From Pilasporangium apinafurcum (taxonomy: Eukaryota; Oomycota; Peronosporomycetes; Pythiales; Pythiaceae): 64,000 nt of DNA. Shown here piece by piece: positions 1 through 64,000 of this stretch. The stretch is from NCBI GenBank assembly GCA_001600495.1, contig BCKE01000013.1, positions 393,048-457,047 of the forward strand, read 5' to 3'. Numbering within the stretch: position 1 is the first letter of the stretch; each line of letters starts with the position of its first letter. Both the position numbers and the translations under genes were made by a program. The notes under the pieces were generated by a model, which had not been told where the DNA came from, ran no database searches, and saw nothing but the letters and a program-made list of their open reading frames with translations.

Positions 1-283
1 GTAGACAAAATGTTTGACCAGTGCTATGCCGATAAAAGTCCTTTTCCCCAATAACTACCAGTTATAGAAGAAAAATTGTGGAAATAGAGACCATCAATAT
101 GTATCAGTATATGCGAAGGATTAGTCTTGAATCACGATTGAATTTTTGGTAGTGGTGACCAAAATGGTCCAAGACAGCGTTTCAGATCGGTAGATGTTTG
201 GACAGTGTCCGTTCATCCGACTGGTCGAGTTTAAATTTCATGACTGATCAGTAAATCTGGAACGACAGAAGTGAGAGAAGATA

Positions 284-941
284 ATGGCGAGACAAAACAC
301 CGACTTAAAGGTCCAGGATCTCAACATTAAGGACCCCAAAGTGCGAGCCAAGTTGTATATGCAAACCCATGGGATTAAAGAGCTATTTGAAGGACTTGGG
401 ACGCTTTTGCTTTTCCATCGACCCACTGATCCGCGAGCGTTTCTGGTACAACATCTCGAAGAGATGCATCAGGCGAAGCAATCGGCGACTCATGTAAGAC
501 CATAAACAGCAGATTGAAGGCTTGAGTGGACTCGACAGGGGCGTAATGATATCTGTATCATATCAATATCGACAGGTTCCATTTTTTAAAGAGCATGATT
601 TCGAAGCAATGTTTTCAGCATTTGATGTTACCGGCCGAGGTTACATCACACCAGAGCAATACGACCAAGGTGGGTTGATACCATACCTTTAGTTTACTTG
701 GTCTGATTATGATGCTCTTCTGCTTTAATGCTGGTATTGCGTAGCTCTTTTGAGCCTGGGAATTGAGCAGCCAACACTGCGGCTCCCAGAATCAGTGTCG
801 GCCATTAACCAAACGCTTTTCGTCCGTAGCATGTGCGTCTTTCAGCTTATGCTCTCATGTCATTTCAGTCCCAACACATCACATGCGCCTTTTCGATGTA
901 GGACACAAGAAATCAAAAATGCCTCGACTTCCTTCATGTAA
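284..941 (+). CDS. EFCAB10: EFCAB10-like protein (RIIa-type docking domain plus EF-hand)
   Basis: Three exons read in phase: 284-493, 576-669 and 745 to about 941. Exon 1 starts at an ATG and encodes an RIIa-type dimerisation/docking helix pair, with the motif YMQTHGIKELFEGLGTLLLF. Exon 2 encodes an EF-hand-like helix-loop-helix (FDVTGRGYITPEQY). Exon 3 continues with LSLGIEQPTL. This order matches EFCAB10, a small protein of cilia and flagella, which would suit a zoosporic organism. The 3' end is uncertain: reading through gives a stop at 941, while an extra intron starting at the GTAGCA near 824 would move the stop to 975. The stop lies about 20 bases from the convergent LRR gene. Confidence 0.62.
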
Positions 942-963
942 ATACAAGCAGTCATTTAAGCAT

Positions 964-2562
964 TTAAAACGCTAAATACGATGGACAGGGGCAAAATGAC
1001 CGTGTGAGCGCACTATGCGCATCATTGCGCCGCAGATCGAGCAGCTGTAACTTAGGACAGAAGCGCTGCAGACACTCTGACGTGAATACATTCCAAATCG
1101 CCGACATGCCTGCATTGCGAATTTTGTTTTGTCGTATGTCGATCAGTCGAAGCGCCTTGAGTGTGCCTTGGAGCATAGCATGCACCATGACCTTGGCGCC
1201 TTCGTCACCGATGTGGTTCCCCTGCAAAACTAAATCCAATAATTCCGGTAGCCCTCCTTTCGCGAGTGTTGCCAGTAATTCCTGGAATGCCTTGGCGTCG
1301 ATGTTATTGCACCGTAAGTCGAGAGTTTGCAGTTGCCCACACGCCCCGCGCGTGAAGCAATCGGCGAGCGCAGCAATGCCCGGGTATTTGATGTGATTCC
1401 ACCCCAAATAGATTTGCTTCACGCGTGGGCACGCCCCAGTAAGCAAAGATCGTGCCAATTCTTTGCCGCCACGATCACCGATCGCTTCACCACGAATCTC
1501 TTCCACGTGTTTGAAACGTTTGAGATTGACAGTGAAGAACAGTCGCTTGGCCGTAGGTGATGTTGGGATGACTGATTTTGTTGTTGTGACATATCCTGAT
1601 GGTCTCGAATATGCAGCGGAGAGAGCAGGAGTACTCGCGTTTAGAGGAACGGCTGGGAGAGTGGACGCACTGTCGCTACGTGATAAAGGGCGATCAGGTG
1701 GATTGACCCGAAGAATCAAAACAGTAGACGTCTCGTCTTGTGGCTCCTGTGGATTTGGTAATGCCGTGTTGATGGCTGGAAGCAGACCTGAGCGCCGACC
1801 GATCTCGGCTGCAGTAGCAATAGACTGCTGCAAATTATCTAATGTGGCAAGCTTATTCGTTCGATCTAGCTCCACCGCTGCGCTGATCTACAAATATCCA
1901 AGCCACTTCGCACAAATCAGTCCGTGAAGTATTCACGGAGGTGCATTAATCTCTTCATGACTCACCCGTTGTTGTTCTGCTTCCTCCTGCGCTCGTTTGA
2001 TTGCCAGTTCTTTGTTCGCTTGGCATTGCTTCGCATTTGCCCTGTTCTCCAAAGCAAACTTCGTCAAAAGCTCCAAACGTTTTTGATTTTTGTCGAGTGC
2101 ATCATCGTATTCTTGCAATTGCATGCGGAATTCCTGCTCCTTCTGCTTTGTCATGCGCTGTTGCTTTCTTCGCTTGTGCTTGCGTTCTCGAACGGCGGCT
2201 CTTTCGGCTGCTATTGCCTCCGCACGTATTCGCTCCTGCTCGGCAGCTGCTAGACCAGCAGCATTCTCCGTGTACCACTGAACTGTAGCCTTTAACTCGA
2301 GCGCGGGATTTCGGCGAGCATCAAGGAATTGCTGCTGCTTGGTCCTGACGGCATTTGCGAGCCTTTCCACAAGTCCAAGCGGTTCTTCTTCTTCACTTTC
2401 AGAGCTATCATCTGCGCTAGAGCTGCTCATATAGGAGTCATCTGATGAAGATGCATCATCATCGCTACTATCGTAGAGAGAAGAGGATGCGGGTCGACGA
2501 GGATTAACCTTGGATTTCGCTTCTTCAGATTGAATTTGTGACTTATACATGCGCGTCATCAC
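964..2562 (-). CDS. Serine-rich coiled-coil protein with C-terminal RI-type leucine-rich repeats
   Basis: Two minus-strand reading frames join across a 54-base intron (1936 down to 1883, GTGAAT...ATCAG) that restores phase exactly, giving a protein of about 515 residues. The N-terminal half starts MMTRMYKSQ, has a Ser/Asp/Glu-rich tract and then a long Arg/Lys/Gln/Glu helix likely to form a coiled coil. The C-terminal half holds about four ribonuclease-inhibitor-type repeats, for example LQTLDLRCNNI, LLDLVLQGNHIGDEGA, LRLIDIRQNKI and LQLLDLRRND. Such repeats usually bind proteins. The partner and role are unknown. The second frame has no ATG of its own at its start, which supports the join. 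Confidence 0.68.
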
Positions 2563-2902
2563 ACGCGGCTAATAGAATTGCGCCAAACCAACCCAGTTTT
2601 ATTCAGATGGATTTGCACTTGTCTCTGCTCCGATGGCTAAACATCATGCCCGTGCAAATATAGAAAAGCTCGGTAGATGGAGAAGATAACCATGCTATCA
2701 ATAGCGCCTTGACACAAGGCAATAGAAATACATTGACAGTGAGGCTGGTCTTATCACTTAATCGCTAATCTCGTCTTCGCGTCATGAGGAGATACACCAT
2801 TTACATCACCAATTGAAGTGAAATCCCTTGAGATGGTGATCTCAATCCTCACTTACTAACTTGCAGCAGCAGCTACACAATACCAAAAAAAGACTAGACG
2901 AC
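2563..2902. other. Divergent intergenic region
   Basis: About 340 bases separate the start of the minus-strand LRR gene from the plus-strand membrane protein gene, so both promoters must lie here. An acceptor-like CTTGCAG at 2862-2866 could belong to a 5' UTR intron of the downstream gene. I see no other structured signal. Confidence 0.4.
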
Positions 2903-3463
2903 ATGGTACATGTGTTCGTCTCCATAGCGATTCGCTGTTTAACCATCCTTTGCGCGGCGATCGCCCTTGCCACTGCTAGCAACCGCCACATCAAGACTTG
3001 TACGTTTGGTGATGATCTCTACAGCTCAGAACATCAAGTCAACTTCTTCATTGCTGTCAATATCATCGTGATTGTTGGTGTGGCACTGCACTTGCTCATG
3101 TTCAGCATTCTCAAGAAACGTCCGCTGCCGAGTCTGATGGCGCAGCTTTGCTTTGATGGCATAAATATGGTACTGACATTTGCTGGGGCAATCACGATGG
3201 CGCTCTCACCAGTGGGCAACGAGATCTGCACGAGCGACAACGACCTCAAGACTATAATGCAGCAAATGTGTGACTTTTCCTGCTCGAACGTCGTGGCGTC
3301 GGTGGTGATGACATTCTTGGCGTTCACGTGTTTCTTGCTCTCACTCTTGATCACTGCTAAGGTCATCCCCACGCACAATCAGCGTCCACCTGCAGAAGAG
3401 GATTACAAACCGGTCGTCACTCCTGCCAATGCCATGAACAATGCTGGCGCCATTCAGGTGTAG
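2903..3463 (+). CDS. Four-helix membrane protein, MARVEL-like
   Basis: The protein has 186 residues starting at ATG 2903 (MVHVFVSIAI). The frame is open further upstream, but it has no ATG there and runs into the acceptor-like CTTGCAG. Four hydrophobic segments are visible at about residues 4-25, 50-70, 85-105 and 130-155. They are separated by short loops with conserved-looking Cys residues (KTCTFGDD, EICTSDND, MCDFSC). A short hydrophilic C-terminal tail follows (about 30 residues, Pro/Asn rich). Two N-in/C-in hairpins of this size fit MARVEL or membrane-associating domains that act in vesicle trafficking. The family call rests on topology only; it could be another small tetraspanning family. 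Confidence 0.55.
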   Translation: MVHVFVSIAIRCLTILCAAIALATASNRHIKTCTFGDDLYSSEHQVNFFIAVNIIVIVGVALHLLMFSILKKRPLPSLMAQLCFDGINMVLTFAGAITMALSPVGNEICTSDNDLKTIMQQMCDFSCSNVVASVVMTFLAFTCFLLSLLITAKVIPTHNQRPPAEEDYKPVVTPANAMNNAGAIQV

Positions 3464-3702
3464 TTAGGATAAGTAAAATATAATGAACAATTAAAAAAAG
3501 AAGCGCCCACGAAGGGCAGAGCTTTAAGCAGAGCAGTGCATGCTGGAGCAGTTTTTGCAATTATGTTTACTCCAGAGATCATATGGGATACAAGAATACC
3601 CGAGGAAAGACTTACTGTTATGTTATTTGGGTCGGACTCAACTAACAAAAGCTAGCTAATACTAGACAAACACAGAGTAGACATCTTCGATACCTCAATT
3701 AC

Positions 3703-4305
3703 ATGAATCCAGGAGAGTAAGTGTTCATCCTTGAAAAAGATGTTTCTGGCAGCATTGACATCTCTATCAAGGATGAACTCACAGTGAGGACACTCCAAAA
3801 CTTTCTGTCACTTCATCATGTGGTTGATTCTTCCACAGTGAGAACAAGTCTTTGTTGTGGTGGTGTTCTTCACACTTGATTCAAATCAGTCCTGGATGGT
3901 AGCCACAAACCTCTAGATCTGCTCTCTACATACTATTTTCACCAATCTGGACAGTTTTGACTTGTTGTACTTGAGATTAGAACCAATGTCGGCAGCGACT
4001 GCATTGTCTAGGGAAGCAGTCGACAACAATGCTTTCAGTCGTACAGGATCGAGTACTTGATTTCTTGATAATACTCAAGAAGAATCGATCGTATATTTTT
4101 GTCAATCTCGATGTCGAGATGATGGAATGACATCCATTCCTTGTTCCAAACGATCATCAATTGATTTAAGGTCATACAACTACATTCTGTGCCCGCTAGT
4201 GCTTGAGATAGCTCTGACGTTAACTAGACCTTGAAGATCCCACCCTCTAGCGGTTTCAGGATGGATATAATACATCTCTCTAATTTTGGCAGAGGATACA
4301 TACAT
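3703..4305 (-). mobile_element. Decayed IS607-type element: TnpA recombinase remnant joined to TnpB/Fanzor zinc ribbon
   Basis: Read on the minus strand from 4305, one frame with several in-frame stops gives first an IS607 TnpA-like MerR-type helix-turn-helix (YVSSAKIREMYYIHPETARG, then SGHR and YDL). A serine-recombinase segment follows (SRNQ, then ADIGSNLKYNKSKLSRLVKI, then FVATIQD, a stop, and F). In the same frame comes a TnpB/Fanzor C-terminal zinc ribbon (KTCSHCGRIN, then LECPHCEFILDRDVNAARNI). IS607 elements normally encode tnpA followed by tnpB. Here most of TnpB and the end of TnpA are missing, so this is an internally deleted, dead copy. The position expected for the catalytic serine reads Leu. 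I did not find element ends; IS607 elements lack terminal inverted repeats and target duplications. Confidence 0.8.
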
Positions 4306-5358
4306 AACTTGGTCATACCTTTCGACTGAAATCAATATCGTGAGGTGGTAGCAAATGTACAAGAGAGAGATGAAAGGCAGTCAGCCACTAGGCTGTACTT
4401 GAAAATCTCCAGCTATGGATGATATGTGGAGTAACGTAGTAGGGATGAAAAGCCACCACATGGCATCATTCAAGTACTGTCGTTGTAAGTTTCAGGTTTT
4501 TGAGGTCAAATGCGTACAAATCCAGAAAGCCAAGGTGCACGTGCACCAGGAATTCCAGAGTCAGTCCTTTGCCCTTCAACGATCGCCCGTTGCTGAACTA
4601 GACGGCTGTTTGAAGGAAAAGCCCTCCATGGGACACTATATCAAACAGATGGAAATGTGCATCCCAAGGTATCTTTTAGTTGGGTTATTTTACCGAAACG
4701 CTACATTTTTTACTGTGGTGTGGGACCATTTTGTTGTTGTATTTTTTTTTTGTGTAACGCTCCTCCAACACGAATGAAAGCAACCGAGTTGACTTGGTTT
4801 TTGTATACTACGAGAGGAAGGGGAATCGAGTAATCGTTATTCGCGGAGCTCCGTTGTGAATTCGCCAGAAAAAAAAATACAAAAAACAAAAAAAACGTAC
4901 ACACACACACACAAAAATCAATGGCGGGACTCCCAACCCCTTTCCCTTCCCTAATCCTACTTCTCAAACTCTGTTTCCCACCAATCAGCGGAGTGGAATT
5001 GTTCCGAACTTGGTTCTTATTGTGTTGAATTGTACGCTCCTCTCCGACATTCGTGTCTGTACGTCGGCAAGAGAGGAGGAAAAAAATTTTTTTTACACAA
5101 CAGCGGTGTGTACCATATGCCCCGTTTTCTATCAATCACCTGTACACTTTAAAGAGTCTATAACGACGGGGGACAAGTACACTCAGCGGAGAGGAGAGGA
5201 GATCGACCATTAAAGAACCCCCAGCACATGGGAACACAAGCGCTCGTCCTCCATCAGTAATTACTCCAATTATCCTCTCGATATTGACGCATTAGCCACA
5301 GTGATCAATAGGAACGAAAAAGAACAAGAAGAAGAAGAAACAGCAGCGAGAAAATTCG
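4306..5358. other. Intergenic region and leader of the transporter gene
   Basis: About 1 kb without a convincing gene. It contains homopolymer A/T tracts (4740-4750, 4868-4895, 5081-5092) and a CA microsatellite at about 4899-4913. The last 150 bases are purine rich (AAGAAGAAGAAG before the start codon), as expected of a 5' UTR. A 120-codon plus-strand frame at 4415-4777 has no recognisable domain and biased composition, and I do not call it. Confidence 0.4.
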
Positions 5359-7290
5359 ATGCGTGATAGCTCCGGCAAGAAAAGCTGGAGCTTCATCTCC
5401 GAAGACTCGTTCTGTGGAGGAAGCCATTCCCTGCAACTTGATGCCTTACCATGGGACAACCATTATCCTGCCTCCGAATCTTCCGATGGTGACGAAATTA
5501 TCGACTTAGCAAACCCAACATCACTCGATCTCCGCCACTTTCAATTGGAACAGGAAATCCAGTTAGGATCAGCAATAAATCAACATGATTATCCCACATC
5601 CAAACGGAAACGGACAGTGACATTTCAGGAAAGTTTCGTGTCCGATATCCCGGTTGTGATGATGCGGAAGAGCAGTGCGCCAGCACCGTCGATTATCACG
5701 TTATTACAGGAAGACCCACGCTTGGCTTCACAACGGCGAAGAGCTGCGACTGCGCCGAGCGTGTTTAACCACACACTCTATGGTAGTTTACGCACAGGGC
5801 AGTCGGTCGATTTATTCGGCAGAGAATTCTCTGGATTAGCATTTTCCGCGGCCGCCACCGGGTTCCTCGTGCCGTTTTTACAGAATTGCTTCCATCCGTT
5901 ACTAGTGGTGTATTTATCGCTGAGCGACGATCAGGCCGAAGCGACATCACGGTTCTTACTGTTACCCGGTGTTATGAGCTTCTTTATTGGGATTTTGTCG
6001 GATTTCTATCCACTCTGGAGCTTCCATCGCAAGGCTTATATGGTCGGCGGCTGGGTATTAGCGTATTGTATGCTGATGGCGCTTGTCATTATCGCCATGG
6101 TTGATGATCGGACTGCATTATTGGCAGATAATATTCGAACCTTCCATGGTGGAGTTGTCTATGTGTTATTGATGATGGCAGTGAGTTTAGGAGTCACCAT
6201 CGCGTCAGTCGCAGCGTTTGCGTTCGTCGTTGAATTATCACAGAGAGAGCCGATTCATGAACGTGGAACACTCGTACTACAATATCTCATCACACGTGAG
6301 GTCTTTACGTTATTTGCAGTGATCGGCACGTCACAACTCATGGACTACGACCACGAGACCGAGATGACCAAGAGTGTAATCTCTATGAAGGCGTTGCTGC
6401 TACTGATGGCATTTGTGGCGCTTGCGCCCATTCCTGCTGTACTATTCCGGTTGGATGAAGAGCAGCGCCAAATCAAAGTAGACGCCGTCGATCGGTCATC
6501 ACTCACACATCAGATGTGGAATATTGTGCAGCAAGAAGCTGTGTGGCGGATTTTGCTATTTATCTGCGCAGCGTTCTTTCTCGCCTACTTCCAGTTCGAC
6601 TTTGTGGATGATGCAGTCATGTACTGGTCCGATGTCACGCCGAACGTAAACCGATTGGGGCAGATTCCGTATCAAACGCTGATCGTCGTGGCGTTGATAA
6701 CATTCCGGTATACACTACTCAACTACAGCTGGGTGCGTCTCTCCGTAGCGAGTATGGTATTTGGATTGTCGGTGCATCTTGCAGCGACCATCCCGGTGAT
6801 CTTGGATAGCGTTCGGTACGAGTGGTATTATCTTGCAGTTCAGGCATTTGCAGGGTTATCGAAGGGTGCGATGATTATCGTAACGACGTTGCCAGTGATT
6901 GAAATCACTGAGAATTGTATCGAAGGCGCAACGACTGGTCTTGTCGAGTCCTATCGCGTAATCATCGACTTGGTCATCCTCACGTTCTCCACAGCGATCG
7001 GCAACGCGAGTACGTCTTGGGAAACGACATTCTCGACGAAAGCACTGGCTGCCGACAAGACTAGTACACGAATGCAGGTGCTGATGTTTACGATGGTCAA
7101 CTACGCCATCAACTTGTGTGCACTGGTGCCCATTTTATATTTATTACCGGCGCAGAAGCTTGACGCGCAGCAAATGCGGACATACGGAGGCTACAGCCGT
7201 ACTGCTGGTGTTGGGGTCGTGCTGTTGTTTGTCGGACTCGTCATCTTTGCTTTGACGATGAACTTGCTGGCGTTGGTAGAGGAGAGTTAG
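5359..7290 (+). CDS. Folate-biopterin transporter (FBT/BT1)-like MFS protein
   Basis: Intronless, 643 residues, starting at an ATG after a purine-rich leader. The first about 150 residues are hydrophilic and Ser-rich, likely a cytosolic N-terminus. About 12 hydrophobic segments follow. Features that recall the folate-biopterin transporter branch of the major facilitator superfamily are LLLPGVMSFFIGILSDFYP after the first helices and VIEITENCIEGATTGLVESY in the second half, where FBT proteins carry a conserved E-x-x-x-G-x-T motif. Oomycetes have expanded sets of these transporters for pteridine-type or related solutes at the plasma membrane. The substrate cannot be read from sequence. Confidence 0.65.
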   Translation: MRDSSGKKSWSFISEDSFCGGSHSLQLDALPWDNHYPASESSDGDEIIDLANPTSLDLRHFQLEQEIQLGSAINQHDYPTSKRKRTVTFQESFVSDIPVVMMRKSSAPAPSIITLLQEDPRLASQRRRAATAPSVFNHTLYGSLRTGQSVDLFGREFSGLAFSAAATGFLVPFLQNCFHPLLVVYLSLSDDQAEATSRFLLLPGVMSFFIGILSDFYPLWSFHRKAYMVGGWVLAYCMLMALVIIAMVDDRTALLADNIRTFHGGVVYVLLMMAVSLGVTIASVAAFAFVVELSQREPIHERGTLVLQYLITREVFTLFAVIGTSQLMDYDHETEMTKSVISMKALLLLMAFVALAPIPAVLFRLDEEQRQIKVDAVDRSSLTHQMWNIVQQEAVWRILLFICAAFFLAYFQFDFVDDAVMYWSDVTPNVNRLGQIPYQTLIVVALITFRYTLLNYSWVRLSVASMVFGLSVHLAATIPVILDSVRYEWYYLAVQAFAGLSKGAMIIVTTLPVIEITENCIEGATTGLVESYRVIIDLVILTFSTAIGNASTSWETTFSTKALAADKTSTRMQVLMFTMVNYAINLCALVPILYLLPAQKLDAQQMRTYGGYSRTAGVGVVLLFVGLVIFALTMNLLALVEES

Positions 7291-7527
7291 GTAAGTATTA
7301 AGAGTTCACTGGCATGGAAATGTGAAGTGAGTGATGTGTGTGTCGGAGAAATTGGATAGATAGAAATGTTGGAGGCGCGTGGACGTGAGTATTTGTCAAT
7401 GTAAAATGGTGATGAAGTTGCTGTTTATAAACCCAATGACCCAATATAGAAATGAACCATCTAAAACATTCAAAAAACACATAATTTTTATACGAAATGG
7501 GTTTTATTGAGAGATTATGACTGCATC

Positions 7528-9258
7528 ATGCAAGACCACAGCGCGCTCGTGACGGAAGCGCTGGAGGTGAATCGCGCGTGTGTGGCGGAGCTACAGGCAA
7601 TCGCAGCAGCGCTGACGAAGCGTGAAGACGCACTGAGAGCCAGGATCCATGCATTGCGGCACAAGCGGGCGCTGCAGCGAGCCAAAGAAGCGCTAGAAGC
7701 GATCGGTGTGGGTGGTGGAAACAGCAGTACCAATGGTTCCATTGATTCTGCTTCCAGTGGTGTCGACATCTTTACGCGCGAACCGGAAAGTCGATACAAG
7801 AAAGTGGGTGTGGTACCGCAATCGTATATCCGCCCAAAGGCATCATTCTTCCATGATGATGAATGGAATCGGCACAAGAAACTGAAGGAAGCAGAGGATG
7901 AGGATGTGAATGGTGGACAACCGGCGAAGAAAAAGCCAAAGAGACAGCGCGTTACGATCGACATTGCGAGAAAAATACGTGCACGTGGACCTACGGAACC
8001 ATTACCGAACAGTGATACGCGACTATTGCGCAACTATTCCCATGAAGCGTTTATTGCGACCCCTGCAACAGTGTTTACGGCGAAAGAGCGGGAAATCGTC
8101 CAAAAATTTGCCTATCAACAGCTTTCGTTGCTACGTACAAATGATCAAGGCAATTCATTTCTATCACCTTCGCTATCATCACCATCAGCGACTGAGATTC
8201 CACTGACGGTGTGGAATCGCATTACTTCCCAAAAGCCGATCATCCGTCGAACGGGGTTTGCCTGCAAGTTGCGTTGGGAGTTACATGATGCGCCACATTT
8301 ACGCTTGTGTGCCTGGACAAAAGAAGAAGATAAGGCGCTAAAGGCACTTGCCAGCGGTGAAGTTGACCCAACTCTCGTCAATAGGTGGGACGTTATCGCC
8401 TCAATGATGCCGATACCTGGTCGCCCACCAGTGCATTGTCTAATTCGGTATCAGACTAAATTCTGTGCGACGAACTTGAATACGAGCTTTACACCTGAAG
8501 AAGACGCGCTAATTCAGGAAGCAGTCCAGGTCTTTGGCGAGCGGTGGAACATCATCGCTGATCTCATGGATGGTCGCGTGGCTGAGCAAATCCGCCATCG
8601 ATGGCAGCAATCGCTGGCACCGAACCTTCGACAGGGCAAGTTCTCGATCATCGAGGACCGACGCCTGCTGTTGGCACTTTTTGTGTATCGTGAACGAGCA
8701 ACTGCTACTCCATTCCAGAAAGAGAACGTTGCGTGGCATGAAATCAGTCATCATGTTCCTGGACGGAGCCAACCACCAATACGTGATCGGTTCATCAATT
8801 CGCTGAATCCAGCAATCACATTCAAGGCGTGGACGAAAGACGAAGATGAGAAGATATTGGCGCTGGTGAAGAAAGTAGGTCTGAACCATCCGCGGTTATG
8901 GGCTCGTATAGCCGAAGCACTGGGTAATCGAAGTGATAATCAAGTCATGCGGCGGTGGCGAGTGTTGGCCCCGATGCAATACAAGCAGTTCAAAGAGAGT
9001 AAGAAGAATAAGCGACGATCGACGTTGCCTGCGATTTTCCAGCGGCCGTCGATTGGTCGAAAAAATCCTCGCGCGAAAGCAACATATGAAAAGCGGAGTA
9101 GTTATAATGCGCAGGATGACCCAACCGAAGAAAATGATGCCGACGAAGAAAATGAATTCGAAGTTGGAATTAATTATGGGAGTGGAAAAGAAATTCAATT
9201 GGGCAACCAATATGAAGAGCAAACAGAAGAGGAAAGATTATGGGATGTGGAACTATAG
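7528..9258 (+). CDS. SNAPC4-like protein with multiple Myb/SANT repeats
   Basis: About 576 residues from ATG 7528; the frame is open upstream only with non-ATG codons. The N-terminal 60 residues form an Ala/Arg/Glu coiled coil. Then come Myb-like repeats: a divergent one (TVWNRITSQ...FACKLRW), CAWTKEEDKALKAL, TSFTPEEDALIQEA, KFSIIEDRRLLLA and KAWTKDEDEKILAL, each ending near a W/R-rich third helix (QIRHRWQQSL, QVMRRWRVL). Four-and-a-half tandem repeats with this spacing are typical of SNAPC4/SNAP190, which binds the proximal sequence element of snRNA genes for RNA polymerases II and III. A plant-like multi-Myb factor is an alternative. The C-terminus is acidic. Confidence 0.6.
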   Translation: MQDHSALVTEALEVNRACVAELQAIAAALTKREDALRARIHALRHKRALQRAKEALEAIGVGGGNSSTNGSIDSASSGVDIFTREPESRYKKVGVVPQSYIRPKASFFHDDEWNRHKKLKEAEDEDVNGGQPAKKKPKRQRVTIDIARKIRARGPTEPLPNSDTRLLRNYSHEAFIATPATVFTAKEREIVQKFAYQQLSLLRTNDQGNSFLSPSLSSPSATEIPLTVWNRITSQKPIIRRTGFACKLRWELHDAPHLRLCAWTKEEDKALKALASGEVDPTLVNRWDVIASMMPIPGRPPVHCLIRYQTKFCATNLNTSFTPEEDALIQEAVQVFGERWNIIADLMDGRVAEQIRHRWQQSLAPNLRQGKFSIIEDRRLLLALFVYRERATATPFQKENVAWHEISHHVPGRSQPPIRDRFINSLNPAITFKAWTKDEDEKILALVKKVGLNHPRLWARIAEALGNRSDNQVMRRWRVLAPMQYKQFKESKKNKRRSTLPAIFQRPSIGRKNPRAKATYEKRSSYNAQDDPTEENDADEENEFEVGINYGSGKEIQLGNQYEEQTEEERLWDVEL

Positions 9259-9427
9259 ATAGAGTAAGTAATAAAGAGTACGATGATGTTTAGGAATTGA
9301 ACGATGGCGTCTATAATTAAGAAGTCGATTGAGGCAGACAAAGCATATGACCCACCACAATTAGATCCATGGCAGTGAATTCATTCATTCCCTGAACAGC
9401 ACTCTGGGCAACTCAGTACATACGAAT

Positions 9428-10008
9428 ATGAACGTCCTTTCAGTCACCTCTACGGCGATTAAACGTAGCACTATTTCTTCACGAGGTTCAATCACTCGAG
9501 CCAGCACTAGTGGTGGTAGTTCTAGCCGAAATGTGAATTCCCAGTTCAAGATGGACGATGAAAGCAAAACAGAAACCAGCAGTAAGCAACGTCAACCTGT
9601 AGTGACCAATACGAAGGCAACCAGTTGCTATCGTCCAAAGAAATGGAGCCCAGAAGTGGAAGAAGGTAGAAATAGTCAATTGTGAACTGTTGAAGATTCC
9701 ACATAACAGTACTAACCGGGTGAAATCGATACTCTTATAGCATTTCGCGTGCAGCAAGCCGGCTGGCGGGACCTGAAGGAGTACATGGAGACGTATGGCG
9801 AACCTGAACGCTGGGAGAACGGCTTCATTCAGTGTACTCGCGTGAAAAGTAGTGGGTACTACACGTATTGGTAAGAGAAGATCATTCCCTGTTGCTTGAT
9901 CAAATCACTCATGTCAACCGGTTTGATCAACAACAATATAGGCGCCCTCACCGCGAGTGTGATGAGAAATACCTCCACAGCGTCAAAATTTTTGAATATT
10001 CAGCATGA
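9428..10008 (+). CDS. MEIG1: MEIG1-like protein (PACRG partner of cilia and flagella)
   Basis: Three exons join in phase: 9428-9665, 9741-9870 and 9942-10008, giving 144 residues. The core matches the MEIG1 family: RPKKWSPEVEEAFRVQQAGW, then YGEPERWENGF, then YYTYW and RPHRECDEKYLHSVKIFEYS at the C-terminus. In animals MEIG1 binds PACRG and is needed for building sperm flagella; homologues follow the presence of cilia. The first 60 residues are Ser/Thr rich and not part of the conserved fold. The second intron begins inside the TAT-TGG codons, and ignoring it would create a false stop at 9872. Confidence 0.8.
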
Positions 10009-10097
10009 AAAACGCCACTTCCAAACAGCCATTTCTTTTTACAATCTGAATGGGGGAGTTTGCATCTGTTTAAAATCTATTTGAACTCGTCTCAGCT

Positions 10098-11116
10098 TCA
10101 GGTAGCCAGAAACCATCCAATTACGACGGCAATAACGAGAATTAGCAGCGCCACGATCAACATGGTGCTGTTCGATGCAGTAGTCTGCTGTGAAACTGTC
10201 TCTGTGATATTGTCATCGTGCTCTGAGCTAATGCTGGCATCACTCTCGTGTTCGTTCTTGCTTTCGGAGAGCAGGCGACCACCCCACGTCTGTTTTTCCT
10301 GCTCTTTACGCTCTGTTAACTTCTCTTTCAATGAATGCAACGCCTGCCATCATCGTGTACATTCGAATTCCTGTCAATAAACCAGTCGAATATTCATATG
10401 TGGAGTCTGTATTTCATTTCTTACCTCACGAATATTACGATCAGATGGTTGGTTCTTCGCGGCTTGAGTAAGCTTCTTCCGTGCATCGTCGAGATCGCCC
10501 CTCAGTAACTGCGCTTTCCCACCACGATAGAGGGCCTTGGTGTTCTGCGGATCAATCTTCAGCGCCAAATCGGCATTTTCCGCACACTTGGCGAGATCCA
10601 ACGTCACGTCGTTCAGGTAACAGGCCGCCAAATTCAGGTACACGGGCAAGCGCACTTCGTTCACAGCATCACGGTGCTTATCCATGAACTATTTGTAAGA
10701 GGTAGAGTATCATAGTGAGTTTATCATTCACTTTCGAGCCTTCCATTTGGGCATCCAACGCACCTCAAAATACCATGTGCCTTCGTCAAAATCGACGTGG
10801 TAGAGTGCACGTTCGTACCACTCGATCGCTTTCTTGAGCTGTTTGTCTTTGAATTGCTTGGAGCCACGGTCGCGACACATGGCTGCACGTTCCACGCGTG
10901 TTTCAAAGATGCATGACCGCTCCTGATCAGTTCAAGGACAGAACGCTCGTGAGAAATTCATCATTACCATTGGACTAGCGTATACACGGGGAGACGTACA
11001 TCGTGGAGTAGGAGCTTCTCCTCATCGTCCAGTCCTGCTTCATCTGCTGGTGCTACACCTGGTGTTTCCGTTTCTGCTTTCTCTTGGACAGCAGCATCAT
11101 CTTCGTGTGCACTCAT
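10098..11116 (-). CDS. Tail-anchored TPR protein, FKBP8-like without the isomerase domain
   Basis: Four exons on the minus strand: 11116-11000, 10922-10764, 10688-10425 and 10343-10098, all joining in phase (261 residues). After an acidic N-terminus come three TPR-type motifs: RAAMCRDRGSKQFKDKQLKK, YLNLAACYLNDV and TKALYRGGKAQLLRGDLDD. The last exon ends in a single hydrophobic helix (STMLIVALLILVIAVVIGWF) with a two- or three-residue tail, as in tail-anchored proteins of the ER or mitochondrial outer membrane. The TPR block and WGG motif recall FKBP8, but no FKBP domain is encoded. A further in-frame ATG lies at 11191. Confidence 0.65.
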
Positions 11117-12701
11117 TCTTTCTGGGGATGGAGAAATCAAGAATGACGGTGGGCCAATTGATTGCTGTGTATCCAATTGAAGAGGTGACATGCATTCTGT
11201 GTCTTATCATTTTTCCCTTGAACATGCCATATCAAAGGGGGTCGAAGAGCTTCTCATCCAAGTCCGATGCTCCGTCACCAAAGAAATCGTGGTGTGAGAT
11301 GTAAGAAATGTACATCAACGGATCACGATAAATGTGGCGACACTTGCTTTGTTGTGATAAACGTCATGTCGACTATGAGACGCATTGCGAGGTCGTCAAT
11401 CTACAAGAACGACAAGTTCAATAATGATGCCACATCACACTTGTATTACAGTACGACTTCATAGTTATCCCTGCTTCAATTCTAGCACTGCAAAATTAAA
11501 CGATGCTCCATCGAAAAACACATCTACTAAGTACTATTATACTCAAGGCAATGTCCTGTAGATCATTGTACGCACTTCGCGTACGTTCAATTTGGTATCA
11601 ATCTAACAATGCATATGAAGACATATCCTAGCTATTTGTCAACCAAGCAGCACAGATGGTCGACTAGTTCTACGAAGAAACCTGTGTTTTATTTTTTCTG
11701 CGACCATTGCCGTTCCCAGGCGCACAACGTGGCGCTGGAAATCATTGCGTTCCTCAACTTTGATCGATCCAGCTGTTCAGCGTTTCTGCGAGTGTGTTTG
11801 CGCTTTTGGACTGGTGTAGCAACTTGGCGATGGTATTCATGTATGCAGTTGACAGAGTCTCCGAATCCACCACCAAGTAGCCTTATATACGACCAGGCAT
11901 GGACTGTAAGGTACTCTTACGTCGTTATGAGTACGACAAATTGGAGAAGAACCTGAATCATTTTTTGAAGAACAAGACTCGGAGGACAAACAAACGGAGA
12001 AACAGAAGACGGAGAGCTGCGTGTTTTTGACTCTACCTCAGCTGAACGGGCAATCAATAAATGTATGAATGTCATCCAAGGAATGTTTACAATGCAATCA
12101 GCTCAATGTCGAGCGCTCTAAAAGGTGGGCCTCATAAAAAATCTTTTTATCTCCGACTTGATGGTAGAATCTCGCAGATAGAGAGTACCAGCCATTGTTA
12201 CAATCATCTACAGCGTCGTGTAGAGAACAGCAGCAACGAAGATGAAACTTATTATCTATTTCATTGAGTATGGTCTTTTTCTTTTCTCCATTGACGAAAC
12301 AGTTCACCTCGAATATCAACGCTGACATTATCGTGACCATCTGTTTAGCCAATCGTTTTTACCTTTGATGTATATCACTGAGCGACTGTTTTCAAATAGA
12401 TGCATCCACGCAGCCAATGCGATCATAATCCTGAGACGTGGAGCTTATCGTACGAGACAACGACTTCCTTCTTTTGCTTTGTGCACATCATTCATAGATG
12501 TAGCCATTTTTCGCCTGCAATATGTAAAAGAAAAGGGCTTGAATTAAGGCTCTTCACAGTACTATTTTGGGTTTATGCAGTGACGTGTTGCTTGTCGTTA
12601 CAGCGGCCATAATCATTTTGAGCATTCCGTCACATCAGCTCCACGCATTCGCAGCGTAGAAGAAGAACCGAAAGGGAAACAAACCCAAGAACTACACAAA
12701 G
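11117..12701. pseudogene. Intergenic region with decayed, unassigned coding sequence
   Basis: No intact gene is visible over about 1.6 kb. Coding-like fragments occur on both strands, with stops and frame changes. On plus, around 11985-12120, an acidic stretch (EEPESFFEEQDSEDKQTEKQ) is followed in another frame by AERAINKCMNVIQGMFTMQS and a stop, and near 12260-12540 there is a frame with IEYGLFLFSIDETVHLEYQR and then ERLFSNRCIHAANAI. On minus, around 11870-11690, there is TLAETLNSWIDQS followed after a frame change by VEERNDFQRHVVRLGTAMVA. I cannot assign a family. The last 60 bases are the leader of the heme oxygenase gene. Confidence 0.35.
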
Positions 12702-14063
12702 ATGAATGCAAAGACAACATTAACCGACCAAATGCGTGTGGCAACCCGCAAGATCCACAGTATCTCCGATAAGTATGTCCAAGAGCTACGTACCGACTGC
12801 TACCTGACAGAAGAGAATGCTGATAAATGTGTGAATGGATAAACGAAATAGGCTGGTGAATCTCAAGTTGTTGGTGGCGCTCACCAATCCGGAACTATAT
12901 GGCCGCGCACTGCTGCTATTTTGTATGTTGGAAGTGGATGAGTGAGTGGATGAACAAGTGACAATGCTGATATTTATGGTGTTTTTTGGATGACATGACA
13001 TGTGCAGATTACATTTATGTGCAATTGGAGATCTCGATTGAAGCATGTAAAGACCACGAGGCGATGCGTGGATTGAATGAGATATTTGCAGACTTTGCAC
13101 GGGTAGATTTAGAAGCGCATATGTACGATGAAAATGATGAGGAAGCTGATAAACTCTTTGATGCACTTTAGGCAGATGGAATTGCCAAAGATTTGCAGCA
13201 TTACCTCGGCGAAGACTGGAAGACTAGATTCCAACCGACACCGGAGGTACAAGCGTACATCACGTAAGTCATGTGATGTATGAAATATGGTAAAGATCGT
13301 GGCTCAGTTGTGTTTTTGGTGTTGTTGTGATAAAGGCATTTGAAGGAATTGGAGAAGAAGGTGAGCAATGCCGTTAAATTCGCCTCTTGTACTTAACCAG
13401 AACATAGTTGTGACATATCCTTTACTTAGAACCCGACGCTCCTAGTACCGTACTGCTATCACATGTACATGGCCATGCTCGCTGGTGGGCAAATCATCAG
13501 CAAAATGGTTCAGAAAAGCTTCTCGCTGCCTGCTGGTGGTGCTGGATTGCAAGCCTTTCAGTTTCCAGTAAAGAGTCGAATGGTATGCCTATATGAGCAA
13601 TTTGTTTTTATGTACTACTTGCAGTTTTTGACTCTGATTGGTGATTCAGGCTCTTCGCTCCATGTTCAAAGACAAGATCAACGCCGTGCCCTACGATGAA
13701 GAAACCAAGAAACTCATGCTTGCCGAGTCCATTCGATGCTTCCAAATGAACAACAAGGTAACGTCCATATTAACAATGAGGACGAAATAAGGGGATGAAG
13801 AAATGAGTGCTTAGCGTAAATCTTTCCATGGATTGCTGTCCTGGGCGATAGGTCGTGCGAAGTCTGGACGGATCGGGTCGCCAGCTGCTGTCGTGGATGT
13901 TTAAGTGGACCATCGTCGTCGTGATCTTTTATGTGGTATGATGCATAGTTGATGCATTTGCTTGTGCTTTTTGTTCTAATCAGTTATAGGCGAACTCACT
14001 TTTCACTTCTTTTTTGTGCTGGAAATGGCCTAGGTCTATTTGCTGTTTTTCCGCAATATGTAA
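12702..14063 (+). CDS. HMOX: Heme oxygenase, tail-anchored
   Basis: Eight exons are readable, beginning 12702-12772, 12852-12922, 13008-13102 and 13172 to about 13264, with the last exon ending at TAA 14063. The protein opens LTDQMRVATRKIHSISDKLV, where the His in RKIHS is at the position of the proximal haem ligand. It continues LFYYIYVQLE, then LQHYLGEDWKTRFQPTPEVQ, then the distal-helix region MYMAMLAGGQIISKMVQKSF, all typical of biliverdin-forming heme oxygenase, which opens haem to biliverdin, CO and iron. The C-terminus is one hydrophobic helix (WTIVVVIFYVVYLLFF) with a short tail, indicating an ER membrane anchor. An intron at 13103-13171 removes an in-frame TAG. Confidence 0.85.
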
Positions 14064-14565
14064 CAAGGTCTACCCATGTTCATTCCTTCTATCTCTTTTC
14101 AATCCGATGCAAACCTCGTTGGTTCATGTGATACAATATAGAAAGAAATGAGTAATGCTGTCATGGTTCCCATGGTATCGAATGATTTTTTTTTCGAATG
14201 CTCTTCTTGTCGAATCTCTGGAAACCTGTGTTGGTTTGATCATTTTCATAGGATCATACTTATTCAGATACCCACGGTACTCTCAAATCTGCATTAGAAC
14301 CTCGTAATTGAGGTTATTTTGCGTTTCGAGGAGCGCCAAACAGGGAGGACCTCCACCACAACTCAAAAGACTCGCCACGTTCACAATGGTAAGCAGCAGC
14401 AAGGAAGAAAAGGGAAACACGCAGATCCATCTCCACCTATCTCTTCTGCCTCTATTCTAAGTGATATGGTGATAAAGAAGAGCGGGTGGATGAGTTTGTG
14501 TACTGAAATTCCCTATGACTTAAAGTTTTGGATCCCAATTGATCATTTTTTGTGTTTGTGTCGTT
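14064..14565. other. Intergenic region, possible ATG-only first exon of ARS2
   Basis: About 500 bases between heme oxygenase and the ARS2-like gene. An ATG at 14386-14388 in the context CACAATGG is followed at once by a strong donor, GTAAGC. Splicing to the acceptor CCACAG ending at 14577 would keep the ARS2 frame, so the first codon might stand alone in its own exon. No other feature is recognised. Confidence 0.4.
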
Positions 14566-16910
14566 ATGATGCCACAGCAGGAAGGAGAACCGCCGTTTCG
14601 TGGGGATTATCCACCACCACCAATGGACTACCGCGGTGGACCGATGCACTTTCCGGATCATGGACGACCTTACGTTAATGACTACAAGTTCCGCGGAAGG
14701 TAGGACTTACGTTTGTTTGCTGAGTTGATGATAGCGACAACAATAACTAATACGGATTCTGTTGATTATTTTGTTTTTTTTGAAGACGACGTAGTGAAGG
14801 CCGTGGAGAAGGCGGATACAACGACATGGGCGGTGGTGGTGGACGATTTTCTCGTGGTCGTGGTGGCCGCAGTCGCAGTCGAAGTCCACCAGGCGGACGG
14901 CATCCACCGCCACGGCCAGGAGTAGGTGACTGGGAACGGCATGACGACAATCGGAAAGATCGGAAATTGTCATCCAGTATTGAACCGATGGATTCGTACA
15001 AGGTGTTTATGATGCGACAAGATGAGAATTCCACACCTGAAACGTACCAACAGCGGTGAGTGTTTTTAGCATTTAGGAACATATTTTTCGTTCAATGGCA
15101 ATGCTAATGCGTTGCTGGTGCTTCTTGATGCTGCTGATGTTGATCAGATATGAAGAATACAAGAAGAAATACCTTCAGCGATTGATGCGCGCATTCTTTG
15201 AGGAGCACAAGCGCGAAGAATGGTTACAGGAACGCTACTCACCAGCGATCAACTATCGCTTGGAGCAGCAAAAGAATGCAAAAAAGCTTACAGCAGCCAA
15301 GAATTTTGGAGAACGCGTGCGTAATGGCACGGCCAAGATCTGTCTGGATGAAGGCGCCAATCTTGGCAATAACGATTTCGATAACGATATGGAGCACAGT
15401 TCTCGGATACTCTATATTCGTCGGATCCCATGTGCATGTCCAGTTTCATCGCTGAGTGAATCGGTAAAAAAAGCGGTAAGTATCGATTGTCATCGCTCTA
15501 CGCATTTAGCCTCTTTGGCGAGTTTCTTTAGGTTGCTGACACGTATTTTTGCTGATTCAGGGTGGAAGTTTTCAGCATATTTACTTGTCCGATCCCGTGA
15601 AGAAGAGTGCATTTGACTTTGATCGATCAGCGTACATCATTTACGAGACCCCCGAGGCTGCCGCCGAAGCGTTGCCGAAAATTCACAACACATTTGTGCA
15701 AGACGCCGACATCTTCGCTCCATTCCGGCTGCAGGTTTCTCAGCATCGATCACGCGCGCCGTTGAAGACCCCTTCGTATTTGTCCGTGCCCGAGCGGTTG
15801 ACGTTTGATTTCAAACAGGCATCTCGACTCGCGACAGCGCTAGATAGACGCCTTTTCACAAAAGAAGCAGATCTGACGAACCATGGCATCGAAGCGCTTC
15901 TCGAACAGGAAGAAGTTGCGACGGTGTACCAGTCGGACAAACAGAAGTTGGATGTGGTGATCGCATACCTTCGACGAGTGCATCATTATATTTATTATGC
16001 TGGTGTTCAGTGCATTGACATGGGTGATATCATGCACGCGCATCCTGCACTGTTCTGTCGTCCTGAGCCGACGACTCGTGACTTGGAAGAAGAGAAAGCA
16101 CGCCAAGAATCAGCAGCCACCGGTGGTGAAAACAATGAAACGTCCGAAGCAAAAGCGTCAATTGGAGGATGGGCTGCTGCACTCGATGAAAAAGTGGAAG
16201 CATATATTAAAGAGTTGGAGCCAGATGTAGTAGCAGAAAAACGAGAGAAACAGCGTGTGCTCGTGGAGGATATAGAAGCGAAGGAAGAAGAAGCGCTTGA
16301 GAGCACTTACGCTAACTATGGAGAGAAAGCAGGCGATGATGGCAAGCACCGGTGTCGACTGTGCACGAAGCTATTCAAAGCCATGGACTTCGTGAAAAAG
16401 CACATTCGCAATAAACATCCAGAATTGGTTGTCGACAAGATCGCTGAGGTTGGTGAGAGTTATATGTGGGAACAGTACCGAGAAGATCCGAATCGCCCCA
16501 TTCCACCGATTGAAACAACCAACAATCTTTCGAATCCCGTCCTTGGGGGACGAGGCGGAAACAATGGAGTTAATGGCTCCCCGTATCGAGGAGGTGGTGG
16601 TCCCCCAAGATCCTACGGCGGTGGACAGGCTGGTGGTCGTGGATTTTATCGCAACGATGGCCCACCAGGTTATCGTGGACGTGGGCCACCTCCACCATTC
16701 CAACGTGGGGACCGTAGCCCTCGAAGGGGTCCCCCACCGCCTCGCTCACCACCTCGGTCCAATCGACCGCCAGAGGGAGATTTGCCCGTGGATCCTCGTC
16801 AAATCACCAAATCGTATCAAGATTTGGATAATCTCCAAGATACAAAGGTGGAATTAAGTTTTGATGCCTTAGATAGCCTTCCTCCTCCGAAAAAGAAGTC
16901 GAAGATTTGA
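14566..16910 (+). CDS. SRRT: ARS2/SERRATE homologue
   Basis: Exons join in phase at about 14699/14786, 15056/15150 and 15475/15561. The N-terminus is rich in Pro, Gly, Arg and RS dipeptides. It is followed by the conserved YEEYKKKYLQRLMRAFFEEH helix, an RRM-like fold (RILYIRRIPCACP...HIYLSDPVKKSAFDFDRSA), and a helical region (VIAYLRRVHHYIYYAGVQC). A C2H2 zinc finger (HRCRLCTKLFKAMDFVKKHI, then RNKHPE) precedes a Gly/Pro/Arg-rich tail ending in a basic KKKSK signal. This is the architecture of ARS2/SERRATE, which links the nuclear cap-binding complex to RNA processing and decay. The start is either ATG 14566 or the isolated ATG 14386. Confidence 0.85.
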
Positions 16911-17176
16911 TGAGGGAACTGAAAAGTAAAGAGAAAACTTGATGAGGCGATATGCACGAGCTAAATGGACGGCGACAGGTGCAAGAGCATGAGGGAAGGG
17001 TAGAAAATGAGACAAGAATAATAAAGAGAGCGCAGAATTTTTACAAAAAAAGAAACAGAGAGGTAACATAGAGATATGATCGTTGTCGCCATGTCGTCAT
17101 TTTGTGTCTAGATCATCATTTGAATACACGCCCAATTAGCTATTACGCTCTCTTATCCGTGTTTGCTGTTCCTGAA

Positions 17177-18713
17177 CTAGTGTGGAGGAGCTTGATCCGT
17201 CCCGATAATGAGCTCACTAGCCGTTAAAATCGGTAGAATATCGTGTGTATGAATGCTATTGGCTGTCTCTACCAGAAGCATGTGGAGTGTTTCCTGGTCC
17301 ATGGCATCATGCAAGGGTTTAGCCTTGAACCTAATGACCACTCGCACCTCGTCTTCTGACAGTTTGGTAATGTCGACTTCATCTTCCCAGCTCTCTGACA
17401 CCTCTGCTTTAGCTGTTCTTGGAGATGGTTCCAGTTCCTCTAAGTGAACGTTTATGGATTTACAGAGCTTAATCGCTTGTTCTCGATCCAACAGATACAT
17501 AAACTCCATCAAGTCTTCCAGTGGAAAGCGATCTTGTTTACCAAATGCCTTGGTCATCATCTCAAGAGTCTTTTGCCATACGGAGGGTAGTGTTGGCAAC
17601 AGCAACATCTTCTCCAGTGGCGTCGCAAGTCTGTACAGTTTAGAAAACTGATGGAAATCGTTCATCTGCTGTGCTATAAAGAGTTTTAACGCGCGTTGGA
17701 TTGCTTGTGCATGGAGAAGCTGAGGAGGAACCTTCATAAGCATCAAAGTAACGGCTCTTGGGTCATCAATATGGAGCAGAATGTCGTATGAGATAATTTC
17801 GGCCTGGTTTTTCAGAACATCCTGATCAACACTGACGACTCCCGAGGTTGTACTGCTGCGTTGGTGTTGTTGGTAAAGCGCTTGCAGTTCGGCAAGTGCT
17901 GATGCGAGTTGTTCCTGGTTAAGCTTCTCACTCCATTCTTGGTAGTGCTGGCTCAATCGAACGAGTCGGAGTGCCTGGAAACTTGCTAGTATGTAGAACC
18001 TAGTGATTTGCTCTAGTGCCTGGACAAGGGAGACATCGGCTGTCCGCTGAACACACACAAAACATCAGTTCATTTAGCTTGCAGTAAGGGTGAACTGTGT
18101 ATGGATTACTCACTTGGATGGTAAAGTCCTGTCGTATACTGCGAATACGGTCACTGAGAAACTGGTAAAGTGTTAAGAACTCTACCACCGTCTGGTCAGT
18201 CGTATTCTTCTTTCCGTGTTCGTCCACTTTTGCTGGATCTACTTGCCAATCAAAGCCACATTTCGGCCAGGAAAGCACCGTTGTGAATAAGTGACGCAGT
18301 GTTTGCAATAACACATGCGGCGGACGGAGCTCTCGCGGATTGATCTCGATCCGTCCAGCAGCCGGTCTGCGATATTTCTTGACGGCAATGATGGATAAAG
18401 AACTACCATTGCCATCAAAGCGCTCAAATCGACTGATCTCCATCGTGCGCTGCCGCTCGTGTTGCTCGTTGAGCGAGCACATATCCATGCAAAGTCCGAC
18501 AATAGCCATATCTTTCTCCATTTGTTCATCATATTTGTGCTGATTTGAAGACGATGAGGAAGCAGATTGAAGCTTTCGGCTGCTTTGTGAATCCGACAAC
18601 AGGTGGCGAGTATCTCCCTCTAGTTTGGTGGTGCTGTGGCTTCCCCTCTCATGTGGATGAGTGGCGCCACCACTGCGCCATCGTCCCCTTCTTCCTCTTC
18701 CTCTTGAGCTCAT
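17177..18713 (-). CDS. SAC3/GANP-family protein (SAC3D1-like)
   Basis: Two exons, 18713-18114 and 18046-17177, joined in phase 0, 489 residues. After a Gly/Arg-rich start comes the SAC3 signature VGLCMDMCSLNEQHERQRTM, then the KKYRRPAAGR and LRPPHVLLQTLRHL segments, and the helical PCI-like stretch around NQAEIISYDILLHIDDPRAV. SAC3 proteins are scaffolds of TREX-2, coupling transcription to mRNA export; the shorter SAC3D1/SHD1 forms act at centrosomes. The length fits the short form. An ATG six bases upstream (18719) is equally possible. It is convergent with ARS2; the two stops lie about 265 bases apart. Confidence 0.75.
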
Positions 18714-19088
18714 CTGCATGGAAATGGTAGGTAAATACACAAAATAGTGTAAGATGCAATTCAAAGTGGCAGATCAAGTCTAATCTCAAAAATCAACAAG
18801 ACCGAACTAATCTAAAACAAAATCCAATACTTGCTATTGTATAAGCGCAATCAAAGCAATGTTCGCCTTCCTCCTTCTCACTGCCTTTCGCTCCCTCCGT
18901 CCCCTACTAACTAATTTCCTTTTCCCCAGCAATCGTCTTCGCTTCGACTTTATGTGCTTCCATCACCCGTCCTTCATCCATACTGGAGCTGTCACTCACC
19001 TCAATTATGTATAACAAAAAAGCGAGCTGTTGGTGTGTGTCCCTTTCTTTGTCAAAATCCACTGGTCATTTCGCAAGCATATTATTTC
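18714..19088. other. Intergenic region between two minus-strand genes
   Basis: About 375 bases holding the promoter of the SAC3-like gene and the 3' end of the zinc-finger gene. It includes a pyrimidine-rich tract at 18868-18930 (CTTCCTCCTTCTC, then CCTTTTCCCC). No coding signal is seen. Confidence 0.35.
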
Positions 19089-21239
19089 TTATGGATGTAC
19101 TTGCAGTTGCTGCTGCAGACTATGTGCCAGTTCCTGAGCATGCTTCGCACAATGGCCATTTTTCTGCGCCCACTTGGTGCAGTTTGGGTATTCACATCGC
19201 TTCCCGCCACCATGCCCACGACAGAACCCACCTGACTGGCAGCTTTTCGTGCAACCTTCAAATTTGCAACGTACTCCACCACCGTGTTGCTTGCACAGCC
19301 CGCGCGACTGAGCAGTCTTCGGACAGCCTTCGACATGGCAGGGTTTGCCGCCTCCATGCGCAATACAGAGATGACCCGTTTGCGCGCTCTTCATGCAGCC
19401 TTCGACCTTGCAACGTCGACCACCGCCATGAAGCTTGCACATGCCCTTCACTCGCGCCACGTGATTGCAACCGAGCGCCGAACAAATCTGCGCACCGCCA
19501 TTGGCATCCACAAGCCCGTCTTTCTTCAGCAATGACTGCTTGACCTGTGTCGACGTGACGCCCAGGTGGCTTGTCAATCCAGCGGATATTCGTTGCTGTT
19601 GCGGTTGTGGAAGAAGACTGTGCTGCATCATCAAGTTGCTGTAGTTCTGTTGTTGTTGAGATACACCGCCATATCCATTTAATCCAGTGGACGTCATTAT
19701 CATCTCATTCGCTTGTGGTGTTAAGAGTGTCGACTGGTAATGCATCTGGTTGAATTGCTGTGTCTGTTGTTGCTGTTGTTGTTGTTGTTCTTGTGCAAGC
19801 AGCTGTTGTTGCAGCATCTGTTGCTGCGTCGTTGCCGTTGGTTCCAACTTCACGTCCGCCATGCCCATGCCACCGGGAGACTGGAGTGAGGAATATGAGT
19901 TCATGCCTTGCTGTATATTGTTCATCATATCCACTTGTGACTGTGTTGGATATTGGCCATTGGTGGTGTTGTACACAGAAGGAAGCTGCGTTTGTTGCTG
20001 CCCATACATATTCTGCATACCGTTTTGGTCCAGTTGGCCATACGTTTGGTAAGAGCCAACGCCATTACTGCCCATACCACCAGTGCCAATCTCATTGTAA
20101 ATCGATCGGGATGGATTCATGAGCTCCTGAGTATCGACGAAACCCAAATTCATTCCATTATTACTATTGTTCGTCGGCAAGTGTGATGGCGGTGCTGGTG
20201 GCTGTGCATGGCCAGTTGTACTTGCTGTAGCTCCACTCTGTCCAGGGCCATGGTAATCCAAAAGATTGTCCAGATTATCCACTTGCACGACCTCATCACC
20301 GCCATAATCTTCATTGTCGTACGCTACATCGGTCTCAATCGCTTCCAATGTGCGTGCCAAGTGCTGGAATCGGAAACTGTCTTGACTCGTCATGGGTTTC
20401 TGAATGATTTGGTTTGATGTCGCATTAAGCATGGCCTGAATGATCTCGAAACTCGTGGTGCGCCCGCCCATAGCTGACAATTGCGTGCCTTGGTTGCCGT
20501 TGGGTGTCATGAATGATCGCATCAATTGCAGACTCGAGAGGCGCTGTAATTTACCATCTTCGGCATCTTTATACACCTGTGTGAGGGGTTCAGTCGAGCT
20601 CGCAAACGATGTGTCGATGAAGCTTAGCAAGTGGCGCAAACTCTCTTTCTTCTCGGTCATTGTGAAATCATTCGAGCTCAATAAGCTCTTGAGCGTTGGC
20701 TTGTTGTCATCTGTGAGCTGGGCGCGATTTTTTACCTCAGAGTTCAATAAGAAGCTGCCACCGCTCGAGTTCATCATGCGCACCGACGGGGGTTGCTGGT
20801 CCAACAGACACGATAGAACGTCTTGAATACTCGCTTCCCGATGCAACGGTTGGCGATACTCTGACTGTTCACTCCCATTTGCACTGCTACTACTAGAACT
20901 GCTAGTGGTAGTCACCAAACCAGTCGTTGCTGTTTCGTTCTTTACATCCACCTCATTCACCGTCGCGAGCGTTGGCATCATCAGGGGTGTTTTCTGCTCG
21001 GCCGCTTGCTTGATGCGGTCGACCATTTGCTGCCAGTTGTGCAGTTGCTGTGGGGAAAAGAGCGACGTGTCGACGCAGTTCATCATCCCCATCAATAGCT
21101 CCGCATTCACGCCCTCCATAAGCGGCGTACCATTCGTATTGCTGGTTGCAGCAGCGGCGTTATTAGCTGCCGAGATGGCTGCCGTCATGGCTGCGTGTGC
21201 AGTCGTGTGTTTCTCATCACTGACGCCGACACTTGCCAT
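19089..21239 (-). CDS. WRKY19-like zinc-finger protein, putative transcription factor
   Basis: Intronless, 716 residues. The first about 580 residues are low complexity (Ser, Asn, Gln; a glutamine run near residue 490) with short hydrophobic islands such as ASIQDVLSCLLDQQPP. The last about 130 residues hold five tandem Cys/His repeats of the form C-x4-C-x7-G-x-C-x2-HGGG (for example CKVEGCMKSAQTGHLCIAHG). This WRKY19-like repeat is common in oomycetes and is taken to bind zinc and probably nucleic acid. Gln/Asn-rich activation-like sequence together with these fingers suggests a transcription factor; targets are unknown. Confidence 0.75.
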   Translation of the reverse strand: MASVGVSDEKHTTAHAAMTAAISAANNAAAATSNTNGTPLMEGVNAELLMGMMNCVDTSLFSPQQLHNWQQMVDRIKQAAEQKTPLMMPTLATVNEVDVKNETATTGLVTTTSSSSSSSANGSEQSEYRQPLHREASIQDVLSCLLDQQPPSVRMMNSSGGSFLLNSEVKNRAQLTDDNKPTLKSLLSSNDFTMTEKKESLRHLLSFIDTSFASSTEPLTQVYKDAEDGKLQRLSSLQLMRSFMTPNGNQGTQLSAMGGRTTSFEIIQAMLNATSNQIIQKPMTSQDSFRFQHLARTLEAIETDVAYDNEDYGGDEVVQVDNLDNLLDYHGPGQSGATASTTGHAQPPAPPSHLPTNNSNNGMNLGFVDTQELMNPSRSIYNEIGTGGMGSNGVGSYQTYGQLDQNGMQNMYGQQQTQLPSVYNTTNGQYPTQSQVDMMNNIQQGMNSYSSLQSPGGMGMADVKLEPTATTQQQMLQQQLLAQEQQQQQQQQTQQFNQMHYQSTLLTPQANEMIMTSTGLNGYGGVSQQQQNYSNLMMQHSLLPQPQQQRISAGLTSHLGVTSTQVKQSLLKKDGLVDANGGAQICSALGCNHVARVKGMCKLHGGGRRCKVEGCMKSAQTGHLCIAHGGGKPCHVEGCPKTAQSRGLCKQHGGGVRCKFEGCTKSCQSGGFCRGHGGGKRCEYPNCTKWAQKNGHCAKHAQELAHSLQQQLQVHP
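19766..19797 (-). repeat. Glutamine-codon (CAA/CAG) microsatellite inside the zinc-finger gene
   Basis: The plus strand reads TGTTGTTGCTGTTGTTGTTG and continues, encoding eight or more consecutive Gln on the minus strand. CAA is interrupted by CAG. It may vary in length between strains. Confidence 0.8.
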
Positions 21240-22302
21240 CCTTCTCTCTCCCTCTCTGTCGCTCTCTTCGTCTGTATAGGAAAGTTTGATGTAAAGGGGG
21301 AAAGTGGTTCCTTCAGCGAACTGAGTTAAATGGAAGTTTCTCTTCCTCTTTCTTCCGCTTCTTCTTGCACCTGTCTTCTTTTGCGCTTCTCTGGTTTTTT
21401 TGGCCAGTTGAAATCCTTTGATCGTACTTTATCGAAGAGAAACAGTAATATTCCATTAAGAATATAAGGTTTTATCCATCATTGGTCATAAAAATTGAGG
21501 TTTTTTCCAGCTAAACTTGGGATAGAGAGTTTTCAAGCCAAGCCGAGCCGTTTGTAATTTGATGGAAAAGACATTTATTCTTAATAGCGAGCTCAAATCG
21601 GCTCGTAATTTGAAAGATGGCTTCGATTTGGCCGCATCTAGCATGTTGGTCGCCATTGAAACGCGTGTGTGTGTGAGGAAGTGGGTGTGGTATGCATGTG
21701 AGATGAGGGAGATGTTGACGTTGACGTTGATAATGACAGTTTCCTAACCCAGGGGGTTTGATGATGCTCATCTGAAGTGGATGTGGATGATGTCTCTTAA
21801 CTATGTACCAATCGTCAGCGCCCATCCTCCAAAGCACACCAACTGCCGTATCTGTGGTAATCCATAAACAATAACAAAAGATCGCGAATGTAGAATTGGC
21901 ATATGCTACCTCATTCTCTATCTAATGCTCAGAGCGTTTGTGATAATAATGTCATAGTGATAATCACATGGTCGAAATTGTAATGGTGATTGCATGAGAC
22001 TATCAGAGAAATGACATATTTGTATGTATTTTTAGACTATCATGTGTTATTGATTGCAATAAATCTGGAATGAATGCTTTGGGAAATTGAAAAGATTTGG
22101 TAGCAGTAGTGGCACTGGGATAATACTTATGCCAATACAATTGTTGCTTGTACATGTTGCCAACGATGGTGCCGTTGAACTATCCACCTGTGAGTGCATG
22201 GAGCGACTCTATCAGCTGCTGCTTCCACAAACGTATCAACACCGGTAGGACTATTCAGCACCATCAATGGATGCGAATTGATCGCTGGATTTTGACGAAA
22301 TG
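21240..22302. other. Intergenic region
   Basis: About 1 kb between the divergent zinc-finger gene and the TBC pseudogene. The first 150 bases are pyrimidine rich (CTCTCTCCCTCTCTG, CTTCCTCTTTCTTCCGCTTC), as expected of the complement of a 5' leader. Beyond 21430 the sequence is AT rich. No convincing coding sequence is seen. Confidence 0.35.
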
Positions 22303-22845
22303 CAGCTGCTGTCCTATAAAGGCGTTGATGCCACATTGCGTTCATTGGTTTGGAGGCTACTACTCGGTATTTTGGATGAACACCCTTGGTAATGGATTGC
22401 GATCTTGCAGAAAAATACAGGAAATATGCAAACTACTAGTCCGAAGTATTTGGTGTTGGGATCTCAGCACCACTAATCTTACAGGGAGATGAGGTGTGTG
22501 GTAATCACGAATGGAGAAGACAAGTTACAGCGTGACATGTCGCTCATAAAGAAGATTGATCCTGTGTGTATCGCATGCGATAAAACTCCATCGAGTTAAC
22601 ATCAGATTTTTAGTTTCCGTTGGTACATGGGAGAATTCCTGGTGAATGGTGTCCAAGGCATTTGAGACTCATTGTTGGCAAACTCAAAGCGCTTCCGCTT
22701 TCTGTATTACATTCATTGTATGCTAATTCGATCACAACGAGCATTGTTGCTTCAAGAATGATTTTATAGTTGCCTCGAGGTGCTGCAAGCCTTACCAAAT
22801 GTGGTTCTCGAGTGAGTGCTCGAAGCAGCCGAGAAAATGCAAGAT
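22303..22845 (+). pseudogene. TBC-domain (Rab-GAP, TBC1D13-like) pseudogene
   Basis: At 22303-22371 one frame reads GVDATLRSLVWRLLLGILDE, the conserved first motif of TBC Rab-GTPase-activating domains (G-x-P-x-x-R-x-x-x-W). At 22613-22845 another stretch in a single frame reads FRWYMGEFLVNGVQGI, a stop, DSLLANSKRFRFLYYIHCML, then LLLQE, a stop, and FYSCLEVLQALPNVVLE, a stop, and VLEAAEKM. This matches the end of the TBC domain in the TBC1D13 branch. The central part with the catalytic Arg and Gln fingers is missing or unrecognisable, and three stops lie in the C-terminal part. It is a dead, internally deleted copy. Confidence 0.75.
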
Positions 22846-23038
22846 AAAGATTGGAATCTTTTTATCAAAACCGCATCGAATCATTTGCTTCTGATGGGGA
22901 ATAAAACGTGATTCCACTAAATAAATATACCTAATAAAGAAAAATAAATCCAAATAAAAAACTATATACGAGACTTTTAACCGGAATGAGTGCTTGATGG
23001 GAGCGCTCATCATTTTGCTGCTTACCTACGACTACAAA

Positions 23039-24492
23039 ATGCAGGAAAAGGAGCCGCATTTCATCCTTTATTTTGATGTGAACAAGGTGTGTGAACGACT
23101 CCGTACTATGCCTATATGTACATTAACTTAGTAGTTGGACATGACTTTGGTTCTGACTTGTTTCGTTTGTATGGGTTCTGGTGGTGAAATGCTACTGTTT
23201 AGACAATAATCATGCACGACCCTGTGCAGGGGAAAGATCTACCGCATATCCTTAACGACCTGCTGACAGAACGAGCGTATGGGAGAGTGGTTGTGGGAGA
23301 AAATGGTGAAGAGAAATGGGTCTGGAACGGCGAGCCTGCGGTCCAGCGTGATGGAGGCATTGTGTCTGCCGCGGAAGCAGCGCCAGATGTGTCTTACGGC
23401 AACTTTCTACGAGCCAAAGTACGTGTGATGCTGGTATTACAATGATTTAAGTGGATTCATGTTAATAAATGGCTTTATTTGAAACGAAATGCATTACAGT
23501 TCCCTATGTCTGAAGACCTTCTGGTAGCCAAGGATAACAAGAAGATGCGGAAAATCTACCGACAAGATTTTACATCACATGGCCACCCAGGTGAAGCATT
23601 GGCAAAGGAACACAAAGCACTGCTTGATCAATTGCGAATGCCACCTGAAGCGGAGAAAAATCAAGAGCAGCGCTTACAAGCTGGTCTCGATGCTTCTCCA
23701 CATTATTTTCTGTTGCCTGCGTTCCTTCGGTTTGTGCAGTATCTTCACGACAGAGGCTCCAAATTTAACCTCATCTTTCGCACGTTTGGTGATGACTTGA
23801 CGCGCATTGCAAAGGAATTCAATTGTTTCTGCGAGGGTAATCACCCTATTTTCCAAGCGTTGCAAAGTGATGGCCATGCTCGTTCCACAATGGATGGAAA
23901 TGACGGTGGAGTCGATCGACGCCTGCACTTAGTGCGCGAGGATTCTTCGTCTGAACACTTTAAAGGTCATCACTTTGGGACGTTTGTCCGCTCGGACAAC
24001 CTCACAGCGTTGGTTATGGGCACATTTCAACAGCCAAAAGAAGTGCCAACAGGCGATAGTTTAAAGCTGTTGGAAACATTTTATGCAGACCCCAATCTCC
24101 AAATAATCAATGGTATCCCTTCGATCCACGAGTTCCTCACTCACAGATGGAGAGCAACGCAGACGACCTTGGCGATCCGCGATTTTTATCCCTATTGGTT
24201 CCAGAAATGTGAAGATCCGCGTGCCGGTAAACTGTTGACACTCGATCCAGACGACCACGACGTGCATTCGCTGTTTTTTGACGATAACCTTTTCGTTCAT
24301 GAACCACATATCGTTGATGCGCGCAACGTTCGGGATGAAAATGCGATCGTGACCTACGAAAGCGTTAAAGATGTGCATTTGATGCGTGTGGAACCGCTGG
24401 ATGTGATTCTAAATGATGACTATTTCATCCAGCGTCTCCACAAATTGCAGCAAAAAATAAGCAGCGTGGAAGAAAAAAACAATATTCAATAA
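23039..24492 (+). CDS. HAD-like hydrolase, conserved hypothetical
   Basis: Three exons, 23039-23086, 23203-23418 and 23500-24492, join in phase 0 (418 residues). The N-terminus gives a hydrophobic strand followed by DVNKT (ILYFDVNKTIIMHDP), resembling HAD motif I with Asn in place of the second Asp. NLIFRTFGDDL could be motif II and SLFFDDNLF motif IV. The order and spacing fit a haloacid-dehalogenase fold, as phosphatase or phosphotransferase, but no substrate can be named. The first exon is only 16 codons. It is convergent with PPIL4; the stops are about 60 bases apart. Confidence 0.6.
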
Positions 24493-24551
24493 GTTCAATA
24501 GACATAGAAGAATGATACCTTTTTTGTTTGCAGAAAATCACTTAGGTAATC

Positions 24552-26072
24552 TCAGCGTCTCTCTCGCCGACGATGATTATCACGGTCTCGACTTCGACTG
24601 CTGCTACGCTTCCTGCTACTGTGAGGATGATGACGACTACTACCACTGCCATTACTACTACGGCTTCCTTTGCGATTCTCATCCCGATCTCGACTACGAC
24701 TGCGCTCATTCCGACGATTCCGCTCTCTCTCTCGACTGGAACTACGTTTTCGCCTCGATCGACCTCCATCCCGACTACGACTTCGACTGGATTTTTTGTT
24801 ACGATCTCTCCGTTCTGGTGAAGTTTTCCTGTGCTTTCGCTGTCGATCATGATCGTCGTACTCACGCTCGCGGTGGCTCAGTTTCGAGTCTTCATTACCA
24901 CTGCGACGATGCCGACGATGTGGTTGTTCGACTGGTTCGTCCACCAGATCATACTTGTCTGCATCACGACGGGTGTGTGTTTTCAACCTCAGGTTCCCAT
25001 CGCCAAATTCTCGACGATTGCTCTTCTTTTTTTCGCTTGCGTAGGGATCACCATCACCCTTCGAATGTTTCTCCCACGGCCGACGTGCAAATTTATTCCA
25101 AAGTTTGGCCACAGACTGTGAAAAGTCTACTTTAATCCGTCGATCGTCCAGCAACACATTATTCATTTTGAAATACGCTTCTTCGCAATGTTTCTTGTCT
25201 GTAAACTCGATAAATGCATAGCAAAGCGAATCGCCGGTCTTATAATCACGAATAACCTCACTCTTGCACGGCCCAAACCGACAAAACGCCATATCCAGAT
25301 CACTGCTCTCGGTCACGGGATTCAACTTGCACACAAAAAGCACTTCTTCGGGCGGTTTCACATCAGCATCGGGAATGTCGCCAATCATTTCCAGCACCAC
25401 GGCGCGCGATTTTGCCTCTTTATCACGCACACTCTGCTCAATCTCCTGTTCTGTTCTCCCTTCATACTCATCCAATGGTTCGCCATACGCCAACCGCGTC
25501 TCCACTGCTTCTTCTTCAGGTCGCTCTCGTTGTGGTGATTCTGGTGGCACTACTAGCAGATCTGGATCCGGAAACGGGTCATCTAGGATATATGTGTGTT
25601 TGATACGGACATCCTGGTACGGGCGGTGCTCATCATCCACGAACAGCGCGTTGATCTGGTCCAACACGTCCATACCCTCTGCCACTTCACCAAAGATGGT
25701 GTGCTTGCCATCCAAGTATTCGAGTTCGTCTCCACGGGTAGTGATATAAAATTGCGAGCCGTTTAGATTCGGTCCCGCACTTGCCATGCCGAGCAAACCT
25801 TTCTTGTCATGCTTTAATTGCGGACGAATCTCGTCCTCGAAATGCATGGCTTGGTCGCCATATAATTGACGATAGACTGATTTCCCACCTTTGCCCGTGC
25901 CCGTTGGATCACCTGTTTGTACCATGAAATTCTCCTGCACGTTGAAGAACAAGCAGCCATTGTAGTACTTGATCTTGCAAAGTTTGAGGAAATTCTTCGT
26001 TGCCAACGGGCATTCGTCCACGTAGAGATCAACGACGAGTTCCCCCACCGACGTCTCAATGAGCACCGACAT
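24552..26072 (-). CDS. PPIL4: PPIL4-type cyclophilin with RRM and SR-rich tail
   Basis: Intronless, 506 residues. Residues 1-165 form a cyclophilin domain ([47 protein letters not shown]). Residues 240-320 form an RRM ([12 protein letters not shown], then CYAFIEF). The C-terminus is Arg/Ser/Asp/His rich. This is the PPIL4 arrangement, a nuclear peptidyl-prolyl isomerase associated with the spliceosome. In the catalytic stretch the usual FHR motif reads [13 protein letters not shown], so the catalytic Arg is Gln here; PPIL4-like and other nuclear cyclophilins often deviate at this site, so activity may be low. Confidence 0.88.
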
Positions 26073-26326
26073 TAGTGTGTTTGCACTTTCAAAATGAAGA
26101 AGAGGCTATGAGCTGCTCAGTAAAAATCATTTTTATTGGATAAAAAGATCCATTTTTTAACTTATACAGAGAAATAGATATTTTTTATTGGATAAAATTA
26201 AAATATTGAAATAACAAACGTTAGTTATTTTCATTTTGGCGTTTGTTTTGGGTGGTTTGTTTTGTGCGAGCACACAATAGGGAAACAACCAAAAGCTCAC
26301 ACAAGCACAAGTACGAAGTTGTGATC
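26073..26326. promoter_or_regulatory. Bidirectional promoter between PPIL4 and CDC73
   Basis: Only 254 bases separate the two divergent start codons. The region is strongly AT rich and holds two direct copies of ATTGGATAAA (26135-26144 and 26187-26196), each preceded by a T run. ATTGG is the reverse of a CCAAT box, so NF-Y-type binding is plausible. The same motif recurs in the divergent promoter at 34823-34832. Confidence 0.55.
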
Positions 26327-28055
26327 ATGGAAGCGCTCGAGGCGCTCCGTGCGCATCTGATCAAAGGGAAAACCGCAAAAGTGGACGGAGACAACCTCAT
26401 ATTCACAGACTTGAATGGCGAAGAGTTGAAGCGATTCCCGAAGCACACGCCCACGGCCTACCACTCAAAGAACGCCGACAAGTGCTATGATCTCTTGGCG
26501 GTCTATACGTGCTACAAGTACGCGAGTCTCACATTTAGCGACTATGTCATGAAATGTCGGTCGGAAAAGGCGACAATGGTGTCTACGGTCGATAAGAAAG
26601 AGCTTATCGCGTATCTGAAGGGCGATATTGAGACCTCGGCGCAGATTCATGCCGAAGGAGAAGCAGGGAAAGAAGGTAGTGGTGGTAGTAGTGCGAAAAA
26701 AGCAGGAGGTGACGACGCCAATGGCAATGTGAGAAAAGAATCGACACAGACAGCCAAAAGACCATCGGAGGATGTGGCAAATGCGAAAAAACGCAAGCTT
26801 TCGTCTGATGGTGCGATTCACCCACGTGATAAAGAGCATAAACGGTAAGGAGTTACCGTGGATCTACTGCTACGTTTAGGATAGGATGATCCTTGAACGA
26901 CTGATGGTGTGTTTATTATTTGTTTACTCATAGCGATAATCAAAGCACGATCTCGGAAGTCTCCTCGTCAGGTGATACTGTAATGAAGCGGATTCTGGAG
27001 AAAGAACAAGTGTTTCGGAATCGTACAACAGTGCTCAACTCTAGTAGCAAGAAGACGTTTGAGAATGTGCTAAAAATGGTGGAGCTTGTGAATGCTGAAA
27101 CGAAAGAGAAGATCGAAAAGGCATCGAAGGCGTCATTGCTAGCACCAGTGACGGCACGAAAGGAGCAGATACCATTGAGCCGACTTATGCGAGAAAAAAT
27201 CCATGGTAAGCTGATATATAACCTAGCCATTTTACTTCACATTTGCATGCAACAAGAGAACGTACTGATTGAATTTTGATGTACAATTTGAATCAGGTAC
27301 TCCAATCATTGTCGTCCCTGCGGGGTTTTCGGATTTGTTTACGATGCTAAATGCCAAAGATTTCCTAGAAGATGGAGTGTAAGTTTACTCGTCGGTATTC
27401 GTGCTTACGGATACAAAAGCGTAACATTATTGCTGTAATCCAATTGCAGCTATATTTCAAACATGCAGAAGAAGGCCGAAGGATGTCGTAAAGCTCAGTC
27501 ATTTACTGTCACACATGAAGAAGACGGCGAGGTATATACGTTTAAGGTGGTGGACAATGTGAGCCGTTTCCGAGACAAAGACTGGTGCGTATCATCGCGA
27601 CGGTATACTTCCTATACTATGACGTATTTTATTGCTAAGACCTTGGTATTGCTTCACTAGGCGGTGTGTTGTTGGCGTCATCGTTTCTGGTCAAACCTGG
27701 CAGTTCAAGGGATGGAAGTGGAAATTTCCCTTGGAAGTCTTTAAGAAAGGTAGCCAAACGACGATTTGCTGTTGACCATAAGGTACAATACTCACATATA
27801 CGGTTTGTAGTGTGCGGTGTGTATATCTACAATCAAGGATCACAACTCAACGAAGAAATTAAGCAATGGGATGTCAAGATTCTAATGGTACGTATTGAGA
27901 CCGTGCAGCTAGCTGTGTATCGTATATTAAGCTCACGACTTGGATTTCTCGCATGATACGCGTAGATTCATCCGGACAAGCGGCATTTGGATAAAGTTGC
28001 AGCCAAAGAGTTTTGGCGCTACTTGTTTGCTTTCATTAAGTTGAAGCTGCAGTAG
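26327..28055 (+). CDS. CDC73: CDC73/parafibromin, Paf1 complex subunit
   Basis: Seven exons join in phase by canonical splice sites. Exon 1 starts MEALEALRAHL. The conserved C-terminal Ras-like domain is spread over the later exons: TPIIVVPAGFSDLFTMLNAK, then FRDKDW, then VVGVIVSGQTWQFKGWKWKF, then EIKQWDVKILM and IHPDKRHLDKVAAKEFW, ending at TAG 28055. CDC73 is part of the Paf1 complex, which travels with RNA polymerase II and promotes elongation-linked histone modification. The middle is Lys/Ser rich with a likely nuclear signal (AKKRKLSS). It is shorter than the animal protein in the linker. Confidence 0.88.
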
Positions 28056-28886
28056 GTGATTGGATCATGTATGACCATGACTGGCATAATGGGATAACAG
28101 ACGAATATTCAACCGAACAGCAGATAGTACAGATAGCGGTGTGAGTCCGGAAAGCAATGGATATTTTGATGAGCAATTTATATTGTTCTGTGCGCAGCAT
28201 CCCTCCGCCTAGGTAATTGGTTCCACTCTGTCGAGTTTCTTTTTCTCTTTATGTCATGAAAACCCCAATATATCATTTCCAAACCGTTCCTAGAGGTAAG
28301 GACTTGTATTCTCTTCTAATGTCCCAGATGAACTCTTCTGAATAACAAAATATTGTGGTGTTGCCATGTATCTGACCACTTTCCAAGATTAAAATTCCAC
28401 GAGATGGATACGGAGGATCGGAATACAAATGAAACACTGAAAAACAATTACATCGGTTACAACACTCTCAATTAAAGCTCGCAATTAATGCCTACAAAAT
28501 TGAGCGTCCGTTGGCAAAGTGTGCTTAATAAAGCATTGTTAGCGAAACTCAACCGTGTTGTACAGCGAGTGAAGTAACCAGCCGGAGTTTATTCGAATCG
28601 ACGCAATTAGTAACAGCCGACGGAGCCAGATTGTAGTGTAAGGTCGTGAGCGAAGAAAGCGCCGTTCGCTTGTCACTGGTGTCTGGTGCTGGTTGAGGGT
28701 TTTGTGTCCACGCATAATAACTGAAAACGGAGCCACGCGGGGAGCAAGAAGAGACAGACACGCACAAGCACGAGAACCAAAGTGGCGCTCCGAAATCGAA
28801 AGAGGAATCACAGTGAACAATTGGTTGCAGTGACGACTGATAGTGAAAAACTTGAGAATAAGACTAATAATCAACAGGAACAGAGT
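28056..28886. other. Intergenic region
   Basis: About 830 bases. No gene is recognised. The region from 28782 to 28886 is open in the frame of the downstream cyclase but contains no ATG, so it is either 5' UTR or the end of an unrecognised first exon. Confidence 0.35.
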
Positions 28887-31511
28887 ATGCCTGCAAGTTC
28901 AGCTAGTAGTGCCAGTAACATTTCGAAAGCTACGATTTCGAAGCATGTCAACGGGATTGCACCAGGGAAGTCGGCAGGTGGTCCAGCGCCTTTACTGAAA
29001 AGCGGAACTATACAGCAACTCTCCAGTGGCAAGTCATTCAACAAAGTTGCCCCGGATGATTTGGTTTTGCCCCCGCCCAAGACACGAAAGGAGAAAGTGC
29101 TCGCTTTTTTAGAGAACAAATTTGTGAGCGCGTTCTTGTCAATATGTACTATATTCGCTTTGTTTGGGGATGATATTCGTGTGGCATTTTGTTCAAAAGA
29201 CGCCGACATGACGGTCTACAACATTTTGTTTGCGACGTTCATCTTTTTTTCGTTGGAACTGATGCTGAGTGTGTACGCCCGCCCTAATTATTTCAATCAC
29301 GGATTGGGTTTTACGTTCTATTTGGACACCATCTCTACATTGTCAGTGATTCCCGATATCAATTGGATTTGGTCGCACGTTATTGGTACTACAACGAGCA
29401 CATCCGCTAGTGCTGCTGCATTGAAAGCTGGCCGTGCATCACGAGCAGGTACGAAAGCGGGGCGAATCGTGCGCCTCGTGCGATTATTTCGAATGCTTCG
29501 AATTCTTCGCGTTCTAAAGAAAAACAAGAATGCGGAGGTTAAAGTAGTGGAAATTTCCGAACCATCCAAAATTGGCAAAGTGCTGACTGAGAAAACTACG
29601 CGGCGCTTGATCATTTTAGTGCTGCTGATCATTATCGTCTCTCCAATCATTGATGGCACCGTTGACCAGACGCAAGACGATTATCAGACCTACCAATTCG
29701 AACGTCTGCATCGGTACACACAGGACTACAATCAAACGGGGAGAATTACGAAAGCGCATCTACGGAAAATGGTGGAGGAATACACACGAGATTGCAGTGG
29801 ATTGATTGTGACAATGTATTTAGCGAATGTCGATAATGCGACGCTCAGTACCTGGCTGTCGGAGGTGAAATTTCAAAAGCTCAACAGTGATGGGGAGTGG
29901 TTGGTCTCCTCTTCATACTCGCTAACTAAAAATCCGAAGAACGACTGGACCGCAAAGAAGTACTTACTCGCCAATCCTTCGTCCAAGTATCGTTCCACGG
30001 AGTACACAACGATCGAAAATTTGGGTTGTTATATCGACAATAAATGTACAGATTGTGACGATAATCGTTCGACCTCGGCATGTCACTCTTACGTCGCGTA
30101 CGATATCTCTGGCTACACGAAGAGTGCAGCTAAACTGAATATTGGCAAGACAGTGGTGGTGATGATCTGCTTTGGCGTGTCGATCTTCGTACTCACAAAG
30201 GATGCAGAGACGATGGTCATCGGTCCCATTGAGCGTATGATGCGGCTGGTGAGCCAACTGGCGCAAAACCCACTTGGTGCAACAGAAACAAAGCGGGAAA
30301 TCTACGAACGAGATGCCGGTAGAGACGATTACGAAACCAAGATGCTCGAGGATACGTTGGGCAAGATTGGTCGGCTATTGCAGGTCGGCTTTGGAGCGGC
30401 AGGGACAGAGATTATTGCGAAAAATATGGGAGGCACAGGTGAACTGGATGTGATGATCCCTGGCAAGAAGATTACGTCGATCTTTGGGTTTGGAATTATT
30501 GAGCATTTCACTGAGACGTGTAGTATCTTAGAAGAGGATGTCATCACATACATCAATACCATCGCAGAAATCGTGCATGGCGATGCCAAGGTGTTCCATG
30601 GAGCGGCTAATAAGAACATTGGCTCGGCGTTTCTGCTGGCGTGGAAGATTTGTGATGGCGCATTACCAGGGATGCGAGACCCGCGTGACCCAGCGGACAA
30701 ACCGCGCATGGACATAGCTGAGAAGCTGAAGCGACGGGAAGGCATTTATGTGCACAGCACAGGATCTGGAACTGTAGTACGGCGTGTGACACCCACAGAG
30801 CTTGTCGATAGCGCATTGACAGCAGTGTTGAAAATGCGCGTCGATATCCACAATGGTAATCATCAAGGAGTATTGCACAAGTACTGCACCAACAGGAAGT
30901 TGATCACGGCGTTTGAAGACTTTGAGGTACATCTCGGATTTGGATTACATATCGGATGGGCCATTGAAGGCGCCATCGGCTCAAAGTACAAAATCGATGC
31001 ATCGTATCTGTCGCCAAATGTCAATATGGCTGCTCGACTGGAAGCCGCAACGGGGCAGTTTGATGTGCCCATGCTCATCTCCGAGTGGTTTGTGGACGAA
31101 CTTTCGCCTGATGCCCGCCGCTTTTGTCGTAAAATCGACCGTGTTGCCGTAAAAGGCAGCGAGATTCCCATGGATCTCTGGACGTTCGACATTGGCCACT
31201 ACCCTGCCGAGGGTGTTTGTCCGAAAGTTGGATCAGATGGAGTGCAGAAACCCGTCGAATTTGGTCAGGATCCAATTTACAAAACACTGCAAGAAGGTAT
31301 CCCACAGGCGTTCTTTGAAAATTTCCATGAGGGCATTGGCGCATATTTCGGCGGCAAATGGGATCACGCGAATGAGAAATTGACTGCTGCCAACCTTATT
31401 TGGGAAGATGGACCGACAAAAGTCGTGCTCAAAGTCATGGAAACGGAGAGTAATGGCACTTTTGTGGCACCGACGTGGTGGAAAGGATACCGTCAACTCA
31501 CTGAGAAATAG
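28887..31511 (+). CDS. Voltage-sensor membrane protein fused to a degenerate class III nucleotidyl cyclase domain
   Basis: About 874 residues from ATG 28887. After a Ser-rich N-terminus come four helices resembling an ion-channel voltage sensor, the last with regularly spaced arginines (RIVRLVRLFRMLRILRVLKK). A fifth helix (IILVLLIIIVSPII), a roughly 170-residue likely extracellular region with paired cysteines (CYIDNKCTDCDD), and a sixth helix (VVVMICFGVSIFVL) follow. The C-terminal third is a class III cyclase homology domain. Both metal-binding aspartates look replaced: FGIIEHFT in place of F-x-D-I-x-x-F-T, and NIGSAFL in place of IGDAFL. The transition-state region NVNMAARLE is kept. Catalysis is therefore doubtful. 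Confidence 0.78.
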   Translation: MPASSASSASNISKATISKHVNGIAPGKSAGGPAPLLKSGTIQQLSSGKSFNKVAPDDLVLPPPKTRKEKVLAFLENKFVSAFLSICTIFALFGDDIRVAFCSKDADMTVYNILFATFIFFSLELMLSVYARPNYFNHGLGFTFYLDTISTLSVIPDINWIWSHVIGTTTSTSASAAALKAGRASRAGTKAGRIVRLVRLFRMLRILRVLKKNKNAEVKVVEISEPSKIGKVLTEKTTRRLIILVLLIIIVSPIIDGTVDQTQDDYQTYQFERLHRYTQDYNQTGRITKAHLRKMVEEYTRDCSGLIVTMYLANVDNATLSTWLSEVKFQKLNSDGEWLVSSSYSLTKNPKNDWTAKKYLLANPSSKYRSTEYTTIENLGCYIDNKCTDCDDNRSTSACHSYVAYDISGYTKSAAKLNIGKTVVVMICFGVSIFVLTKDAETMVIGPIERMMRLVSQLAQNPLGATETKREIYERDAGRDDYETKMLEDTLGKIGRLLQVGFGAAGTEIIAKNMGGTGELDVMIPGKKITSIFGFGIIEHFTETCSILEEDVITYINTIAEIVHGDAKVFHGAANKNIGSAFLLAWKICDGALPGMRDPRDPADKPRMDIAEKLKRREGIYVHSTGSGTVVRRVTPTELVDSALTAVLKMRVDIHNGNHQGVLHKYCTNRKLITAFEDFEVHLGFGLHIGWAIEGAIGSKYKIDASYLSPNVNMAARLEAATGQFDVPMLISEWFVDELSPDARRFCRKIDRVAVKGSEIPMDLWTFDIGHYPAEGVCPKVGSDGVQKPVEFGQDPIYKTLQEGIPQAFFENFHEGIGAYFGGKWDHANEKLTAANLIWEDGPTKVVLKVMETESNGTFVAPTWWKGYRQLTEK

Positions 31512-31819
31512 GCAAGACGCGGTGCAGGTGGTGAGATTTGTTCCAGTCGAATGGAGTGAATGGCAACACGTAATGAGCAACTATCAACAACTTACCACAA
31601 TTGCCACTGATGAAGTTCATCCTTGGTCAGTATCTGGTACTTTGACACAACGGACTCTAACTGTTCCGTTGATGATGATACGGTCGAGCCTCATAGCTAA
31701 CTCCTTTGTCCGATTTCTTTCATCAGTTCTGGTTTTGTGTACCATAAATTATCTTTACATGCATTTCCTTCCACACATTAGATAGATGCCTTATCAAATG
31801 TAATCTGAGATATCACGAT
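31512..31819. other. Convergent intergenic region
   Basis: About 310 bases between two convergent stop codons, presumably holding the 3' UTRs and polyadenylation signals of both genes. AT rich, no coding signal. Confidence 0.35.
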
Positions 31820-34734
31820 TCACCGAAAATGCTGGTGTTTTTCTTTGTTACTGCGCTTTTGTTTTTGGCGCTTCAAGCGTTCTTCACAAATAGTCTGATC
31901 CGCGAGCCGTTCAGCGACTTGGTGCACCGTGAGATGCGGTAAAGCACACGTTTTGCCTTTTTGATTCGCCTTATTACAAATCACTTGGGCGTGTGGATCC
32001 GAGACGTCGATAGGTTTTGCGTCCTGGCAAAATGGAAATCGTGGGTGGAGACGAATGGGGCGAGCAGCGCGAATGCCTTTCTTCTGCTTCAGTATTTTGG
32101 TGTAGTCTTCGAAAATCCAGCAAGACGTCGAAGCATACAACTGCCGCAGATGCACCCCTTCGCAAAGTTGGCCAGCAGCGATGCGGGGACAGACACCTTC
32201 GCGGTAGAAATCCTCGCAGTAGCTGCCAGTACGAAACGTGTAAGGAATGCGATTGTTGTGATACGTAGGCCACGCTGGAAGGATGAAGCGTTCTGTAGCT
32301 GCGTGTTCTTCCACTTCATTCATGTGCTTGTAGAGATCCAACATTGTTGACGATGCGTTTGTTGATTCGCTTGTCGCCATTAACACCTCCACTTTATTAG
32401 GCTCGGAAGGCGACGATTTGACTAGGTAGTTGCCAACAGGAAGACTACAGACCTCTGAAAGTACTTCATCTACGAGTCGGAATTTTTCCATCGGCCTTGG
32501 CAAGTAAAGAAGAAAACCATGGACGTGTTAGCTTGAACAAGAACAAGCAGTATAACATCAAGCTTCAACTACTCACTGAAACCATTCAGGAACGACTTGG
32601 GAGTTGTGGCCATACACATGCGACGATAACGAGCGCTGCTCCCATGATTCAATAGTATTTGTGACTGGATTGAGCCGTCCAACGATGATGGTGGCACTAC
32701 CGCGGAGCCATGAATGCAGCCAAAATCGTTGTTTCTCGCTCACGGTGATCTGCTCGGGGAGACCAAGATCTTTGTAATCAGGCTTGACAAAGAGACTCAT
32801 AGGTGTTCTTCTCTACAAAAGCATATCATCCACTTGGCAACGGTGAACTGGACATAAGCGATTGATATTTGCATATACCTTATGGAAGTCGGAATCGGTA
32901 TTTTCACTCTTATAATCGGGACTGGTAGGCGACACGGAAGTCTGAGTTGAAGCTACCTTAACTGCTTGCTCATTCGTGGTGACTGACGTTTGTAAATAGG
33001 CATCAATGGCACAACGTACGAGGATTTTCTTCCCACTCAGTTCCCATACATGATACGTTCGCCTCCGTTCGCGGCAAATCGGGTTCTCAGACGGTCCAGG
33101 TGGAGCTAGCGCTGCTGATTCTCTCTATCGAATCATACGATAACAATTAATTAGTTGAGTAATTTTTAATATCAGGCAATCATAACTGCTAGCCCATGCT
33201 TTCTCACTACTAGCTGGGGAAGTAAAACTGTGCGACCCGCTCGTGCTATCTTTTCTCGAGTACTCGTGGCATCAGCAGGGAGGCATTGGTCGAAAAATAC
33301 GCGCTTCTTAGCTTGAGCAACCAAACCAGGCTTGACAGTGGATCGACTTTTCACTGGGATGATCCATCCCTGTGGCTACATGATTGCACCCCCATACACA
33401 TAGCGCTCTTTGTGACCAATACTCAATCTACCAAATAAGAGCCTATAAAATTAGCATTATAAGATGCCTTACATACCGCCGCAAAGGTTTTCGTATCATT
33501 ATCAAAGAGCGCCAACAGCGTTGATGATGACATCGCCACATCACAATCGTGCTTTTCCATGAGCGCTTCTGCGTAATGATCAGCAGATATGGCATCTCGC
33601 GCCATGTAATTTCCCCAATCGCCTTTACTATCGTTGAAACTGTCCATGACTTGGCCGTCGACCAGCACGCTTTCGTCAATGACGGGACAAACACCAAAAG
33701 TAAAGACTTCCTTTATGTGCTTCAAAATCGATACTTCATTGTCGAACTGAAACGTCTGAAGCGAAATCTCGAGTGCTGGCTCGAAATATCGCGGATAAAG
33801 GCGATAAACGTCATTTCGGCTTTGTGTCTTCCACTGCTCATACTACTTATATATATGGAATCAGATACTAACAAAAAGAAAAAACAAAGAACTTCCCAAA
33901 GTAATAGTCACTCACGCATTCGTCGACAAAAGTCGGTACTATGGTGTTATGTTTGGCTGTTTCCGTTCGCATTATCAGCTCAAATGTCTGGTAGAACGCT
34001 TGCTACAAGATACAGCAACATGCGGCCAAATCATGTTATCCATCCACTTTTCTTGATTCTCTCTTTCCTTCAATATATTACCTGCTCCTCTTGAACGAGT
34101 CCTTCCAGTGTCCGTAACTGCGCGGTTTCTTCCGATGTAAGTGCCAACAACCCAGGTAATCCACGCTACATAATAAACACAAAATATGATTGAGTCACTC
34201 GTTTTCTCCGCCTCACAATCTAGCCTTCGGAAAGAGGAACACGTATCTTACCCGTTGTCCATCAATACGTTTCCGTAACAAACTCAAATACGTCTCGTGT
34301 TGTGGGATACGAAGTGCTGAGATGCGTCGAAAAGCGTTCTCGGCCTGAATCTTTTCCGTTGTCTGGACTTGTTGTTTCTTTTCCATCAAAATCCGTGTTA
34401 GGTGCTTCTGCGGTCCACCACTATCGTCCATTACTGCGCGTGAACCGCTGACGCCAGATCGATTCTTCGAGTTGATGGCCGTTGCCATCTTCTTTTGTCG
34501 TTTCTTGATGAATTCTGCTATGAGGGTTTGTCGTTGCAGCTCTTCCTGGAGGTAAAGTGTGGACAAATATGCGTCCCCATTGATGGAAAACTGTGCATAT
34601 TCGTCCTCTGTAAAGAAAGAAAAAGCAGAAGGAAGCGATTGTTCTTGTTGATCAGTAGACCTGCTCGTTGGTTTTCGCTTCCGCGCACGCAAACGTGGTG
34701 GAACGGCGAACGCATTAGCAGCCATTGTTGCCAT
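31820..34734 (-). CDS. ICE2/NARG2-like little elongation complex subunit (candidate)
   Basis: About eight exons can be chained on the minus strand: 34734-34252, then segments beginning RGLPGLLAL, QAFYQTFEL, YEQWKTQSRN, PQGWIIPVKSR, RESAALAPPG, RRTPMSLFVKPDY and PMEKFRLVDEVL, with canonical borders and consistent phase at those I checked. The chain includes KKRVFFDQCLPAD, RRRTYHVWELSGKKILVRC and STMLDLYKHMNE. Their order and spacing recall ICE2/NARG2, which supports snRNA gene transcription with ELL. Similarity is judged by eye, so the name is tentative. The C-terminal exon also has Cys/His clusters (SYCEDFYREGVC) and ends in a basic helix. The first exon is Lys/Arg rich. Confidence 0.5.
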
Positions 34735-34978
34735 GTCGGTGTGCTTTTGTTTATTGCAGGATCATCACTCCTTTCTATCGGATAGGATATATTTTCGACC
34801 AATAATATGTATTGAATATAATTTTATCCAATAAATAGCGCGATATTTTCCAGAATACCTTCCCTTATAGTTTTAGACATTAATTCTGTATACTTAACAA
34901 GGACTTGGAAAGTCCTTAAATAACGCCTGTCATCGCCTTTGTCCCCCTCCTCAAGAACAATTAATCTAGCAAGCTACG
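34735..34978. promoter_or_regulatory. Bidirectional promoter between the ICE2-like gene and syntaxin 18
   Basis: 244 bases between divergent start codons. It contains TTTATCCAAT at 34823-34832, the reverse complement of the ATTGGATAAA motif that occurs twice in the PPIL4/CDC73 promoter. The identity extends over about 16 bases with the 26187 copy. A further CCAAT lies near 34798. Confidence 0.5.
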
Positions 34979-36661
34979 ATGGGGATGACCTGCGTCGATA
35001 TGACGGCGCGTTTCCGCGAACTGGCGCCGCTGGACGCGCGTGCTGCCAAATCAAAGCACGAGAAGACTGTGGACCGATTTCGTGAGCAAGCATTGACCCT
35101 GGTAATCCAGTTGAGTGGGTGAATTTGCGTTGACTTTTGCTTGTCTTGTATGGAGGAAGTAAAGAGTGATTGATTCTGTGGATGTTTTAGCTCCAGAGTT
35201 TGATGGAAATGGAAGCGTTTCTTCGTGAGATCATGCCGAAATATTGTCAACCGAAGCGGTTCATTCGTGTGAAAGGCGCCAGGATGAGTGAGCGGGAGAA
35301 GGACGAGTTCGATGCAGTATGTCGAGCTCTCGTGTAGTATGTTGTTAGGTTGAGAGGATTCCTCATTTTGTAGCTGTGCTGCGGTAGGACATAATGGAGT
35401 TGGTGAAGAACTGCAGCACGAAGATTGATGTACTCAAGGATATGACGGAGCTTGCCAGTCGTAAGTATCATCATGCGAGACCTAAAGCTTAAGTGGCTAA
35501 CATGAGTGTTACTGTCACCTGTATCTATAGGCGGTAAACCTTCGATGCTGGTGGAGCATCAGAAAGAAATAGTCACATATTTCTTGGAGGTATGTATGAG
35601 CCAGAGTCATCGACTTGCTTCATAGTTGTGTGGTATTATTGTATGATGATTTTACAATTTGGTTCACTGCGTTTGCTATGCTATGTGTCTTGGACTAAAG
35701 CGTTTGAAAAGCATTACGAATGCAACGAAGAGGCTGCAGAAACGACGCTATGCACAGCCGTTCTTGCTTTCGCCGCGGTTAGTTCATATTGTTTTGTATT
35801 GTTTTGCTTCAATATATTTGCTTGATAGTGCTAACTTTTTTTCGCTTGTTCCGCGGTGTAGACTACTCCCAGAAGAAGAGCGCACAGAGTTAGAAAAACT
35901 CGAGAAGCAGCTGCCAAAAGCAAACGGAAAGAAATCGGTGACCAAGCCAATTCAAAAGAGTAGTATGTCTGACGCCTCTCCTTCTGCTCGTTTGGATGTG
36001 GACGATAAGTCGTCGCCAAAGAAAATTCCACATGAGCCACATCCTAGACGAGACATCCAGGTGAGACGCAAGCGCAGTTTTTTGCCAATGTTGATTCCTT
36101 GTAGTTGGTTGATTTGAATGGCTTCAATTTCTGTTTTCTTTAGCAAATTCCTATTTTCGCTTCTACGGATGAAGAGATCGAATTCACTGAGGAAGAAAAT
36201 CAGCGTTTCCGCGTGGAGAATGTGATGCTGCACCGGCATTTTCAGGAGAATCTCGAAGATGTCAAGTATGATTGCGTCTTTTCGTCCGCATTGCTCGTAT
36301 ATCGCTCATTTTCGTTAACGTTTCGGTGCATTGACATAGACAAATGGAGTCGAAGATGGCAGAAATCTCGAATTTGATGGGTCAGTTTGCTGACAAGATC
36401 ATGGAACAGCAGACCGATATTGAACTGATTCATCAGCATGCACAAGAAACTAAATCCAACATCAGTCAGGTACTCAATCACTTCATCTATATTATTATCG
36501 TGCCAGTGTAGAGCAGGCATTCACACTTTGTTTGTGATGTACAGAGTAATGATATTCTGGAGCACACCAAGCGCATTGGCACCGGCTATGGCTTCATGAT
36601 CTTCTGTTTCTACTTGGGATTTTCCATTTTGCTGCACATGTTGCACTATTTCCACGACTAA
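34979..36661 (+). CDS. STX18: Syntaxin 18 (Ufe1) family SNARE
   Basis: About eight exons. The N-terminus starts MGMTCVDMTARFRELAPLDA, in the style of the STX18 N-terminal peptide, and continues with helices (SLMEMEAFLREIMPKYC, then DIMELVKNCSTKIDVLKDM). The penultimate exons hold the SNARE motif MAEISNLMGQFADKIMEQQT and DIELIHQHAQETKSNISQ, with the central Gln in EQQTDIE. The last exon encodes a C-terminal membrane anchor (GYGFMIFCFYLGFSILLHML). STX18/Ufe1 is the ER-resident Q-SNARE for Golgi-to-ER transport. The exon between about 35680 and 35795 was placed from RLQKRR-like sequence and is the least certain. Confidence 0.8.
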
Positions 36662-36813
36662 ATATAAAAACCTGGCGTAATTAGGAATGGAGCTATCAGT
36701 TCTTCTCCAAACCGTGCGCAGCATGGACCTTGTCTTAAGAAAATTTTGCAATAAGCGCCAATTCATCTAACTTGGATTTGAGGTGATGCTACATCAATAT
36801 CATAATAGCACCT

Positions 36814-39800
36814 CTATATTGAATCAACACTCTCTTTACTAAGCCCCTCGTAACATGTGAGTCCATCGGCGTTGAGAATATCGTCCCGAGCGCCTTTTTC
36901 CATCAAATACTCCATCAAATCGTGGAAACCGTACTCGTGACAGTAGTGAAGCACTGTCTGTCCGTTCAGCTACAACCAACAATAAACCACACAAATGATG
37001 AATGAAATGAACCATGGCAGAAAGTGTTGTGAGTATCTGTAGAACATACGTTTTGTGTATTGATGTCGGCACCACGACGTAAACAGAGTTTGGCGATGCG
37101 CTTGTTATTGTTCTGACAAGCGACGGAGAGTACAGTGTTGCCTGTGGCATCTTTGGCATCGATATTTAGTGTCCAGTCCGGACTGTTAAGCATCTGTTGA
37201 AAAGCAAACGAAGGTTTAAAACCCGACAACATGGAAAAAGACATGTTTGTTGCCACTTACCAACTCGATTTCATCGTATTTTCCGTGACGACAGAGGCTC
37301 AAAATCGTTTCAAGTTGCTGGCTTTCCTTCATAGCTTGCGTGACGGTCTCTCGCTTCTCCACTGCCTGTGCATTTGGTGATGATATACTAGTAGTAGTAG
37401 TCGCATTGGTGGCGCTTTCCTGCATTAGTTCGGGCCGAAGCATCAAGTTCTCGATGAATTGAGTTCCAAACACAGATCGCCCAGCTGACCAAGGCGAGTA
37501 CCCTACGGCCAGCCACTCGTCCAGGGCTGCCCGCGGGCGGACAATTCCAACGCTCCGTGGCTGATTCTAGAAGTACACACAAGCAAAAGAAACTGCATTA
37601 ATGCTTACTTCGTCACTGCGGGTCGTGTAAATGCTCCTTACCATATTCTTGATGACAGGGAGGTAGTTGGCCTGTATCTTGCATGTCTTCGTGCTGGTGA
37701 CCGCAGCAACAAAATTTTTCGGCAAGCATGCTACTCGTTGGTGAAGTTTTCCACCAAACCCTTCGACGGCCGTCTGGCTATCAGCGGATGTATCGATCGG
37801 CTTATGAATCCATGTACGCCCCTCTCCAGGTGGCGCATGGGTCTGGTAGCCTGGCTTCTTTTCCACATAGCCTGAAGGTTTGGAAAGAGGACTGCTGCTA
37901 TAACTATTAGGATTATCGACCATCTCCGCTTCGTCGGGAGGTGGCAAGAGACTGACAAAACTTGCTGTTGAAACCGTGCTTCTGGCGGACAAGGTGACTG
38001 AACTCTCATCCGATCGTGATGTAATGATCTCATTTTCGTCGTCGATACCATCGTTCTGGCGGAATTCTTCGTAAGTACAGAGTCTTGAACGCTCCGATTG
38101 GATCGTTGTTCGTTGTGTTTGCTTGGTTGGCGATGGCTGTTGCTGCTGTTGAGACCGTAAGCCCAGTCCCATCCCAAGTCCGATACCAAGTTGCAGCATA
38201 TCGACACTGTTAGTTCCAATACCAGCGTTTTGTGCAAGTCCTGGGATGGCGGACCCTAACGCTTGCGTGATGGTTGCAATCAACTGCTTGGTGTTGAGAT
38301 CCACCGGTGGATTTTCCGCATCAGCAGCAAGAGCTTCTGCTCTCATCGAACCTGGAATCTGCTGTTGTCGTATTGAAGAAGTATGACTTGCATGTGTGTT
38401 CACATTCTTACTCGTAGTGTTTATAGAGATCGACTCACGCTCTTCTCTGTGAAACGCAAGCTTTGGAACCTGCACTTTTGTCAGCTCACTCTTCCCATTA
38501 GTGGATTGAGTTCTGTTTTCCCCAACGACAGGTAGTTGGATTGTGATATCGTGGGTCTTAGCGCTGGCTGCAACTCGTTTCACTCGCCGTTCTCTCTCGT
38601 CCTGCGTTTCAACACCTTTGGTCATATATTTACGGATGCTCTGCTGCGAATAACGCGCCTCGTCTACTCCAACGCCAAGTGTCACGGGCTCTCCTTCACC
38701 GTCGGTAACTACACCATCCACATCTCCGTCTTTGCCTCGATGCTTCTCTGCAGGCATGATTGGCCGCGTCCAATAGGTTTCGCCCGTATGCTTATCGTAC
38801 CAGTACGCGATGCCATCCTCCGTCACGAACTCTTCAAATGGACTGCTTTGCATGTATGCCCAACTGCGGTAGATAACGCTGGTACACACCCCCAGAGCTC
38901 CATCTGGATTTGAATTCTTCATAAACTCACCAGGCTGCTGCGCACCTAACGTGGTAAATACTTGCGGCTGGTTGCGACTCGATTGCCCGATCCAAAGTAA
39001 ATGAATATACTCAATCGGAGTGTTCTCCTTCGTCGTTGGAATGCAGAACGGATAGTATCGGTCCACTTTGGTCGTTATAGTCGGGTTCATCGACGTCGAG
39101 TTCGGCGAGAGGATCTCACTGTTGGGTTGCACAGGTACACTTAAGACTTCATCCGGCACGGAGAACGCATCAACCAGCACAAACGTACGAAATCCATGTG
39201 CTTGTTCCTCTCCTGTTTGTTCGGGGCGGTTCAAAGGGAACCGATGCGTTTCCAGTGCAAGTATATCGGTCTCAGTGGGATACGAACGAGTAGAAATGAC
39301 GATGCAGGGCGGGCGACGGAAATTAAGCGCATGTTCCAGCGGTCGAAACACATAACCAAGCGTTTCAGCATCAATTACGGCACACGCATACACTGCATCA
39401 TGATCTTTCGTGGGTGACGGAGCAATCGATCGCCGATCAAACACGACAAAATTGCCAAACTGTGCCGGCACGTATGTCGTCACGAGCATATGGATGAGCA
39501 ATTCGGCCGAAAGACCACCGACTGCCATATTGTCCTTAGTGGGTTTTCTCCCGAACGTCGCAAACATGACAGTCAACGGAGTCACATGTTTGGTCCGTCG
39601 TGCATCAGTGATTCCAGGAGGTGGACTGCATGCATGGATCTGTAGCACAGCCTTATGCAATGCGGCAGTGCTGACACGAGCGCATAATCGTTCAAACCAA
39701 CTCACGATATGCCCAGAATCAATATACAAATTTGGAACTGGAAGTGGAATTTCTTCAAGGAAACTCGGGGTGGGCATCGGGACACATCGTTTCGGCGGCA

Positions 39801-42401
39801 ATTCATACGATCGAGGCTTGTAGAGTTCCACAGGCTTGGTGCAATCTGTTTTTAGCACCCAGTTGCGTAGTTGAGGGCGTGCAGGGTCGATCATTATCAC
39901 ATCATGGATGAGTGTCGTTTGACCAGACTGGTTTTTTTGCGTCACTGGTGCTTTCGGATGAAACTCACGGACTGAATCGGCATATTTCGAACACCACTTG
40001 TTATTCTGGATCGTGTTTTTCAATTTCAGGAGTCCTGGCGTGGAAGAATCGGTCTTGGGGACCCCACCGGCTCGTAGCTGCTCCATGAAGGAGCGAAACC
40101 ACGCACGAGTGTGAATCTTTCGTCTCATGGTCTTATTCCAGGCCATAAGGAGCTGATTCATACTTCGATAGATCGGATGACGGCACTCAGTGATGGTAAC
40201 GTATTGCTTGAGTTTGCTGTCGTAGCGAAGCGATGCATTCTGTTTCATAAACACTTCTTGGATTTCTTCAGCGCGATACTTGCGTCGTAGCTGGTCCAGA
40301 TCCCAGTTTGCGCACATCAACGCACTCTCAGTAGATCGAATTTTCCGCGTTTCATTTGGGTCACGATGGATGTCACAATATTTGCCCTTACTGGAACTCC
40401 AGCAATTGAAGCAGACAGTGACAGACGACGTAGACGATACATTACTAGACTCACCACTGGCAGATTGGACTCTTACAGTTGCTGTTGATGCATTCAGATC
40501 TTCATGGAAGCCCGGATCCACCACGTCACGGATACTCGGTGGATTCGCCAGTCCGTTAGCACCTTTCTGCTTTGACTTGGCTTTTATTGTTGATGTTGCA
40601 GGTCGTCGACTGCCATGGGTTTTCATAGTTGGAGAAGATGGTCCACCACGTTTGTCTGCATCGTTTGCGAGGACGGAAACCAGAAAAGGCGTTTCACGCT
40701 TTCCAAGCACGATCTCACGTCCTATTGATTTGCTGGGCGTCTTCTGATTGCTACGCGCGGGGCTTCCAGGACTGTTTTCAAACCCAAAATGGTTTTTCGT
40801 CGTTGGTTTCTTTCGCAACACAACATTCGAAGCGATTAGTGACGAAATGGAGTCGAACTTGGAGACTTGTAGAGCATTTCGGATTGTGTCTCGCAGTTTA
40901 CTGTTTCGCGTTCCATCAGCGAGAAAGAGAGTGTCATTCGCTTGCCAATCTCCATTCTCATCATCTTGTTGCTGCTCGTCTTCACCGTCTCGTTCATCTC
41001 GAATTTCTAGGATCGAGCGCCGCCCTCTGGAAAAATCTACATCATTCTCATTTAATCGATCTGTGCGAAAGCTTTCTTCCGAGTCCACAACTGAGTCACA
41101 TTCCCAAGGATTCGGATTTAAACCAGCATAATCGAACTGAAGAGCCGGTAAGTTTCTTACATTTAGGCCAGTATTGGTGTGCGAGGATTTTTTGTTAGTC
41201 AAGCCATAACTGTTTGGACGATTTTCTTGGCCGGTTGACTGTGACCTCGCCGATGAACAGGCACTGGATGTAGTCGGAGAGAGCAATGGAAGGTCAAATC
41301 CATTCTGTGAAGAAGATGATCGACCAAGAGATGCTCGAGGGATTTTGTTTGCGGATTCGTTGACTGTACGCAATTCAGGAAGCAAGCAAGAGCCTCCACC
41401 AGAAGTCATCGAATCAGTAACAGGAAACGAAGGTGGTCGTTCCCATTGGCTTTGACCGGTTCGAGCATTGTAATACCACACCTCTCCCTTCTCGATGTCC
41501 CGAACTTCGTGCCATTGATCTTCATCTAGTGCGGAAGCTTTTGCGGTAGCATTTGATGGTGGCCAAGGGTGTGTCTTCTTCACTTTCTTCCTGCAGAGAA
41601 ATCCTCGTGAATGGGCTTGAATCTAAATCAACATTGCATCCAGAGGACAGTTTGTATATACGCTTTATTTTAAGTATTTCTCCAAACAGAACCATGAAAG
41701 GATCCGTTTACCTTGATGGCACTTGCTTCTATCCGATCCTGAAACCTGTTGGTTTGCATCTGTTGTTGTTCTTGCTGTTTCCGTTCTATCTGACGTTGGT
41801 TGTTGCGTTCAATGGCTCGCAAGCGGTGCTGTTCTTGTTCAAATGTATTTACTTGCTTCTCCATGCTCTTCTTGCCAGGTGATGTATCCGGGTAAAACGT
41901 ATCCGCTGCTCTTCGCACTCGCGATTCTTCTGCATCAAACTCAAATAGATCCTTTACTACCACTGATGATTGTGCCTTTCCAGCCGAACTAGCGACATTT
42001 GCAGAGTTAGTCCACAAAGGATCGGAGGATGTCGTCTTTAGTGTTTCGTCATTTTCCTCATCGTCCTGTTCTAAAACTTCAATTGTCGTCCGCATTCTGC
42101 TCACAGAAGGTGATGAGATTGCCGCTATCGCTGGAGAGTTTCCGGCTTTCTGTCGCATCGATAATGTATTCGGACATTTAATGACATTTTTTGCAGTAGT
42201 TTTAACGAGCCGCAGGAGCTCTGCTGTTTCTTCATGCAGTTGTAGTAGATCTTCATCTCCGTCAAATGCCACGGGCGCTGCTGTCGTCGTTGTTGTTGCT
42301 TCTCCACAGCTTCGCTTTGGTGATTTATGTCTCGAGCGCCGTGCTTTCTCATCCCGGCCACTATTGGCTACACTGCTGAATTTATTGAATAGAGAAGGCA
42401 T
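36814..42401 (-). CDS. Large WW-domain and ankyrin-repeat protein
   Basis: A chain of about six exons, roughly 1,750 residues. The N-terminal part has a Gln/Glu/Arg coiled coil (RQIERKQQEQQQMQ). Then comes a WW domain (W-HEV...EVWYYNARTGQSQWERPPSF), a long region with a Cys cluster (VCFNCWSSSKGKYCDIHRDP) and hydrophobic folded segments, and a second WW domain (GIAYWYDKHTGETYWTRP). C-terminal ankyrin repeats follow (DATGNTVLSVACQNNNKRIA, then NGQTVLHYCHEYGFHDLMEY), ending at TAG 36814. WW domains bind proline motifs and ankyrins bind proteins, so a scaffold is likely. I do not recognise the central region. The start may lie further upstream, since an open frame ends only 69 bases before it. 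Confidence 0.65.
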
Positions 42402-42469
42402 GACGGATGAGGTCGATGCATGAGGTTGACCCAGTTAATATTTCACTTAGCGTCCATAGTGCACCAACT

Positions 42470-42917
42470 TTATTTGTTGCTGTGGCACAAGGGATTGATA
42501 AACCTGTGCTGAACTGGTTCATGTACCGTCACGTCACCGGTTTTGCTAGGAATAGAACGACGACAACGTTGCTTTCGGTGAACCAAATGGGCATCGCGTA
42601 ACGGCAGCCGTTGCTTGAGGATAGAATCATCATGTTTTGATGGCATCTGCTCCATTGACTGCATATATAGCGGCTCTCTTTCTAAAACTTCTATCTCGCG
42701 ACCAACATCATTGTACTCTGTCTCGATAGTTTTGGTTGTGAGCATTTCATTGTGACTTGTATCAATCAGTTCGTTCTAAACGGTCATGCAGTCAAACCCT
42801 GTTACCGCTGAGTTGAGAAACGTCTTCTGCACTGAGAAAGTCAATTAATCCATCAAGCATTCGGTCAACAGTTCCAGCGGATCCTCCTTTTTCTCCACGA
42901 CACTCTATCTTCAACAT
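42470..42917 (-). CDS. Two short open frames, possible small gene or upstream exons
   Basis: 42745-42470 encodes a hydrophilic frame (KTIETEYNDVGREIEVLERE, then SILKQRLPLRDAHLVHRKQR), and 42917-42792 a 41-residue frame (MLKIECRGEKGGSAGTVDRM and then LDGLIDFLSAEDVSQLSGN). Both look compositionally like protein but match no family I know. They could be upstream exons of the WW-ankyrin gene, a small separate gene, or relics. On the opposite strand, 43058 opens MDADDVSLRDVMWALLDLSR before a donor-like GTATCA. None is secure. Confidence 0.25.
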
Positions 42918-43139
42918 TTACCAGTAGCATTTTAACACCCTGATACCAGACTTGAGATCATCCATAAAAGAGCGCGCTCATCTCGCGCCCCCGTTGCGGA
43001 CGCCTACAGAATCGGTCCAGGATCAAAGAAACAACAACCAGATATAGATCTGTCTGCATGGATGCTGATGATGTGTCCCTGCGTGACGTTATGTGGGCGC
43101 TGCTCGATCTGTCACGTAAAGAAGATGGTATCATATGTT

Positions 43140-44207
43140 CGTAATCCACATCGCCGCGGTTTTACGTGTGTCTTCAATCAATCACCCAAGCACAAAGATC
43201 GGATAGGAAGAGCACAGAGAGCGCACACAAGTGACATGGAGAAGATGGAAGATGCGTCTCCATCCCATCCACTCAGAACTTTTCTAAGATACTTTTAGTT
43301 CCAAATTTTTGAGCTAATTTTTGATTTCGGAGCTTAAAGTTTTCTTTGTGCATATATCTCATATAGTTTAATTGAGTTAATAGAAGTACCAGAGTTCGTT
43401 TTCTGAAAAAAAATAAGAGCCAAAAGACTCATGGATGGTTTTAACAAGCAATCCGCGAGCCAACGGTGCCAGTTTTCAGTTGTTTTCCTAAACTCAAAAA
43501 ATCCGCAACTGCCTTTTAGCACATAATATTTTGGCATAGGATAGTTTTTTATTTGTAATGATGAACAAAGCAAACAGCGTTCAAATCGAACTAGTGGTTG
43601 TCGAGTAATTAGCAGTCAAAGATGAGTATTCGCTTCCATTTTGGCATTGTTTTAGCTTGATGGTCATCGTTTTTATTTCTTTTGATTCATAATTCGTTTC
43701 ATATATGTCATTTACCCTAACCATATTGAATAAAATGAGCTCTAATATTATCAAGAGTGTTTGTCGTCCAAGTAATTTGGCGGCAATCTTCGAGTTATTG
43801 GTGCAATACTGTTGGTGTCTTAAGCCACTCTTCAGCACTTGAGTTCCATACTATGTGCTACAGAGTATATCATTGGACAAAAATGGTATTGTGGTATTTT
43901 TTATGTTCTGAACGACCTTGAGAATCGCAAAATCGATGACCATCTGACAGAAAATGCAAATTTTGTCGTACCAGTTCTCCTCTCTGGATGCTACGACTTG
44001 GATAATAATCACGGGAAACAAGTTTTCTTGGACGGATCTGTTTCGAACTGCCACACATTTTCGTAGAGCACGAATAGCGGATTTTTTGGATTTTGGCCAA
44101 CCTAAGAATTAGGCTGTTTTTGGCTCCCTTGACTTGCGGATTGCTTGTTAAAGTGATTATCAAACAACTACAATCAAGTCCTACTTCCAACGTTTGCTAT
44201 ATCTGAG
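43140..44207. other. AT-rich gene-poor stretch upstream of the Fanzor relic
   Basis: About 1.07 kb with short frames broken by stops on both strands and no recognisable domain. The 14-base word TCGTCCAAGTAATT occurs at 43764-43777 and again at 44540-44553, just past the Fanzor relic. Part of this stretch may be the eroded 5' portion of that element, but I cannot see conserved TnpB blocks in it. Confidence 0.35.
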
Positions 44208-44510
44208 ATGACTTGGAAACAAAAACGAATTTCCAGCAAGGCTTCGAGAGCAATACTCACGTTCTCGCACTATAAACTCAAGAAAATGCTGGAGTACAAG
44301 ATGGAGTGATCAGGGGAACGTATGATTGCATGTAAAGAACATTACACTTCGAAAGCATGTTCTTACTGTGGGAGAATCAACCACGATATCTAAGCACAGA
44401 GAGAATTCTCGTGCTCATCGTACAATTTGGTTGCAGATCGCAATATCAACGCCACTAAAAATATTTTTCTGAAGAACGAGTGTTTACTCCTGGACTGGAT
44501 TGGTCCAGGT
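44208..44510 (+). mobile_element. Decayed Fanzor/TnpB C-terminal fragment
   Basis: One plus-strand frame with two stops reads ISSKASRAILTFSHYKLKKM, LEYKME, a stop, then MIACKEHYTSKACSYCGRIN, HDI, a stop, then EFSCSSYNLVADRNINATKN and IFLKNE. This is the C-terminal region of the TnpB/Fanzor RNA-guided nuclease family: the sH-(Y/F)-K-(L/F) helix, the E-x-Y-T-S-K-x-C-x-x-C-G ribbon half, and the D-R-(D/N)-x-N-(A/G)-(A/T)-x-N-I motif. The tail (FLKNECLLLDWIGP) resembles FFKDEHLLSWIH in the relic at 3703-4305, so both come from one family. It is non-functional as it stands. Confidence 0.75.
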
Positions 44511-44559
44511 ATCAGGGCTGCCTTCCTCGAGTTGTCTGCTCGTCCAAGTAATTGTCAGG

Positions 44560-47203
44560 TCTAATCGGAAGATAAAAAAACAGAAATCATCATTTGATAC
44601 TTTTGTATCTCTTGATAGCTTTGCGATCCCCTGAAGTGACCTCAATGCACGCAAATAATGAGCATCTGTTTTCTTATTGAAAAATTACATATATATTACA
44701 TATAACAAAAATAATCACCAATGTAGTTTTGGTGTACACAATCGGTGGCAGGAATGGTACTCGATCGCATGGATTCATACGATTGAGTTACCAAACTGCA
44801 TCGTTAGCAAATCAGACCAACCAACCCCAGCGGATGACCTTAGTCCAATATGGTGCTCATCGTATGCTAGAAAGTGGCACAAAGCGATGCCACTGACGTA
44901 GAATATGCTTTACTTCGCTCCAGTAGGTTGCGACGACTTCCTTCTCCTTCTGACGCCATATTTTTTTTCCTTTGAAGTACAGGAATTCTTCTTTGTTGAT
45001 GGCGTCTGAGCATGCCTGACCACAAACAAGTTCTGGAAGGAAAGTTGACACCTTCAAAGTAAACAGATCAATCTGGAAAGAGACAAAGACAGAATCTGAT
45101 TTTAAGCTTTGGATAAATGAAGCGCCTGTGAATACATTAAGGCACATGCTCCTCTTTGTTTTCCTCTACAGCAGCATCAGATTCAGTGATGACATAGATG
45201 TGAAAAATCAAATTACACACATGATAACATACCATTGCTGCAAGAAATGCGCGACGCGTCAACGCAGCCGTGTAGATTTGAGGATGGAAACGCAGGCGAT
45301 TGTTGGTTCACAGAGCACTGCTCAAGACAGAAGAGACTATAGATTTGGGGTATAAGATTGATAGTGGGACAGTATCATTTAGAGATCGCTGGTTTGCTAT
45401 ATAAATTGGCTCGAAGATACGAGAACGAGTGTATGATTGACGCAAGCAAGCGACTACACATGCGTACCTGTTTACCAGAACTGGAATATTCTCAAGAGGT
45501 CTTAAAGTATTTCTTGATGTTTTTCATGCCAAAGTGCGCAAGTACAAGTTGTCCCCTTGTAAGCATCGTGTTCTTCACGTGCGAATCAGTGCTGGCTCCA
45601 ATCAACTAGATTGAGATCAGAACCCACGGTACTCTCGTTCCTTCATCGACGAGCATATTTCACTCTATAAAATCTTAAGCCATCTCCAGGAAAAAGTTTG
45701 AATAACTTTGGCTAACAATCCCCATCCACATGTATAGAATGAACCAGATGGAAAATGAGTCTTGAGGTCCATGGGGCACGATGTTTGATGATATATAGTA
45801 TTTTACTCTAGAGTATACAAGAAGTTGGTGTGCTTTGAAGCCAAGAAAGAAACGCAAATATCCATCGCAATCCCCTACTCTATATGGACGTTTACGCAGC
45901 TGCAAATCAAAAATTCCATTAGCATTTTATGATATTTTTCTTTGGGAATTGTGAACAGCAGAAAATGCAGCTGCCCATGCTTTCAGGTTTTCTTTTATGA
46001 TTGTTTGTTGATTACGTGGAGATGTCTTGGATGTACGATAGGATTGTGCAAGTGCCATACAGATGCACATGCGCACATGGGTTGCTGTGTGGATCCATGG
46101 CTTTGGACCGTCAATCAAGGACGGAGATTCAAGAAAATGCAGTGACGTACTGCTGCATCATGAAGACATTGGCTGATCCATCCACATGCATAGTGTCACT
46201 ACTGGTTTGCTACTGTGGTCGAAGGAGACAGCATCTCCTTCTCATCTTCTCGTTGGTCATGACATGCCTCCACTCAAAGTACTCCATTTATGATGGTTAG
46301 AGAGAGAGAGAGAGGAGCATGTGGCACAGTGGGGTTTATCAAAAGCCATTTGCGCTGTCAAGTCACAGATTCCAGCCCACTACTTTCGCTAGGCGTTGTC
46401 GCTTTGTACCGTAGATCATCTAACTGCTGCTCTTTCTGCAGAAATAAGGAGATGCGCGGAGTGACGTGGTCGATGGCGATTTCATTGGCATGTTCGCGTG
46501 CTCCGTCGATCGAGTGTACTGTATGGAAGAGCGCTACAGAAACTCTTGCGTCCATGCCGTATTTATTCACTGAGGCAAAAAAGGGCTTCAACATGCATGG
46601 ACAAGTGGAAGAAACCTTCCATTTCGTGATTAGGAAAGAGTCGATTGTTGTTGCGCATTAATCTCGATAGATTCTTGTAATCAAGTAACGATATATTAAG
46701 ATCTGTCACTGTGAAGACACTACATGTCGGTCGGCATGACCACATATTCATTCTCAAAAATTTTGGCGCGATTCTGGATCTATGGATGGAAAGATCGATC
46801 CAGTGCCGTGGACAAACGTTGGATTCATATTGACAGTGTTCCATCTATTGGTGGCTAGTGGTAGAAGGAGGTTCTGATAAGTCCTGTTGTGTGTGTCGAT
46901 GAATCCAATTGCCTCTCATAAGTTACTCATTTGGTATCCATGAGTGTTCAGTTGGCGCACTTGTGTGGATACTGCATACATAGCAGGCTCACACGCGATG
47001 GGATCTTGTCTGTAGATGTGGGAGAAAGACTTTTGTACTCCATAAAAAATTTTCAACGCACATAAACGACATTGCACATGCGATCTAGATCTTATAAAGA
47101 TGGAAATCTTTTTCCTCTGTTCTGAAGCTAATCGCAACAAAATAGCCGCCATGTTCGTTAGAAGTCCATTTGAAGAAAACGGCAGATACTCAATGTATAA
47201 CAA
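44560..47203 (-). pseudogene. Region of decayed reading frames
   Basis: No intact gene in about 2.6 kb. On minus, 45147-44857 reads LKVSTFLPELVCGQACSDAI and then YWSEVKHILRQW. At 45905-45675 is a segment DCDGYLRFFLGFKAHQLLVY, then YYISSNIV, faintly like the end of a copia-type integrase (weak). From 47203 to 46358 a single frame with about six stops contains QKSFSHIYRQDPIACEPAMY, then MLKPFFASVNKYGMDARVSV, then REHANEIAIDHVTPRISLFL. These look like eroded genes. A GA microsatellite lies at about 46299-46314. I assign no function. Confidence 0.35.
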
Positions 47204-47379
47204 AAACTAAAAATACTTCAATTACGATTCTAAAACGCCACAGCATGTCTTTTAAATCAATGGCAATAAATACTTTGACGAATCTACTATACTCGCTCTC
47301 GTTTGCATTGGCCACATGCCCATACTACACCATCCTAATGTACAAATCTCTCTTTGGTAAGCAATCGCTCTTCTTCTAT

Positions 47380-47829
47380 CTAATACAACACCACCTTGGT
47401 CCGGCTGTCGTGGAAGGAATAGCGCAGATTGCGCAGATCCTGTAACCGTATTACTTCGGCCGATCGCAGCATTTGCTCGGCAACGTGGTCGAACCGCGAG
47501 TACGATCGCATGTCCAAAATCGTGCGGACAGATGTGCATATAAGCGTGATATCTTCGATGTCCATATGGTTTTCTTCCTTGAGGATTCGCACCCGTTCCA
47601 TCGGACAGATCCACATCTCATCTCGTGTCTTCTTCGTACTCAATTTGTCAATGTTCTCGGTAGTTTCATCATCACGTTGTTCAGGAATCATCGAATACGA
47701 GTGACGAATGGGGTGGCCCACGAGTCCAATCGGTGGTCCTCCGCTTAAGGGTACAGTGCTGGCATTATAACCGACGCGGAACTCTAACACACTCTGTGTG
47801 CCCCATCGCACCTGTTTCTTGGTGTTCAT
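47380..47829 (-). CDS. Small conserved-looking hypothetical protein
   Basis: 149 residues from ATG 47829. The N-terminal part reads KKQVRWGTQSVLEFRVGYNA and then VPLSGGPPIGLVGHPI. A VRFG-type strand followed some 15-20 residues later by a GGPPxGL loop is a pattern I associate with uncharacterised stramenopile proteins. The rest is helical and charged (ILKEENHMDIEDITLICTSV, AEQMLRSAEVIRLQDLRNLR). No catalytic motif or membrane segment is visible. Function unknown. Confidence 0.5.
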   Translation of the reverse strand: MNTKKQVRWGTQSVLEFRVGYNASTVPLSGGPPIGLVGHPIRHSYSMIPEQRDDETTENIDKLSTKKTRDEMWICPMERVRILKEENHMDIEDITLICTSVRTILDMRSYSRFDHVAEQMLRSAEVIRLQDLRNLRYSFHDSRTKVVLY

Positions 47830-48513
47830 GTTTATAAATTGCGTCAGGCGCAACAACGCAAGCGATGTAGATGACTTTGGAAATATGGAAATGACAGGAA
47901 GCTACGCGTAGTTTTGTGCGTGTGAGGGAGAGGAAACAGACGGGAAACCCAACGACCACGGAAAGAACAGCGCAACTGAGTCTAATGTGGGATTATATGT
48001 CGCAAAAAAAGGGTAAGAAACATGCGGAAATTTTTTAAATCAGTATACAAGTACTGAGATATACTATTTATTAACTGATATCATCACTTCAGATGTACTA
48101 CTTTAGTAATATACTAACAATAAGTAGTGGCATGCGTCAGTTTTCGCCGGCTTTTTTCTCCCCCATAGGTCCACATCATAATTTGTGCCACAGGGGGGTG
48201 GTACTACTGGGGTAGAAAGGACTTCAAGATGGGGTAGCATTCTGGGGTAGGGGGAAAAGCCAACAACAAACGTGGTTGGGTTGGGTTGTTCAGGGTTGTG
48301 GCAGTAGCTTTTTTTTTGACTGGTGGCAGCAGCCATGGAATGTGTGTTTGTGTTCAAAATCCACATATGGTGGTTATTGTGGCAGTAGACCTGATTCACT
48401 GAAATTGGTGTCATTAGGCACATTAGTTCTCATGTTGGGGTCGGTGACTGTAGTCAATTGATGTTCTTATTATGGACTGAATAGGTAGACGAGAAGAACA
48501 ATTGCAAAAGAAT
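47830..48513. other. Intergenic region with G-rich cluster
   Basis: About 680 bases upstream of the SNAP-25-like gene. The 48191-48254 stretch has five runs of four to six G and three copies of TGGGGTAG (48208, 48230, 48243), followed by TGGTTGGGTTGGGTTG at about 48273. Its composition differs from the AT-rich surroundings. An upstream first exon of the SNAP-25-like gene probably lies here too, since the acceptor before 48480 is good, but I could not place it. Confidence 0.4.
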
Positions 48514-50044
48514 ATGAAGACAGAAGCCCGACGACAAGAGCAATGGCGCGAAGCTGTGGAGCAAAAACACCAACAATCACTAAGAGCGGCCGCAGAGTCG
48601 CTGAACATTGCACGCGAAACTGCACACACGCTCAGCATGCAATCTGGTGTGTTGATTGCTCTTTATCGGTTCTGGTGATGTAGCCGCTGATTGGATTTTT
48701 TTTCTTTCGGTTGATTTAGAGCAATTAACGCGAACAGAGCGCGCGGTGGACGACACACAGCACGCAGTGGATCTCTCTAAGCGCGTCTTAAGGTTGATTT
48801 TGAGTAGAATCAATGGGTTCGAAGCACAACGTACCCAATCTGGGCAATATTATTTATGGATTCTGTGTGTGATCTTTAGAGGCATGACGTGGTCTGGTTG
48901 GCTCTACAATGCGTTTTCATCTCAGCCAGCACCCCAAAACGCTGCAGAAAATCAAAAACAGCAAGTGAATGAGGTACCAAGAAAAAATTTTGCTTCAGCA
49001 TGGGTATACTCAAACGAAGGCTGTATGGTGGTTCTGGTTTTGTAGATTGCGATGGGCTTCATCTGTCCAGAATGCAAGGTGCAGTTTTCATCACCCGAGC
49101 AACTAGCTACACATTACACCAACACCCATGACCAGCCATCAGCAAACGCTCAAGGTACGGAATCAACTATTCGCGTTTTCTTATGAATAAGATGTCCTTG
49201 GATGCAGCTAACAGTCTGCATGTTCAATAGACTCCGAAGTGTCAAAGAAAAGACCACTTGACTCCATAGCAGGCAGTCGTCCCAGTCCAGACCAATTACA
49301 GACACACCAACAACAGCAAGAGGAAGATCCTCACGAACGCTTCCTGCGTGATCTGGAGCCGCAACTCGCAGAGCTGAAACAGGTGTCGTTAGCGTTGGGC
49401 AACACGCTCGACATGCAAAACCACCAACTGGGCCGTCTTGACACCAAGATCGACCGAGTGCACCACGACATGAAGCGCGTCTCTATGCAAACGAAGACGC
49501 TCGCGGGTGCAAAGCTGCCAATACACTTTCGCTTCCGCTGTGCAATCCAGGAGGTGGCCACACAGAAATTTTTACGAGATATGGATGGCGAAGCACGACT
49601 GAGGTGCGTTGCTATGTCTTTGTTGTGGTGTTTATAATACCTCTGATGGTATATCCATTTCATTAATGTTTTTGATTTAGTGCCGATGTTGTTGTGGATG
49701 GATGTGCCTTTCGAGCATACACATTGGGCGAAGACAATGAGATGTGGGGTTTCCAAAGTGAGAAATCGAGTCTCTTTCTGGGTGTGAACCGATACGGGTA
49801 TTTGAAAGTGAAAGGCGCGGATTTCCAGTCATATGAACAGTTCTCACTGAATCTTCAACCGAAGACACCAATTTTCTGTCTTTCGAGCTACTTTGGCCTC
49901 GGTGGTTGGCTCGCTGTAAAGCAAAGCGACCAGCAGATGCTGACCATTATCCGAGGCACGCCCGAAAATAAGGCTCGTGCTGCGCAGTTCCATCTAGTGA
50001 TGCTTGACAGTGGGCTTGAAGAAGCGTCAACTACACGGCGATAA
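48514..50044 (+). CDS. SNAP-25-like Qbc SNARE with inserted C2H2 finger and C-terminal beta-trefoil-like region
   Basis: Six exons join in phase: 48514-48646, 48720-48792, 48880-48973, 49046-49154, 49231-49603 and 49681-50044. The first SNARE helix is ARETAHTLSMQSEQLTRTER, AVDDTQHAVDLSKRVLRGMT, with the LRGM ending seen in SNAP-25 proteins. A C2H2 finger follows (FICPECKVQFSSPEQLATHY, then THD). The second SNARE helix is LAELKQVSLALGNTLDMQNH, then QLGRLDTKIDRV. The last 150 residues look like a beta-rich, trefoil-type module (GFQSEKSSLFLGVNRYGYLK, then GGWLAVK). No palmitoylated Cys linker or transmembrane anchor is visible. The true start may be in an upstream exon; ATG 48514 is the first in frame. 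Confidence 0.72.
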
Positions 50045-50236
50045 TGACAAATAGAATGCTGCATACTCATGCAAAGTGAGTGCCTGTATAGTAACAGAAA
50101 AATTCTCATCATTAAACTCGAATAGACGCAAAAATACTTTTATTTCTGGTGTAGGTTTCCTATGGTGTGCAGTGACTTTCCGTATCATACGCCGACTCTT
50201 GGACAGATTCGTTCTGTGTTCAAGTGCTTTTGATAG

Positions 50237-53200
50237 ATGCCGTTCACCAATGCAAATGGCGGATACACTGGTAGTGATGCTGCACTATCCATCCAAGAAG
50301 CGGAATCCGCTGTGTTAAGCAGCATCGCTGTCAGAGAACAGCACAAAACAAAGCTTCGAAGTTTACTTCACTACCTATCTGTCACAAATCCTCAAGTATC
50401 TGGAGTACAAAAGACATCAATCGTGTCATCAGGTGGAGTGAAGAAGAATGGACGATCTATGGTCAAGACAAGAGATACAGCACCCGCTTTGCCCTTGCTA
50501 TCCATTCCGCAAGGCAGGGAGATGCACGTACTGGGTGATTGGTTGCTGCTCATGCGCGCAGCATCCGTGAATGTTGTGGAACGAATCCAGACATGGCGGC
50601 GGATCGTGCACCAAGAAAAACCGGAACCGTATGTCTACGAATCGACCAATTATTTACAGACCATGTGTGAAGACTTGGACTTCCTTGACCAGGTAGCATG
50701 GATCCATCGATTGAATGTGTTTCTTGTATGCATTAAATGTGGCGTCTATGTTGATAGATCCCAGAATTGGTTGAATGGCTCGGCTTTCGTATGCTTCGCA
50801 ATCCGTTTGTAGTACGCGAGTCGCTGGACAGTGTCATGGATCGTTGTCTTCATAACGGGAGCGTGCAAGAAGCGAGGTCGTTAAAGTATTGGACATCAGC
50901 GAGCTGGCAATGGAATAAAAAAAGGAAGACTCAAGCACACATCACTACCCTTCCAGAGCCAGAAACCACCGAGACGACTACAACCTCACAGAGACAAAAG
51001 ACAATGTCAGCAAAGTGGAGGTACCAACCACCTCCTCAAGCGCTTGTAAAGCCGTTTTCAAGTATTCTATCAGACGACGATGTTGTGGATGGTGAACGAA
51101 TTGAAGCTGCTCTACATGTCTTACTCGATGAAGAGGCGCTGCATGGACGATTGCTGTCGTTGAAAGCGGCTAGAGAATATCTCAACTGTGGCTACTGGGA
51201 GTTTGAGAACTGGGAGTACACAGATCAACAGCGCACTCCAGAATCAAAGGCGCTAACTGTGTATGAGGAACTTGCAGAGTTGGTCGCTCAATCAAAGTAA
51301 GAGGTCTGTGAGTTAGCCAATGTTTGTTTTGTGGAAAGATGTTGTAAACTACTTTTTGTTTTGTGCAGGCGCTCGGAAGTTTTGTTTGCCTACCTCGACA
51401 GGGAACGGCTGCAGGTGCTGCGGACAATGGAAGATATTCAGAACCAAGTATGAGGCATGACTACCCGCTCATTTTTTTTCTCTGCTCGCGATATTGATGT
51501 ATGTATAAACTATTTGAAATTATTCCTGATTTCTCTCTTTGCATAGATAAAATGGACTGAACAAAGTCGGCAACAAAGGTTCACGACAGATCATCGTATC
51601 TGGTAAAGTGATTTGTCGTTGGCACTAGTATGGTAGTTGTCGGCTCGCTACGTGCTCACAGACATCAACACGCTTTGTGATCATCTCAGGCGTTGTCGTG
51701 AAAAATACCATCAAGAAGCGTTAAGAATCTACACAACGATAGTTCAGGAATTGACCGTTCACTTGGAGAAATTAACACACGAAACACAACGTTTGATGGC
51801 GTTAATGGTATCCCAGGGTGATCAAATTCACCAATTGCAAGTCAAAAAGGTAAAGCCTTTGATTTGCTTAACTGAATTCAGACAGCAGCTTGTAATCGGC
51901 GAACTATGCTAGACCAAGCAGCGACAGGCAAAACTCGAGCAACAACAGCAAGATGAACAGTTCCGTCGCGAAGGAATTCGCAGGGAGACCATGGAGCGAC
52001 ATCGTCAATCCAAAATCAAAGCAAAATCGAAAAAACGTATTCACGAGAAGCCTCATCCAGGTGTTTCATCTGCGCGAACAAACCCATTGATGAAGCGATT
52101 GAACGATTACAACGATTATGAAGAAATAGCACGAGAAATAAAGCACAAAAACCAGCAACATGTAGACGAGAAGGTACTCAATTTTGCAATCGATGGTCAC
52201 AAACAACGCGAAGAGAAACGCCGAACTGCTATTGAGCAGAAAGAATTAGCACGAGCACAGCGCGCCCATGTTATCTCGGAAATTAACGAGGAATTACAGC
52301 GTAGGCGTGCGGAAAACGCCCAGATGAAGCACGAAGACAATCTTGCCAACGCTATGGAGCAACTTTGTAAAGCGAAGCAACTCAAACGCGAGTATAAAGC
52401 CCGAGTCGAGCGTATCGCTGCCATCCCCATTTTCACATGCGTGCAAGAGCTCAGTGGGAAGAAATTTCGCATCGCCGTGTACAACCATCAAGCACGAGGG
52501 TACATCCTTAACGGCCTTCGCATCATTGCCTACGATCCCACCGCGTCTGCGACATTCACGTTGATCATGACATCCCGAGAGTACAACTCGCTGGGTTATG
52601 GACGCACAAAAGAAGGCATTAGTGCCTTTTGTAAATGGCTTTGTCTACTCTATGAACGAAGAAAGCGTCATTTCCGTCTCGTTTGGTCCGGCGCTCCGTG
52701 TCCTCCGCCGTTGCGTGTACGTGAATACGATCAAACGCTCGTGTGCATCCACAAAGAAGGTGTCAAACTCACTTGGATGTTTACTGATGGAGACGGGAGA
52801 AGAAGAAGAAACTGGCAGCACTTGCTCTTTGCGGCATATTTGAGAACGAATGCGTGCAATAATATTCATTTCGTCGTCAGCAGATGGAACGGGAACAGCA
52901 ATATATTGACTGAGCAGATGGTCGCTGCGAAGGAATTGCTTGCTGGAAATGATTTTGTCGTCCGACGGGAGGGCCACGAGCAGTGTTATGTCTTATGGAA
53001 ACACGAGAGCTACGACAATTATGCGATAAATCATTTTGCTTTTCTGAATCGCACGGATATAGCTGAGTCTCCTGAATGTCGAGTTTACTCTGGAGAAGTG
53101 GTCTTAGATAACAAACCGACGCTGGTGCACGTGTACGATGTCAATACGACAGAGTATGCGCTAGAATTTGACCATCGAAGAGGCATGGATGAGACTGTTG

Positions 53201-54855
53201 ACACATCAATACCTTTGCAAAAGCCACCACGCGGCAACAACTCCTACAACCGCGTGATTCTTCTCAAACACGATGTAAATCCATATGCTGTTCGCCTCCC
53301 TCTATCTGCTTTCGGTGATTTACTGGCATCACTTCAGTTTACCAGGCAATCGAATATTGTGAGTGGTGATGGAGTAAGCGATGGCAATGATGGAAAAGGA
53401 ACTGAATGGGTATATGTTGTGTCGGCAAGTTGGAAAGATAAGCTTGCGAAGTATGTGCGTGTACTTCGAGTCGCAAAATTTGGCTGCAAGATTGATCAAT
53501 GTTTTTGCCTTGTGACGCTCTTTGTTGTGCAACAAAAAACAGAATTTCGAGCGTATCTGCTCTTAGAGCTCACGTTAATTGCATCATCGTTCACTGAAAA
53601 ACATGGCATCAGCATGAAGCGGCAATCAATGCGCATTAGTCTGTCCGCGTACCTTCGCTGTCCAAATGTTGTGCGACGTTTTGTGACAGATCTGAATGCT
53701 GCCAGTGATCACGTAGAATGCGAACGCTGTCTTGAGACAATACGCGCAAATCACGACTATACTGAAGATTTGCCGATATCTTCGCATATGAACCACTACT
53801 GTCTTGCCTGCGATTCTCTGCAGGTCCAACGCGTTAATGGACTCAAAGAATTGTTGACTTGTGGCTACCTAGAGGGAGCCTTGTTGGAGACAGTGACATA
53901 TGGCCGATGTCATGTATGTGGATCGTTTGCTCAACCGATTCTCCTCGTGCTAAATGCTACTCTGTCATCAGAAACGTGGTTAATGGAGCTGCTAGATCGT
54001 TATTTCACATCCGTTGACGTCAATGGGCTTAATGTGCTTTCCATCGATGACCACGAGAAGACAAGTATTACATTCCTAAAGCAATTGCTAACGGAATCGC
54101 GAGTCGTTGTTCTTTATAATGCTGACTATGGCATGACAGTCGCTGGAGCAAACGCATTCATTCGTTATTTGTATGGTGCGTTGTTTCGTGAGTATCAAGA
54201 GCCTCCTTTTCACAGCGTATTTGCTGTTAGTAATATTGGAAGTAATCCGTCAACATCGATTATGCCGAACTTTATGACTGGACAGCTTGATCAGGATGTT
54301 GTCGAGGCTATCCATGCCATAACATTGGCGATAGAGCAGATCGAAGAGATGGAGTCCGTTTCGATTGACGCGGATACCCCAGGCATGGGGTTTGATTCAT
54401 TTCTAGTCAGTGAAGCGTTGCTCATCGAAGCAATTCGAGTGATTCTACAACCGGCGCTACCGTGGCGACTGCCTGGAGAAACCGTTGGAGCATCAAGTTG
54501 GCCATACGCGTGTGCGTTTCTGCAGGATCCACAGGCTCTCGGTGCTGAGCTTCGACAATGCCATCCTGAAAACCTTTCTCATGTAGGAGCCGGAAATATC
54601 TTGCAGGCATACTTTCGCCACCCAAAATGGCCACGGAATCATGACAATACTCGGCGGGAGTTTTATGGCCTTCTGTCGTACATGACTCATGTATCGTATC
54701 TTCATCATCTGTTGTGCGAACGTGGGGGATTGCTGAGTACGCACGTGAACCCTGCCATGACGACCACTATGAACCAAGGCGCCGACATGAACTCACCACA
54801 CCATGCACCAAAGTTTAGTACGTTGCACTTCTCAAGCCACTGTTCTCGTGAATAG
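50237..54855 (+). CDS. Large coiled-coil protein, function unknown
   Basis: A chain of about six exons (50237-50692, 50760 to about 51298, 51369-51449, 51547-51602, about 51640-51849, 51913-54855), roughly 1,450 residues. N-terminal helices are followed by a long Arg/Lys/Glu/Gln coiled coil (about 51720-52420). A folded C-terminal half has Cys pairs that may bind metal (ECERCLET, YCLACDS, GRCHVCGS). The join near 51602 does not keep phase by one base: the donor GTAAAG leaves two bases, while the next good frame (LSARYVLTDINTLCDHLRRC) needs none. This may be an indel, a sequencing error or a boundary between two genes. I recognise no family. Confidence 0.5.
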
Positions 54856-55207
54856 ATCCGATAGCATGGCTAGAAGCAACTATAATATCGATAACTGTGA
54901 TCATTTCGTTCGGTCTTGGTTGTGTTCTATGTCTGTAATGACTATGAATTTCTTGGTTCATCCTTGGGTATGACTACCCTGCATAATTTGCAACAAACCA
55001 CGAATATATAAAATATAGGCACACATACACCGTCAGTGATGTAAGCAAGCTGGACGATTCAATCCATTGCATATGTTACTGATGTATGCCACTGGTGTCG
55101 CTCGTCTGTTCAAACATACTTCGCCTACCATCTTTGGCAATCTATTCTTCTTAGCATTTTATCGCACACACTAGCAGCCATTCTTCTATTGACAATAATT
55201 TGTTCTT
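54856..55207. other. Convergent intergenic region
   Basis: About 350 bases between the stops of the coiled-coil gene (plus) and RPC1 (minus). AT rich, presumably 3' UTRs. No coding signal is seen. Confidence 0.35.
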
Positions 55208-58200
55208 TCAGAATCGCAATTGCTGTAGCAGGGGTCGGCGTTGCTCCACAAGCGGCTTTTCAACCTGTCGGAGTAATTTGAAAATACCAGTACCCAATGG
55301 GATAGGGATACCCATGATAATGCATTCGCTCACACCGACAATCGCATCGGTACGAGAGTGCACAGCAGCATCAAAGAGATGATCCGTAGTCTTCTCAAAC
55401 GATGCCAACATCAGCACACTCTCCTTCATCTTCGCAATACCAAAGCGGGTAATGCCCAATACTTCTCCCTTGAATGTCATGATATCCGAGAGCAGCATCA
55501 AATGACGACGATCAATGCCAATACCGTACGCACTCATAATGTAACTCACTTCGGAACTAATCAGTTCACGAGCTGCTTCAATACCCAGCGTGCGTTCTAC
55601 TTCGATAATGTGGTTCGACGTCGTGTTAAGTCCATCGACACCCGGAATACCCATTACTTCTCCAAGACCGTACCCCTCGACCAGCAAATGATGCGCCTTA
55701 GATTGATTTTTGGAACTAGTTTCTTCGTAATTGATCACGGCACGGTTCACAGTAGGGATACCTTGGACGATGACGCCAGGAAGCTCTGCTTTCAATGCCT
55801 GCATGGCAAAATATCCGCCACGAGAATCACCCTTGGACGCTTTATAGTTGGGTGGTGCCAAAATCCGCAATTTGTCTGGACAACGTGCGTTCAGAAGGAC
55901 GTGCTGCTCCTTCAAAAGTCGCAAAACGCCACGTGGTCCCACACCAACCGCATTCAAGATGCTGTTACGCACGGAACGAGCAGTAATATTGAGATGCAGT
56001 TGCTCAATCGCCTCCATATCAAGCTTGACTGACAAAAAAGCCTGATCGCGAGCAAACACTTCCTTAATATGGACAGCAATCTCGCCAAGTGTTGTCTTTT
56101 CAATTTGGCCTTTAACAATACGAGCCGAGCGCTCATCTGACTTGCACACCAAGGCAGCAGTAATAATAGGTGTACTGATAGTCTTGGAAGCATTAATAAT
56201 TTCCTTCAATCGCGGAACACCAAGCGTGACGTTCATGCTAGCGACACCAGCAAAGTGAAAGGTCTTTAACGTCATTTGAGTACCCGGTTCGGAAATGGAC
56301 TGAGCCCCGATAGCACCAACAGCCTCACCAGGCTCCATTTTGGCACGGTGGTATTTATACAAAGATATCTCCAAAAGCTTTTGGATCTGTTTCTCTGTAA
56401 TACGACAAACATTGTGAGACAGCAGCCAGGCTGCTTCCTCCTTTTCAGTGCTCCCAGCGACAGCAGCTTGGTCACGCCACGTCTGACTCGCCTTCTGATC
56501 ATTGAATTTTTCCTTTTCCCATGACGGCAAACCCACCTTATCGAGTCCCTTCCGCTTATGTGTCACAGTGTCAAAGTTTATATCTTCATCTTCGTCATTT
56601 TCATCAGATGCAGGCTCCTCAGATTTAATAAGACGCCTGCGGTTTGCTGCATGCCGGCCCTTGGTTACTTTGTCCAATTTCGTTGAAACCTTGACTTTCT
56701 TTTCGATCTTGATGTTTTCGCTATCCTTCTTCTCCAACCTCGAAGCTGCAATAGCAGAAGCGCTGTTTGCTTCTTCTTCATCGAAAGCTTTGTCTAATCG
56801 ACTAGCATAGGTCGTGATTTGTTTGTCCATGGAATCAATACCTGCGCTTGATCGATTGGCTGCGATTTGACTGGCGACAGACCCCAAGAATTCTTCAATC
56901 TCAATCAAAAATTTTCGTCCAGTTGGCAAAATTGCTTGGAAATCTTTTCGCTGCACTGCTTTCTTTCCCAACTGGCGGATTTCCCACGGAAGTAATGCTG
57001 GAGAATCTCGATCGGGAACAGTAAACCGGATATGCTGCAATAATCGCTGGAAATCAACTGGTCTGTCATCCCCTTCCATGTAAGCAGGATTCAATCCGTC
57101 GTCACCGTAAGTGAATTGTACAACCGAACCTTCTGAATTACGAACCGTTTGATCATATTGGCAGGAAAGGTCTTCGAGAGCCTTCATTAGCCGACGAGCC
57201 ATATAACCGGTCTCAGCCGTTTTGACTGCCGTATCCACAAGACCTTCTCTTCCTCCCATTGTATGAAAGAAAAATTCTGTTGCAGTGAGCCCGCTGTAAA
57301 AAGAATTAGCGACGAAACCCTTTGCAGCAGCATGAAGGGCGTGAGGTAGGAAATGTGGCAATGTACGATTGACAAAGCCTTCTGGTACACGTTTACCACC
57401 AACGGATTGCTGACCTACACATGCCATCATCTGAGAAATATTCAAAGCACTGCCCTTAGAGCCACACTCGGCCATTATACGGGGGTTATTGTGGAAAGGT
57501 AACGTGCGCATGCACTCAGCACCAGCAGTTTCTCGCAATTTCCCCAACAAGCCGTTCAATTCACTTTCCAGTGACTGGATAGCGTTGCATCCAGGTTTTA
57601 ATGCCAGTTTACCACGACGATAATCTTCAATAGCACTGTTGGCAGCATCGTAACCACTCTGCAACAGCTCCTGCTTCTTTTGTGCCATTTCGTCTGATGG
57701 AGTGACATCATCAATACCGATGGAGAAGCCTTTGAAATTACCAAGCCAGCGAGCACAGAGCTTGGCGAGTCGATTCATGCACCGAGCAGCCTCCTCTGGT
57801 CCGTGATCCCGAATCAAGACGTAAAACAGCCCTTGCTTACTGCCATCACCCAATGTTTTCTTGGCAAGGTTACCACACATCAATTCGCTGTTGCGGAAGC
57901 ACACGTACCCGTCCTTCCAGCACATAAATTTGTTCTTAGTATAATTTCTTTCCTTCAACTCCAGATTCACCAACACCTTGGTTTGCGAGTTTGGTTTTAC
58001 CAAAAGATTGATCACTTGCTTACCCGTCCACAAACGAATGGGGAGAATAATCGCAGGTGGCGGAAGTTCGATGTGATCCAAGGCGTCGCTCATAATGGCA
58101 ACTACTTGGCAGAATTGTTCCCGATTAAAAAACACATTCTTCTGGGTCAAGAGATAAGCAGCAGTCAGAAAATCCTGCGTTGCAGCCACGAGCGGCTCAC

Positions 58201-60143
58201 CGTTGCGAGGTGTAATCAAATTTTGTTCGACACCCATCAGAGTGATTGCTTCAGTCCGTGCTTCTTCGGTTTGCGGCAAGTGCATGTTCATTTCATCACC
58301 ATCAAAATCGGCATTGTACGGAGAGCAAACACATTCGTTAAATCGGAAAGTGCGCCAAGGCATCACCTTCACACGATGGGCCATAATCGACATTTTATGA
58401 AGCGAAGGCTGGCGATTAAACAATACAATATCCCCATCTTCCATATGACGCTCCACAATGTCTCCTATTTTCAATTCATCAGCGAGACTTGCACGATCAC
58501 CATACATCAAGTTTTTGGTAAACTTTTGACCTTCAATCCGAATCACGTTTGCACCAGGATGTACATTAGGCCCATTTACAACACAGCGTCTCAGCTTCTC
58601 GATGTTATATCTCGTCACTTTCTCCGGATATGTCATGGTCTTCGCGACATGTTCAGGGACACCAACTTGATCGATTCGAAGATTTGGATCAGGTGAAATG
58701 ACCGTACGACCAGAAAAATCAACACGTTTTCCAGACAGGTTGCCACGAAAACGACCTTGTTTACCCTTAAGGCGTTGGCACAGACCACGAATACCACCTT
58801 TATATCCTGGCGGTTTAACTAAGCCAGGTGTATCTCCGTTCATCAGTTGAGCAACTTGAATTTGAAGAAAATCCCAATCTTCCATGACCATCTTCAATGA
58901 CGCTCCTTTCTGTAGTGCAGCACGCAATGCAAAATTCACCTGGACAATTTCCTGCAATTTCACCGTGATGTCATCTTCATTGCTACCGGTCCCACCATCC
59001 ATCGCAACAGAGGGACGAATGCAGACTGGCGGCACTAGTACCGAGTTTAGGATTAATTTTTCTGGTCGACCACCAATTGAATCGACCCATAACAGCTCGC
59101 AATCCTGATCGGGAATCTGACGAAACAATTCCTGCACCATTAACGGACTGAGATCTTCCTGAGCCTTTGGTAAATGAAGACCAATATCTGGATTAATTGC
59201 TTGAGCCTCAGCAAATTGTGCGACAAACACATTACGCAAGTCATGAGCCGACTTGGCACGATATTTTTCGTGTACCAGCTTGAGTGTAGAGCTTGTAACC
59301 TTGCGCACAGTGCCGTTGATGCCATCACAGTACGGGCATTTAACTGTTTTCTTGCACAATGCCGAAATCTTCTTGCGGAGGCTGACAAGTCGCAGCACAT
59401 CAGCGCGTGGATCGCGCATCCGTCTAAGGAAAGCATCGCGTTCGTGAGGTGGTAACAGCACACGACTGCATTCCTTACAAATATTTTGCAGAATCTCTAT
59501 AATTGCCTTGAAATAGCCAATGTGGAACACCGGGAGCTCCAGTTTAATGTAACCAAAGTGGCCCACGCAATCGGCTAACCGTAAATGACAGGTCTAGATC
59601 AACCAGCAATGAGCATATTAAGCTGACTGAGCATATTATTCATAACGTCGAAGCACAAATATCACAGAAATAATATGACTTACATCGCACGTATCCTTCT
59701 TATTTGAGATACCAAGTCGCTTGTCTAATACGCCATCACTGGCTGGTTCACGTGACGGCATCTTGAATAAATCTCTACAAAAGTTGCGTCAACCATTAGG
59801 CAAACAATTCACCATGAATGGCCAAAACCATCCAGAATGGTTTACAATTGCTAAAAACATACTTGGAATGGATACGCAACTCTGACATGCGCATCATGTC
59901 AATCTCCGAGAGCAACCCAAAGTTCAAGTGGCTGATCTTGGCGGGACGGTCATTCTCTAGCACGAACTGCTTCACGAGTGGGTTGCGGCGCTCGCCGCGC
60001 GCAGCCATGGCGCCATTTCCACCGCTGCCACCGCCTCCGTATCGATTTCCTTGCATAGACCTCACTGCCTCGGTCGTTTCCACTCCTTTCCCTCGCCGAA
60101 TGTGCCGCTTTGTGTGTTGGCTACCACTTGGAGGAAGACTCAT
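55208..60143 (-). CDS. POLR3A: RNA polymerase III largest subunit, RPC1
   Basis: Three exons, 60143-59863, 59774-59684 and 59593-55208, join in phase (about 1,585 residues). The clamp start (SHLNFGLLSEIDMMRMSELR, then SDGVLDKRLGIS, then CVGHFGYIKLELPVFHIGYF) and KKTVKCPYCDG follow the RPC1 pattern. The active-site loop NADFDGDEMNMHLPQTEEA is intact with its three Mg-binding aspartates (about 58290-58325). The trigger loop and bridge-helix region (KTAETGYMARRLMKALED) and the C-terminal EPGTQMTLKTFHFAGVASMN are intact too. It is longer than the human subunit because of a Gly-rich N-terminal extension of about 55 residues and a charged insertion of about 130 residues (encoded near 56450-56830). 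Confidence 0.93.
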
Positions 60144-60383
60144 GTGGTTGGTGTGGGGACATCCGAATGTACCAGTAAATTGGTAAACCCAATCACGTAC
60201 ATTATGATAGGTAGAAATTCAATTTTATGTCAACTGATTGGTTAAAAATATACTATTTGAATAGTGGACTGTATTTATGTTCACTTAAATCCGGATGTCG
60301 GAGACGAGACCACCATCATTCTTGCCCAGGATCACCTCGAGTTCAAGCAAAGGGCAACCAAAGGAAGTGAACGCACGAAAGCA
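60144..60383. promoter_or_regulatory. Bidirectional promoter between RPC1 and the ABC-class ATPase
   Basis: 240 bases between divergent ATGs. It contains ATTGGTTAAA at 60237-60246, one base different from the ATTGGATAAA motif of two other divergent promoters in the window, within an AT-rich core. The sequence from 60264 is open in the ATPase frame but lacks an ATG until 60384. Confidence 0.45.
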
Positions 60384-62618
60384 ATGGGACGAGGAGAGTA
60401 TTATCGCAACAAATACGGCGGTGGGGGACGCGGTCGTGGTCGTGGTCGTAGCGATGGCGAAGGTGACGGCGGACATCGCTATGGTGGCGGAGGTCGTGGA
60501 TGGCGCGGAAGTGATTCTTCTGCTTCGACTGGTCTTGTGGCAACTTGGCAGCAACTAGGCAACACGTTGCAAGATATTCACAACCGCAACTATACCGCCT
60601 ATCATGATCTCGAGCGATCGTTTGTATATGCTGAAGATGGCCTCACCTTCACGCTTGGTTTTGATCATATCCAAGGAGACCCGTATGCTAGTCCTTCGCG
60701 TGCACATGTGCAAGTCGATTCAGCGTCGGCTGGTTTCCCCACGGAAATGCATCAGCTCAAGATCCGCAATATTGCACTTTGCGATTACTTGACACGAAAG
60801 TTTGCTGCTAGTGCAACTAGTGTTGGAGCAGATGCCAAGACAGGTACAATTAACTGAACAGCGGTATTGATGAATCGATTGCTGATTAAATCCCATTCAT
60901 TTTATGTACTTAGAAAGCAATTCGTGGCATGGTGCAAAAGGTGGTGACATTTCTATAGACACACCTGGTCAGCATGTGATTGAACGTTCCTCGATCATGA
61001 TCTTGCCAAATGGCGCGGTTGAAGCCCGATTCAATATTAATCTCCCCGCACGAGGGAGAACCATTTGTGGAGATTGGGCTTATACAATCTTAGTCGAGAT
61101 TTTACCGCGCCTGGTCAAGCAATCTCTAGTGCTTAGAAATTTAGATGTCAGACATGTCTGGAGCCACCTTCATTCAGTGGAGGACCAAGAAGCCTTGCGT
61201 GGAATGTTGAAGGAAGCCGGATTAGTAGGGTTTGTTCGTGACGGAGCTATTCTTCCCAGAGAGGTATGATGTTGTTGATTGCTGAAAGCTTGCCCAACGA
61301 TAGGTACTTCATATTTCTATGACATTTTTACATGGATAGAGCGGCGCATCGGATCGACCCCTGGCCAAGGACAAGGCAATTCCGTTCAAGTCGCCATCTT
61401 CGCTAACACGATCATTTTCGCTACCAAACTGTGGTCCGATTTCAGGAATGGGCATTCCTACAGGGGTTACATTATTCGTTGGTGGAGGCTTTCATGGCAA
61501 GACAACTGTACTAAAAGCATTGGAAGTTGGCATCTATAATCATATTCCAACTGATGGACGTGAATTTGTCGTGACGGATCCAAATGCCGTCAAGATCCGA
61601 TCCGAAGATTCGAGAAGCGTCACGTGTTGTGATATTAGCTCTTTTATTGATAATTTGCCATTCAGGCAGGATACATCACAATTTTCGACAGCTGATGCAT
61701 CGGGGAGTACCTCTCAGGCAGCGAACATCATTGAGGCACTAGAAGTTGGTGCTACAACGCTACTAATAGATGAGGATACTTGTGCTACAAATTTTATGAT
61801 TCGAGATTGGAAGATGCAACAACTCGTGGTCAAAGACAAGGAGCCCATTACTCCATTCATTTCCAAGGTGCGATCGCTCTATCACGAGCAAGGTGTGTCT
61901 TCAGTGTTAGTGATCGGGGGTGCTGGTGACTATTTTTCGGTCGCCGACCATGTGATCATGATGGATTCGTATGAACCTCGCGATGTTACCACAGAAGCGA
62001 AAGTAATTGCTAGGCAACATGGTGAGATCCAACAAGATTCTGCCTTTGGTGGATTCAAGCTTCGCATTCCACTTGCTCGAGGCTTTGAGGTGAATGGAAA
62101 GGTTGTTTCACGTGGACGAGAGCGTATTCAATATGGGGATGTAAGTCACGTGGCATCAGAATGATTATTGTACTATACAGTTATTTACCTTGTTCTGTCC
62201 TCACTTGAAGGTGGAATTGGACTTGAGCGCTGTGGAGCAGATTGTCGAGCCAAGCCAAGTACGAGCTATAGCCGATGCAATTATCAAAGTTCGGAGCTAC
62301 ATGGATGGAAGGCGTACCATGAGGGTGTGTGATTCATAATTTCGTATTGATCCCAGCTTCTACTTGTCTTATTGTACTGTTTATTTTTTTGCGTAGGATG
62401 TACTCGATCTTCTGGATCAAGAAATGAATCGAACGAGCTCGCTAGATGTGATCGCCGCCCACAAAAAGTCAGGATTTTACGCAAGACCGAGAAGATTTGA
62501 GGTATTTAGCACCATGATTCATTTCCTGTGGTTCTATTTGTTGAGAATGTGTTCTTGATGAACTGTGCAGCTTGCTGCGGCTATTAATCGCTTGCGAACA
62601 GCCACCATCAAACAGTAG
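60384..62618 (+). CDS. Predicted ATPase of the ABC class (PF09818 type)
   Basis: Six or seven exons, about 600 residues. The N-terminus is an RG/GGY-rich tract (KYGGGGRGRGRGR, RYGGGGRGWRG). Then comes the family's N-terminal domain (HNRNYTAYHDLERSFVY, FTLGFDHIQGDPYASPSRAH, SIDTPGQHVIERSS, then EARFNINLPARGRTICG). The ATPase core follows, with Walker A GGGFHGKTT and the strand/Walker-B-like ATTLLIDEDTCATNFMIRD, and later the VIGGAGDYFSVADHVIMMDS segment. The exons join in phase at ACAG/AAAGC and GAGAG/AGCGG. This is a broadly distributed but little-studied family. The RG tract suggests RNA contact, which is inference. TAG at 62616-62618. Confidence 0.8.
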
Positions 62619-63241
62619 AACGGATTGAGTACGCCCTATTTCATCGTTTTTAAAACCGTACAATCGGCGAATTTGGCAGCAAATGATGGATCTGAATCCT
62701 GACGCGTATTGCATATCTGACGGACCACATCGTCAAGATATCCAGGTATAAAGATGAACCATCCATCGAAATCCTTAAAACATAAAGAAAGTTTTGAAGA
62801 ACAAGGTTTTCGCATTGCTGAAGATGCACAGCTTACATGAGCTATATTGATAGTTTAATGTCTTTTGCAGATTTACTAACCTTGCTGAGATTCAGTACAC
62901 GCTCATAACCTGGTAGATAACGATACTCTAGCAGTGTATGCTACGCTCGTATCTACTGGAAACGCCGTTATGAAACAAGCAGCTCATGAAAGGAAGATGC
63001 CAACCTAGCATCAGGAGAATACAACCCAGGTATATACGTTTGAAACACAAAGTATGTTTTCGAGGAAATAGTCCGACAATAATGTTTCGCTTAAATGGCG
63101 AACGTTCTTTATCATTGAACTGGCACAAGGAGTACGCTACGAAAATCATGACGTAAAGGTAAACAAACAAAAAATATATTACTCCTTGTTGAGACATAAT
63201 AAACACTACGATGGGGATGGAACTTTCTAAAGCGAAAAATT
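62619..63241. other. Convergent intergenic region
   Basis: About 620 bases between the ATPase stop and the GH81 stop. A minus-strand open frame (63446-62928) overlaps the GH81 gene in another frame and encodes hydrophobic, biased sequence without a recognisable fold; I take it as chance. No other feature is seen. Confidence 0.35.
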
Positions 63242-64000
63242 TTATGCTGTAGTTGCTGCTGGTCTGGTGGCCGAAATATACAATGCCCAAGAACGAGACA
63301 ACCCATTGTCCAATGCGACAGTCTGCAAGTTTGTCAACGCAAATGTCGAGTCGATATTGGCATAGTTCGCGTATAAAAGTGATAACCAAGCGTTTGTGAG
63401 GTCGTTCGCAACTACACTTGCATCTTTTGCGAGAATGTCGTCCCATTCCTGCTGGATAAATGTCTGCGTGCGGAAAACTTCAGTGATGGGAGATACTGGA
63501 ATCATTTGAATGCCGTGGATGCAATAATTCTCTGAACTGAACCACGTCGCATGGTCCACTTTGCCGTCAAATGTGATCCCCGTGACGTGGTTCTTGACAA
63601 ACTCGGGTGGATGGATCGTGTTGCTTGACTCGAGAAGGAAGTACGTCTTAATCGCACGTGCATCAATACGAAGCATCAAACTACCAAGATCTTCTANTGC
63701 AGANAATCCCGACACTTTCCCCCACAACATCATGCCATATAAAAAGTTGATATCTTCAGACGTAGATTCCTGATCTTTCCCATCAGCCATCGGTGTCACA
63801 CCATGAGAATATGAGTGACCAAGATACCATGAGAAGTGACGAAANTTTGGGAAGTACTTATCATCGGAGCTGGGATTTGCAACATCACGCAACATCGTCG
63901 TCACAATGGTTTCTAGATCTGCCATACGCGACCATGTCGGATCAAGTTTCTTCAAAATGGCTGATGCGGTGATGAAATAGCCGTAATGGTAGTGGTGGTC
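63242..64000 (-). CDS. GH81 endo-beta-1,3-glucanase, C-terminal part (truncated by window edge)
   Basis: 253 codons are visible, with the 5' part beyond the window end. The sequence starts with DHHYHYGYFITASAILKKLD, then FSWYLGHSYSHGVTPMADGK, DQESTSEDIN, then YCIHGIQMIPVSPITE, ending SRSWALYISATRP and a stop at 63242. These are the conserved blocks of family 81, including the acidic residues of the catalytic region. The enzyme cleaves beta-1,3-glucan, the main oomycete wall polymer, so it may remodel the organism's own wall. Three N bases (63697, 63704, 63845) leave three residues undefined; the frame is not disturbed. Confidence 0.9.
   Translation of the reverse strand, partial: DHHYHYGYFITASAILKKLDPTWSRMADLETIVTTMLRDVANPSSDDKYFPXFRHFSWYLGHSYSHGVTPMADGKDQESTSEDINFLYGMMLWGKVSGXSAXEDLGSLMLRIDARAIKTYFLLESSNTIHPPEFVKNHVTGITFDGKVDHATWFSSENYCIHGIQMIPVSPITEVFRTQTFIQQEWDDILAKDASVVANDLTNAWLSLLYANYANIDSTFALTNLQTVALDNGLSRSWALYISATRPAATTA

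Follow-up and report, generated by a model that had tools for sequence, protein, structure and literature searches.

A decayed IS607-derived Fanzor element in Pilasporangium apinafurcum and the probable second coding role of its tnpA DNA

The minus strand of the window—meaning the whole stretch of 64,000 nucleotides of Pilasporangium apinafurcum DNA that was analyzed—carries between positions 3572 and 4380 the remnants of an IS607 TnpA and a Fanzor/TnpB zinc ribbon, broken by stops and by an internal deletion. We consider it probable that this copy is the relic of an IS607-derived element whose tnpA DNA had two coding roles. The ancestor would have carried tnpA together with a Fanzor2-type tnpB, and the Fanzor frame would have run through tnpA at +1, so that the same DNA also specified an extension at the N-terminus of the nuclease. 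After the tnpA reading had died in the oomycete, the overlapping tnpA DNA would have been retained as a part of the Fanzor gene. The family would next have spread to dozens of sites and decayed, leaving internally deleted relics such as the window copy, with Fz-A and Fz-C as younger relatives whose Fanzor is still open and whose right end is conserved. This right end probably encodes an omega RNA that is guided by right-flank sequence.

The features of the window copy are compiled in Table 1. Six stops interrupt the TnpA-remnant frame over positions 3703 to 4305 of the minus strand, and Leu is read at the catalytic Ser position of TnpA, which we presume from the YARVSS motif. Compared with longer copies, the whole stretch from the TnpA middle to the zinc ribbon is missing, RuvC-I included. 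A preliminary description of this stretch had ascribed the loss of the end of TnpA and of most of TnpB to a deletion, and the junction seen in the alignment to longer copies bears this out. It had also placed the TnpA and TnpB/Fanzor remnants in one frame. This is true of the window copy, where the deletion removed the stretch between them; it is an accident of that deletion, and in L017 the Fanzor frame is +1 to TnpA. The frame with the first Cys pair has Asn at the Ealt position and is shifted just upstream relative to L017. The HTH piece by itself matches no profile, and an Rfam search of window positions 3000 to 5000 gave no match. The left end of the window copy was not found, and nothing upstream of about 4498 aligns to relatives. 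L068 was dropped as a copy sharing the window deletion; its junction differs.

Table 1. Features of the IS607-derived Fanzor relic and of a second relic in the window
Feature	Position	Strand	Basis
TnpA (IS607) N-terminal MerR-type HTH remnant, ending SGHRM	4183–4380	minus	DNA homologous to TnpA of L017, L010, and L112
Stop codon in the TnpA frame, separating HTH and catalytic part	4102–4104	minus	Position where 16 of 18 distinct copies have TGA
TnpA serine-recombinase block, VLSRNQ..ADIGSNLKYNKSKL	3916–4074	minus	NF033518, E = 0.03
+1 frame across the TnpA remnant	3867–4100	minus	Match to a profile of the N-terminal extension of TnpB from cyanobacteria and viruses (hmmsearch E = 3.2e-5 among 150 frames)
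Internal deletion junction, TnpA middle to Fanzor zinc ribbon	about 3876–3879	minus	Alignment to longer copies
Fanzor/TnpB zinc ribbon, first Cys pair (TCSHC)	3811–3885	minus	
Fanzor/TnpB zinc ribbon, second Cys pair and RuvC-III (CPHC..DRDVNAARNI)	3655–3807	minus	PF07282, 30.5 bits (cut-off 26.3)
Element right end, putative scaffold of an omega RNA, ending GATCTCTGG	3572–3654	minus	Hairpin at about 3585–3601
Second relic, a similar Fanzor C-terminal part	44157–44489	plus	59% amino acid identity to L017

The peptides from which the preliminary description had read an IS607-type relic occur on the minus strand where it had placed them, and the reading itself is supported by profile matches and by DNA homology to longer copies. 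Single pieces of the window's TnpA half match the profile weakly; its identity as TnpA hence follows from DNA homology to loci that match NF033518, among them C2:967908 (E = 1.8e-15) and C62:58543 (E = 5.5e-15). The element thus has the serine-recombinase TnpA with N-terminal HTH of IS607, by NF033518 in the relatives and by DNA homology in the window pieces. The genome-wide profile search that had been suggested was carried out over the assembly (36.5 Mb, 136 contigs) and returned relatives of both halves: 852 candidates for PF07282, of which 150 were scored and all 150 lie above cut-off, and 111 matches for the TnpA profile NF033518 (best E = 3e-16), none of them reaching the curated cut-off. 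The window DNA aligns to 39 other loci, at 72 to 84% identity except for two nearby fragments (40 scored of 508 candidates, including the window itself). Full-length relatives elsewhere in the genome had been raised as possible carriers of an active nuclease; longer copies were found in which the Fanzor is open and the right end, with its hairpin, is conserved. These longer copies also refute the idea that two unrelated fragments were joined by chance or that the DNA is bacterial contamination. Apart from the weak single-piece matches of the TnpA half, nothing favors this idea, which is extremely improbable: L017, L013, and L010 have both halves in order within one element, and the 150 scored PF07282 candidates are spread over many contigs. 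Elicitins are a marker family of oomycetes; the assembly gives 50 elicitin matches, compared with 0 in 14 control genomes, in agreement with the oomycete-like genome that had been proposed.

The relatives belong to several element families. Fz-B1 consists of old IS607-type copies including that of the window, in which conservation of the right end reaches to about GATCTCTTGAGG. Fz-B2 consists of copies bounded by TTAACC and, at five loci, by GGTTAA, and includes L017 with an open frame of 504 aa. Fz-C is located on contigs C135, C102, and C121. Fz-A is a young element of 2.65 kb, the pieces of which are 81 to 99% identical (40 scored of 242 candidates). Its open Fanzor frames measure 648 aa in L019 (3 ambiguous codons) and 724 aa in L029 (16 ambiguous codons); this clean pair has 21 changes, which makes the selection test for Fz-A a shallow one. 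None of the 111 NF033518 matches falls in these Fz-A loci, and the 2.9 kb retrieved from a 6-kb Fz-A unit on C38, examined for a transposase, are all N. Very long open frames of 2332 and 8140 aa likewise sit in runs of N. The end of a Helitron is CTRR; Fz-A has no such end and was set aside as a Helitron on its ends alone. A Crypton search gave no match, the control sequences likewise being without a match.

The fingerprint of Fanzor2 comprises DPG and a Glu six residues before the zinc ribbon, Ealt, according to the available text of PMC10711439. The full combination is found in 5 of 14 rows, namely in L003 (which equals L017) and in the Fz-A copies L019, L024, L025, and L029; the remaining rows are cut, hold N, or have Ala at Ealt (691-aa type, L001, L005). 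Against NF040570 (cut-off 100), L017 scores 147.6 bits and the 691-aa frame of L018 128.1 bits; the 703-aa Fz-C frame of L018, which is interrupted before the zinc ribbon, scores 69.6 bits and stays below the cut-off. Predicted full-length Fanzor2-type proteins with the published fingerprint are hence present in this genome. Bao and Jurka described one Fanzor2 family each in three Phytophthora species, and Fanzor1 in these, Albugo, and Pythium (PMC3627910, available sections), so that Fanzor2 in oomycetes is not new. The best PDB match for L017 is 9b0l (E = 6e-25). The elements resemble the Fanzor2 of IS607-like elements (mimivirus L79, PDB 9b0l) in belonging to the TnpB family and in having DPG with Ealt, a zinc ribbon, and an adjoining IS607 TnpA. 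In contrast to these, TnpA is broken in all aligned copies here, the copy number is high, the extension overlaps tnpA, and a young sub-family is free of tnpA. As a separate observation, L018:4190-6256 (G000:C135) and L001 (G000:C7) combine a canonical RuvC-II Glu (IFLEKF) with Ala at Ealt, and the C135 copy of this 691-aa type also has DPG—an odd mix, since DPG is paired with Ealt in the available text of PMC10711439.

The TnpA alignment comprises 19 rows from 18 distinct loci with 1 to 7 stops each, and none of the aligned copies has the functional TnpA of an IS607 element. A TGA at TnpA codon 66 is common to 16 of the 18 distinct copies. The codon of the presumed catalytic Ser reads TCA in 4 of 18 copies; 13 copies have Leu there and one has a stop. 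Judging by the shared TGA, TnpA was dead before the window's family spread, and the copies would thus have been moved by another agent or by a TnpA not seen in the assembly. The mean differences between TnpA copies are independent of codon position (0.207, 0.206, and 0.187) and therefore point to neutral decay after spreading. PF00239 has three matches genome-wide, each at a locus whose TnpA has stops, and no intact serine recombinase was found in a six-frame, intron-free search of the assembly, which has gaps. The stops were also considered as marks of introns, which was dropped because the TnpA profile matches show no extra length. Many NF033518 matches cover profile positions 95 to 163 and represent an open C-terminal TnpA half of about 103 aa, without the HTH or the catalytic part; this open half is also kept by L109 and L110, both of the TTAA type.

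Outside the oomycetes, the Fanzor-like ORF of the loci collected from cyanobacteria, phages, and viruses covers tnpA largely or completely at +1. A core-region profile found five Prochloron/Paraprochloron loci (L118–L122), the only cellular relatives found in the genome collection, and two viral-contig loci; a second profile found 32 viral-contig loci. Protein searches gave plasmid matches in Trichormus and Nostoc and phage matches in Microcoleus, Nodularia, and Vibrio phages. Scanning covered 43 loci (L118–L160), with L123/L133 and L124/L142 lying on the same contigs and several others being near-identical. A TnpB ORF was found by pattern in 38 of these (none by this pattern in L134, L138, L157, L158, and L160), and the TnpA match is at +1 in 36 of the 38. 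The exceptions are L122, where TnpB is split between frames and the extension still overlaps tnpA, and L143, where there is no TnpA match. L118 and L121 have a TnpA match divided between two frames; in L136, L146, and L156, the TnpB ORF begins well inside tnpA. The Microcoleus phage record annotates the long TnpB form (1291–2976). The orfs of IS607 are said to "often overlap" in the available part of PMC6188088 (eLife), and overlap as such is therefore already known. For the extent of the tnpA/Fanzor overlap and its fate in an oomycete, no description was found in the titles and abstract beginnings searched, and the word "overlap" is absent from the available text of PMC10711439 and PMC3627910. 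The oomycete elements share the +1 overlap with the cyanobacterial pro-Fanzor IS607 TnpB, as far as described in PMC10711439 and seen in the Prochloron/Paraprochloron loci; in contrast, tnpA is still unbroken in L122, and there is no eukaryotic amplification in those loci. On a Nostoc sp. UHCC 0302 plasmid (L158, NZ_CP151103.1), a match to the TnpB N-extension coincides with an annotated IS607 transposase read in a different frame; a TnpB core is neither annotated there nor found by pattern.

An open +1 frame might be a mere shadow cast by the composition and codon use of TnpA; the Fanzor would then start at its core and have no tnpA-derived extension. The tested tnpA/TnpB overlaps of 321 to 561 nt contain 0 stops by construction, the stretch having been preselected as open. 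An unconditioned test, which gives a weaker result than that on the preselected stretch, took the tnpA hits in full at 19 loci that have no TnpA stops, with synonymous shuffles that kept TnpA residues and codon use fixed; herein L125/L126 are identical and L136/L137 87% identical, other near-identical and broken-TnpA loci being excluded. The +1 frame of these 19 intact genes contains 38 stops compared with 97.8 expected (P < 0.05 in 12 of 19), and the +2 frame is close to expectation in most loci. TnpA residues and codon use were held constant, and the deficit thus argues against a shadow; the lack of significant avoidance at 7 of the 19 loci (P 0.11–0.38) speaks for one. Also consistent with a shadow, the extension motifs LWLPxxTD and SWFS are the conserved TnpA motifs VVVxHKDR and VVLN read in +1, and the Trichormus plasmid record annotates the TnpB start after the tnpA region. 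Furthermore, the prokaryotic and viral overlap varies by codon position as a normal TnpA gene does (0.421/0.288/0.570); read as extension it gives 0.291/0.555/0.427, with the second position being the most variable. These loci therefore show stop avoidance and not extension sequence.

In the oomycete family, the TnpA reading had already stopped, which also speaks against a mere shadow, an unlikely reading. In L017, the Fanzor ORF extends upstream into tnpA in the +1 frame. Across 18 copies, codons at which the majority has a stop number 0 of 185 in +1, 1 in the TnpA frame, and 15 of 184 in +2; the stops per frame over these aligned copies are 69, 55, and 259. Synonymous recoding, simulated for four copies, predicts 6.7 to 10.8 stops in +1, with P(≤1) at most 0.0025. 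Single copies today have 3 to 5 stops in this frame, and P(≤3) is 0.01 to 0.06 for three of the four. The +1 frame was hence open in the ancestor of the family that spread with a dead TnpA. On C135, moreover, a Fanzor-like ORF of 691 aa traverses the dead tnpA. Over its first 300 nt, the differences to a relative on C50 are 23, 14, and 32 by Fanzor-frame phase, which modestly suggests a gene in the Fanzor frame and not in that of TnpA; the numbers are modest, the remainder is unaligned, and the C50 copy is frame-shifted.

Selection could be followed in one intact Fz-C pair, the only one tested, the extension of which has 28, 27, and 63 differences at codon positions 1 to 3. The dN/dS values of the extension are 0.132/0.596 (NG86) and 0.159/0.336 (YN00), and those of the core 0.026/0.241 (NG86) and 0.031/0.146 (YN00). 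This shows purifying selection on the extension in this pair, which speaks against a Fanzor starting at its core. The extension profile built from cyanobacterial and viral loci, which ends inside the core start, matches the oomycete 691-aa ORF at E = 3.9e-21; this similarity, like that of the window, is partly a shadow of TnpA. For the Fz-A extension, a profile match to tnpA of E = 0.0085 at best was obtained in one direction and no extension match in the other; the link of the Fz-A and Fz-C extensions to tnpA, by short motifs (LWLP, TSWF) and this one match, is weak. We infer that the N-terminal extension is translated. An origin in tnpA would provide a concrete source for the N-terminal extensions of Fanzor2 and would explain why a dead transposase gene is retained inside Fanzor elements.

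With TnpA broken, other routes of movement have to be weighed for the individual sub-families. Fz-A would be mobilized by a lost or unassembled TnpA acting in trans. For the TTAA-bounded Fz-B2, a piggyBac-like transposase acting on TTAA is possibly the mobilizer, a reading to which we give an even chance. The left ends are TTAACC in 8 of 12 distinct entries, the right ends GGTTAA in L017, L013, L004, L006, and L072, and a 546-aa open piggyBac-type frame exists on C5 (L116, G000:C5:658288-659460), the sole stop-free one of three matches. On the other hand, the right ends of L007, L109, and L110 deviate, L111 has a different right end, the region of the C5 gene shows no matching pair of ends, and TTAA could belong to conserved element ends instead of being a target duplication. 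L004 and L007 share an identical internal deletion by BLAST coordinates, which suggests that deletion derivatives moved.

Between Fz-A and Fz-C, the right end is better conserved than a coding stretch, with 82% identity over 119 nt compared with 64% over 451 nt. In 14 old copies, an 8-bp hairpin is paired in 90.1% of cells, a value reached by 9 of 500 shuffles; covariation is modest, 2 of the 8 pairs being changed on both sides, which is matched by 116 of 500 shuffles. Such an end would fit an omega RNA or a protein-binding end. Like the SpuFz1 ghost loci, as far as described in PMC10432273, the window copy kept its right end and lost the nuclease; those loci have inverted-repeat flanks, whereas IS607 remnants are kept in the derivatives here.

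IS607 elements have no terminal inverted repeats, no target duplication, and an identical dinucleotide core (GG) at the ends; by this measure the picture is mixed, most old copies ending in GG, Fz-A having RCCG on the left and YG after TTAGG on the right, and Fz-B2 being bounded by TTAA. For Fz-A, 40 of 59 left and 40 of 60 right end candidates were scored. From 47 left ends, 28 are canonical and flanked by RCCG (R in 26 of 28, C in 27, C in 25, G in 27); the 45 right ends continue after TTAGG with YG, meaning C (38) or T (7) and then G (45). RNA-guided cleavage would probably take place beside a CCG-type TAM. NlovFz2 of Naegleria lovaniensis has the TAM CCG in the available text of PMC10432273; there it is said to be without inverted repeats or a clear transposase association and to have a disordered N-terminal extension of 96 aa, a likeness by description.

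Thirty-three end pairs were assigned (32 Fz-A and one Fz-C; the partners of L057 and L059 by distance). In 5 of these, the nucleotides after the left CG or TG copy 6 to 10 nt of the right flank, which none of 2000 shuffled pairings reproduced. L037/L066 were paired after the match had been seen, replacing a nearer right end, and without them the duplications number four. In 28 of the 33 pairs the duplication stays below 5 nt, and Fz-A has no regular target duplication. The duplications would fit repair of a cut empty site from an element copy. An imprecise transposase leaving short, variable target duplications instead of Fanzor cleavage footprints is an equal rival, and we regard the matter as evenly poised. 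The duplications adjoin the insertion point and nearly keep length, and Fanzor cuts are reported 9 to 21 nt from the TAM, most at 14 to 21 (PMC10432273, available text), both of which favor a transposase. Conversely, 28 pairs with less than 5 nt are hardly expected of a duplicating transposase, and the copied stretch starts directly after RCCG, where a guide would begin.

A bolder proposal, which we consider possible though rather doubtful, would run as follows: the extension of pro-Fanzor and Fanzor2 would have been born as the second reading of tnpA and kept by selection in the oomycete after the death of the transposase, and the tnpA-free Fz-A would persist and spread through RNA-guided cuts at empty CCG sites, with target copies at the left junction as repair footprints. 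In a genome with many young Fanzor insertions, the role of Fanzor for its element—homing, retention, or else—would be readable from the junctions, and Fz-A would add a candidate family of nucleases next to CCG for which nature supplies many guides.

Finally, two fragments that are 100% identical to the window copy are located on its contig at distances of 8 and 20 kb. Herein, a zinc-ribbon segment occurs three times in identical form over 237 bases (G000:C13:376226, C13:388294, and window 3640–3876), within about 20 kb and in both orientations, which suggests local duplication or gene conversion.
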